The translations under genes and the position numbers were made by a program. The notes beneath the pieces were generated by a model, which searched no databases, was not told the DNA's origin, and saw nothing but the letters and a program-made list of their open reading frames with translations. Shown in pieces: positions 1-38,742 of a stretch of 38,742 nt of DNA; the stretch's first letter is position 1; every line of letters begins with the position of its first letter. The DNA is from Verrucomicrobiaceae bacterium (GTDB lineage Bacteria; Verrucomicrobiota; Verrucomicrobiia; Chthoniobacterales; Chthoniobacteraceae): positions 1 to 38,742 of the forward strand of contig SXWH01000041.1 of the NCBI GenBank assembly GCA_005791535.1. Direction: 5' to 3'.

Positions 1-225
1 GACTCCGAGAAACGGAGTCATCACTTCGCGCGGCTTTCGGAACTGGCCGTCGCCCGGTTGCCCGGCATTCGGGCGGAACACCGGCTCGCCTTCGCGGTTC
101 GGTTGCGGCTGTCGAAACGGGCGCTCGGGGTTGTTTGGGAAAGGCGCGGGTTGAGGGGCAGGATTGTCCTGACAATGCGCCGCGACGCAAAGCGACGTGA
201 GAATGATCGGAATGATGGTTTTCAT
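1..225 (-). CDS. Secreted proline-rich protein, possibly PDZ-containing (3' part missing)
   Basis: The minus strand is open from an ATG at 225 to the left edge, so only the first 75 codons are present. They begin with a hydrophobic signal-like segment (MKTIIPIILTSLCVAAHC), followed by a stretch very rich in Pro, Gln, Asn and Arg. The last visible residues, MTPFLGV, resemble the first strand of a PDZ domain (usually PxLGV); that reading is tentative. The start lies 4 bases after the stop of the anti-sigma-like gene, so it is probably the third gene of the sigma operon. Such sigma/anti-sigma/secreted-protein trios are common in PVC genomes, but the function cannot be stated from this fragment. 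Confidence 0.6.
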   Translation of the reverse strand, partial: MKTIIPIILTSLCVAAHCQDNPAPQPAPFPNNPERPFRQPQPNREGEPVFRPNAGQPGDGQFRKPREVMTPFLGV

Positions 226-229
226 GGTC

Positions 230-703
230 TTATTGATACGTAACTGGAACGAGTACGAGCTCCTCGCGCGGTTTTTCCGTGGTAATTTCCGCACCCGTGG
301 CATCGACCCATGAGCGGCGTTCGATGGAGGTCAGCCGGACGACGCGCGCAAGCCCGTGTTCGGCATCCACGGTGAGGCCTTCGTTGTTCATATTAAGCAC
401 TTCGGAGGTTTCCTGAACCACGAGCGGTCCGGTCGCGTTCGATGAGTTACCGTTCCGAACGGGTGCGGTCGTTCCGCCCGAAGTCGCGTGCGAAATTACG
501 AGCGCTGCAACCGCTCCCGAAGCAGCCCATGCGAGCCGCGAGAAAATCCAGCGGGCCCATCCGCCGCCTTCCCGGCGCAATGAACCGGTGGCGGGGGCCG
601 GCGCGTGTCCGGCAAGATCGCGCGCGATACGCTGCTCAAGCGTGGGCGAAGGTTCCACAGGGCGCAGCGAGAGAAGTTGGCTTTCGAGTTCTGAGTCTTT
701 CAT
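230..703 (-). CDS. Membrane anti-sigma-like protein
   Basis: A 157-residue protein. The N-terminal 35 residues are cytoplasmic and carry the pattern LRPVEPSPTLEQRI. A basic/aromatic patch leads into one membrane segment (about residues 50-70), followed by an outer domain of roughly 85 residues. Its ATG overlaps the stop of the ECF sigma gene by four bases (ATGA), the usual arrangement for a sigma factor and its cognate membrane anti-sigma factor. I see no HxxxCxxC zinc anti-sigma motif, so the assignment rests on topology and position. The outer domain may sense an envelope signal; that is inference. Confidence 0.7.
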   Translation of the reverse strand: MKDSELESQLLSLRPVEPSPTLEQRIARDLAGHAPAPATGSLRREGGGWARWIFSRLAWAASGAVAALVISHATSGGTTAPVRNGNSSNATGPLVVQETSEVLNMNNEGLTVDAEHGLARVVRLTSIERRSWVDATGAEITTEKPREELVLVPVTYQ

Positions 704-1218
704 GGCGTCGATTGGTGAGTTTCGAATTCAGCCCGCAGTTTCGCGAGGCCGTAGCGGTAGCGGGCGGCAACCGTGTTCAGTGGAGCGCCGGTGGTTTCCG
801 CGATTTGTTGGAAAGTAAGGTCGCCCCACAGTTTGAGTACGATGACTTCCCGTTGCTCCACGGGGAGTTCCTGAAGCTTTGCAGCGGCGAGGGGCGCAAG
901 ACCATCATCCTCCGGCTGGCTCTCGACAAACATCCGGCCTTCGAGCGGCATGCCGGAATCCGGGTGGTTTTCGCGAATCGCACGCCGTTCTTCGCGTCGG
1001 ATCAAATCCAGCGCGGCCGTGCGAACCGCGGTGTACAGAAGGGGGAAATGCTCGCGGCTTGCTGACGGATTCTTTTTCCAAAACCGCACGAATGCGGTCT
1101 GCACGACGTCCTCCGCATCGGCCACACTTGAAGCCCATTGACGGGCGTAAAGCATAAGTTTTGGCGCCAGTTCGCGGTAGCAGTCCTGCCAGGCGGAATG
1201 TTCGGTTTGGTTCGGCAT
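700..1218 (-). CDS. ECF-family RNA polymerase sigma factor
   Basis: A 172-residue sigma-70-family protein of extracytoplasmic-function size. Region 2 lies around residues 10-80: YARQWASSVADAEDVVQTAF is the typical core- and -10-binding helix pair. Region 4 lies around residues 112-165: LPVEQREVIVLKLWGDLTFQ starts the -35-binding helix-turn-helix, with IAETTGAPLNTV as the turn. Region 3 is absent, as expected for ECF factors. It is the first gene of a minus-strand operon with the anti-sigma-like protein and a secreted protein, and is probably held inactive by that partner and autoregulated. No promoter could be assigned confidently in 1219-1405. Confidence 0.92.
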   Translation of the reverse strand: MPNQTEHSAWQDCYRELAPKLMLYARQWASSVADAEDVVQTAFVRFWKKNPSASREHFPLLYTAVRTAALDLIRREERRAIRENHPDSGMPLEGRMFVESQPEDDGLAPLAAAKLQELPVEQREVIVLKLWGDLTFQQIAETTGAPLNTVAARYRYGLAKLRAEFETHQSTP

Positions 1219-1405
1219 CGAAGGGGTGTCTGACAGCTAAGAACGCCGCGCTCGCGCAATTTTGTGTGAAGAAAAGAAGTATATTTCTACCGCCAGCCGG
1301 AATCGGCACACGGGTTGCTTTTCACAGGTGCGATTCCAACCCAAAATGCAAAAATACACCGACACAGCAGCAACAATCGACATCGCGGATAACTTCACGT
1401 TTGCC

Positions 1406-1798
1406 ATGCCCACCATGGACAAACGCAAGGTGCTACTTCTCGAGGATGAGCCTCAGTTCCGGGAGGTTATAAAGGATTTCCTCTCCGGTCATGGCTTCGA
1501 CGTTGTGGCCGTGCAAAACGGGGTCGAGGGGGTTCACGAGGTGCTCGCGAGCGACTTCGAGGTGATCCTCTGCGACATGATGATGCCCACGTTGCCTGGG
1601 GACATGTTTTTTCGCGCGGTTGAGAGAATGCGCCCTCATCTTTGCGACCGGTTCATTTTTATGACGGGGCATCGGAGCAATCCGAAGGTGAATGATTTCA
1701 TCAAAACCGTGAACGGAACCATGCTTTCGAAGCCGTTCCATATCGAGGACCTCCTCGAAATGATCGCATTCGTGCAGGTCCGCATGGCTATCCACTGA
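1406..1798 (+). CDS. Stand-alone response regulator receiver protein
   Basis: A CheY-like receiver domain with no output domain (130 residues from the chosen start). The acidic pocket is LLEDE (residues 11-15), the phospho-acceptor is Asp57 in CDMMMP, the conserved Thr is in FMTGH, and the conserved Lys is in SKPF. The frame is open upstream to 1262, with further ATGs at 1346 and 1415. The start at 1406 gives a normal short N-terminus, but no clear ribosome-binding site decides the matter. No histidine kinase is nearby, so it is an orphan regulator, probably acting by protein-protein contact in a phosphorelay. Confidence 0.85.
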   Translation: MPTMDKRKVLLLEDEPQFREVIKDFLSGHGFDVVAVQNGVEGVHEVLASDFEVILCDMMMPTLPGDMFFRAVERMRPHLCDRFIFMTGHRSNPKVNDFIKTVNGTMLSKPFHIEDLLEMIAFVQVRMAIH

Positions 1799-1853
1799 GT
1801 CGGCTGGAAGATTAGTGCTCGCCCGGAGCGGCGTGGCGGACCATGGTTTTCCC

Positions 1854-2168
1854 ATGCTGCGCTCTGTTCTACTGCTGACAAAGGGTATCATCCGCGACCA
1901 GAAAACGCGGAGGAATGTCATGTTTTACGTGATGCTCGCGGCGCTGGTGATGCTGTTTGCGGGTTGGGTGTTCATCCCGGATTCATGGGCGCGGCAGCAT
2001 GTGTGGCTCTTCTTTTTCTACTGGCTAGTGTGCGCGTGGCTGACGCTCACCGGATTGCTCCTTGCTGCTTTTGACATCCTGCTCATCAGCGCGGCGTCGC
2101 GAATTCGCAAACGGAAGCTTGAGGAGGAATTGCTGCGGGCGACTGGTGAGGAGAAAGAGAAGCCATGA
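1854..2168 (+). CDS. Small membrane protein of unknown function
   Basis: About 104 residues with two membrane segments (roughly residues 23-41 and 49-78), an N-terminal basic segment (DQKTRRN) and a charged cytoplasmic tail (RIRKRKLEEELLRATGEE). The start is ambiguous. The frame is open from 1815; 1854 keeps the basic segment, whereas an ATG at 1920 sits about five bases after a GGAGG and would remove it. The stop overlaps the dGTPase start by four bases, so the two are co-translated. I do not recognise a characterised family. Confidence 0.65.
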   Translation: MLRSVLLLTKGIIRDQKTRRNVMFYVMLAALVMLFAGWVFIPDSWARQHVWLFFFYWLVCAWLTLTGLLLAAFDILLISAASRIRKRKLEEELLRATGEEKEKP

Positions 2169-3331
2169 TTCGCACGCGAAAGGAACTTGAGACGGCGGAG
2201 GCCGCACTGCTGGCACCGTATGCGCAGAAGTCCGGCGAGTCGCGTGGTCGCATCTACCGCGAGCGCCAGCACCCGACGCGAACCGAGTATCAGCGGGATC
2301 GGGCGCGGATTATTCACAGCCGTGCATTCCGCAGGCTAGAGTATAAAACGCAGGTCTTCCTCAACGGCACGGGCGATCACCTTCGCACGCGGCTCACGCA
2401 CACGTTTGAAGTCGCGAACATCACGCGCATGATCGCGCGTTCGCTCGGGCTCAACGAGGACCTGGCCGAGGCGATTGCGCTGGCACACGATCTCGGGCAC
2501 CCGCCGTTTGGGCATAGCGGAGAGGAAATGCTCGATTCGTTGATGAAGGAGCACGGTGGCTTCGATCACAACGATCAGAGTTTGCGGACTGTGGATGTGA
2601 TCGAGACGCGCTACCCGAAGTTTCCCGGTCTCAATTTGAGTCATGAAGTCCGGGAGGGATTGCAGAAGCACGCGAAGTTTTATCAGGGAACCGATGACGG
2701 CGAACCGCATCCGCAGCCGTCGCTCGAGGCACAGCTCGCCAACCTCGCCGATGAGATTACCTATTACAGCCACGATTTGGACGACGGCCTCGATTTTCAG
2801 CTTCTGGAGCCGGAGCAGCTCGGCGAGCTCGTCGTTTGGAAGGAGAGCGAAAACGAGGTTCGCGAGCATTTTCCCCGGCTGAAGGGACGCGAGTTTCGCT
2901 CCTACGTTATCCGCTGCATCATCGACCGTCAGGCCTCGGACGTAATCCATACGAGTTCGGCATTGATCGAGGCGGCCAAGGTGGGAAGCGCCGACGCAGT
3001 TCGCAGACATTCGGCACCGCTGATTGCTTACAGCCGCCCGCTGCTGAAAGCCAATCAGAAGCTTCGCCGCTTTTTGTACAAGAACCTCTACTATCATCCG
3101 CGTGTCGCAGGTGCGAATCAGCGAGCGTGCGAGATGCTGCGCGATGTTTTTGAGGCGTATCTCAAGAACCCAAAGCTGCTTGGAAATGCGACTTCCCGCC
3201 GGGTGAAAACCGACGGGTTGCATCGAACGGTGTGCGATTACATCGCGGGCATGACGGACCGCTACCTGCTCGACGAGCATGCGCGGCTTTTCACTCCGCG
3301 CGTCTATGCGAATCTCGGCGGGCGCGAGTGA
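2165..3331 (+). CDS. dgt: Deoxyguanosinetriphosphate triphosphohydrolase (dGTPase, HD superfamily)
   Basis: A 388-residue HD-domain phosphohydrolase that would split dNTPs (classically dGTP) into the deoxynucleoside and triphosphate, helping to control the nucleotide pool in the cytoplasm. Visible signatures are the N-terminal RxIxHSxAFRRLEYKTQVF block (about residues 47-65), His79 in RTRLTHT, the His108-Asp109 pair in ALAHDLGHPPFGH, and the later ITYYSHDLDDG segment carrying the last metal-binding Asp. Its length fits the shorter bacterial dGTPase-like group (about 380 residues) rather than the 500-residue E. coli enzyme. It is coupled by ATGA to the upstream membrane protein. Confidence 0.93.
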   Translation: MIRTRKELETAEAALLAPYAQKSGESRGRIYRERQHPTRTEYQRDRARIIHSRAFRRLEYKTQVFLNGTGDHLRTRLTHTFEVANITRMIARSLGLNEDLAEAIALAHDLGHPPFGHSGEEMLDSLMKEHGGFDHNDQSLRTVDVIETRYPKFPGLNLSHEVREGLQKHAKFYQGTDDGEPHPQPSLEAQLANLADEITYYSHDLDDGLDFQLLEPEQLGELVVWKESENEVREHFPRLKGREFRSYVIRCIIDRQASDVIHTSSALIEAAKVGSADAVRRHSAPLIAYSRPLLKANQKLRRFLYKNLYYHPRVAGANQRACEMLRDVFEAYLKNPKLLGNATSRRVKTDGLHRTVCDYIAGMTDRYLLDEHARLFTPRVYANLGGRE

Positions 3332-3334
3332 TGC

Positions 3335-3958
3335 TCAGGCGTTGTTCGCCGTCTCGGCGTCGAGATGCGAGGCCACGAGTTTCAGACGCTCGAGAAGTCG
3401 CGGTTCTTCCAGAATCTCCTGACGTCTCATCGGATCCTGCACGAGCGAGTGCGCGACTGCGTCGGCGAGTTGGTCGTGGTCCTTCATTTTAAATAGAAAC
3501 GACTCGATGTTTTCCGTCATGCCTTGCTCCCGGAAGCGCTCGCAGAGTGTGCGAATCTCGGCGACGATGGGCTCGGTTTGCTCGACAGGCGCGCGTTCCG
3601 GCGGAATCACGGTGAGCTTCGCGATTCGGAAGGGCTTCTTTTTGGTGAAGCCTTCGAACCGCACACGGGCCATTCCGTGCAGCATCAGGTGCGATGTGCC
3701 GTCCTGGGCGGTCACGCAGGCGCGGATCATCCCGAGTCCGGCGGTGTGGAAGAAATCGTCGTCCTTCACCGCGTCGTCGATACCCGGTTTCCGGAGCGCG
3801 ACGCAGAATGCCCGGTCGTGCTCGAGCGCCCAGCGAAGCATTTCACGGTAGCGCTGTTCGAAGATGTAAAGCGGCATCAGCGCGTTGGGGAAGAGCAGCG
3901 TCGAAGGCAGCACCATGACCGGTGCTTCGGACGGTATTTCGGTTGGTTGTATGGTCAT
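3335..3958 (-). CDS. LON substrate-binding-domain protein (no protease or ATPase domain)
   Basis: A protein of about 207 residues that begins with the typical LON N-domain pattern: VMVLPSTLLFPNALMPLYIF near residues 12-31, then the EQRYREML helix. The C-terminal half is helical and contains EIRTLCERFREQG. No Walker motifs or Ser-Lys protease dyad are present, so this is the free-standing LON-domain family seen in many bacteria, not Lon protease. Its role is unproven; substrate binding or adaptor function is the usual guess. The frame extends to 4006, but the ATG at 3958 places the conserved domain at a normal distance from the N-terminus. It converges on dgt with a gap of three bases. Confidence 0.85.
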   Translation of the reverse strand: MTIQPTEIPSEAPVMVLPSTLLFPNALMPLYIFEQRYREMLRWALEHDRAFCVALRKPGIDDAVKDDDFFHTAGLGMIRACVTAQDGTSHLMLHGMARVRFEGFTKKKPFRIAKLTVIPPERAPVEQTEPIVAEIRTLCERFREQGMTENIESFLFKMKDHDQLADAVAHSLVQDPMRRQEILEEPRLLERLKLVASHLDAETANNA

Positions 3959-3996
3959 GGCTTGAGCTTTCAGTAACAAGGTGCGAATCCCACCGC

Positions 3997-4842
3997 GTGC
4001 CTGCAACTGAAGATTCGGATTCCTTTACGCTCGTGCCTGTCGCTTCGGGTGCAATGAGTCTGCGCTCATTGCTGCACGGAGAGACTTTTCACCCGGTTGT
4101 CGGGCCGATGGCCGAGGCCCGCGAACTTCACGTCGGCCAGTCGCGCCTGGTCGAGCGGGCGCGGGAGACCGGACGGCTTGTGGTTTGGGATGTGGGACTT
4201 GGAGCCGCGGCGAATGCAGTCGCGGTGCTGGAATCGCTCGCAGGCACGGAATGCAGGGTGGAATTGCACAGCTTCGATCACTCGCTGGCTCCGCTTGAGT
4301 TCGCGGTGCAAAACGCCGATGCACTCGGCTATCTCGTTCCCTGGCGGGATTCGGCGGCGGAGTTGGTCGCCGGCGGTCGCGTCGTCGCCGGCGGAGTGGA
4401 GTGGTTTTTCCATCCCGGCGACTTTCGTGCGCAGGTCGCCTCGCCGCCCGCGCCGGCTCCGCATGCAATATTGTACGATCCGTACTCGCCCGCGGCAAAC
4501 CCCGGGATGTGGTCCCTGGAGCATTTCACGCGGCTTCGTGCCGTGCTCTCCGAACCGTGCACGCTCACCAGTTACAGCCGCTCCACGGCCGTACGTGTGA
4601 CGCTTGCTCTGGCAGGATTTCATGTGGGACAGGGAACGGCTACCGGTGAAAAGGATCAGACCACCGTGGCTGCCACGGATCGGAAGCTTCTCGCCGCGCC
4701 GCTTGGCGTGGAGTGGCTTGGACGCGTCCGCCGCTCCACGCGCGCTACACCGCTCCGCGATAACGCGCAGCCCGGGCCGATTTCCGATGCCGATTTCACC
4801 GCGCTCGCCGCGCAGTTTCCGGGCTCTGGCGTGGCGCAGTAA
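3997..4842 (+). CDS. MnmD-like tRNA wobble-uridine methyltransferase
   Basis: About 281 residues from a GTG at 3997; the frame is open back to 3922, where it would overlap the divergent LON-domain gene. It resembles the methyltransferase half of MnmC, which methylates the 5-aminomethyl group of (2-thio)uridine at tRNA position 34. Visible features are the opening [20 protein letters not shown], the SAM-binding loop [10 protein letters not shown] (residues 65-74), DPYSP at 161-165 corresponding to the DxFSP catalytic motif, and the [20 protein letters not shown] segment at about 190-209. No FAD-dependent MnmC2 oxidase domain is attached. The exact substrate is inferred from the family. Confidence 0.8.
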
Positions 4843-4882
4843 TCCGCTTGGCAGCGCGCTGCGAGCCGCTACGTTGCGCGCG

Positions 4883-5998
4883 ATGAACGACCCACGCTTC
4901 GCGCTTCTCGCAAAAAACCTCGTGAAATTTTCCACCGAGCTGAAAGCCGGTGAATCCGCGCTGCTCGATATGTTCGATGTGCCGGATGAAATGACCGTCG
5001 CCCTGATCCGCGCCGTGCGTGACGTGGGTGCAAATCCCGTCGTGCAGATTCATCACGGCCGCGTGTCCCGCGAAATGGCTCTCAATGCGCAGGAGGCGGG
5101 CCTCGACATTATCGCGGGTGTGCAGCTCGCGCAGATGAAGAAGATGGATGCCTACATCGCCTTCCGCGGTGGTTCGAACATCACGGAAATGGCGGATGTT
5201 TCCGCCGAGAAAATGCGGCTCATTTCCAAGAAGATGAAGGCCGTTCTCGATCACCGCGTGAAGAAAACAAAGTGGTGTGTCCTGCGCTGGCCAAGCCCGA
5301 GCATGGCACAGCTCGCAGGCATGAGCACCGAGGCGTTTGAGGACTTTTACTTCCGCGTCTGCACGCTCGATTACGCGAGGCTCGTCCCCGGAATGAAGGC
5401 GCTCTCCGAGTTGATGATGAAGACCGACAAGGTTCACATCAAAGGCCCCGGTACCGACCTTCAGTTCAGCATCAAGGGAATCAAGGCCATCCCATGCGGC
5501 GGCCGGCACAACATTCCCGATGGCGAAGTCTTCACCGCTCCCGTGCGCAACAGCGTGCAGGGCGTTGTGCAGTATAACGCGCCGACGATTTATCAGGGCA
5601 GCGCGTTTGATAACATCCGCCTCGAATTCAAGGACGGCAAGGTCGTAAAAGCCACGTGCTCCGGCGACGAGAAGAAGCTCAACGCCATTCTCACCAGCGA
5701 CGCGGGCGCGAGCTACATCGGTGAGTTCGCGATCGGTTTTAATCCGCACGTCCTCCACCCGATGCGCGATATTCTGTTCGATGAGAAGATCGCCGGTTCC
5801 TTCCATTTCACGCCCGGTCAGTGCTACGAGGATACCGAGAACGGAAACCGTTCGCAGGTTCACTGGGACATGGTTTGCATCCAGCGGCCCGAATACGGCG
5901 GCGGGGAGATTTATTTCGACGGCAAGCTTGTCCGGAAGGACGGATTGTTTGTTCCGAAGCCCCTTCACGCGCTGAATCCAGACCGCCTGCTGGCCTGA
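4883..5998 (+). CDS. M29-family metallo-aminopeptidase (AmpS/PepS type)
   Basis: A 371-residue cytoplasmic aminopeptidase that removes N-terminal residues from peptides using two metal ions. The metal ligands known from M29 enzymes can all be placed: Glu215 in [10 protein letters not shown], Glu281 in GEFAIGFNP, His308 in GSFHF, and His327 and Asp329 in QVHWDM. The frame is open upstream through the methyltransferase gene in another reading frame. The ATG at 4883, which gives [17 protein letters not shown], is the natural start and lies 40 bases after the upstream stop. The lipoprotein gene follows with TGATG overlap. Confidence 0.92.
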
Positions 5999-6519
5999 TG
6001 CGTCTGCTCCGAATCGCCGCGCTATTGCTGTTGATCTCCTTCGGAGCGGGATGCCGCAGCAAGGAAAAGGAGGCAATTCTCGCGCGCCGTGCGGAGTTGA
6101 TCGACCTGATGCACGGCAACTCCGGGGATGCCGACATCGAAGCTGCGATCCAAAAGTCCCGCGCGACGCTCGGGGTTTTCATGGAGGCGTTGAAAGCGCC
6201 GCGCCCGGGTCAGTCGCAGTTTCTCGTGAGGCGTGAGTTTCCAACAGAAACCGCAGGCAAGCGGCAGATACTCATCGTCAACGACGTCACCTACGACGGA
6301 AAGCTCATCCACGGCCGTCTCGACGACCGCACCGCGCTGCCCGGCAGCGGCGCTCCTCGCAATGGGCTGGTCTCATTCCCGCCGGAGGAAATCTGCGACT
6401 GGATGTTCAACGAGGATGGAAAAGCTGCGGGAGGCTACATGCTGCGCGTGCTCAAGCAGAAGATGACTCCGAAGGAGTGGCAGAGCTACGCGGAGAAGAT
6501 CACGTTCAAAGAGGAGTAG
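5998..6519 (+). CDS. DUF2314-type lipoprotein
   Basis: A 173-residue protein with a lipoprotein signal ending in the lipobox FGAGC (cysteine at about residue 19). The mature part contains ALKAPRPGQSQFLVRREFPT and GRLDDRTALP, followed by EEICDWMF, which matches the DUF2314 pattern of a small domain with a conserved Trp-containing helix. The function of DUF2314 is not known. The start codon shares its A with the stop of the aminopeptidase gene, so the two are translationally coupled. It was chosen because it gives a complete lipoprotein signal; the reading frame itself is open further upstream. Confidence 0.75.
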   Translation: MRLLRIAALLLLISFGAGCRSKEKEAILARRAELIDLMHGNSGDADIEAAIQKSRATLGVFMEALKAPRPGQSQFLVRREFPTETAGKRQILIVNDVTYDGKLIHGRLDDRTALPGSGAPRNGLVSFPPEEICDWMFNEDGKAAGGYMLRVLKQKMTPKEWQSYAEKITFKEE

Positions 6520-6553
6520 CAGCGCGGCAGATGAAAACGCTGTGAGTTTACCC

Positions 6554-6582
6554 GCCCGTTACAATACGGGCCGGCGCTTTTT
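6554..6582 (+). terminator. Possible Rho-independent terminator
   Basis: A perfect 6-bp stem GCCCGT/ACGGGC (6554-6559 with 6566-6571) around the loop TACAAT is followed by a five-T run at 6578-6582. It lies 35 bases after the DUF2314 gene. Six bases separate the stem from the T-run, so efficiency is uncertain. Confidence 0.45.
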
Positions 6583-6665
6583 ACGAAGCCATTACAATCG
6601 TGTGCTTTGTTGTGTGGACGTTTGGCGGCTGCGGCTGCCGGAGGTCGCAAACATACAACAAAACC

Positions 6666-7982
6666 ATGAAATCAATCCTCACACAGAGCATCGCAATCAC
6701 CGCCATGATCCTTGTCAGCGCGGGAGAATCGAACGCACAAAACCAAATGCAACCGGCGTTTCGTCCGCCGCCGCCACACCGGCCCATGCCGCCCGGCGTG
6801 ACGCCCGATCCACGTTTGCAGCAGCCGGCTGTCCAGCCTCCGAACCAGCCTCCAGCTCCGAATGTTCCTCCCGCGCGCGCTCCGCAGGGCGGATTTGGTG
6901 CTCCGTTGCCGGGGCTGACTGACTCGCAGCTCGCAGACTTCATCGCCGGACGGGATGAATTTCAAAACGTCGAGGACGCGGCGGGTGGGTTGGGCCCGAT
7001 TTTTAATAATGTGTCCTGCGTTTCATGCCACCGGCAGGGCGGGAGTGGCGGTGCGGGGACGATCAACGTCGTCCGATTCGGCCGGGAGGAAAACGGACAG
7101 TACGACCCGCTCGCAGACCTCGGAGGCTCGCTGCTTCAGCGGTTCTCGATCGCGCGCGGCACTCGAGAGGTTGTCCCGTCGGAGGCAAATGTTCGGGCGA
7201 ATCGGCAGACGAGCGCATTGTTTGGCCTCGGTCTCATCGAGGCCATCCCGGAGGAGACGATCCTCGGTGGAGTGGACCGGGTTGCGTCTCCGGAAGTGCG
7301 CGGGCGGGTTTCGATGATCCTCGATCCGGTGAGCGGAACGACTCGCGTGGGACGTTTTGGTTGGAAAGGTCAGCATTCATCCGTGGAGGCATTTTGCGCT
7401 GATGCTTATATGAACGAAATGGGCGTCACGAACGCGCTGTTTCCGGTCGAGAACGCGCCCAATGGCCGGGCGGATGTGCTCGCCGCGCTTGATAAAGTCG
7501 CGGACCCCGAGGACACGGCGGATCCCGAAACCGGCAAGGCGGATTTCCAGCTGGCTGCTGATTTCGTCAGGTATCTCGGCGCACCGCCACGCATTCCGAT
7601 GAATGCCTCGGCTCTCGCCGGACAGGTGCTTTTCGGAACCGTCGGTTGCGCCGATTGCCACACACCGCAGATGAAAACGGGTGTGAACAGTGTCGCAGCG
7701 CTGAGCGAGCAGACCGTTGCTCTTTACTCGGACTTGCTTCTGCACGACATGGGAAGCCTCGGCGACGGAATCGTGCAGGGCGGGACGGGAGCGCGTGAGT
7801 TCCGGACTCCGCCGTTATGGGGGCTCCGCGTAAGCGCTCCGTATCTTCACGACGGTCGCGCCCGGACGGTGGATCAGGCAATCCGACTGCACGATGGCCA
7901 GGGGCGCGGTTCCCGCGAAAAGTATAACGCGTTGAGCGCGCCGCAGCGTCGCCAGTTGCTCGATTTTCTGGCGACCTTGTAG
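6666..7982 (+). CDS. Dihaem c-type oxidoreductase (DHOR / DUF1111-like)
   Basis: A 438-residue exported protein. It has a signal peptide ending near SAGESNA, a proline-rich linker (about residues 25-75), and two c-type haem sites: CVSCH at residues 118-122 and CADCH at 328-332. This is the layout of the dihaem 'thiol oxidoreductase' (DHOR) family. Further family-like blocks are LGLIEAIPEETI, GRFGWKGQ and the C-terminal PPLWGLRVSAPYLHDGRA. It should sit in the periplasm or on the surface and pass electrons; the natural substrate of most members is unknown. The ATG at 6666 starts the signal peptide; the open frame upstream is not needed. A hairpin terminator follows. Confidence 0.88.
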   Translation: MKSILTQSIAITAMILVSAGESNAQNQMQPAFRPPPPHRPMPPGVTPDPRLQQPAVQPPNQPPAPNVPPARAPQGGFGAPLPGLTDSQLADFIAGRDEFQNVEDAAGGLGPIFNNVSCVSCHRQGGSGGAGTINVVRFGREENGQYDPLADLGGSLLQRFSIARGTREVVPSEANVRANRQTSALFGLGLIEAIPEETILGGVDRVASPEVRGRVSMILDPVSGTTRVGRFGWKGQHSSVEAFCADAYMNEMGVTNALFPVENAPNGRADVLAALDKVADPEDTADPETGKADFQLAADFVRYLGAPPRIPMNASALAGQVLFGTVGCADCHTPQMKTGVNSVAALSEQTVALYSDLLLHDMGSLGDGIVQGGTGAREFRTPPLWGLRVSAPYLHDGRARTVDQAIRLHDGQGRGSREKYNALSAPQRRQLLDFLATL

Positions 7983-7997
7983 CGGAAACTCGCCAGA

Positions 7998-8036
7998 CAG
8001 CCGGGGCGGGTGAGGTTGCCTGCCCCGGCTGCTTTT
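7998..8036 (+). terminator. Rho-independent terminator after the dihaem oxidoreductase
   Basis: A perfect 10-bp inverted repeat, CAGCCGGGGC (7998-8007) with GCCCCGGCTG (8022-8031), encloses a 14-base loop and is followed directly by CTTTT. It lies 16 bases after the stop codon and separates this gene from the next secreted protein. Confidence 0.75.
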
Positions 8037-8104
8037 GGCTGCGAGACCCGGATTTGCAATGGACTCAGACGCGCACATTGACCAACCTCCGGCCGAACAA
8101 CGCC

Positions 8105-8875
8105 ATGAAACTCCTATCCATTGCCACCTTCGTCCTCGCAGCATTCAGCCCGCTCTTCGCGCGCGATTTGACCGTCTCCACCAACGGAACCGGCGTAGTG
8201 GAGAGAGCAGGCGTCGATGATCGGGCCGTGAGCAAAGCCAATCTCATCCTCGAAGCAAACGGCAGCTTCACGATCGGCCTCGTCGGCAACAGTGATTACC
8301 GTTTCAAGGGAATCTGGCAGCAAGCGGGACGGGATTCGATGCAGCTGAAAGTGACCAGCGCTTTTGGCAAGGACGCCTCCGGCACGGGAACGCTCGATCT
8401 CGATGACCGCCGCACCGGCCCCGTGGTTGGTCGTTTGAGCATGATTGGTGACAGCCGTGCCGGTTCGTTCAAAGCTCGCTTTCAGGGCGATCGCGAGGCA
8501 TTCATTCAGGTTCCCGGTATCACCCGTCCAAGTCTTCCGCCGCCTCCGGTGCTCGTTCAGTCGCTTCGGGGTGGATCTGGAAACGTTCGGATCAGCGGGC
8601 AGCCCGTGTATCGCCTGACTCATGCCTACGTAAACTTGAACCCGGACGGATCTGCATTGGTGAATGTGTATGGGATGGCAACAGCCGGTTACGTTGGAAC
8701 CTGGGTTCCCGCCGGTGCGAATACGTATCAGCTCAATGTTCGCGGCGGTTTCGCCGGTGAGCGCGTCACGGGAGCCGTGACCATCGGCCCCGGCGGCCGC
8801 TCATTTTCCAGACTCGAGCTCAGCGGCACGAGCAATCGCGTTTACTACTCGATTGCGTTCGAGCCGGCACGGTAA
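8105..8875 (+). CDS. Secreted protein of two similar beta-rich halves, unknown function
   Basis: A 256-residue exported protein whose signal peptide ends at about LFA (residue 19). The rest is two related units of about 95 residues joined by a proline-rich hinge (RPSLPPPPVL). Unit 1 (about 40-135) runs NGSFTIGLVGNSDYRFKGIW, then DSMQLKVTSAFG. Unit 2 (about 165-256) runs DGSALVNVYG, then YVGTWVPAGANTYQLNVRGG. The alternating pattern suggests beta sheets. I do not recognise the family. The start at 8105 begins the signal peptide; an upstream ATG in the same frame (8054) adds nothing recognisable. Only 18 bases separate it from the DUF58 operon. Confidence 0.7.
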   Translation: MKLLSIATFVLAAFSPLFARDLTVSTNGTGVVERAGVDDRAVSKANLILEANGSFTIGLVGNSDYRFKGIWQQAGRDSMQLKVTSAFGKDASGTGTLDLDDRRTGPVVGRLSMIGDSRAGSFKARFQGDREAFIQVPGITRPSLPPPPVLVQSLRGGSGNVRISGQPVYRLTHAYVNLNPDGSALVNVYGMATAGYVGTWVPAGANTYQLNVRGGFAGERVTGAVTIGPGGRSFSRLELSGTSNRVYYSIAFEPAR

Positions 8876-8893
8876 CCCGCGGTTCCGACCGAC

Positions 8894-9805
8894 GTGGCTT
8901 CCGTGCATGATGATCGCCTGTTCGACTCGGCGTTTCTCGCCAAACTCGAGCAGCTTCACCTTCTCGCGCGGCGTCTATTCCGCGGGGAGCAGCGCGCGGA
9001 GCGGCGGAGCAGGCAGCTCGGGAGCAGTCTGGAGTTTGCGGATTACCGCGAGTATGCGGAGGGCGATGAAATGCGCTCCATCGACTGGCCTGCATACGCG
9101 CGATTGGAGCGTCTTTTCGTAAAGCTCTACGAACAGGAGCAGGACCTCGCGGTGAGCTTTCTCGTGGACGCCAGCGCGAGCATGCACTGGCGGCCGGATG
9201 GCGCGCAGAGGACGGGGAAATTTGATACTGCGCGGCGCATCGCGGCGGCTCTTGCTTACATTGCCCTCGCGAACTTGGACCGCGTGAGCATCCACTTTTT
9301 TGCGGATTCCGTCGTTTCCGAACTCGGAGTGATGCGCGGGAAGGCGCAGTTTCACGACGTGCTCGATTTTTTCCGCCAGCCGCCCGCTTCCACAAAGCCG
9401 ACAAACTTGCGGGCCAGCGTGCGGGCGTTTGTTCAGCGAACGAAACGGAGCGGCATTGTCTTTGTGCTAAGCGATTTCTTCGACGCCGCGGGTTACGAGG
9501 AGGCGCTCGCGATGCTCCAGCACGCACAGTTCGACGTGCATGTCATTCAAGTGCTGGAGCCCGCTGAACTGTCGCCCATCGAAACCGGCGACCTGCGGCT
9601 GGTGGAGTCCGAGAGCGGTGCCTCGCTCGAAGTCACCGCGAATGAAGCCGTGCTCGAACGGTATCGGGCAGAGGTCGCGGCATATAACGCGGGTCTGGAG
9701 GCTTTCTGCCGCCGCCGCGCCATCTCGCACGCCAGCGTGACGTGTGAGCGGCCGTTTGAAGATGTGGTGCTGAAGAATCTCCGCGACGGGATGATGCTCA
9801 AATGA
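8894..9805 (+). CDS. DUF58 / vWA-like protein (first copy)
   Basis: A 303-residue cytoplasmic DUF58 protein. The family hallmark YREYAEGDEMRSIDW lies at about residues 53-67 and is followed by LFVKLYEQEQD. A vWA-type metal-binding (MIDAS-like) motif D92-A-S-A-S96 follows, with a later strand IVFVLSDFFDA. DUF58 proteins normally sit beside a MoxR-family AAA+ ATPase and membrane vWA proteins and are thought to take part in complex assembly or envelope integrity. The start is a GTG at 8894 or 8903. The 3' end overlaps the next gene by four bases. It is the first gene of a five-gene operon. Confidence 0.88.
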   Translation: MASVHDDRLFDSAFLAKLEQLHLLARRLFRGEQRAERRSRQLGSSLEFADYREYAEGDEMRSIDWPAYARLERLFVKLYEQEQDLAVSFLVDASASMHWRPDGAQRTGKFDTARRIAAALAYIALANLDRVSIHFFADSVVSELGVMRGKAQFHDVLDFFRQPPASTKPTNLRASVRAFVQRTKRSGIVFVLSDFFDAAGYEEALAMLQHAQFDVHVIQVLEPAELSPIETGDLRLVESESGASLEVTANEAVLERYRAEVAAYNAGLEAFCRRRAISHASVTCERPFEDVVLKNLRDGMMLK

Positions 9806-11643
9806 CGTTTCTCTCTCCATGGGCAGTGTGGGCACTCGCCGGGTTGCCGGTGGTCATCGCGCTCTATTTCCTCCGACTCCGTCGCCGGGCGGTGAAGGTG
9901 AGCACGCACATGTTCTGGGAGCGCGCGGCAAACAAGACGAGCCGCCACGCATTCTTCCAGCGCCTGCGGCATTTGCTCTCGCTGCTGCTTCACATCGCGA
10001 TCTTTTTACTTCTTGCCGGCGCGCTCGCGAAGCCCGTCATGGACCGCCTCGTCAACGACGGTGCGAGTGTGGTGATTATTCTCGATTGCCGCGCGAGAAT
10101 GCAGGCGAAGGATGAAAGCGGTGCCACGCGTTTCGAACGCGCGATCCATACCGCCCGCGCGTATGCTGCGGAAACGGGCGAGCGCAGGCAGTTCGCAATC
10201 ATTGAAGTGGATAGTGCTCCCTCGGTCGCGGTTCCTTTTACGTCGGACGAGCGCCGCTTGCTCGATCTCCTGGGCGAAATCAAAGTGACCGACGCCGCCG
10301 GAGAGATGGGCGCGGCGTTGGATCTCGCATACACGTTGCTCGAAGCCCGCGGCGGTGATCGCCGGGTCATCCTTCTCAGCGATGGCGTGCCCGTGGCGGA
10401 GTCGAAGTTTCCGCTCACGTCACACGCGTTTCCCGCCCTCGGGAACAACGTGGGAATCACCCGGTTCGCCACGCGAACCCTGCCCGCGAATCCGGAGACG
10501 AGCGAGGTCCTGCTTGAGGTCCGGAACTTCGGCGATGCGGCTGTGAAAACGAGCGTGGAAATCAGTTTCGACGGGCGTCCCATCGACGTTAAGGCGCTGA
10601 CGCTTCCAGCGGGCGGGCGCTCCTTTTCCGTATTCCCCGCGCTCGTAAAGTCCGGCCGGGCCTCGCGTGGGTGGTTGACGGCGCGTATCGAAGCGGACGA
10701 CTCGCTTGCAGTGGACAACTCGGCATTCGCCACGCTTCCCGGCGCGCGCTCGCGGCGTGTGTTGCTGGTCAGCAAAGGGAACTTTTTCATGGAGCGTATC
10801 CTCGAGGCGGATTCGTCGGTGAAGTTCGAAATGCTCGCCCCGGAAGCCTATTCGTCCGAGCTTGGGGCGAAGTTCTCCGCGGTGATTTTCGATCAGTTCG
10901 TGCCCGACAAATTTGAGCTCGCGAAAGCAGAGGGAAACTTTCTTTTTGTCAAAAGCACGCCGTTCTCCGCGGGGGCCGTAATCGAGCAACCGCTCGTCAC
11001 GGAAGTGGATTCTTCGCATCCGTCCACGCGCAACGTGAGTCTGCAGAATGTTTCGATCCTTCGATCGACCGCGCTCGCGGTTCCGCTGGCGGCCGATGGT
11101 TGGCGCTTCTCCGCACCGCTTCGCTCCTTTGATAATGCGCTGCTCGTGACGGGGCAGCGAAATGCGCAGCGCTTGGCGGCGCTTTTATTTGATGTGGCGG
11201 AATCCGATCTCCCGCTCCGCGTCGCTTTTCCGCTGCTCATCAGCAACACCGTCCACTGGCTTGCCGGTGATGAGCCGGAAACTTTACCCGGAGTCATTGC
11301 GGGCCGGCCGGTGAATTTACCGGACGGCGCGAAGGTCTCTGCGGAGCCGATGACTGCGTGGCCTCGCGACGGTTCGGTGCATCCTGCGGTTGCGGGCGGT
11401 GCATTCCGCCCGATGCGCAATGGATTCTATCATGTCGAGGAGGGCGGTGTTTCGCGATGGATCGCCGTCAACACGTTCTCGGAGCCGGAATCTGAATCGA
11501 AAGCAACTTCCGCGAGCACGGCGGTCGCTCCGCTCCCATCGGCAGTGTTCACCGGCTGGCCGCTCTGGCAATGGCTGGCGATTGCGGGCTTTGTGCTGCT
11601 CCTGGGTGAATGGTGGCTGCATCATCGAAGGAGGACCGAATGA
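9802..11643 (+). CDS. BatA-like membrane protein with a degenerate vWA domain
   Basis: A 613-residue protein. The N-terminus has two membrane segments (about 8-24 and 60-80) enclosing the basic RLRRRAVKVSTHMFWERA segment typical of BatA/aerotolerance-regulator proteins. A vWA-like domain follows from about residue 90, then beta-rich modules with glutamine-amidotransferase-like strands, and a C-terminal membrane helix (WLAIAGFVLLLGEWWLHH). The MIDAS position reads D95-C-R-A-R99 instead of DxSxS, so metal binding is probably lost. A later LLSDG strand remains. It is coupled by ATGA on both sides to DUF58 and the dual-vWA gene, which suggests one membrane complex. Confidence 0.85.
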   Translation: MTFLSPWAVWALAGLPVVIALYFLRLRRRAVKVSTHMFWERAANKTSRHAFFQRLRHLLSLLLHIAIFLLLAGALAKPVMDRLVNDGASVVIILDCRARMQAKDESGATRFERAIHTARAYAAETGERRQFAIIEVDSAPSVAVPFTSDERRLLDLLGEIKVTDAAGEMGAALDLAYTLLEARGGDRRVILLSDGVPVAESKFPLTSHAFPALGNNVGITRFATRTLPANPETSEVLLEVRNFGDAAVKTSVEISFDGRPIDVKALTLPAGGRSFSVFPALVKSGRASRGWLTARIEADDSLAVDNSAFATLPGARSRRVLLVSKGNFFMERILEADSSVKFEMLAPEAYSSELGAKFSAVIFDQFVPDKFELAKAEGNFLFVKSTPFSAGAVIEQPLVTEVDSSHPSTRNVSLQNVSILRSTALAVPLAADGWRFSAPLRSFDNALLVTGQRNAQRLAALLFDVAESDLPLRVAFPLLISNTVHWLAGDEPETLPGVIAGRPVNLPDGAKVSAEPMTAWPRDGSVHPAVAGGAFRPMRNGFYHVEEGGVSRWIAVNTFSEPESESKATSASTAVAPLPSAVFTGWPLWQWLAIAGFVLLLGEWWLHHRRRTE

Positions 11644-14234
11644 TTGAGATCGCGCGTCCGTGGATGTTTGCGTTGTTGCTCGCCATTCCTCTTTTGTGGC
11701 TTGGAATGAGGCGCTCGCTTGCGGATTGGACTCCCGCTCAGCGGCGAGTTTGCCTCGCGGTTCGAATCCTTCTGCTCGTGAGTATCGTGCTCGCGCTGGT
11801 CGGACTGCGGATTACGCGCCCGTCCTCCGAGACGGCTGTGATGTTTGTGATTGATGGTTCGGCTTCGATTTCGCCGGAGGCTGGAAAGGCTGCGCGCGAT
11901 TTCGTCGCGAACGCGCTCGCGGCGAAGCGTGGCGGGGATACGGCCGGAATCGTGGGATTTGCAGAGCAGAGCACGTTGATTCAGCCGCCTGTGGAGTATC
12001 CGCAGCCCGGCGACTGGCCTGCTCCTTCGAGCCGCAAGGGCACGGACATCGGCGGTGCCCTCGATTTTGCGAGCGCGCTTTTCCCTGCGGGACAGGCGCG
12101 TCGCATTGTGTTGCTTTCAGACGGCAACGACACCACTGGTCGCGCGAGCGGGAGTGCAGCTCGGTTGGTTGGGGCTGGCGTGGAGGTCTGGACTGTTCCG
12201 TTGCGGAATTCCGAGGTGCCGGAAGTGATCGTCGAACGCGTGGAGATTCCGCACAGACTCAAACAGGGCGAACCGTTCGACCTCGTCGCCAATATCCGCA
12301 GCAGCGTGGAGACGAAATCGAAGGTTCGTCTCTACCAAAGTCAGTTTCTCGTCGCGGAGCGCGAGCTGGCTTTGAAGCCGGGCGATAATGAGTTCCGAGT
12401 TCCCGGGCTTACTCCGGATGGAAACTTCGTGCCGTTTGAGGTCGAGGTGCTTCCGGAGCAGGACACCGTGCCGGATAACAACCGCGCGTCCGCTGTGGCG
12501 AGCCTGCGCGGACAACCTCGCGTGCTGCTGGTGGACGGCGATTCCGCGAAGGCGCGACCGCTGGCTGATGCGTTGCGCAATGCGCGTATCGTTGTGGATC
12601 TGCGCGACGGACGTGGTGCGCCGAAGTCGATCGATGATCTCCAGCAGTTCGACCTTTTCATTCTCAGCGACTTGTCTGCGCTCGGTCTGTCGCGGGCGCA
12701 AATGGACCTTTACCGCCGTTGGGTGCAGGATTTTGGCGGCGGATTCCTCATGCTCGGCGGCGAGAGCAGCTTTGGAGTCGGCGGTTACTTTCGTTCGCCG
12801 GTCGAGCAGATGCTCCCGGTGCGGATGGAGCACGATGACCGGCAGGAGTTGCCCACGGTCGCCCTGCTCGTCGTGCTTGATCGTTCGGGCTCGATGACGG
12901 CCCAGGTCGCCGGGCAGACCAAGATGGCGCTCGCGAATCAGGGTGCGGCGCTTGCGTTGAACGTGCTGGGGCCGCGTGATTACTTCGGCGTCCTCGCGGT
13001 CGATACCCGTGCCCACGTTGTCGCCGCCCTTGCACGGCACGGAGCGAAGGAGCCGGTCGCGCAGAAGATTCTCTCTATTACCGCGGGCGGCGGCGGAATC
13101 TACATCTACACGTCGCTTGCAGAGTCGTTTCAGGCGCTGCGCGATATCTCGGCGCGGATCAAACATGTGATTCTTTTTTCTGATGCGGCGGATGCGGAGG
13201 AAAAGAACGCAGGCGAGCAGCAGGATGGATCAAAGGGCAGCGGCACTTCGCTGGATCTCGTGACGGCGATGGCCTCGGCGAAGATCACGACCAGCGTCGT
13301 CGCGCTGGGGACCGAGGCGGACAAGGACACGGCTTTCCTGCGCCAGCTTGCGGAGCGCGGGCAGGGCCGGTTTTACCTCACGAGCGACGCGACCACGCTC
13401 CCTCAGATTTTTTCGACAGAAACGATGAAGGTCGCGCGGTCGTCGCTTATCGAGGAACCCACGCTTGCCATGCCGGTTGGCAAGTCGCCGTGGATTGCGG
13501 GCATCGACTGGTCGCAGAGTCCGCTCCTGCTCGGATACAACGCGACGAAGGCAAAGCCCACCGCAGACGTTTTACTCGCGACCGAGCGCGGCGAACCGCT
13601 GCTCGCTACGTGGCGATTCGGGCTGGGGCAGGCGGCCGCATTTACGAGTGACGCGAAGGCGCGATGGGCCGGCGAGTGGCTGAACTGGCCGGGTTACGGA
13701 AAGTTCTGGCCGCAGGTTGTGCGCGGGTTGCTGAGGAAGAGCGATGCGGCGGCATTCGAGGTCTCGACGCGCGAAGCAGGCGGATTGCTAGAGATTCAGA
13801 TCGACGCGGTGACTCCCGAAGGCGCGTTCCGAAACCGCCTGCCAATAACGATCGCGACGCGCGATGAATCCGGCTCGGCGGGGCAGGCATCCGCTGTGCA
13901 ATCCGCGCCGGGGCGTTACACGGCGAGCATACCGGTTTCGGGCGAGGGCACGACAGTCATCAGCGTCAATTCCGCCGAACTTCCCGACGGCGGAATCGCT
14001 TTCGCTCACACGCAGAGCTATCCGCAGGAGTATCTGACCAGTACGCTGAACGAGCCTCTGCTCCGGTCCATCGCGGCGCAGACGGGAGGCAGATATGATG
14101 CAAAACCCGGCGAGGTCTTTGCGCGCAGCGACCGGCAGTTGCCGCGGCGCCGGGATCTGGGCGACTACTTTCTCATCGCCGCGCTGTGTCTTCTGCCGGT
14201 AGATATCCTCCTGCGCCGCCGCACTTGGCGGTAG
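11640..14234 (+). CDS. Dual-vWA membrane protein with a glutamine-amidotransferase-like domain
   Basis: An 864-residue protein. Two N-terminal membrane helices (about 8-24 and 38-58) precede a first vWA domain with intact MIDAS D72-G-S-A-S76. After a beta-sandwich linker comes a class-I glutamine-amidotransferase-like region (about 295-400: RVLLVDGDSAKA, FDLFILSDLSALGLS, GGGFLMLGGESSFG) without an obvious Cys nucleophile. A second vWA domain follows with MIDAS D414-R-S-G-S418, and a final membrane helix (LIAALCLLPVDILL). It overlaps the BatA-like gene by four bases. It probably forms a large periplasmic or cytoplasmic-face complex with its neighbours; the role is inferred, not known. Confidence 0.87.
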   Translation: MIEIARPWMFALLLAIPLLWLGMRRSLADWTPAQRRVCLAVRILLLVSIVLALVGLRITRPSSETAVMFVIDGSASISPEAGKAARDFVANALAAKRGGDTAGIVGFAEQSTLIQPPVEYPQPGDWPAPSSRKGTDIGGALDFASALFPAGQARRIVLLSDGNDTTGRASGSAARLVGAGVEVWTVPLRNSEVPEVIVERVEIPHRLKQGEPFDLVANIRSSVETKSKVRLYQSQFLVAERELALKPGDNEFRVPGLTPDGNFVPFEVEVLPEQDTVPDNNRASAVASLRGQPRVLLVDGDSAKARPLADALRNARIVVDLRDGRGAPKSIDDLQQFDLFILSDLSALGLSRAQMDLYRRWVQDFGGGFLMLGGESSFGVGGYFRSPVEQMLPVRMEHDDRQELPTVALLVVLDRSGSMTAQVAGQTKMALANQGAALALNVLGPRDYFGVLAVDTRAHVVAALARHGAKEPVAQKILSITAGGGGIYIYTSLAESFQALRDISARIKHVILFSDAADAEEKNAGEQQDGSKGSGTSLDLVTAMASAKITTSVVALGTEADKDTAFLRQLAERGQGRFYLTSDATTLPQIFSTETMKVARSSLIEEPTLAMPVGKSPWIAGIDWSQSPLLLGYNATKAKPTADVLLATERGEPLLATWRFGLGQAAAFTSDAKARWAGEWLNWPGYGKFWPQVVRGLLRKSDAAAFEVSTREAGGLLEIQIDAVTPEGAFRNRLPITIATRDESGSAGQASAVQSAPGRYTASIPVSGEGTTVISVNSAELPDGGIAFAHTQSYPQEYLTSTLNEPLLRSIAAQTGGRYDAKPGEVFARSDRQLPRRRDLGDYFLIAALCLLPVDILLRRRTWR

Positions 14235-14239
14235 GAATC

Positions 14240-15154
14240 ATGGCAAAAAAAGAACAGCCGTCCGCCCATTCGCCGCTTCTCGATCCCGAGGCGATCCAGA
14301 AAGCCGAGTATCTCGGTCTGCAGGCGCGTACGATTGTCGAAGGCTACATGGCCGGTGCGCACAAGTCGCCGTTCCGCGGCTTTGCCATCGAGTTTGCTCA
14401 GCATCGCGAATACGTGCCGGGCGATGATACGCGGCATCTAGACTGGAAGGTTCTCGGCCGCAGCGACCGCTATTACATCAAGCAGTACGAGCAGGAGACG
14501 AATTTCGTCGCGCATCTGCTGCTCGATGGGAGCGAGAGCATGAAGTACGGCAGCGGCCGCGTGGCGAAGCTGGATTATGCGAAGGTGATGGCGGCCTGCC
14601 TCGCCTACCTTGTTTTGCTTCAGCGCGATGCGGCGGCGGTGACGGTTTTTGACGAAGCTCCGCGCGAGCACTTCCCGCGGACCGATAGCCTCGCGAAGAT
14701 TCACGCGGTTTGCTCGATGCTCAGCCGGTTTGCACCGTCGGAGAAAACATCGATCTCCTCGACGATGGAGGACCTTGCCCGCAAGACACGGCGTCGCGGC
14801 ATCGTGATCTTGATCAGCGATTTAATGGATGACGAAGACAAGGTGCTGCGCGGAATCCAGCATCTCCGGTTTGCCGGCCACGAGGTCATCGTGTTCCACG
14901 TTCTCGATCCGTACGAACTCACATTTCCGTTCAATGGAACCGTCGAATTCATGGGCCTTGAAAAGCAGGGGAAACTGCTGACGCGCCCCGCGGAGATTCG
15001 GAAAAGCTACCTCGCGGAGTTTGGTGCGTTTTTGGATCGAATGCGCACCGCATGCGAGCGCAACGGCAGTCCGTATATCCGCATCAGCACGGACCAGCCA
15101 TGGCACGAGGTTCTCACAGCCTACCTCGGCACAAGGCAGCATCGCTACGGATGA
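14240..15154 (+). CDS. DUF58 / vWA-like protein (second copy)
   Basis: A 304-residue DUF58 protein with the hallmark HREYVPGDDTRHLDWKV (about residues 55-71) and then SDRYYIKQYEQETN. An intact MIDAS-like D96-G-S-E-S100 and the strand GIVILISDLMDD follow. It begins five bases after the dual-vWA gene with an AGGA six bases upstream of the ATG. It is paralogous to, but clearly different from, the DUF58 gene at 8894, so one operon holds two DUF58 proteins around two membrane vWA proteins. The MoxR AAA+ ATPase that normally accompanies this family is not present in the window. Confidence 0.88.
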   Translation: MAKKEQPSAHSPLLDPEAIQKAEYLGLQARTIVEGYMAGAHKSPFRGFAIEFAQHREYVPGDDTRHLDWKVLGRSDRYYIKQYEQETNFVAHLLLDGSESMKYGSGRVAKLDYAKVMAACLAYLVLLQRDAAAVTVFDEAPREHFPRTDSLAKIHAVCSMLSRFAPSEKTSISSTMEDLARKTRRRGIVILISDLMDDEDKVLRGIQHLRFAGHEVIVFHVLDPYELTFPFNGTVEFMGLEKQGKLLTRPAEIRKSYLAEFGAFLDRMRTACERNGSPYIRISTDQPWHEVLTAYLGTRQHRYG

Positions 15155-15747
15155 TGGACTTGTTTGCCGGCCGAATGCGTTCGCGGACCGTGATTATTAC
15201 GGGGCTCGTTGCGCTTGCCGGTGGCGCGTATTTTTTGCTCACCGGGCCTCGCGACATTGAGCGCTACCCTCCGGCGGGCAGTTCGCCGTATCGGCTTCCT
15301 TGGGAAAGCGGCGTCGGGTGGATTTGTATTCAGAGCAATCGCGGTGTTGTGAGCCATCGAGGACGGGAGGAGTTTGCGTTCGATTTCCGGATGCCCGTCG
15401 GCTCGGTTGTGTGTGCAGCCCGCGGCGGCGTGGTGACGCGGGTCGTGGCAACGAACGATGGAAACGGTTTCAATTCGCCCAACAACCTGATCGCCATCGA
15501 CCACGGTGACGGCACGAGCGGCTGGTATCTTCATCTCAAGCGAGCTGGCGTGCTTGTCGCGTTAGGTCAGAAGGTCGAGCAGGGTCAGAAGATCGGGCTG
15601 AGCGGAAACGTCGGTCACAGCACCGGGCCGCATCTGCACTTTGACGTGAGGGACACCGCGACGAACCGGACGCTCCCTATTTCGTTTGCGGATGTGCACG
15701 AGGATCGCGGAGTGCCGCGCATGTTTTTCTCCTACACGGCCGATTGA
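15151..15747 (+). CDS. Membrane-anchored M23-family peptidase
   Basis: A 198-residue protein with an N-terminal signal-anchor (about residues 12-30: VIITGLVALAGGAYFLLTG) and a LytM/M23 zinc endopeptidase domain. Signatures are AFDFRMPVGSVVCAARGGVV (first metal-ligand strand), NNLIAIDHGDG, WYLHL and the terminal HLHFDV. M23 enzymes cut peptidoglycan cross-bridges or act as inactive scaffolds. The first-site ligands are less clear (SHRGREEFAFDF rather than HxGxD), so activity should be tested. The ATG at 15151 (or 15154) overlaps the DUF58 stop, which ties it to the vWA operon and hints at a cell-wall role for that operon. Confidence 0.85.
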   Translation: MMDLFAGRMRSRTVIITGLVALAGGAYFLLTGPRDIERYPPAGSSPYRLPWESGVGWICIQSNRGVVSHRGREEFAFDFRMPVGSVVCAARGGVVTRVVATNDGNGFNSPNNLIAIDHGDGTSGWYLHLKRAGVLVALGQKVEQGQKIGLSGNVGHSTGPHLHFDVRDTATNRTLPISFADVHEDRGVPRMFFSYTAD

Positions 15748-15794
15748 TTGCCGTGCTTGCCGGACGCCGGCGATGCGGGTAATCACGTTCCGTT

Positions 15795-16343
15795 ATGAAA
15801 TTCGCATCCGCTCTCGCCGCCACCGTCGTCATTTCCGCTTCAGCATTCGCCGAGGCTCCGAAGATTTATTCGATCCCGCTCAAGGATATCGACGGGAAGG
15901 AAACTTCACTGAAGGCGTTTGAAGGAAAGGTGATTCTCGCGGTGAACGTGGCTTCGAAATGCGGCCTGACTCCACAGTACGAAGGGCTTCAGGAACTGTA
16001 TTCGAAGAACAAGGACAAAGGCCTCGTGGTTGTGGGATTCCCGTGCAATGACTTTGGAAAGCAGGAGCCCGGCACGGAAGCGGAGGTGAAGGAATTCTGC
16101 TCCACGAAGTTTTCGGTGACGTTTCCGATGATGTCCAAACTCTCGGTGAAAGGCCCGGAGCAGCATCCTCTTTACAAGGAACTCACCGGCCCCGGCGCGG
16201 CGTTTCCGGGCGATGTGAAATGGAACTTCGGCAAGTTCCTTATCGGCCGCGATGGCAAGGTGCTCGCGCGATTTGAGCCGAATGTCGCGCCAGATGACGC
16301 AAAGCTCGCGAAGGCAATCGCCGACGCGCTCGCAGCGAAGTGA
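15795..16343 (+). CDS. Exported glutathione peroxidase-family protein
   Basis: A 182-residue protein with a signal peptide cut near ASAFA (residue 19). It carries the GPx fold with the catalytic tetrad Cys56 (ASKCGLT), Gln90 (FGKQEPGT), Trp143 and Asn144 (KWNFGKFLI). Cys84 (GFPCND) and Cys102 (EFCSTKF) could resolve the oxidised cysteine, so a thioredoxin-type reductant is more likely than glutathione. It would remove peroxides in the periplasm. The SufE-like gene follows with GTGA overlap, suggesting joint expression of oxidative-stress and Fe-S functions. Confidence 0.9.
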   Translation: MKFASALAATVVISASAFAEAPKIYSIPLKDIDGKETSLKAFEGKVILAVNVASKCGLTPQYEGLQELYSKNKDKGLVVVGFPCNDFGKQEPGTEAEVKEFCSTKFSVTFPMMSKLSVKGPEQHPLYKELTGPGAAFPGDVKWNFGKFLIGRDGKVLARFEPNVAPDDAKLAKAIADALAAK

Positions 16344-16744
16344 GCGTCGTTGAAAAAGTGCGCTCTCTCGTGGAGCGTCTGGCGTTGATCGAAGATCCGC
16401 AGGAGCGGCTCGGTGCGCTCATGTCGCGTGCGAAAAAATGGCCTCAGCCCACGGTTCTGGATGATTCGCTTCGCGTTCATGGGTGCCAGTCGCGCGTCTG
16501 GCTGGAGCCGGCAATTCGGGACGGCGTCTGCCGGTTTGCCATGGAATGCGATGCGCCGATGGTGAAGGGGCTTGTGGCTTTGATGTGCGAAATCTACGAC
16601 GGCGGAACCCCTGCCGACGTGGAGGCCGTGGAGCCGGCACTGTTTGAAACGCTCGGCTTCAGCGCAATGGTCTCGCCGACACGGTTGAACGGACTTGCCG
16701 CCGTGAGGGCGCGCATTCGCGAGTTTGCCGGGAAAAACAAATAG
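16340..16744 (+). CDS. sufE: SufE-family sulfur-acceptor protein
   Basis: A 134-residue cytoplasmic SufE protein, which takes sulfur from a SufS-type cysteine desulfurase and delivers it to Fe-S cluster assembly. The sulfur-carrying cysteine is Cys49 in VHGCQSRVWL, in its usual position. The C-terminal SPTRLNGLAAVRARIREFA is also typical. The start is a GTG whose last two bases are part of the stop of the glutathione peroxidase gene. No sufS, sufB or other partner lies in the window. Confidence 0.9.
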   Translation: MSVVEKVRSLVERLALIEDPQERLGALMSRAKKWPQPTVLDDSLRVHGCQSRVWLEPAIRDGVCRFAMECDAPMVKGLVALMCEIYDGGTPADVEAVEPALFETLGFSAMVSPTRLNGLAAVRARIREFAGKNK

Positions 16745-16795
16745 AAGTTTTGCTTTTCCCCGACGGTTGCGGGCCTAGCATTCCGCCACCTTTTT

Positions 16796-18196
16796 GTGAA
16801 CCGCATCGTTGGACTGGAAACGGAATACGGCTGCCTTGTGACGCGCCAGGATGAGCGCGGCAGTGAACCTTGGCCTTCGCGCGTGAAGAACCACCTTTTC
16901 AAGAAGGTCCGCGTCGGTGCGCTCGATCGGCATCATCGCGATTACGAGGAGCCTCCCGGCAATGGCGGCTTTCTGCGCAACGGAGGCCGCATTTATCTCG
17001 ATATGGGTCATCTTGAATACGCCACGCCGGAGTGTCGGAGCGTTTCGGATGTCGTCGCATACGATCTCGCTGCGGATGCGATGGTGCAGGCCTCGCTGGA
17101 TGCGATGGGCGTGGCGGACGAGGTGTCGTTTCTAAAGAACAACATTGATCACGTCACCGGCGCCACATTTGGCTGCCATGAGAACTACCTCATGCGTCGC
17201 GAGACGGAGTTTACACCCGAGGCGCTCGGCTCGCTGCTTTCGTTTCTTGCGACCCGTCAGATCTTCTCCGGTGCCGGGCGCGTCGGGCAGGCCGCTCCGT
17301 CGGAAATTGAGCCGTTGCCGCCTTACGAGCAGGTCGATTTTCAACTCAGCCAGCGCGCGGACCATATCGTGAACGACGTCTACCAATGGGTGCAGTTCAA
17401 TCGCGCGATCATTAATGCCCGCGACGAACCGCTTGCTGATTACCGCAAGTATCGGCGTCTGCATTTGCTCATCGGAGATTCGAACATGTCTCCCTTCGCG
17501 ACCGCCATGAAGGTCGGAACCACGAATCTTGTGCTTACGCTTCTCGAAGAGGGTCGTCTGCCGTCGAATGTGCTCCTTCAGGATGCCGTCTACGCTACGC
17601 GCGCGGTCTCGCGGTCGGGGCGGGCAGATGCGCGTGTGACGCTTTACGACGGGCGTGGTGAGACCGCTCTTGGCATTCAGGAGAAGTTCCACGCTGCCTC
17701 GGTGGAAGCGCTCGCGGGCCGGGACGAGGAAACAGACTGGGTGCTGGAACAGTGGGCGTTTCTGCTGGATGGCCTCAGGACGAATGACTTCGAAATGCTA
17801 ATCGGCGCCGTGGACTGGGCATCGAAGAAGTGGCTGCTGGAAACGTTCCGCGCCGATCAGGGCCTCGAATGGGATGATCCGTGGCTCCAAAGTCTCGATC
17901 TCGAGTACCACAACATCAACCACGCGCGGGGGCTCTTCCACGCGCTGCCGGTGACGGGCGAAGTTGCTGAGTTTAATCTTCGGATGCGGCGTGAGAATGC
18001 GCTCCGCGAACCGCCTTCAAACACGCGGGCGTGGGGAAGGGGGATTGCCGTCGAACGTTTCATGGAAACGCAAATGCCCTACATAGTGAACTGGGACTCC
18101 ATCGCGGCTGCTGATCTCCACGTGTTGCCTATGAGCGATCCCTTTTACACTTACGAAGCTGAGGCGCGGCTGCTGATCGAAACCGCGATGCTCTGA
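16796..18196 (+). CDS. PafA-like (Pup/UBact-type) protein ligase
   Basis: A 466-residue member of the PafA/Dop family of carboxylate-amine ligases. Matches to PafA are extensive: GLETEYG near the N-terminus (metal/ATP-binding Glu8 and Glu10), FLRNGGRIYLDMG with Asp69 at the place of the catalytic Asp, LEYATPEC, FKNNIDHVTG, FGCHENYLMRRETEF, INARDEPLADYRKYRRLH, LIGDSNMS and VDWASKKWLLE. The GCHENYL and YATPEC variants fit PafA (ligase) better than Dop (deamidase). PafA joins the C-terminal Glu of a small ubiquitin-like tag to lysines of target proteins for proteasomal degradation. The start is a GTG without a visible ribosome-binding site. No tag, Dop, ARC/Mpa or proteasome gene is in the window. 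Confidence 0.88.
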   Translation: MNRIVGLETEYGCLVTRQDERGSEPWPSRVKNHLFKKVRVGALDRHHRDYEEPPGNGGFLRNGGRIYLDMGHLEYATPECRSVSDVVAYDLAADAMVQASLDAMGVADEVSFLKNNIDHVTGATFGCHENYLMRRETEFTPEALGSLLSFLATRQIFSGAGRVGQAAPSEIEPLPPYEQVDFQLSQRADHIVNDVYQWVQFNRAIINARDEPLADYRKYRRLHLLIGDSNMSPFATAMKVGTTNLVLTLLEEGRLPSNVLLQDAVYATRAVSRSGRADARVTLYDGRGETALGIQEKFHAASVEALAGRDEETDWVLEQWAFLLDGLRTNDFEMLIGAVDWASKKWLLETFRADQGLEWDDPWLQSLDLEYHNINHARGLFHALPVTGEVAEFNLRMRRENALREPPSNTRAWGRGIAVERFMETQMPYIVNWDSIAAADLHVLPMSDPFYTYEAEARLLIETAML

Positions 18197-19914
18197 TGAA
18201 AGGAAGAACTCACGGTTCCGGTGCGACCATCGCGGGCAAAGGCTGCGGCGTCATGTTCTTCAGTATTTTCGCCGGCATGGGCCTGCTCTTCATGGTGCTC
18301 ATTGGCGGTTCATTGAAAGCCGATTACCGTTCGCACAACTGGGTGCCCGTTCCGGCTGTCCTGCTTGGCAGCGACGTGGAAATCGAATCGCCAACGTCCG
18401 GTGACGGAAGCACTGCTTCAGGGGAGAGGGTGCCGTTTCGATATACCCACGAGGGACACACCTACACGGGAACCAACGTGACGCTTCCGGGCTCAATGAA
18501 AGTGAACGGTCGCACTTCGGAGAATGGCGAGCGTTTGAAGCAGCTCGACGCGGGAACCAACGTGACGTGTTACGTGAATCCCGACAACCCCGGCGAGGCG
18601 GTTCTGGAGAAGCGAAGCCTCGTATACGCGTGGTTCTTGTTGCTTCCCGCGGTTTTCATATTGGTGGGTTTCGGAGGGATATTCTTTGTCCTCAAAAGCC
18701 AACCCGGAAAGCTGAAGCCCGTTTCCGCCCGGCACGGGGCGTCCAGCGCGAGGGCGGGGACGATTGGTGTCCGCATTTTTGCATCGATCTTCATACTGAT
18801 TGGCGGGGTCGCAACGTGGTTTGTCGGGTTGAAGCCGCTCTTGCAGGTTCAGGCTGCGAAGTCGTGGATCGAGGTTCCGTGCAAGATCCGCACGGCTTAC
18901 GTGGATAGTCATAGAGGCAGCAAGGGAGGCCGCACCTACAGCATCAAGGTTTCCTACTCCTACTCGGTGGATGGCCAGAAGTACATCGGCGACCGCTACA
19001 GTTTTGCCACCGGTTCGTCGAGCGGCCGCGAGTGGCGCGACCGAGCGGTGGACGCGCTGACAGCCGAACCCAATCCGGTTTGCTACGTGAACGCCGAGAG
19101 TCCGCAGGAATCCGTCCTCGTGCGGGAGCTTGGTGGCGATGTGTGGTTCGGTTTGATCCCGCTGGTTTTTGTAGTCGTGGGAACCGCGCTTTTTGCCGCT
19201 GCGCCGAAATTGGGGAACAAATCGTCGGGCTCGCGCGGACTTCCCAAACCACTGCCACAAGCCTCACCTGTGCTGGTTCCCGGTGGCGGCGTGGAGCTGA
19301 AGGCGGGCTCCACTCCGAAAGCCGGTTGCGTGGGAATGGGCTGCGTCGCCGTTTTCTGGAATGGGATCGTGTGGACATTCTTTCTTCAGTCCGACACGCC
19401 TCTTTTCGTGCGCCTGTTTCTACTGATTTTCGTCGCGGTCGGTCTCGGGATGATTGGTGGGTGGGGCTACTATTTCCTCGCGATGTTCAACCCGAAACCC
19501 TCGTTGATTGCGGATTCGCAGACCGTCGAACTTGGCGGCGCGCTTCGCATCAAGTGGCGGTTCACCGGGAACGTATCCAGAATCACCCGATTCGAAGTGC
19601 TGCTGACCGCGAAGGAATCCGCCACGTACCGCCGCGGCACAAACACCGTGACGGATCACCATTTCTTCCTGCATCAGCAAGTCACGGAGACGCGGGATCG
19701 TGGAATGATTGCGAACGGCGAAACCACCATCCCCATCCCCGCCGGGCTGATGCACAGTTTCGAGGCATCGAATAACAAGATCGTCTGGGCGGTGAAGTTG
19801 CACGGGGAGATTGCGAAATGGCCGGATGTGGATTTCGAGTTCCCCATCACCGTATTGCCCGCTTCCGCAAGCGTCCCGCTTCCGCAGATTTCACAGGAGG
19901 AAGGACAGCCATGA
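18196..19914 (+). CDS. DUF3592-type multi-pass membrane protein
   Basis: A 572-residue protein with two DUF3592-like modules. Each has a small beta domain between membrane segments: VPVPAVLLGSD then FRYTHEGHTYTG and CYVNPDNPGEAVLE in the first; WIEVPCKIRTAYV, SYSYSVDGQKYIG and CYVNAESPQESVLV in the second. Membrane segments are near 14-36, 138-160, 193-214, 316-338 and 380-432. The last 130 residues form a soluble beta-sandwich (SQTVELGGALRIKWRF) that resembles the arrestin-like protein encoded next. Function is unknown. The ATG shares a base with the PafA stop and the 3' end overlaps the next gene by four bases. Confidence 0.8.
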   Translation: MKGRTHGSGATIAGKGCGVMFFSIFAGMGLLFMVLIGGSLKADYRSHNWVPVPAVLLGSDVEIESPTSGDGSTASGERVPFRYTHEGHTYTGTNVTLPGSMKVNGRTSENGERLKQLDAGTNVTCYVNPDNPGEAVLEKRSLVYAWFLLLPAVFILVGFGGIFFVLKSQPGKLKPVSARHGASSARAGTIGVRIFASIFILIGGVATWFVGLKPLLQVQAAKSWIEVPCKIRTAYVDSHRGSKGGRTYSIKVSYSYSVDGQKYIGDRYSFATGSSSGREWRDRAVDALTAEPNPVCYVNAESPQESVLVRELGGDVWFGLIPLVFVVVGTALFAAAPKLGNKSSGSRGLPKPLPQASPVLVPGGGVELKAGSTPKAGCVGMGCVAVFWNGIVWTFFLQSDTPLFVRLFLLIFVAVGLGMIGGWGYYFLAMFNPKPSLIADSQTVELGGALRIKWRFTGNVSRITRFEVLLTAKESATYRRGTNTVTDHHFFLHQQVTETRDRGMIANGETTIPIPAGLMHSFEASNNKIVWAVKLHGEIAKWPDVDFEFPITVLPASASVPLPQISQEEGQP

Positions 19915-20309
19915 TAAGACTCGGACTTCGCGAGAATAGGACAGCATTCGCGCCCGGCGAGGCGATTTCCGGAGCGGTTTTGTGGGAGTTTTCCGAACGG
20001 AAAAGACTGTTCGAGGTGAGACTGGTTTGGTCCACAAAAGGCAAGGGCACCGAGGACGCCGCGACCGTCGCGGTGCAGGCGATGGACGCGACCAAACCCG
20101 CGGACACAGGGACATTTTCCTTCACCGCTCCCGATGCGCCGCACAGCTTCGACGGCACCCTGATCGCGCTGGTCTGGGCCGTGGAATGCGTCGTGGAGCC
20201 CGGCGACGAGTTCCAGCGAATCGAAATCGTCATCGCACCCGGTGCCCGCGAGATCGTGCTTCCGAAAATTGAACAGCCGGGAAAGGGTCTCCCGTTCAAA
20301 TCCCGCTGA
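19911..20309 (+). CDS. Arrestin-like beta-sandwich protein
   Basis: A 132-residue soluble protein. The opening LRENRTAFAPGEAISGAVLW is the pattern of arrestin-fold N-domains (a 'paGe.i.G.v' strand pair), and it ends in alternating hydrophobic strands. No signal peptide is present. The ATG follows a strong GGAGGAAGG ribosome-binding site and overlaps the DUF3592 stop by four bases. It probably works with the DUF3592 protein, whose own C-terminal domain looks similar; partner binding is inference. Confidence 0.65.
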   Translation: MIRLGLRENRTAFAPGEAISGAVLWEFSERKRLFEVRLVWSTKGKGTEDAATVAVQAMDATKPADTGTFSFTAPDAPHSFDGTLIALVWAVECVVEPGDEFQRIEIVIAPGAREIVLPKIEQPGKGLPFKSR

Positions 20310-20360
20310 TCGGATTTCTTCCCCTTGCCAGTCGGCGGTCACCCCGCCACGATTCGGCCC

Positions 20361-20927
20361 GTGAGTGCAAAGGAAAATCCATTCGCCAGCGCAAAGATCG
20401 AGAGTCTCCCGTTTCAATTTCCCGCAGGCATGTCGTGGGATTCGCTGCTGAAGAAGCTCGAGGAATTGAAGTGGTGTGCCAGCATTGTGGGAGGGAACGG
20501 AGTCGGCAAGACGACGCTAATCGAGCAGCTTGTGCCGAAGTTGGAGGAGCGTGGTTTTCAGCCGGTCATCTTCCGTCTCAATGCCGAATCCAGCATGCGC
20601 GAAAAGGACCGTTTCCCGGAGCTGTTGCGCGAAGTAGTTGCTCCCGGGTTCATTCTCCTTGATGGCGCGGAGCAACTCTCCACGCGTCACTGGCTGCCGG
20701 TTCGTGGCGCAGCCAGCAAGGCCGCCGGATTCATCGTCACGGTGCATCGCTCGAGCAGGCTTCCGGTCGCAGTCGAGCTGGAGACGAATGTGAAGCTTTT
20801 TGAATCGCTCGTCACCACGCTGTGCGGCGGGAAGCTGCCCGGCGAGGAAGCTCACGCGATTTTCCACCGCCATCGTGGAAACATTCGCGAGTGCTTTCGC
20901 GAGCTGTACGACCGCTGGAACGGATAA
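20361..20927 (+). CDS. Small P-loop ATPase, unknown function
   Basis: A 188-residue protein with Walker A GGNGVGKTT (residues 44-52), Walker B FILLDGAEQ (97-105) and a later VTVHRSSRLP strand, consistent with a compact AAA/STAND-like ATPase core. A C-terminal helical end (HRHRGNIRECFRELYDRW) resembles a small lid. No extra domain is attached. The GTG at 20361 was preferred to a TTG at 20325 because it begins the recognisable N-terminus. It follows the arrestin-like gene by 51 bases and may be the last gene of the PafA/DUF3592 run. I cannot assign a pathway. Confidence 0.65.
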   Translation: MSAKENPFASAKIESLPFQFPAGMSWDSLLKKLEELKWCASIVGGNGVGKTTLIEQLVPKLEERGFQPVIFRLNAESSMREKDRFPELLREVVAPGFILLDGAEQLSTRHWLPVRGAASKAAGFIVTVHRSSRLPVAVELETNVKLFESLVTTLCGGKLPGEEAHAIFHRHRGNIRECFRELYDRWNG

Positions 20928-20995
20928 GGCTGAGGAATCCGTCCTGCCAAAAAGACATTGCCGCGGCGTGTGCGCGCTGTTACCGCGACATCGCA

Positions 20996-21838
20996 ATGAA
21001 ACACATCGCCATTCTCTCCACCCTCATCGCTGCCACATCAGTCTTCGCGCAGGACAAGCCTGCCGAGAAACCCGCCGACAAGCCGGCGGAGGCTCCAAAG
21101 GATACGCTGGGCTACCAGACCACTCCGATTATTCCGGGCACAAAATGGCATGTTCATGACGGTCTTCGTCCGCAGCCGAAGATTGTGAAGCCGGGCGAAT
21201 TCAGCACTCAGGAAAAAGTCGGCAGTGCGCCGAGCGATGCCGTGGTTCTTTTTGACGGCAAGGATCTGAGCCAGTGGAAGAGCGGCAACGGCGAAGCGAA
21301 ATGGAAGGTTGAAAACGGATACTTCGAGGTGGTGCCGAAGACAGGCACGCTCGGAACGAAAGGCCAGTGGGGCCCCGATGTGCAACTGCACATCGAATGG
21401 ATGGCACCGCCGCCAGTCGGCAAGGGGCAGGGCCGCGGAAACAGCGGCGTCTTTTTCCATGGGCGCTACGAGATTCAGGTGCTCGATAGCTACGAGAATC
21501 CGACCTATCCCGACGGTCAGGCGACCGGGATCTATGGCCAGACTCCGCCGTTGGTGAACGCCACCCGTCCTCCGCAGACGTGGAATGTGTACGATATCAT
21601 TTTCAACGGACCGCGCTTCGACGCTGACGGAAAACTGCTGAAGCCCGCATACGTCACGGTCTTCCACAATGGAGTGCTGACGCAGAATCACACGGAGCTG
21701 ACCGGAAGCACCCCGCATCAAGCCGTGGGCAAATACACAAAGCACGGCGAGAAGACCGACATCACACTTCAGGACCACGGAAACCCGATGCGCTTCCGCA
21801 ACGTGTGGATCCGGGAGCTTAAGCCGTCGGGCGAGTAG
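20996..21838 (+). CDS. Secreted DUF1080 protein (3-keto-disaccharide hydrolase family)
   Basis: A 280-residue exported protein with a signal peptide ending at VFAQ (about residue 20) and a Lys/Pro/Ala repeat linker. It carries a DUF1080 concanavalin-like domain starting at VVLFDGKDLSQWKSG (about residue 82). Core strands include NSGVFFHGRYEIQVLDSY and WNVYDIIFNGPRFD, and the end is MRFRNVWIRELKP. Family members bind or hydrolyse sugars, with 3-keto-disaccharides shown for some, and are very numerous in PVC bacteria. It sits alone, convergent with the next gene at a distance of 13 bases. Confidence 0.9.
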   Translation: MKHIAILSTLIAATSVFAQDKPAEKPADKPAEAPKDTLGYQTTPIIPGTKWHVHDGLRPQPKIVKPGEFSTQEKVGSAPSDAVVLFDGKDLSQWKSGNGEAKWKVENGYFEVVPKTGTLGTKGQWGPDVQLHIEWMAPPPVGKGQGRGNSGVFFHGRYEIQVLDSYENPTYPDGQATGIYGQTPPLVNATRPPQTWNVYDIIFNGPRFDADGKLLKPAYVTVFHNGVLTQNHTELTGSTPHQAVGKYTKHGEKTDITLQDHGNPMRFRNVWIRELKPSGE

Positions 21839-21851
21839 AGCGCGCCAGCGC

Positions 21852-23441
21852 CTATTTCCAGAGAAGTTCGCCGGTCAGATTGGGAAGCGCCGCGGGTTCC
21901 GCGGTGTGCACCATAAACTCGTTGGTGCCCGCTTTCAGCCGTATCAGCGCCATTTCGGCAAACTGGAAGTCGCAGGTGATCTGCATCGGCTTCTCAAACT
22001 TCACCATCCCGCCCGCAGGCACGACTACGCTCAGCGTGAACCGCGTCGTGGGCTGCTTGGAGACCTGGGTGATCGCGCCGTCGAGAGAAACGGTCCGGCC
22101 TTGCGCGAGCCGGATCTTCCGATCCTCGACCGCGTCTTCAAATTCCAGCTTCACAGCGACCGGGCTTTCCACGACGCCACCGACAATCGGAAACGGCCAC
22201 TCGATGACCGCCTCGGCGCGCTTCTCGCGGTGCGCCCTGTTTGCGATCGCGAAGCTGGTTCCTTCGCGGCGGATTTCCATGCCGTCGGCGAGTGTGAACG
22301 CATCGGCTGTGAGCGGGCGCTCAAAGTAACCGTTGAAATAGCGCGGCACACGATTCGGATATGCGCCGATGAAATACTTTCCCCAATTGAAGTTCGAGAA
22401 CACGACACGCTGCCCCGGTTGGAGCATTGCGGCGATCCGGTAATCAGATCGCGCCTCCACGGGCCACGGCTTGTTGTCCTCGGTGGTCAGGAAAAACTCT
22501 GCGTATCCCTGTTCATACGGACCCATATTTCCGAGTTGGACGACGTTTTTGAACGCATCGCGACTTGCCGACAGTTCCTCCACGCCGAGCACTGCCCGCG
22601 GATCGCCGGGCTTGTGGAAATACGCGGCGAAGTCGGCATCCAGCAGCATCCAGCGACCACCCGCAAAAATCTCCGGGACGACATGGCCTTCGAGTCCCCA
22701 TATTCGCGCGTTCAGTCCGCAGAGCTTTGCGAGTCCGGCGACGGCCTGCGATGCGTCGTCGCAGAATCCGTATCCGTAGCACGCGAAGAATCGCACAGTG
22801 TCGTGCTCCTCTGGCCCCTCGGTCACCGGTTTCGCGTGATAGCGGTGTGTCGCGACAAATCTCCAAATCGCGATGGCGCGATCCACTTCATCGCTGATTC
22901 CACGAAGGCCCGCGGTTTCCACCATCGCTTCGGCGTCGTCCCAGCGGATGCCCGAGTGAATCAGCGGCATCGCGACCGGTGCGGCGGTCGGGTTGGAAAT
23001 CGCGTACTGGTAAAGCGTCGGAGCCTGTGGGAGTTCCATCTTCCGATCCACGAGGCTGAACGGAAGACTCTGCAGGTTGGGCACCTTGCGGTCCGGCAGT
23101 GTGCGCGGCGACGGCGGCAGCCACGGAGTCTTTGCCTTGCTGTATTCCGCGGGCACGGTGCGGTTGATTTCCTGATTCATCCGCGCCGCGATAGCGATGG
23201 CGTCGCTCGCGGGGTCCTCTTCCTTTGGGGAGATTCCATAACGTTCCGACAGAGCCCTCAAATATGTGCGTTCCTGCTGCGAGATTCGTGAAACGCGCGC
23301 CGATGCGCTCCGGCCTTGTTCCTTCGCGAGGGCTGCCTCGGCCTTCCGCACGCGGCCATGGTAGTGGTGGGCGAGAAGTCCGCTGGACGCTGCAAGCGCT
23401 GCGAAGCCGAGGCTCAGGTAGAGTGGTAGTGATTTCTTCAA
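21852..23441 (-). CDS. Membrane-anchored transglutaminase-like protein
   Basis: A 529-residue protein with an N-terminal membrane anchor (about residues 7-24), a coiled, charged segment and a transglutaminase-like core. The papain-type triad can be placed as Cys227 (YGYGFCDDAS), His253 (LEGHVVPE) and Asp268 or Asp270 (MLLDADF). About 230 beta-rich residues follow. Such exported enzymes act as peptidases, amidases or cross-linkers; the substrate is unknown. Its ATG overlaps the stop of asparagine synthetase by four bases, so the pair is co-translated. An alternative reading as a lasso-peptide B-type peptidase is unlikely because of its size and anchor. Confidence 0.8.
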   Translation of the reverse strand: MKKSLPLYLSLGFAALAASSGLLAHHYHGRVRKAEAALAKEQGRSASARVSRISQQERTYLRALSERYGISPKEEDPASDAIAIAARMNQEINRTVPAEYSKAKTPWLPPSPRTLPDRKVPNLQSLPFSLVDRKMELPQAPTLYQYAISNPTAAPVAMPLIHSGIRWDDAEAMVETAGLRGISDEVDRAIAIWRFVATHRYHAKPVTEGPEEHDTVRFFACYGYGFCDDASQAVAGLAKLCGLNARIWGLEGHVVPEIFAGGRWMLLDADFAAYFHKPGDPRAVLGVEELSASRDAFKNVVQLGNMGPYEQGYAEFFLTTEDNKPWPVEARSDYRIAAMLQPGQRVVFSNFNWGKYFIGAYPNRVPRYFNGYFERPLTADAFTLADGMEIRREGTSFAIANRAHREKRAEAVIEWPFPIVGGVVESPVAVKLEFEDAVEDRKIRLAQGRTVSLDGAITQVSKQPTTRFTLSVVVPAGGMVKFEKPMQITCDFQFAEMALIRLKAGTNEFMVHTAEPAALPNLTGELLWK

Positions 23442-25312
23442 AGTGCGTACGAACGGAGCCAGTTCTCGAGGACGAGCAAGGCCCAGATTTTCTTTCCGTG
23501 ATCAAATCTTCCGGAACGGTTTTGTTCGATGAGTTTGCTGATATTTTCAGCCGAAAGAAAGCCGTGACAACGCGCTCCGCTGCCAAGCAGGTCGCGGACG
23601 GCATCCAGATTCGGCCCGGCGAACCAGCGCGCGAGCGGGACGGAAAATCCGAGCTTTCCCCGGCCGGCGATGCGCTCCGGCAGGAAATCGCGGAACAGGT
23701 CGCGCAGAATCCATTTCGTTGTGGTGCCGCGAATCTTCCAGTTCACGGGCAGACGCGCTGCGAGTTCCATCAATTCGTGATCGAGGAACGGCGAACGCGC
23801 TTCCAGGGAATGCGCCATCGTCACGCGGTCCGCTTTCACAAGCAGCGCGCCGGGCAGGTAGTGGTGGAGGTCCGTGTAGAGCGTGCGGTCCACGCGAGTC
23901 CCGGCAAGCGCAGCGGCATACGTTTGCTCCATCGCCCCGTGACTTGGTTCCATCACCTTTGCGAAATCGCCGGTATAGAGCGCGGCCTTCTCCGCTTCGG
24001 AAAAATACGAACCCCAGCGCACGACACTCGCGCCGCTTCCGAAGGATGCAGCGTGTCCCAGCTTGCGGAGCGCGGCTGCGGGGCTTTTCTCCACGGGCTT
24101 GTTTCCATTCACCGGAAGCAACGAGAACAGCGCATCTGCTGCGTTGCGCAGGAATGATGGGACCAACCCGTAGAAGTTCGCTACGGCGTCTGCGTAGTAG
24201 CGCTGGTAGCCGGCGAATGCCTCGTCTCCACCGTCGCCATTCAGCGCGACCGTCACGTGCTGCCTGGTAAGTTTGCTGAGATACCAGAGCGGAATCGCGG
24301 CGGAGTCTGCAAAGGGCTCATCGAAATGCGCACCGAGCGGTCCCAGCACTTCCATTGCAGAAGGCGCCACGATGAACTCCTGATGCTCTGTTCCAAACTT
24401 CTCCGCCACTGCACGGGCGTGATCGGTTTCATTAAACGCGGCCTCCTCAAATCCGATGGAGAACGTCTTCACGGGGCGCGACGACATTCCGGCCATGAGT
24501 CCGACGACGACGCTGGAGTCGATTCCTCCGCTGAGATGCGCGCCGAGCGGAACCTCGCTCATGAGCCGGATACGAACGGCCTCCTCGATCTTCGTGCGAA
24601 CGTGCTCGCGGAGGTCGTCACCGCTTTCCTTCGTGCGGAAATCGATGTCCCAGTAACGCCGCGTCGAAATGCGACCGTTCTCGCAAACAAGCGTGTGTGC
24701 GGGCGGAAGCTTTTTCGCAGCGCGAAAGCCCGTGAGCGGGTCGGGTACGTATTGCAGCGTGAGGTAATGGTGCACCGCCTCCGGATTCATCTCTCGCGGG
24801 AAGCCGGGGTATTTCAGCAGGCACTTCAGCTCGGAGCCGAAGAGCAGCGCGCCGTCGTGCTCTGCGTAATAAAGCGGCTTCTTTCCGAGGCGGTCGCGCG
24901 CGATGAAGAGCCGCCGTTTCGGCGCATCCCAGATCGCGAAGGCGAACATCCCGCGAAGGTGCCGCACGCAGTCGTCGCCGTATTCCTCGTAAGCGTGCAC
25001 GATGGATTCCGTGTCGCTGTGCGTTTTGAAAATGTGCCCGCGCTTTTCGAGCTCCGCGCGCAGAGCGGGGTGGTTGTAAATCTCGCCATTGAAGACGATC
25101 CAGATCGAGCCGTCCTCGTTGCTGATCGGCTGGCGGCCGCTTGCCACGTCGATAATCGCCAGCCGCCGCATCGCGATTCCGGTGGGGCCGTCGAAGTGAA
25201 AGCCGTCGCTATCCGGGCCGCGATGGGTGATCGCGGCATTCATCGCGGCGAGCACCTGCCGGTCGGCGGAGCGTCCCGTGTCGTGGTATGTGTATCCTGC
25301 GATTCCGCACAT
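23438..25312 (-). CDS. asnB: Glutamine-hydrolysing asparagine synthetase (AsnB family)
   Basis: A 624-residue class-II amidotransferase. It begins MCGIAG, so the nucleophile Cys2 is intact. The glutaminase half shows THRGPDSDG and FNGEIYNHPALR. The synthetase half shows the PP-loop LSGGIDSS (about residue 260) and GDGGDEAFAGYQRYY. It converts aspartate and glutamine to asparagine, or, as in surface-polysaccharide and exosortase loci, amidates another substrate. It starts three bases after the nucleoside phosphorylase stop and overlaps the transglutaminase-like gene. The catalytic motifs are complete, which argues against a cyclase-type lasso enzyme. Confidence 0.93.
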   Translation of the reverse strand: MCGIAGYTYHDTGRSADRQVLAAMNAAITHRGPDSDGFHFDGPTGIAMRRLAIIDVASGRQPISNEDGSIWIVFNGEIYNHPALRAELEKRGHIFKTHSDTESIVHAYEEYGDDCVRHLRGMFAFAIWDAPKRRLFIARDRLGKKPLYYAEHDGALLFGSELKCLLKYPGFPREMNPEAVHHYLTLQYVPDPLTGFRAAKKLPPAHTLVCENGRISTRRYWDIDFRTKESGDDLREHVRTKIEEAVRIRLMSEVPLGAHLSGGIDSSVVVGLMAGMSSRPVKTFSIGFEEAAFNETDHARAVAEKFGTEHQEFIVAPSAMEVLGPLGAHFDEPFADSAAIPLWYLSKLTRQHVTVALNGDGGDEAFAGYQRYYADAVANFYGLVPSFLRNAADALFSLLPVNGNKPVEKSPAAALRKLGHAASFGSGASVVRWGSYFSEAEKAALYTGDFAKVMEPSHGAMEQTYAAALAGTRVDRTLYTDLHHYLPGALLVKADRVTMAHSLEARSPFLDHELMELAARLPVNWKIRGTTTKWILRDLFRDFLPERIAGRGKLGFSVPLARWFAGPNLDAVRDLLGSGARCHGFLSAENISKLIEQNRSGRFDHGKKIWALLVLENWLRSYAL

Positions 25313-25315
25313 GGC

Positions 25316-26071
25316 CTAGAGCGACAACGCGCGCTCCAGCACATCGGCGAGTTGCGCCGCGGCGTTCCGGCCGGTTTCGAGCACTTCCTCGTGGCCCAGC
25401 GTTCCCGGGTGCAATCCCGCCGCCCAGTTGGTGAGACACGAGAATCCCGCGACCTCCATTTTCAAAGCGCGGGCCTGGATGGCCTCAAGCACGGTGCTCA
25501 TTCCCACGGCGTCCGCGCCAAGCGTCCGCAGCATGCGCACTTCCGCCGGCGTTTCGTATTGAGGGCCGAGCAGTCCGGCATAGACGCCTTCGTGCAGTGT
25601 CGTGCCGAGCTCCTTCGCAACGTCGGAAACCATCGCGCGCAGTGCCTTCGAATACACCTCGCTCATGTCGAAGAAGTTCGGACCGCCGAGCAGCGGGGTG
25701 GTGTGGGTGAGATTCAGGTGGTCGTTCAGCATCATCCACGAGCCGGGATGAAACGCTGGATTGCAAGTGCCCGCTGCGTTGGTGAGCACGAGTTTTCGCA
25801 CGCCCTGCGCGTGCATCCAGCGGACGCCTGCGGTAATCTCTGCCGCGGTCTTCCCTTCGTAAAGATGTACACGACCCTGCGCGGCGAGCACGGTCGCGCC
25901 GCCGATTTTCCCGAAGACGAATCGCCCCGCGTGACCGGCGACGGACGACTGCGGGAGGCCGGGGATTTTGGCATACGGGACCGCAGCGATGATTTCCATG
26001 CGCTCGACAAAGCTGCCGAGCCCGGAGCCGAGAACGAGCCCCCATTCGGGGCGAAGCGATTGCCAGGACAT
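25316..26071 (-). CDS. Purine nucleoside phosphorylase
   Basis: A 251-residue member of the trimeric PNP family, which splits (deoxy)inosine and guanosine with phosphate in purine salvage. Signatures are LVLGSGLGSF (phosphate loop), VAGHAGRFVFG, VHLYEGK, LTNAAGTCNP, GPQYETPAEVRML and LTNWAAG, whose Asn contacts the base. The usual GMSTVPE reads GMSTVLE. The ATG at 26071 was preferred to an in-frame GTG at 26089. It stands between dtd and asnB on the minus strand. Confidence 0.92.
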   Translation of the reverse strand: MSWQSLRPEWGLVLGSGLGSFVERMEIIAAVPYAKIPGLPQSSVAGHAGRFVFGKIGGATVLAAQGRVHLYEGKTAAEITAGVRWMHAQGVRKLVLTNAAGTCNPAFHPGSWMMLNDHLNLTHTTPLLGGPNFFDMSEVYSKALRAMVSDVAKELGTTLHEGVYAGLLGPQYETPAEVRMLRTLGADAVGMSTVLEAIQARALKMEVAGFSCLTNWAAGLHPGTLGHEEVLETGRNAAAQLADVLERALSL

Positions 26072-26125
26072 GCCGCGCTTATAATGCACACGCCGCCGGA
26101 TTGCTTGGAAAATCTCCGCCGCGTT

Positions 26126-26578
26126 TTACTCGCGCGATTTTGTGTCGATGATGAGTGTCACGGGTCCGTCGTTCACGAGCGCCACGTCCATCATCGCGCC
26201 AAAGCGCCCGCTTTGCACTTTGCCTGTAAGCAATGCACTCATCGCCGCGATGAACTGCTCGCAAAGCGGCGCTGCGAGCTCCGGTTTTGCGGCGCGGTGC
26301 CAGCTTGGTTTCGTTCCCTTTTTCGTACTCGCGAAAAGCGTGAACTGGCTGACGACAAGCACGCCGCCGCCGATGTCGGACACGCTGCGATTCCACCCAC
26401 CGCTTTCGTCGGCGAAGATGCGGAGTCCGGCGAGCTTCTGCGCGAGCCATGCGATGTCCTCGCTGCCATCGTCCTCCTGCACGCCGAGGAGAACGAGCAG
26501 GCCCGCGTCGATTGCACCGACGACCTCGCCCGCAACCGTGACCGATGCGCTCTTCACGCGCTGAACGACTGCTCTCAT
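26126..26578 (-). CDS. dtd: D-aminoacyl-tRNA deacylase
   Basis: A 150-residue Dtd protein, a proofreading enzyme that removes D-amino acids (and glycine) wrongly attached to tRNA. The N-terminal [15 protein letters not shown] and the two active-site motifs SQFTLFA (about residues 77-83) and the C-terminal GPVT (cross-subunit Gly-Pro) are all present, and the length is standard. Its ATG overlaps the stop of the large dehydrogenase gene by four bases. Confidence 0.94.
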
Positions 26579-29500
26579 TTCGTGGGCCGCTGCGAGAGCA
26601 GGTAGGCGAGCAGGTCGTTGAAGTCGGCAGGCGCGATTGTCTGGCCAAACGCCGGCGGCATGAGCGAAGTGTCGGCTTCCTCGCGCTTGGCTACGTTGCT
26701 CTGCGGGATGCTGCTTTCCTTTCCCTGAATGTCCGCAAGCACCATCTGTCCGCCTTCCTCTCGGCGGAGCAGTCCGCTAGCCACGCCGCCGTCTTTGAGC
26801 GTTACGATGCTCAGGCGGAATGCGCGGTCCACGTTTCGACTCGGGTCGAGGATGTCTTCGATGATTCGGTCGAGGCCGCGTCCGCCCACGCCGTCTAGCT
26901 GCGGGCCGACGAGGTTGCCGACTTTCCCGATTTGGTGGCACACGGCGCAGTGGGTTGTGAAAACAGTCGCGCCTTTCGCGATGTCGCCGCCTTTGTAATT
27001 CGTGCGTCGCTCGGCAATAAGTTTGTCGGCTTCCACGTTTGCCGCTGGGAGTTTGGCAAGCAGGGCTTCGAGTTGTTCGGATTCCGGCGCTTTTGCCGAG
27101 GCTTTGAGCCGGTCCACGGTCGCTTTGTCGCGGAGGACGTGCGGCGAGGCTTTGCCATTCTGAATCGCCTGAATGAGCACCATCGTGCCGCAGCGGTTTG
27201 CGGAGAGCGCGGTGGCGAAGCTCTGCTGGAGCTTTGCGGAAGCGGACGGCATCGCGTCGGCGACGCGCTGGCAGATGCTCGGGCTTGTTACGCTGCCAAG
27301 GGCGACGGCGATTTTTTCGCGGAGCGCGTCGGGCTCGTCGGCGTTTGTGAGCACGGCGGAAAGTGCAGAAAAATTGTCGGGTGCATTTTTCTCCGTGCGG
27401 AATGCGACGAGCGTCTTCGCGGCGGCGGCGCGGGAGTCCACGTCGGATTTGCGGTCGTTCAGCAGGGCGACGAGCGCCTCGCGGTGTTGCACGAGTTTGA
27501 AGCGTCCGGCTAGTTCCGCAGCGCGGGCCTTTTGGGAAGCTGTTTCACCGAGCGCGAGTTCGGGCAGCTCGGGTTTGAAGCGTCCGAATGCCAGCCACGC
27601 GTAGGCTTCGCCGGAATCGCCATCGGTCGCCTCAAAGCACACCATTTTCCCGCGCAAATCGGCGAGGTCCCACTCGATGCGCTGGGCGGTGTCGTTACGC
27701 GGCGGCGCGGCTTCGCGGAGGACTGCGCCGTCTTCGGCGATGAGGCGCACGAAGTTCTTTTTGCCCGGCGCGCCCGGCGGTGTGCCGTCGTGTCCGCAGA
27801 GGTAAAAGCGCAGCTTTTCCGGCGCGGCGAACGCCGCCGAGCGCAGGATGCCCGTGTGCTTTTCGCCTTTGGGGAAGCTGCTCATCACGGGAGTGGTCTG
27901 TCCGTCGGAGGACTTGCGGTCTTGCAGGGCCCAGGGGTTTTCATAGGACCTATTGGGCGTATTGGGCTCATAGGGCCTATTCTCCCACCCGCCAGCCTTT
28001 TGCGAGAGCAGCACCGGCACCAGCTCGCCGGCCCATTGCGCAAGCACGTCGCCGGGCGGCACGCCGCGTTCATCGAGCGCGGTGAGGATCGCCGTGAGCG
28101 CTGCTGCGTCGCCGGGGAGTTTGCTGTGCGCGAGGGTGGCGATGCCATTGAGTCGGTCCGCCGGAGCATTCTTGATGATGCCCGGCAGATGCTTCGCCAG
28201 ATCTGCGGAATCCACGCCGAGTTTTTCAAAAAGGTCGAGCCGCAGCAAAGCCGCGTGTTCACCGGGGACGGCGGGGAGGATGTCGAGGATCGCGGCGAGG
28301 TCTTCTTTGGAAAATGCGTCGAGCTTCAGCGATTTCACGACTTCCGCATCGCGCAGATGTTCGCGCAACGCGACGCGGGTGGAGTAGATGAGATGATCGT
28401 CGGCTTTGTCGGTGGTGCGGAGGAGATTTAGCAGTGGAGCAAAGCCTTCCACGACTCTAAACGTTCCTAGAGTTTCAGCAGCTACTCGACGCACCGAGGC
28501 GTCTTGATTGCCCAGTGTGGAGAGGACAAACTTTACCGCCTTGGGAATCCACTCATCGCGAGTTTCTTTCAATGTCTGGGTGGGCTTTTCGTTTCCTTTC
28601 AGCTTCGCGACAGTCTCCGCAGTCATCCGAAGCATGTGCGTCAGAACGACGTTGCTCTGGCGTGCCGCTTCTTCTTTCGTGAAAAGTTGGTAGGCGACGC
28701 GATTTGACACCCACATGATTCCGACGGTCGGATTTGGCGCGGGCGTATCGATCGCCGCCGCAAGCCGCTCAGGAATGCCCCCATCAAACCGATCACACAA
28801 TTCATTCAAAGCCAGCGACCGCCGCGTCGGGTTCGGCGAACCGAGTTCTTTGATCAAAGCGGCGATTTGTTCCTCTTTCGGCAGCGTTGTGGGCAGCGCG
28901 ACGCTCATTGGAGCGGCGACATTCCTGTCGCCGACGGCCTGCGCGGTCCCGGAAGATTTCCGTTCTTCGGTGGTTGCCGGCGCGGGGTTTCCGACTTCGT
29001 TGGGATTCACGCTTCGGTTCGCTGTCGGCGACACGAATGTCGCCGCTCCCTTATACACCACCCGCCAAATCCTCCCGCGCTCGCGGTCGCGACCGGGATG
29101 CGTGAGCGGGACTTCGTAGTGGCCGATGATTCGGTTGTAAAAATCCGCGATGTAGAGCGCGCCGTCGGGGCCCCATTGCAGGTCCACGGGACGGAACCAC
29201 GGGTCTTCGCTCGTGAGGAAATCGGGCATTTCCACTCCCTTCGACGACGAGCCGCGCCATTCGATGCGGTCGCGATTGATGCGCGAGGTCATCACATTTC
29301 CCACGAGCATCTGGCCCTGATACTCCGCCGGCCACGACGTGTCGCGAATGAGCATCGGCCCGCAAATCGCCGTGCTCCCGTGCGAGTGCTGAATCGTCTG
29401 CGGCGCAAAGCCGAGTCCATCGTGCGGCTTGCCAAAACTCGGGTAGTAACCGCCGCGCAGGAGCTGGTAAATCGGCGAGCTGTGGCAGTCGGCGGAGAAC

Positions 29501-30234
29501 AAATTGCCGTAGTCGTCCCAGCAGAGCCCGAAGGGATTTACCTGCCCATGCGTCCATTGCTCCACGCGCGAGCCGTCGAGACGAAAGCGATACACATTGC
29601 CGCTGTTGAGCGTGATGGTGCTGCCGTCCTTCGCTTTGAAAACCGAGTTGTTGTTAAAACCATGCGTCGCGTAAATCCACCCGTCGTCCCCGCGCCGGAA
29701 ACTTGCCTGATTCCCATGCGTATCGCGCTCCCATCCGAGCGGACCGAAGAGCACCTCGCGCTTGTCCGCCTTGCCGTCGCCGTCCGTGTCTTCAAAGAGC
29801 CAGATATTCGGGATGCTCCACGCCACGCACTTCCAATGACCATCCGCCGTGCGAAACGGATAGAGCCCGATGGGGATGTTCAGTTTATCCGCAAAAACCT
29901 CCATCTTCCGCGCTTTGCCATCCGGCCCGAAGTCCGAGAAAATGCGGATGCTATCGCGCAACTCCGCGCCCTCCTTCGCCGGAAAAGGATACTCGAGCGA
30001 CTCGCTCACCCAAAGCCGCCCCGTGGCATCGAAAGCCATATTCATCGGCTTCCGCAAATCCGGCTCCGCAGCCACGAGCTGAATCTCAAACCCCGGCGGC
30101 AGCTTGAATTTCGCCCGCTGGTCCGCAGGTGCGAGCGGCTCCGTAGTCCGCACGCCTTCGGCAAAAGGATCAGCCTTTTGCGCAAAGGCGGATGCGGTGA
30201 TGAGTGTGGCGGCGAGGAATGTGCGACGGAGCAT
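26575..30234 (-). CDS. PVC-type dehydrogenase with HEAT repeats and C-terminal haem domain
   Basis: About 1219 residues with a signal peptide ([19 protein letters not shown]). Residues 40-395 form a sugar-dehydrogenase-like propeller ([37 protein letters not shown]). HEAT-like helices occupy about 455-720, a beta domain sits near 770-880, more helices follow, and a cytochrome c domain has CAVCH at about residue 1096 with a possible Met ligand in SLMPPAF. This is the PVC-typical membrane-bound dehydrogenase/haem-binding family, thought to oxidise sugars in the periplasm. Two repeat sequences are inserted in frame in linkers (residues 396-442 and 751-764). An ATG at 30255 is also possible. Dtd follows with overlap. 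Confidence 0.9.
27943..27981. repeat. Short 9-bp-period palindromic repeat inside the dehydrogenase gene
   Basis: Read on the minus strand, the stretch is a run of related 9-mers (AATAGGCCC, TATGAGCCC, AATACGCCC, AATAGGTCC). It contains two 11-bp palindromes, ATAGGACCTAT (27943-27953) and ATAGGGCCTAT (27970-27980). It encodes an [12 protein letters not shown] pattern between the HEAT region and the following beta domain. The reading frame is kept. Confidence 0.75.
28910..29049. repeat. 140-bp element with 26-bp inverted ends, in frame in the dehydrogenase gene
   Basis: The left end (28910-28935) and right end (29024-29049) are inverted copies matching at 25 of 26 positions. Each end is itself a hairpin with a 7-bp stem GGCGACA/TGTCGCC and a four-base loop (TTCC on the left, CGAA on the right). 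The 88-bp interior has no transposase. Read through, it encodes a low-complexity linker (GDRNVAAP near one end) between the propeller and the HEAT region. It looks like a REP/MITE-like mobile palindromic element that has become coding. Confidence 0.8.
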
Positions 30235-30337
30235 GGCGGGATAATCGGGTGTCATGCTAAAGATTTGCGAGGAACTTCACGAGTTTCGATTGAGTATACC
30301 TGTTTGTCGGAAATGACTTTCCCCATCCCGCAGACCG

Positions 30338-30805
30338 ATGCATGAGTGTCTAATGAACGAAGGCGAACACTCGTGGCCACTTCTTGATGTGGTGCTTCAT
30401 GGTGGACCGATTTGCATCTTCTTTCACGGGCTGGCTATGGGGATTGCGGCGTATGTTTCCATCGTCGCATTGATTGCAATTCGTAAGGACACGCCGCTGC
30501 AAGTCGCTCGGCTTGCATACATTTCACTTCTCCCGCTCGTTCTGGCGTCGCTTGCAGTTTACATCAGCCTTTTCCACATCCCTACGCTCGACGGGCGAAC
30601 GCACACCATTTGGGAAATGGCCCAGATGGAGCCGCCTCGTGGTCTGCTCGGAACCCATGCCGACGCGCTCGCATTTCACCGAGACAGCATCGCCAATCAT
30701 GTCGCCCGGATTAAACTGTATTTTTACGCGGGCTGGCTTTGGACTGCGCTTTCTCTGCTCCTCGTTCGCGTTGGAGCACGGCGCAAAGCTGCCCGTATTG
30801 AGTGA
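30338..30805 (+). CDS. Three-helix membrane protein, unknown function
   Basis: A 155-residue protein with three membrane segments, near 23-48 (ICIFFHGLAMGIAAYVSIVA), 60-82 (LAYISLLPLVLASLAVYISL) and 127-147 (LYFYAGWLWTALSLLLVRVG). A charged 40-residue outer or inner loop (EPPRGLLGTHADALAFHRD) separates the last two. No known family is recognised. An ATG at 30353 would remove five residues. It is divergent from the large dehydrogenase and ends five bases before the convergent small gene. Confidence 0.6.
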   Translation: MHECLMNEGEHSWPLLDVVLHGGPICIFFHGLAMGIAAYVSIVALIAIRKDTPLQVARLAYISLLPLVLASLAVYISLFHIPTLDGRTHTIWEMAQMEPPRGLLGTHADALAFHRDSIANHVARIKLYFYAGWLWTALSLLLVRVGARRKAARIE

Positions 30806-30810
30806 CCGCT

Positions 30811-31005
30811 CTACGTCCCCGCCTTGCGTTCCTTGTTTTTCCAGTCGGGCTGGAGCTTTTGATAGCGGGCGGGATCGCGGCCGAGGAAAAATGGGGGTGC
30901 TTTTCCGGGTGTGGGTTTCGCGGCTTCTTGGAGCAGTTCGTTTGCGAGCGTCGTTTTGTCCGCTGCGCTCAAGGAATGGAGTTGCGGGAATTTCTCGTAG
31001 ATCAT
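30811..31005 (-). CDS. Small hypothetical protein
   Basis: A protein of about 64 residues from the ATG at 31005. The helical N-terminus (FPQLHSLSAADKTTLANELL) has the length and pattern of small 'addiction-module component' proteins, and the tail is basic and Pro-rich. The frame is open upstream to 31080, with possible starts at 31050 (ATG) and 31080 (TTG, overlapping the YiiX-like stop). No toxin-like partner is adjacent, so a toxin-antitoxin role is not supported. It is probably the last gene of the Gfo/Idh/MocA operon. Confidence 0.45.
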   Translation of the reverse strand: MIYEKFPQLHSLSAADKTTLANELLQEAAKPTPGKAPPFFLGRDPARYQKLQPDWKNKERKAGT

Positions 31006-31076
31006 GGTGCAACGTGCCGCAGATCCACCGAATAGCGAGCGGTGGTTCATCACGGTTTCGTCACCGTTTCGGATCC

Positions 31077-31688
31077 TCAAAAGCCGTGGCGAAAGACGGG
31101 CTGGAGTTCGGGGGCTTCGGCGAAGTCCTTGGGCGTGATCATGAGCCGGTCGAGCGGGAGGGCTCCGTTCTCGATGGAGCGGATGACTTTTTCATACGGC
31201 TCCCATGCGAGGTCGCCGAGCTTTTGCAGTTTGCCGAGCTTTTGGCCGGTGGCGTCGCGGACAGATTTCCACAGGAGCTCGCTGCAGTAGATGCGGGCTT
31301 CGTCGAGGTCGTAGTGGATGTCGTACGGGCGGCCTTTGTATTTCTCCGTCGCGGCGATGATCTGCGGAATCTTCGCATTGAGCGGCGCGCGGAGGCGGTA
31401 GGCGGCGTAGGCGTTCTTGCGGCCTTGCAGCACCCAGAGCGCGAGCGGCGTTTCCTTCACCGGCCCGATGGCCTCGACGACGACCCACGCGGTGCCGCTC
31501 CGTTTCACGATGCCGCAGTGGGAAAAGGGCGAGCCTGTGCTGCCCTCGATCGCGTCGATGAGGTCGTTGTGCGGGAGTGATTGGAACAGGAAGTCGCCCT
31601 CCTGCGGCTGGTAGCCCGCGGTCGCGCCGGGATCGCGGCTGCACGCGCCGAGGATGAGGACGGCGAGCAGTGTTAAAACGCGGATCAT
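31077..31688 (-). CDS. YiiX-like (permuted NlpC/P60) lipoprotein hydrolase
   Basis: A 203-residue protein with a lipoprotein signal (lipobox LGAC, Cys16) and a YiiX/YebB-type permuted papain fold. In these proteins the catalytic His precedes the Cys; here they are His57 (SPFSHCGIV) and Cys135 (RIYCSELLW). GDFLFQ opens the domain, and YDIHYDLDEARIYCSEL is the diagnostic block. It would be anchored in the outer or inner membrane and cut amide or ester bonds in lipids or cell-wall peptides. It starts 15 bases after the Gfo/Idh/MocA gene. Confidence 0.85.
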   Translation of the reverse strand: MIRVLTLLAVLILGACSRDPGATAGYQPQEGDFLFQSLPHNDLIDAIEGSTGSPFSHCGIVKRSGTAWVVVEAIGPVKETPLALWVLQGRKNAYAAYRLRAPLNAKIPQIIAATEKYKGRPYDIHYDLDEARIYCSELLWKSVRDATGQKLGKLQKLGDLAWEPYEKVIRSIENGALPLDRLMITPKDFAEAPELQPVFRHGF

Positions 31689-31703
31689 CCGTGCGGGGAG
31701 CGC

Positions 31704-33038
31704 CTACACCTTCCAGTCGCCGCGGTAGTCGCGGGTGAGCCACTCGGCTTTGCCGGTGCCGCCTGCGAATGCGAGCTTCGCCGGGTCCCACTGGATCTTT
31801 TGTCCATGGCGGTAGGCGAGGTTCACGAGGTGGCAGGTGGTTACGGTGCGCGCGCCGATTTCCACGTCGGCAATCGGGCGCTGACGGCTCTTCACGCACT
31901 CCATGAAGTTGTCCTTGTGGCCGGTCGTGGCGATGAGCTTCACCTTGGCGTCGGAAAGGAATTCCTTCTCCGCGGCGGCGACCTGCTCCTTCAGCGGCGG
32001 CTTGCTTTCGTTGGTGCTGAAGTTCGCGACTTCGCGGTCGCCGACTTTCAGGATGAAGCGGCCGCGGTTGACGAAGATCATGCCTTTATCGCCGTGGAAG
32101 GTGACGCCGTTTTCCGAGATGTGTGTGACTTCGACGCCGCCTGTGTATTTGAGCTTCACGCCCTTCTGCGCGTTGGGCTCCGAGGCGGGCAGGATTTCGA
32201 GCGGTCCGCGATCGTCCTCGCCGAGTCCCCACTGGCAGATGTCGAAATGATGGGCGCCCCAGTCAGTGACCATGCCGCCGCCGTATTCCCAGTAATTGCG
32301 CCAGTTCGGGAAGTGGTTGTGCACGCCGCGCGGGGCGAGGACGCTGTTGTAGGGGCGCATCGGCGCGCCGCCGAGCCACATGTCCCAATCGAGTCCCGGC
32401 TCCATCGGCTCCTCGGGAAGGTCGCAGGCTTTGCCCGGACCGCCGACGCCGACTGCCACGTGGTAGATTTTTCCAATGACGCCGTTGCGCGCGAGTTCGC
32501 ACGCCACGCGGAATTCCGACGAGCTGCGCTGCTGCGAGCCGGTCTGGAAGACGCGCTTCGTCTCCCGCGCCACCTTCACCATTTCCCATGCTTCGTGGAT
32601 GGTGTTGGTGAGCGGCTTCTCGCCGTAAACGTCCTTGCCCGCTTTCATCGCGGCGATGCCGATATATGCGTGCCAGTGGTCCGGCGTGGCGATGCACACG
32701 GCGTCGATGTCCGTGCGTGCGATAAGTTCGCGGAAGTCCTTGTGCGCGGTCACCGCGCCGCCGCCGTTCTTCGCGTAAAACTCGTCGGCGGTCTTTTTCG
32801 CGTTCTCGCGGCGGGTGGTGTCCACGTCGCACACGGCCACGACCTGCGTGTCCTTGCGGCGCAGCCAGTCGTTGAGGTGTCCGCTGTTCATCTTGCCCAT
32901 GCCGATGAGCCCGATGTTGAGCTTCCCGTTCTTCGGGACTTCGGCGGCCCAGACGTGCGACGGCAGAATGAGCGGCGCGGTGCCGGCGGCGAGGGCGGTT
33001 TTGAGGAACGAACGACGTGATGTGTGGATGCGGTTCAT
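31704..33038 (-). CDS. Tat-exported Gfo/Idh/MocA-family oxidoreductase
   Basis: A 444-residue NAD(P)-dependent oxidoreductase. The N-terminus has a twin-arginine signal (TSRRSFLKTALAAGTAPL). The Rossmann domain starts at LNIGLIGMGKMNSGH (about residues 41-55) and contains AVCDVD and the family motif EKPL (in YGEKPLTN). The C-terminal domain includes GGGMVTDWGAHHFDICQWGL, where the catalytic His lies. Such secreted members are abundant in PVC bacteria and act on sugars or cyclitols; the substrate is unknown. The ATG at 33038 was chosen because it begins the Tat signal, although the frame continues upstream. Confidence 0.92.
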   Translation of the reverse strand: MNRIHTSRRSFLKTALAAGTAPLILPSHVWAAEVPKNGKLNIGLIGMGKMNSGHLNDWLRRKDTQVVAVCDVDTTRRENAKKTADEFYAKNGGGAVTAHKDFRELIARTDIDAVCIATPDHWHAYIGIAAMKAGKDVYGEKPLTNTIHEAWEMVKVARETKRVFQTGSQQRSSSEFRVACELARNGVIGKIYHVAVGVGGPGKACDLPEEPMEPGLDWDMWLGGAPMRPYNSVLAPRGVHNHFPNWRNYWEYGGGMVTDWGAHHFDICQWGLGEDDRGPLEILPASEPNAQKGVKLKYTGGVEVTHISENGVTFHGDKGMIFVNRGRFILKVGDREVANFSTNESKPPLKEQVAAAEKEFLSDAKVKLIATTGHKDNFMECVKSRQRPIADVEIGARTVTTCHLVNLAYRHGQKIQWDPAKLAFAGGTGKAEWLTRDYRGDWKV

Positions 33039-33122
33039 GTGGGTTCTGTTGTTTGAGTTGCTTTGTGAAGAACACCCGGACGATGGCGAGCTTTGGAGAA
33101 AAGGCACGTGCTTTTCCGCTGC

Positions 33123-33159
33123 GAATACCGGTTTGCATGCCGCGGTTGCTCCGGTATTC
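33123..33159. promoter_or_regulatory. Inverted repeat in the divergent promoter region
   Basis: A perfect 9-bp inverted repeat GAATACCGG (33123-33131) and CCGGTATTC (33151-33159), with centres about 28 bp apart, lies between the divergent Gfo/Idh/MocA and FGE-sulfatase genes, just 12 bases before the latter's start. It could be an operator or a 5'-UTR hairpin; nothing in the sequence decides this. Confidence 0.4.
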
Positions 33160-33171
33160 CACACCGCTCGC

Positions 33172-34044
33172 ATGAAGCTCCACCTCGCCATCCTGTTCGT
33201 CACCACCATCGCCGCCGCCGCGGAGCCGAAAGCTCCCGCGGACCTCGGCATCGACCTCGTCGCGATCAAAGCCGGCACCTTCCTCATGGGCAGCCCGGCG
33301 ACCGAGCCGTGGCGCAATGCCGACCCGGCGAGCGGCGAGGGGCCGCAGACAAAGGTCACGATTTCCAAGCCGTTCTGGATCGCGAAGACCGAGACGACGC
33401 GCGCCCAGTACGAGGCGCTCATGGGCGCGCAGCCCGACCCGTGGGGCAAGAAGACCGCGGAGGATTGGAAGACCAAAGGCGCGGACTTCGGGAAGTTCCC
33501 CGCCGTGAACGTCACGTGGGACCAGGCGCGCGAGTTTTGCAAAAAGCTCACCGACCGCGAGCGCGCCGCCGGCCGCCTGCCTGCGGGCCTTGTCTATTCG
33601 CTGCCCACCGAGGCGCAGTGGGAATACGCGTGCCGCGCCGGCACCACCACGCGCAACTACGCCGCCGATTCCGACGACGCCACCGAGATCGCCTGGTATG
33701 TAAAAAACACCGGCCCTTTCAATCGCGGTACCATGCCCCGCATCCAGCCCGTCGCCGGCAAAAAGCCGAACGCCCGGGGCCTTCACGACATGCTCGGCAA
33801 CGCCCGCGAATGGTGCCTCGATTTCGTCGGCCCGTATCCCGGCGGCGAAGTCACCGACCCGCGCGGCCCCGCACAGCCGGTGAAGGACAGCATGAACTTC
33901 CGCATCCAGCGCGGCGGCGCGTGGATCGATGCGAAGAGCAAAATGCGCTGCGCCTGGCGCGGATGGAGCGACGCCAGCTTCGGCTCGCAGAAAGGCTTTC
34001 AGGAAGGCACCGTCGGCTTCCGCGTCGTCGTCATCGCCGAATAA
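33172..34044 (+). CDS. Secreted FGE-sulfatase (SUMF1-type) domain protein
   Basis: A 290-residue exported protein (signal MKLHLAILFVTTIAAAAEP) with a full formylglycine-generating-enzyme-like fold. Markers are VAIKAGTFLMGSP, KTETTRAQYEALMG, PAVNVTWDQAREFCKKL, YSLPTEAQWEYACRAGT, GLHDMLGNAREWCLDF, IQRGGAW and the terminal GFRVV. Most such proteins outside true sulfatase maturases do not make formylglycine but act as carbohydrate- or protein-binding or C-lectin-like modules, so activity is open. It is followed after three bases by the jelly-roll-type protein, probably in one operon. Confidence 0.9.
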   Translation: MKLHLAILFVTTIAAAAEPKAPADLGIDLVAIKAGTFLMGSPATEPWRNADPASGEGPQTKVTISKPFWIAKTETTRAQYEALMGAQPDPWGKKTAEDWKTKGADFGKFPAVNVTWDQAREFCKKLTDRERAAGRLPAGLVYSLPTEAQWEYACRAGTTTRNYAADSDDATEIAWYVKNTGPFNRGTMPRIQPVAGKKPNARGLHDMLGNAREWCLDFVGPYPGGEVTDPRGPAQPVKDSMNFRIQRGGAWIDAKSKMRCAWRGWSDASFGSQKGFQEGTVGFRVVVIAE

Positions 34045-34047
34045 CTC

Positions 34048-34950
34048 ATGAAAGCGCTCCTGTTCCTCGCCTGCACCTCCGCCGCACTCGCAGCGGAGAA
34101 ATTCCCGAATCTCGCCGCCGACAGCACCCTGCCGCGCGGCGCCGGTTTTGCAGCGAGGCTGAAGGCCGACGCCAACGCCGCGGCCCATCCTGCTGTGATC
34201 TTCGCCGACAACTTCGAGGACCGCGAACTCGGCGCGCGCTGGGATGAAAAAGGTGCGGGCGAGGGGAAGGCGCTGAGCTTTGCGCCCGTCGATGCACCGG
34301 AATGCGGGAAGCGTGCGATGAAAGTCGAAGCCGTGCTCGGAAAGAACCAGGGCGACGGACTCACCAAATGGTTCGAGCCTGCGGATACCGTGTTTGTGCG
34401 CTTCTACGTCCGCTTCGATGAGAACTGCGACTACGTCCACCACTTCGTCACCCTTCGCGCCAACAAAGGCCTGCGCGGCGGCGACAAATGGACCGGCTTC
34501 GGCGGCGCGGGGAAAAAGCCCGCGGGCGACGAGCGCTTCTCCACCGCGCTCGAGCCGTGGGGCGACTGGGCGAAACTCCCGCCGCCCGGCAAGTGGAACT
34601 TCTACAGCTACTGGCACGGCATGGACGCCTCGCGCGACGGCAAATACTGGGGCAACCAATTCATCCCCGAACAACCCGCGCCCATCGCGAAAGGCCGCTG
34701 GATTTGCGCCGAATTCATGCTCCGCCACAACACCCCCGGCAGCCCCGACGGCGAGCAGGCGATGTGGATCGACGGCAAACTCCTCGGCCACTGGCGCGGC
34801 ATCAACTGGCGCAAGACCGGCACTCTCAAAGCCAACGCCCTCACGCTGGAAAGCTACGTCACCGACCGCTGGACGAAGAACGCTGTGAACACCGTCTATT
34901 TCGACAACCTCATCATCGCCCGCGAATACATCGGCCCCGCAGGCCGGTAG
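34048..34950 (+). CDS. Secreted jelly-roll-type protein (polysaccharide lyase-like)
   Basis: A 300-residue exported protein (signal ending near AALAAE). The body alternates beta strands such as VFVRFYVRFDENCDYVHHFV, NFYSYWHGMD and WICAEFMLRHNTPG, and ends with VYFDNLIIAREYIGP. This pattern resembles concanavalin-like polysaccharide lyases and binding proteins of PVC bacteria. No catalytic residues can be named with confidence. Position right after the FGE-sulfatase protein, and opposite a sugar-type oxidoreductase, suggests glycan breakdown; that is inference. Confidence 0.65.
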   Translation: MKALLFLACTSAALAAEKFPNLAADSTLPRGAGFAARLKADANAAAHPAVIFADNFEDRELGARWDEKGAGEGKALSFAPVDAPECGKRAMKVEAVLGKNQGDGLTKWFEPADTVFVRFYVRFDENCDYVHHFVTLRANKGLRGGDKWTGFGGAGKKPAGDERFSTALEPWGDWAKLPPPGKWNFYSYWHGMDASRDGKYWGNQFIPEQPAPIAKGRWICAEFMLRHNTPGSPDGEQAMWIDGKLLGHWRGINWRKTGTLKANALTLESYVTDRWTKNAVNTVYFDNLIIAREYIGPAGR

Positions 34951-35100
34951 AAGTATTGTCGATCGCAGTCAGTTTGCTGCGTGCGAGGGATTGATCGCGG
35001 TTGTGAACGCCCGGGTGAGTTGATGTGCGGATTGGTATTCCGGGGGGGGGCGGCATCCTGACGCTTCGGTGGTTCGCGTGGGCTGTTCGAGTCCGCGGTT

Positions 35101-35177
35101 CAGCGCATTTGAGGTGGGTGGGAACTACCCCGTCTCGGTCTGTATTTGATGCATGTGGAAGGCGATTAAATGCGCTG
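35101..35177. promoter_or_regulatory. 10-bp inverted repeat carrying the GCATTT motif
   Basis: CAGCGCATTT (35101-35110) is repeated inverted and exactly as AAATGCGCTG (35168-35177). A third related copy, ACGCATTT, is at 35213-35220 inside the palindrome next to the promoter candidate. The arrangement fits repeated sites for one DNA-binding regulator; the protein is not known. Confidence 0.4.
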
Positions 35178-35204
35178 AGGGCGTTTTCAGTCCTGCTTCC
35201 TGAA

Positions 35205-35228
35205 TGCAATTAACGCATTTTACTTGCA
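35205..35228. promoter_or_regulatory. 24-bp imperfect palindrome, candidate operator (Fur/Zur-like)
   Basis: The site reads TGCAA-T-TAA-CGCATT-TTA-C-TTGCA, matching its reverse complement at 8 of 12 positions per half. Its right end overlaps the possible -35 element at 35224-35229, as expected for a repressor. A-T-rich dyads with TGnAA/TTnCA ends are common for Fur-family regulators, and the downstream genes point to zinc, so Zur is the leading guess. Confidence 0.4.
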
Positions 35229-35252
35229 GTAACGAAATCGCGCCTTTAATAC
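35224..35252 (+). promoter_or_regulatory. Weak sigma-70-like promoter candidate for the anchor-M cluster
   Basis: TTGCAG (35224-35229) stands 17 bases before TAATAC (35247-35252), or 15 bases before the better -10 match TTTAAT (35245-35250). Matches to consensus are only moderate. The overlap with the palindrome is what makes it worth listing. Confidence 0.3.
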
Positions 35253-35536
35253 GCGGCGCGACGATGAATGAACGAGCCACTGCCTTTGAGACCTGCTTCG
35301 GTGCGGACTTCGAGTTGTTCGGGCAGCCGGGCGGATTGGTGGTGCGAAAACCTTCTGTGCCGGTTCCGCTATTGCCGTCGGATGGCGAACTCCGTGCCAC
35401 CGCTTACGCCGGGCATCCCGTGAAAAGGGGCGGCATCGCATACGGGGCGGCGTGTGTGTCCGGCTTCTTTCCTCAAACCGGGAAAGGCGGGTGCGATTGC
35501 GCGAATTCTGTCGCATTCGGAGAGTGTCAATGCGGC

Positions 35537-36241
35537 GTGCCGATCCGCGAGCGCCGGATGACTCTTGGCTTCACGCTCATCGAGTTGCTGGTGGTCATCA
35601 GCATCATCGCGATCGTTTCTGCAATGGTCGGAGTCGCTGTCAGGAGCGTCAAAAACGGCGGACTCAAAACGAAGTCCATGGCAAACATGCGGACGATTGG
35701 GACGGCGATGATCGCATACTCCGGCGATAACAACGGAGACTTCCCGCGATCGGCCCACACGGCGGAGGAGGAGTCCTGGATTTTCTCGCTCTCCCCGTAT
35801 TTGAGCAACCTCGACGAAATCCGCGTGTGCCCGGCCGATCCGCAGGCGAAGGAACGATTGCGGGCGCGGAAAACGACGAGCTACACGCTGAACGAGTATA
35901 TTTGCGTGCCGTCGCTGGATCGCTTCGGTCGGGTGAAGGAGGACTTCACGAACCGGTTCCGCCTGCCGGTCCCTTCGCGCACGATGGCCGTCTTCATCGG
36001 CGCGGACGGGCTCGATCTCGGTATCTCGAATGATCACACGCATTCGAGGAACTGGAGCCGCTGGACGTCCGTGCTCACCGATATTCAGCCCGATCGCTTC
36101 CGTATGGGAGAGCCGTCATCGGATCGCTCCGATGGTGAATCCCACTACCTGTTCGTCGATGGTCACGTGGAGACCCATCCGGCAAAATGGCTGAAGGACC
36201 AGATCGACAGCCAGCAGAACCCGGCAATCCCGCCCAAATGA
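35537..36241 (+). CDS. Pseudopilin-like protein with prepilin N-terminus
   Basis: About 234 residues from a GTG at 35537 (or 227 from the ATG at 35558). It begins with a short basic leader, a cleavage site G|FTLIELL and the hydrophobic helix VVISIIAIVSAMVGVAV, the class III signal of type II secretion and type IV pili. The body has NMRTIGTAMIAYSGDNNGDF and ends in YLFVDGHVETHPAKW, the usual tail of PVC pseudopilins. It lacks a known partner here. The stop overlaps the start of the PEP-CTERM protein by four bases, so it belongs to the metal-related cluster, perhaps as a surface or secretion component. Confidence 0.82.
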   Translation: MPIRERRMTLGFTLIELLVVISIIAIVSAMVGVAVRSVKNGGLKTKSMANMRTIGTAMIAYSGDNNGDFPRSAHTAEEESWIFSLSPYLSNLDEIRVCPADPQAKERLRARKTTSYTLNEYICVPSLDRFGRVKEDFTNRFRLPVPSRTMAVFIGADGLDLGISNDHTHSRNWSRWTSVLTDIQPDRFRMGEPSSDRSDGESHYLFVDGHVETHPAKWLKDQIDSQQNPAIPPK

Positions 36242-37047
36242 AAGCCCGGCATTTCCTCGTTCTGTTTGCATTTGCGCCGGTGCTGACCGCCGCCGTGCTG
36301 GACGTTCAACACGCGGACATCAGCGTGAATTTTAACGCGTCCCTCATGGGCAGCGCCACGAATCCCTGGCGTCTCACCGTTCGCGATGAAGACGGACGGA
36401 TTGAGTACGGCGGGCGGCGCGTCGCAACGCCGGATCAAATCCAGGTCGTGCTCGATGCGCTGGAAGCTTCGAAAGTCGAGGTGCCGGATGACTCGCGCTA
36501 CGCGTTTCTCGGTCCGGCGGGTCGCGAAGTATACATCCTGCCGCAGACGCAGGAAACCGGCATGCTGTTCCTCGGCACGTCGTCGGAAAACAAGACTGCC
36601 CAGGCCGGATGGCAGGGTGTGGGAGTTCAGTCGAACCTGCTCGTGAGAGGCTTTGCGTCGGGTGTGTTTCAAAGCAACCGCGTCAACCTGCGGCTGGAGA
36701 CTTTCTCCGGTCCGGGCGCCTTCTTCCTCTATTCCACAAATGCGTTCGGAGACCCGACGGTGTTCTACGACACGGCCGGCGGGCTCTCGCTCGATGACAA
36801 CCGGCAGATGTCCCCGGCAAACCACTCGCACTTCAACTGGGCTTTCACCGAGCCCGGTGAATACACGCTCGGGCTCCGCGCATCGGCGACCACCGCGGGC
36901 GGAACTTTCACGCAGAGCGACGTCACCGAGTTCACGTTCCGCGTGATTCCGGAGCCATCGTCTGCCGCGCTGCTCGTGCTCTCGGGATTCGCCCTGTTGT
37001 GCCGCCGCTTTCGCTCCCGGGACCTCGAAACAAACAAAACATCATGA
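36238..37047 (+). CDS. PEP-CTERM-anchored surface protein of choice-of-anchor M type
   Basis: A 269-residue exported protein. A signal peptide (MKARHFLVLFAFAPVLTA) is followed by VLDVQHADISVNF, YAFLGPAGREVYILPQ and GMLFLGTSSE, then the signature H196-S-H198-F-N-W201-AFTEPGEYTL. The C-terminus is a PEP-CTERM tag: VIPEP, a membrane helix and an RR cluster, which an exosortase would process. In actinobacteria, proteins with the HxHxNWxFxxPGxY unit accompany metal ABC transporters. The two histidines suggest metal binding; this is inference. It is coupled by four-base overlaps to the genes on both sides. Confidence 0.82.
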   Translation: MKARHFLVLFAFAPVLTAAVLDVQHADISVNFNASLMGSATNPWRLTVRDEDGRIEYGGRRVATPDQIQVVLDALEASKVEVPDDSRYAFLGPAGREVYILPQTQETGMLFLGTSSENKTAQAGWQGVGVQSNLLVRGFASGVFQSNRVNLRLETFSGPGAFFLYSTNAFGDPTVFYDTAGGLSLDDNRQMSPANHSHFNWAFTEPGEYTLGLRASATTAGGTFTQSDVTEFTFRVIPEPSSAALLVLSGFALLCRRFRSRDLETNKTS

Positions 37048-38465
37048 AACTAAAATCCATCATCGCAACAGCAGCCCTCGCGGGCTTTTCACTCACACAG
37101 GCGGCCGCAGCGCCGACGATCTTTTCGCGTGGCCACACGGACGTAGGCATCGCGTTTGAAGACGGCGCATTTGATCTTCACGTCCACTCGGAGGAATTCG
37201 GACTGGAAGCCGAGTCCGCGTCGGACGTGCTCCGCGTCCTGCCGGCTGCGCAAAACTCCATTCCGGGCAATCCGGCGTTCTCCTTCCTCGGGCCTTCCGG
37301 AAATCCGGTGTGGATCCTTCCGCAGGACGGTGGCGACGCCGAAGCCGCGGGGCTTCTGTTTCTCGGCATCGGCTCGGAGGAAATCGCGCCCGGTACTTTC
37401 TCCGGCGACCTGTCGATGGCTCTCACAAACGTCGCATTCACTCCGGAGCCCGGATTTGCGCCGTTTGGGCAATTCGCCGTTTTCACCGTCAATAGCGGCG
37501 GCGCTCCCACGGTCCTGATGAGCACCCACGATGGCATCGATTCATCCGACGCCGCCACCGTCACTCCCGGCGGCCACATGCACGTGAACTGGGCGTTCAC
37601 CCAGCCCGGCCGCTACGTCGTCACCTTTGCCGTGACGGGCACCCCGACCGGCGGTTCGCCTGTCACCGCCTCGGCGTCCTACACGTTTGTCGTCAAATCG
37701 TGGGAGTCGGAAACTGACACGCAGGTGCAGTCTGGTGAACCCATCGCGGTGGGTGTTGGCGCTGCGCTCCTTTCCTCGCTGTCGCCGATTGTCGTGGCTC
37801 CCGATCAGAGCGGCTTGTTTTTCGCGACGCTCAAAAAGTTCGGCGCAAACACCGCGCTGATCACTCCCGCGAATGACCGCGCGCTTCTCCGCGTCAGCGA
37901 ATACGTCCCGGCGATTCTCGCCCGCGAGGGCGATGAAGTTCCCGCGATTCCCGGCTCGAAGATCAAGTCGTTCACCGATGCCAACGCGAGCGTCGACGGA
38001 ACGATCCTGGTAAATGCCACGCTCCTTTCCGGCGTCGCCGGTGTCGTGCCGGCAAACGACCTCCTCCTCGCCATCGTCACGCCGGGCGGCCTCGTGCCGG
38101 TCGTTCGGGAAGGCGATCCGGTCTCCACGCTTCCGGGATACAATTTCCTCAGCTTCACCAGCTACCTGCCGGCCGACAACGGTCACGTCATCGGCGTCGC
38201 CACCGTGCGCAACGCGATCGAGAAAAAGAACAAGACCATCGTATTCCGCGGCGCACCCGGCGCGGCTCCGACGATTCTCGCAGCCACCGGAGAACCGCTC
38301 CTCACCGATGCCGGCACGCTCGTCGTGAAATCCATCGCGCGCCCCACGCGCTCAAACCAGCCCTTCGGCCACACCGCAAACGGCTGCATCCAGATGCTCA
38401 TCGGCTTCACCGATGGCAGCAGCCAGCACGTCCGCTTCGCAGCACCTCCGCTCCTGCTCGAATAA
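37044..38465 (+). CDS. Unanchored choice-of-anchor M protein with a beta-rich C-terminal domain
   Basis: A 473-residue exported protein (signal ending near TQAAAAAP). The N-terminal 215 residues parallel the preceding gene: RGHTDVGIAFEDGAFDLHVH, FSFLGPSGNPVWILPQDGG, AGLLFLGIGSEE and H178-M-H180-V-N-W183-AFTQPGRYVV. After residue 230 comes a different beta-rich domain with repeated elements (REGDEVPAIPGSKIKSF and REGDPVSTLPGYNFLSF), like the propeller-type repeat domains of PVC bacteria. It has no PEP-CTERM tag, so it is likely free or bound to its anchored partner. A hairpin follows, then a COG0523 GTPase gene. Confidence 0.8.
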   Translation: MKLKSIIATAALAGFSLTQAAAAPTIFSRGHTDVGIAFEDGAFDLHVHSEEFGLEAESASDVLRVLPAAQNSIPGNPAFSFLGPSGNPVWILPQDGGDAEAAGLLFLGIGSEEIAPGTFSGDLSMALTNVAFTPEPGFAPFGQFAVFTVNSGGAPTVLMSTHDGIDSSDAATVTPGGHMHVNWAFTQPGRYVVTFAVTGTPTGGSPVTASASYTFVVKSWESETDTQVQSGEPIAVGVGAALLSSLSPIVVAPDQSGLFFATLKKFGANTALITPANDRALLRVSEYVPAILAREGDEVPAIPGSKIKSFTDANASVDGTILVNATLLSGVAGVVPANDLLLAIVTPGGLVPVVREGDPVSTLPGYNFLSFTSYLPADNGHVIGVATVRNAIEKKNKTIVFRGAPGAAPTILAATGEPLLTDAGTLVVKSIARPTRSNQPFGHTANGCIQMLIGFTDGSSQHVRFAAPPLLLE

Positions 38466-38477
38466 ACACACAACCCC

Positions 38478-38514
38478 GGAGCGCGCGGGCACCCTGGGCG
38501 GGCTCGCGCGCTCC
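38478..38514 (+). terminator. GC-rich hairpin, possible terminator or attenuator
   Basis: A perfect 10-bp stem, GGAGCGCGCG (38478-38487) with CGCGCGCTCC (38505-38514), has a 17-base loop and starts 12 bases after the stop codon. The run of seven T is 26 bases further on (38541-38547), just before the next ATG, so it is not a classical terminator; partial read-through into the GTPase gene is plausible. Confidence 0.45.
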
Positions 38515-38552
38515 GTCCCTCCCGGCACGCCGCCCGCAGCTTTTTTTAAATC

Positions 38553-38742
38553 ATGAGCAAACTACCAGTCACCGTCCTCTCCGGCTTTCTCGGCGCGGGG
38601 AAAACCACGCTTCTCAACCACATCCTCAACAACCGCGAAGGCAAACGCGTCGCCGTCATCGTCAATGATATGAGCGATGTGAACATCGACGCCGCACTCG
38701 TCGCCAACGGCGGCGCAGCGCTCTCACGCGCCGAGGAAAAAC
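38553..38742 (+). CDS. COG0523/CobW-family metal GTPase (5' part only)
   Basis: The first 63 codons are present before the window ends. They show Walker [10 protein letters not shown] (residues 11-19), the [13 protein letters not shown] switch segment and [11 protein letters not shown], all typical of COG0523 G3E GTPases (YjiA/ZigA/YciC/CobW). These proteins use GTP to deliver metal ions, often zinc, to target enzymes, and many are induced by zinc shortage. The diagnostic CxCC metal motif would lie a few residues beyond the edge. Position behind two presumed metal-binding surface proteins fits a zinc role. Confidence 0.9.

Follow-up and report, generated by a model that had tools for sequence, protein, structure and literature searches.

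A putative zinc-starvation operon linking a pseudopilin gene to two choice-of-anchor M genes in a Verrucomicrobiaceae bacterium

Results

Organization of the locus

The window, that is, the whole stretch of 38,742 nucleotides analysed, is an entire contig (C289), one of the 294 contigs of the assembly. The features considered here lie at its downstream end.

35206–35231 (core 35213–35230, ACGCATTTTACTTGCAGT), plus strand: candidate Zur-type operator, proposed from its conservation in the same-genus relative G007 and its likeness to znuA sites
35342–35557, plus strand: long leader that extends the pseudopilin at its N-terminus and contains CxC-x8-CxC; GTG at 35342 is proposed, with some uncertainty, as the start codon
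35558–36241, plus strand: prepilin-like protein (pseudopilin), with a GFTLIELL methylation motif and a C-terminal SHYLFVDGHVE motif
36238–37047, plus strand: choice-of-anchor M protein 1 (anchor-M-1), with a signal peptide (by eye), an anchor-M domain and a putative PEP-CTERM tail
37044–38465, plus strand: choice-of-anchor M protein 2 (anchor-M-2), with a signal peptide (by eye) and an anchor-M domain at residues 27–217
38553–38742, plus strand: 5′ part (63 codons) of a G3E (COG0523) GTPase gene of the ZigA type, cut by the contig end

Reading of the stop and start codons confirmed that the four genes are consecutive and that the first three are joined by ATGA overlaps, as given in the preliminary description. 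The pseudopilin stop codon TGA (36239–36241) shares bases with the ATG of anchor-M-1 at 36238, and the anchor-M-1 stop codon (37045–37047) with the start of anchor-M-2 at 37044; between the end of anchor-M-2 (38465) and the GTPase start (38553) there is a gap of 87 bases and no overlap. The gene order is repeated in G007 (locus L148), where the products of the first three genes display 77–82% identity to those of the window (77% for anchor-M-2; 83% for the pseudopilin in a separate comparison). Because the order recurs with such high protein identity, the arrangement is not due to chance.

The anchor-M proteins

Both secreted proteins exceed the cut-off of 55 bits of the choice_anch_M profile NF038134 (anchor-M-1, 120.8 bits, E 6.5e-35; anchor-M-2, 117.1 bits, E 9.1e-34) and that of TIGR03769 (48.4 and 46.4 bits, cut-off 30.9), and the HxHxNWxF-PGxY signature is indeed common to them (HSHFNWAFTEPGEY; HMHVNWAFTQPGRY). 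With TIGR03772 and TIGR03773, the window proteins score at best 68.4 and 88.6 bits, under the respective cut-offs of 350.45 and 190.3. The conserved H, D, H and H residues are found in 62 of 72, 68 of 73, 73 of 74 and 72 of 73 aligned anchor-M proteins. The PEP-CTERM anchor described earlier may hold for anchor-M-1, which passes the TIGR02595 cut-off (18.7 bits against 16) but falls below that of PF07589 (14.9 against 20.7); it does not hold for anchor-M-2, for which no match to these two profiles was listed. The C-terminal part of anchor-M-2, ~250 residues long, belongs to no known family, and no Pfam family reaches its cut-off with this protein. An AlphaFold2 model of anchor-M-1 (mean pLDDT 87.5) is strand-rich, its weak fold matches being mostly beta-sandwiches; the fold search retrieved no solved structure at E < 0.001, and comparing the sequence with those of solved structures yielded two matches, both at chance level.

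The ZigA-type GTPase

The assignment of the fourth gene to the G3E metal GTPases was borne out, the best match of the available 63 residues being ZigA (NF038288; 111 bits, E 6e-32, cut-off 600); they also match PF02492 (70.3 bits). At one end of contig C116 (L007; 3668–4603, minus strand), there is a piece matching GTPase residues 106–416, as well as cobW and CobW_C. This piece and that of the window are 96.8% and 95% identical, respectively, to the ZigA orthologue of G007, with ~42 codons between them, and the G007 protein itself reaches 649 bits against the cut-off of 600. Metal transport genes, which might have been expected downstream, are present beside the locus in relatives, whereas those further C116 reading frames that were scanned revealed no transport family. 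The G3E proteins in the vicinity of anchor-M genes are not all ZigA, since two others that were scanned fell far under the profile cut-off.

The pseudopilin

The pseudopilin passes the cut-offs of the prepilin N-terminus profiles TIGR02532 (26.5 bits, cut-off 16.3) and PF07963 (25.1 bits, cut-off 21.2). It remains under those of the major type II pseudopilin GspG (TIGR01710; 28.7 against 88.85 bits), GspH, H-X9-DG-CTERM (TIGR04294; 13.8 against 19) and DUF1559 (PF07596; 20.6 against 23.3). In sequence, it also differs widely from the other pseudopilins detected in the own genome: the self-match scored 512.5 bits and the runner-up 49.8 bits. The reading frame is open 5′ of 35558, and part of this stretch is kept in G007 (77 of 109 bases, E 3e-11), so that the gene probably begins near 35342 and not at 35558. 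The leader protein matches its G007 counterpart with 57% identity across 69 residues (E 7e-21); among ten genomes of the genus, it was matched only in G000, G007 and, weakly, G005 (E 0.006). Minor-pseudopilin-like, GspK-like and PilM-like genes are found 3′ of the G007 locus, all under the cut-offs of their families.

A candidate operator upstream of the operon

At 35206–35231, an island of 26 bases, 24 of which are the same in G007, stands within poorly alignable DNA. On account of its likeness to a site that precedes znuA by 17–28 bases in five congeneric genomes, it may be regarded as a candidate Zur-type operator; the own genome likewise has znuA with a similar upstream site. A pattern derived from sites including that of the window found 11 sites in 11 genomes (seven of which have a site), as against four for the reversed-pattern control; five of the 11 lie just 5′ of znuA, two 5′ of this operon and four elsewhere, and G020 has no exact match. 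A matrix was built from the znuA sites alone and used to score 258,190 positions, among which the window site ranked 4 and the G007 site 16, while a site 5′ of the G020 pseudopilin outscored all. The window site departs from the znuA consensus at two specified bases and the G007 site at one. By our arithmetic, ~0.02 sites scoring as high as that of the window would be expected by chance in the 607 upstream bases, a low but not negligible number.

A fixed palindrome, AATGC-N7-GCATT, was dropped: it has six occurrences in the own genome, including one 5′ of the operon, against two for its reversed-pattern control. A palindrome search over the loci disclosed by eye no motif common to the different families, and only the genus-level znuA-like site survived. 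In another family, inverted repeats recalling Fur boxes were seen by eye 5′ of anchor-M.

Gene neighbourhoods in relatives

The intact locus of G007 is preceded by a TonB receptor gene, whose product matches siderophore receptors and not ZnuD, and followed by genes for ZigA, ExbB, ExbD-like and TonB-like proteins. Metal-related neighbours recur more widely: at least one of G3E GTPase, Fur, ZnuA and TonB receptor is encoded within ~10 kb of 23 of 46 Verrucomicrobiota anchor-M loci, as compared with two of 20 control windows. The other 23 loci have none of the four, some of them being cut by contig ends. The 46 loci include 16 with a G3E GTPase (controls, 0), 10 with Fur (0), nine with a TonB receptor (2), five with ZnuA (1) and five with ExbB (1). 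These counts, from which contig C116 was excluded, were obtained with profiles built from the same loci, only representatives of which were checked against Pfam and NCBIfam, and with genes called by a custom script; some weak second matches of the listed genomes lie outside the fetched set. Seven of 53 loci (L058–L061, L125–L127) are weak matches to a sister module, described below, without anchor-M by profile; they hold four of the 13 TonB-receptor loci and seven of the 40 pilin loci. The receptors at L042 and L115 match ZnuD (NF038289) with E-values of 2e-92 and 5e-78, but their 311 and 264 bits are far under the cut-off of 950. In the own genome, ZnuA is encoded at C10 and C285, and a Fur-family protein at C66 is 80% identical to the product of the Fur gene within the G020 anchor-M locus. 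Since a fused MFS/spermidine-synthase-like protein recurs in nine of the 53 loci (eight with anchor-M), metallophore synthesis was considered as well.

In 28 of the 46 loci, anchor-M has a pseudopilin gene as its immediate neighbour on the same strand; pilins make up six of 360 control genes. The use of a pseudopilin proposed in the preliminary description thus stands as a gene partnership but not as a mechanism, nothing tying the pseudopilin directly to export. In a set of named loci, the pseudopilin adjoins anchor-M in 21 of 31 non-actinobacterial and 0 of 38 actinobacterial cases; this set is not independent of the first, since L148 is the same locus as L044, and nine of its 78 loci (1/32 non-actinobacterial, 8/46 actinobacterial) carry no anchor-M label despite a tblastn match. 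The adjoining pairs span three phyla, namely Verrucomicrobiota, Armatimonadota (L189, Fimbriimonadaceae) and Planctomycetota (L221, Isosphaeraceae). The 46 actinobacterial loci have a ZnuA-type substrate-binding protein in 28 cases, a G3E GTPase in 19 and Fur in 13 within the fetched region; with our custom profiles, neither a pseudopilin nor a TonB receptor was detected in any of them.

Discussion

Judged by the gene content and surroundings of the locus, the four genes are likely to form an operon that responds to zinc starvation and captures the metal extracellularly; zinc binding, zinc regulation and the role of the pseudopilin are what we infer from sequence. Zinc capture at the surface of a Gram-negative cell, as first proposed, gains support from the ZigA, Fur, ZnuA, ZnuD-like TonB receptor and ExbB/ExbD/TonB-like genes found beside the same genes in relatives, and from the own-genome znuA with its similar upstream site. 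When zinc is low, a Zur-type repressor would leave the predicted operator at 35206–35231. Both anchor-M proteins would be exported by Sec, and one of them would be sorted to the envelope by the PEP-CTERM/exosortase system, the other lacking that tail. The dedicated pseudopilin might then take them across the outer membrane by means of a type II secretion or type IV pilus-like machine; this is the weakest step, although type II secretion-like delivery is the role that we favour for it. The anchor-M proteins would bind zinc, probably via their conserved HxD and HxHxN motifs, and pass it to a TonB-dependent receptor powered by ExbB/ExbD/TonB, after which ZnuABC would move it across the inner membrane and ZigA would allot it in the cytoplasm.

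At somewhat less than even chance, the locus does serve zinc but the pseudopilin is no special partner, and the association reflects a general habit of Verrucomicrobiota pseudopilins of travelling with any secreted PEP-CTERM protein. The own genome does contain 13 further pseudopilin-like matches, two of the six control pilins adjoin a PEP-CTERM-like protein, and no anchor-M gene accompanies the pilin of a related module (fam10–pilin–fam4). A mere habit would be harder to reconcile with the adjacency of pilin and anchor-M in three phyla. Moreover, a close orthologue (83%) is present in one further genome of the genus, which is also the one with anchor-M; the next three, 35–37% identical, lie beside fam4-type proteins, and one of these sister modules adjoins a CusA/CzcA-family pump.

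It is rather improbable that the anchor-M proteins are zinc-regulated without supplying zinc, acting instead as adhesins, zinc-sparing substitutes or toxic-metal buffers. The beta-sandwich, to which the weak matches of the model mostly point, is a fold common in adhesins, and the zinc-regulated, sortase-anchored proteins of Corynebacterium diphtheriae have no known function in the available text of their description (PMC6711530). Nevertheless, the genes that recur nearby belong to uptake (TonB receptor, ExbB/D, TonB, ZnuA and ZigA), and few positions are better conserved than the ligand-like residues, both of which argue for zinc supply.

The metal could be one other than zinc, such as copper, iron or cobalt, but we consider this less probable still. 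As classes, G3E GTPases, Fur-family regulators and TonB receptors handle a range of metals; the siderophore-receptor match of G007, the Fur-box-like repeats seen by eye in another family and the pump beside the sister module all leave room for another metal. On the other hand, the G007 GTPase is a ZigA over the curated cut-off, several loci encode ZnuD-like receptors and ZnuA, the operator-like site resembles that of znuA, and actinobacterial members are zinc/Zur-regulated, as far as the available text of PMC6711530 reports. Finally, an accidental neighbourhood is extremely improbable in view of the ATGA overlaps, the repeated order and the neighbour enrichment over controls, even though gene order varies and half of the anchor-M loci have none of the four metal markers within ~10 kb.

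In the sister module, a pilin is paired with an HDHV-type protein, and the neighbours sometimes include a CusA/CzcA-type pump or TonB receptors. It is tempting to speculate, although we regard it as less likely than not, that the secreted metal-capturing proteins of PVC and allied diderms are regularly paired with a pseudopilin of their own, the anchor-M module serving zinc and the sister module another metal, perhaps copper. Acting as a piston or scaffold for its specific cargo, the pseudopilin would deliver the metal binders to the cell surface; the long, cytoplasmic CxC–CxC leader that it has in this genus may, prior to cleavage, detect or carry metal.

To our knowledge, how zinc passes the outer layers of diderms outside Proteobacteria is poorly known. 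Choice-of-anchor M is a widespread, functionally unproven domain, which the locus would connect with the provision of zinc in a second type of envelope. It further lends itself to testing whether a pseudopilin can be devoted to a single cargo, a question relevant to the high number of pseudopilins in these genomes; should the sister module serve a different metal, a single export principle would apply to several metals.

Comparison with known systems

The GTPase family and the receptor, substrate-binding protein and regulator classes of window-type loci match those of ZigA–ZnuD–ZnuABC, which we take to be the Gram-negative zinc-starvation response. That set is not known to us to include surface capture proteins or a pseudopilin. 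The window pseudopilin has the prepilin N-terminus and a C-terminal DGH motif in common with type II secretion pseudopilins and with the H-X9-DG/DUF1559 proteins of PVC bacteria; unlike them, it has a long Cys-containing leader and stays under the cut-offs of those families.

In C. diphtheriae, the available text describes an anchored-repeat ABC cluster with surface proteins that is repressed by zinc and Zur (PMC6711530), and the accessible part of a C. glutamicum study places a COG0523 GTPase in the Zur regulon (PMC2823685). In C. acnes, according to the available text, a choice-of-anchor M gene shifts in RNA-seq with a TIGR03773 gene, a metal ABC permease and the ribosomal L28 and S14 genes, shifts that qPCR bore out only in part (PMC10045295). 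The actinobacterial cluster (TIGR03769/TIGR03772/TIGR03773; dip0438–dip0444) resembles window-type loci in its anchor-M family, secreted surface proteins and tandem sets; it differs in its reported sortase anchoring and, by our profiles, in having no pseudopilin and no TonB receptor (0 of 46 loci for each).

ZepA of Anabaena and its homologues are described, in the available text, as secreted, Zur-regulated, zinc-binding PEP-CTERM proteins of diderms with a predicted Ig-like sandwich domain, encoded near COG0523, TonB receptor, ZnuA and Fur genes, also in PVC bacteria (PMC10957091). Homology to ZepA is set in that study at no less than 35% identity over 75%. The window anchor-M proteins resemble them, to the extent of that text, in being secreted, in the putative PEP-CTERM tail of one of the two, in the diderm setting and in similar metal-gene neighbours. 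A pattern search for the ZepA motif H-x2-9-H-F/Y-H found it in neither window protein and in three of 260 anchor-M proteins; two PEP-tailed proteins of 150–450 amino acids carried it, neither of them anchor-M. This comparison, made by motif, gave no support for counting the window proteins among the ZepA family. The word ‘pilin’ is absent from the main text of the ZepA paper, and our literature search found no description of anchor-M combined with a dedicated pseudopilin. The link between anchor-M and zinc regulation in actinobacteria is already known, as is ZepA as a zinc-binding PEP-CTERM exoprotein of other diderms; what looks new is the partnership of a pseudopilin with anchor-M.

Gene content of the locus

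The gene row read earlier from the sequence holds: three genes overlap and a fourth comes after 87 bases, interrupted by the end of the contig (C289, the window). Family scans identify the first product as a prepilin-like protein, the next two as choice-of-anchor M (anchor-M) proteins, both far above the curated cut-off, and the fourth as the beginning of a ZigA-type G3E GTPase. The PEP-CTERM anchor of the preliminary description was recovered in these scans as a predicted tail on anchor-M protein 1; anchor-M protein 2 gave no match. The C-terminal ~250 residues of the latter (window 37700–38465, + strand) belong to no known family, yet over its full length the protein shares 77% identity with its counterpart in G007, a same-genus relative with an intact locus. 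At other anchor-M loci too, long partners without PEP-CTERM repeatedly adjoin short PEP-CTERM ones.

The GTPase piece in the window is 95% identical to residues 1–63 of G007 ZigA. A 311-residue piece at the end of C116, another contig of the source genome, matches the remaining GTPase, with 96.8% identity to residues 106–416, leaving a gap of ~42 codons between the pieces; of the remaining scanned C116 frames, one encodes a helix-turn-helix protein, one a DUF2695 protein, and two matched no family. G007 holds the same locus, in the order TonB receptor, unknown gene, pseudopilin, two anchor-M genes, ZigA (649 bits, above its cut-off of 600), ExbB, ExbD/TolR-like gene, TonB-family gene and radical-SAM-like gene. 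The best matches of the receptor are siderophore receptors, below cut-off, and not ZnuD. Approximately 2–6 kb downstream of the tonB-like gene (L044 12816–16498) lie minor-pseudopilin-like, unknown, GspK-like and PilM-like genes, the three named all below cut-off.

The pseudopilin was probably read too short originally, its frame being open upstream. The extension is partly kept in G007 (77 of 109 bases) and contains four cysteines in both genomes, as CxC-x8-CxC in the window and CxC-x7-CxC in G007. In a search of 10 genus genomes it was clear in these two only, with one weak match in G005 (E 0.006); the same two are also the sole genus members in which anchor-M was matched at E ≤0.001. Within its own genome the pseudopilin stands apart, as it scores 512.5 bits against itself and at most 49.8 bits against 13 others, and its G007 orthologue reaches 436.6 bits.

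Among 74 aligned anchor-M proteins, the HxH histidines are kept in 73/74 and 72/73, and the first motif retains its H in 62/72 and its D in 68/73, a conservation from which a metal site may be predicted. An AlphaFold2 model of anchor-M protein 1, built from 36 sequences, consists mainly of strands (mean pLDDT 87.5) and matched nothing at E <0.001 among solved structures.

Conservation and gene neighbourhoods

The choice_anch_M family NF038134 was found in 18 of 147 relatives and in 28 of 387 genomes sampled from the phylum, the window's genome being included in both counts. From every other genome at least one match was taken with flanks of up to 10 kb in both directions, and 20 control windows were drawn from the same genomes; genes were called with our own script and labelled with profiles built on clusters.

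Neighbourhoods containing each gene: all loci (53); anchor-M loci (46); control windows (20)
Anchor-M: 46; –; 0
Pilin: 40; 33; 4
G3E: 16; 16; 0
TonB receptor: 13; 9; 2
Fur: 10; 10; 0
ZnuA: 5; 5; 1
ExbB: 5; 5; 1

Of the 46 anchor-M loci, 23 have one or more genes from the set G3E, Fur, ZnuA and TonB receptor, against 2 of 20 controls; the other 23 have none of these. A pilin directly adjoins anchor-M on the same strand at 28 of the 46, and anchor-M tandem pairs occur at 22. In a named set of 78 loci, taken from the 80 top matches among 401 relatives, pilins accompany 23/32 non-actinobacterial and 0/46 actinobacterial loci; the corresponding counts are 7/32 versus 28/46 for ZnuA, 7/32 versus 19/46 for G3E, 4/32 versus 13/46 for Fur and 2/32 versus 0/46 for TonB receptors. 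Outside Verrucomicrobiota, the pilin partner was seen in L189, a record from Armatimonadota, and in L221, from Planctomycetota; a further Planctomycetota record, L225, shows no pilin.

Other genes recur nearby. A fused MFS/spermidine-synthase-like protein (c5, identified from one scanned member) adjoins anchor-M at L102, L107, L108, L111, L116, L118, L123 and L124, where a link to a metallophore is possible. A protein of ~190–250 aa (c17), for which one member tested had no Pfam family, recurs at L042 (2380–3030), L054 (10256–10912), L099, L110, L116 and L123. A WD40-type protein follows the G3E GTPase at L042 (3027–4058; called by similarity) and L054 (14751–15815; called by Pfam).

A candidate operator

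A 26-base island upstream of the locus (35206–35231) shares 24/26 bases with G007. Both genomes have two ZnuA genes, and a similar inverted repeat stands upstream of one of them in each. The pattern ACGCAW-N5-TTGCANT, drawn from these island and znuA sites, has 11 sites across 11 genomes, against 4 for the reversed pattern, and none in 4 of the 11 genomes, G020 included. The source genome and G007 have two sites each, at the locus operon and znuA. Five of the 11 lie 17–28 bases upstream of a called znuA start, three of them (G001, G006, G008) independent of the drawing of the pattern; two lie upstream of the locus operon and four elsewhere. When a matrix built solely from the five znuA sites was scored on 258,190 positions of source-genome and G007 DNA, the window site ranked 4th and the G007 site 16th; the best site in the 250 bases upstream of the G020 pseudopilin scored above all of these. 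A Fur-family gene of the source genome is 80% identical to the Fur gene within the G020 locus. There is thus moderate evidence, at the level of sequence, that the locus would be under Zur control through this candidate operator.

Separately, a 24-base palindrome, AGTATCAGTTTTAAATCTGATATT, with 10 of 12 pairs matched, is likely a metalloregulator operator: in three genomes it occupies the space between a fur gene and a divergently oriented G3E GTPase gene.

Intervals containing the palindrome
L046, 10985–11080
L047, 9007–9101
L049, 9015–9111

A sister module

Three other genus genomes have a pilin 35–37% identical to the window pseudopilin, and after each comes fam4, a histidine-containing and distantly related protein that is also a weak match to the anchor-M profile. 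The module recurs with or without fam10 (L055, L057–L061, L125–L127), and at L257 it adjoins a CusA/CzcA-family pump, itself above cut-off.

Sister modules (pseudopilin and HDHV-type secreted fam4, mostly with the PEP-CTERM protein fam10)
L055, 7575–9741
L057, 4618–6826
L058–L061
L125–L127
L255–L257

The sister module suggests that the partnership of the pilin concerns metal capture in general; against this, two of six control pilins adjoin a PEP-CTERM-like protein. The sister module perhaps serves another metal, and copper would be a guess. Its neighbours include TonB receptors at L060 and L125–L127, a Rieske-like gene and c5 at L061, and, by eye, genes arsenic-related in look at L058 and L059.

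Comparison with known systems

The locus is probably a zinc-acquisition operon, the best reading of the data as a whole. In the open-access literature, judged mostly from listings, we recognised no account of a pseudopilin-linked zinc locus; no paper found there combined pseudopilin, PEP-CTERM and zinc, and one combined choice-of-anchor M with zinc. In C. diphtheriae, zinc and Zur are reported to repress surface-anchored proteins whose function is not known, along with an ABC cluster of the anchored-repeat type (PMC6711530), and the Zur regulon of C. glutamicum includes, besides znu operons, one secreted protein and one GTPase of COG0523 (PMC2823685). In C. acnes, genes for a choice-of-anchor M protein, a TIGR03773 protein, a metal ABC permease, L28 and S14 are reported to shift in concert; the authors link these shifts to zinc, and RNA-seq and qPCR were partly mismatched (PMC10045295). 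ZepA is described as a zinc-binding PEP-CTERM exoprotein, and its gene neighbours resemble those of loci of the window type, PVC bacteria included (PMC10957091). A zinc-acquisition operon is of an already known kind, and the partnership with a pseudopilin appears to be its new element.
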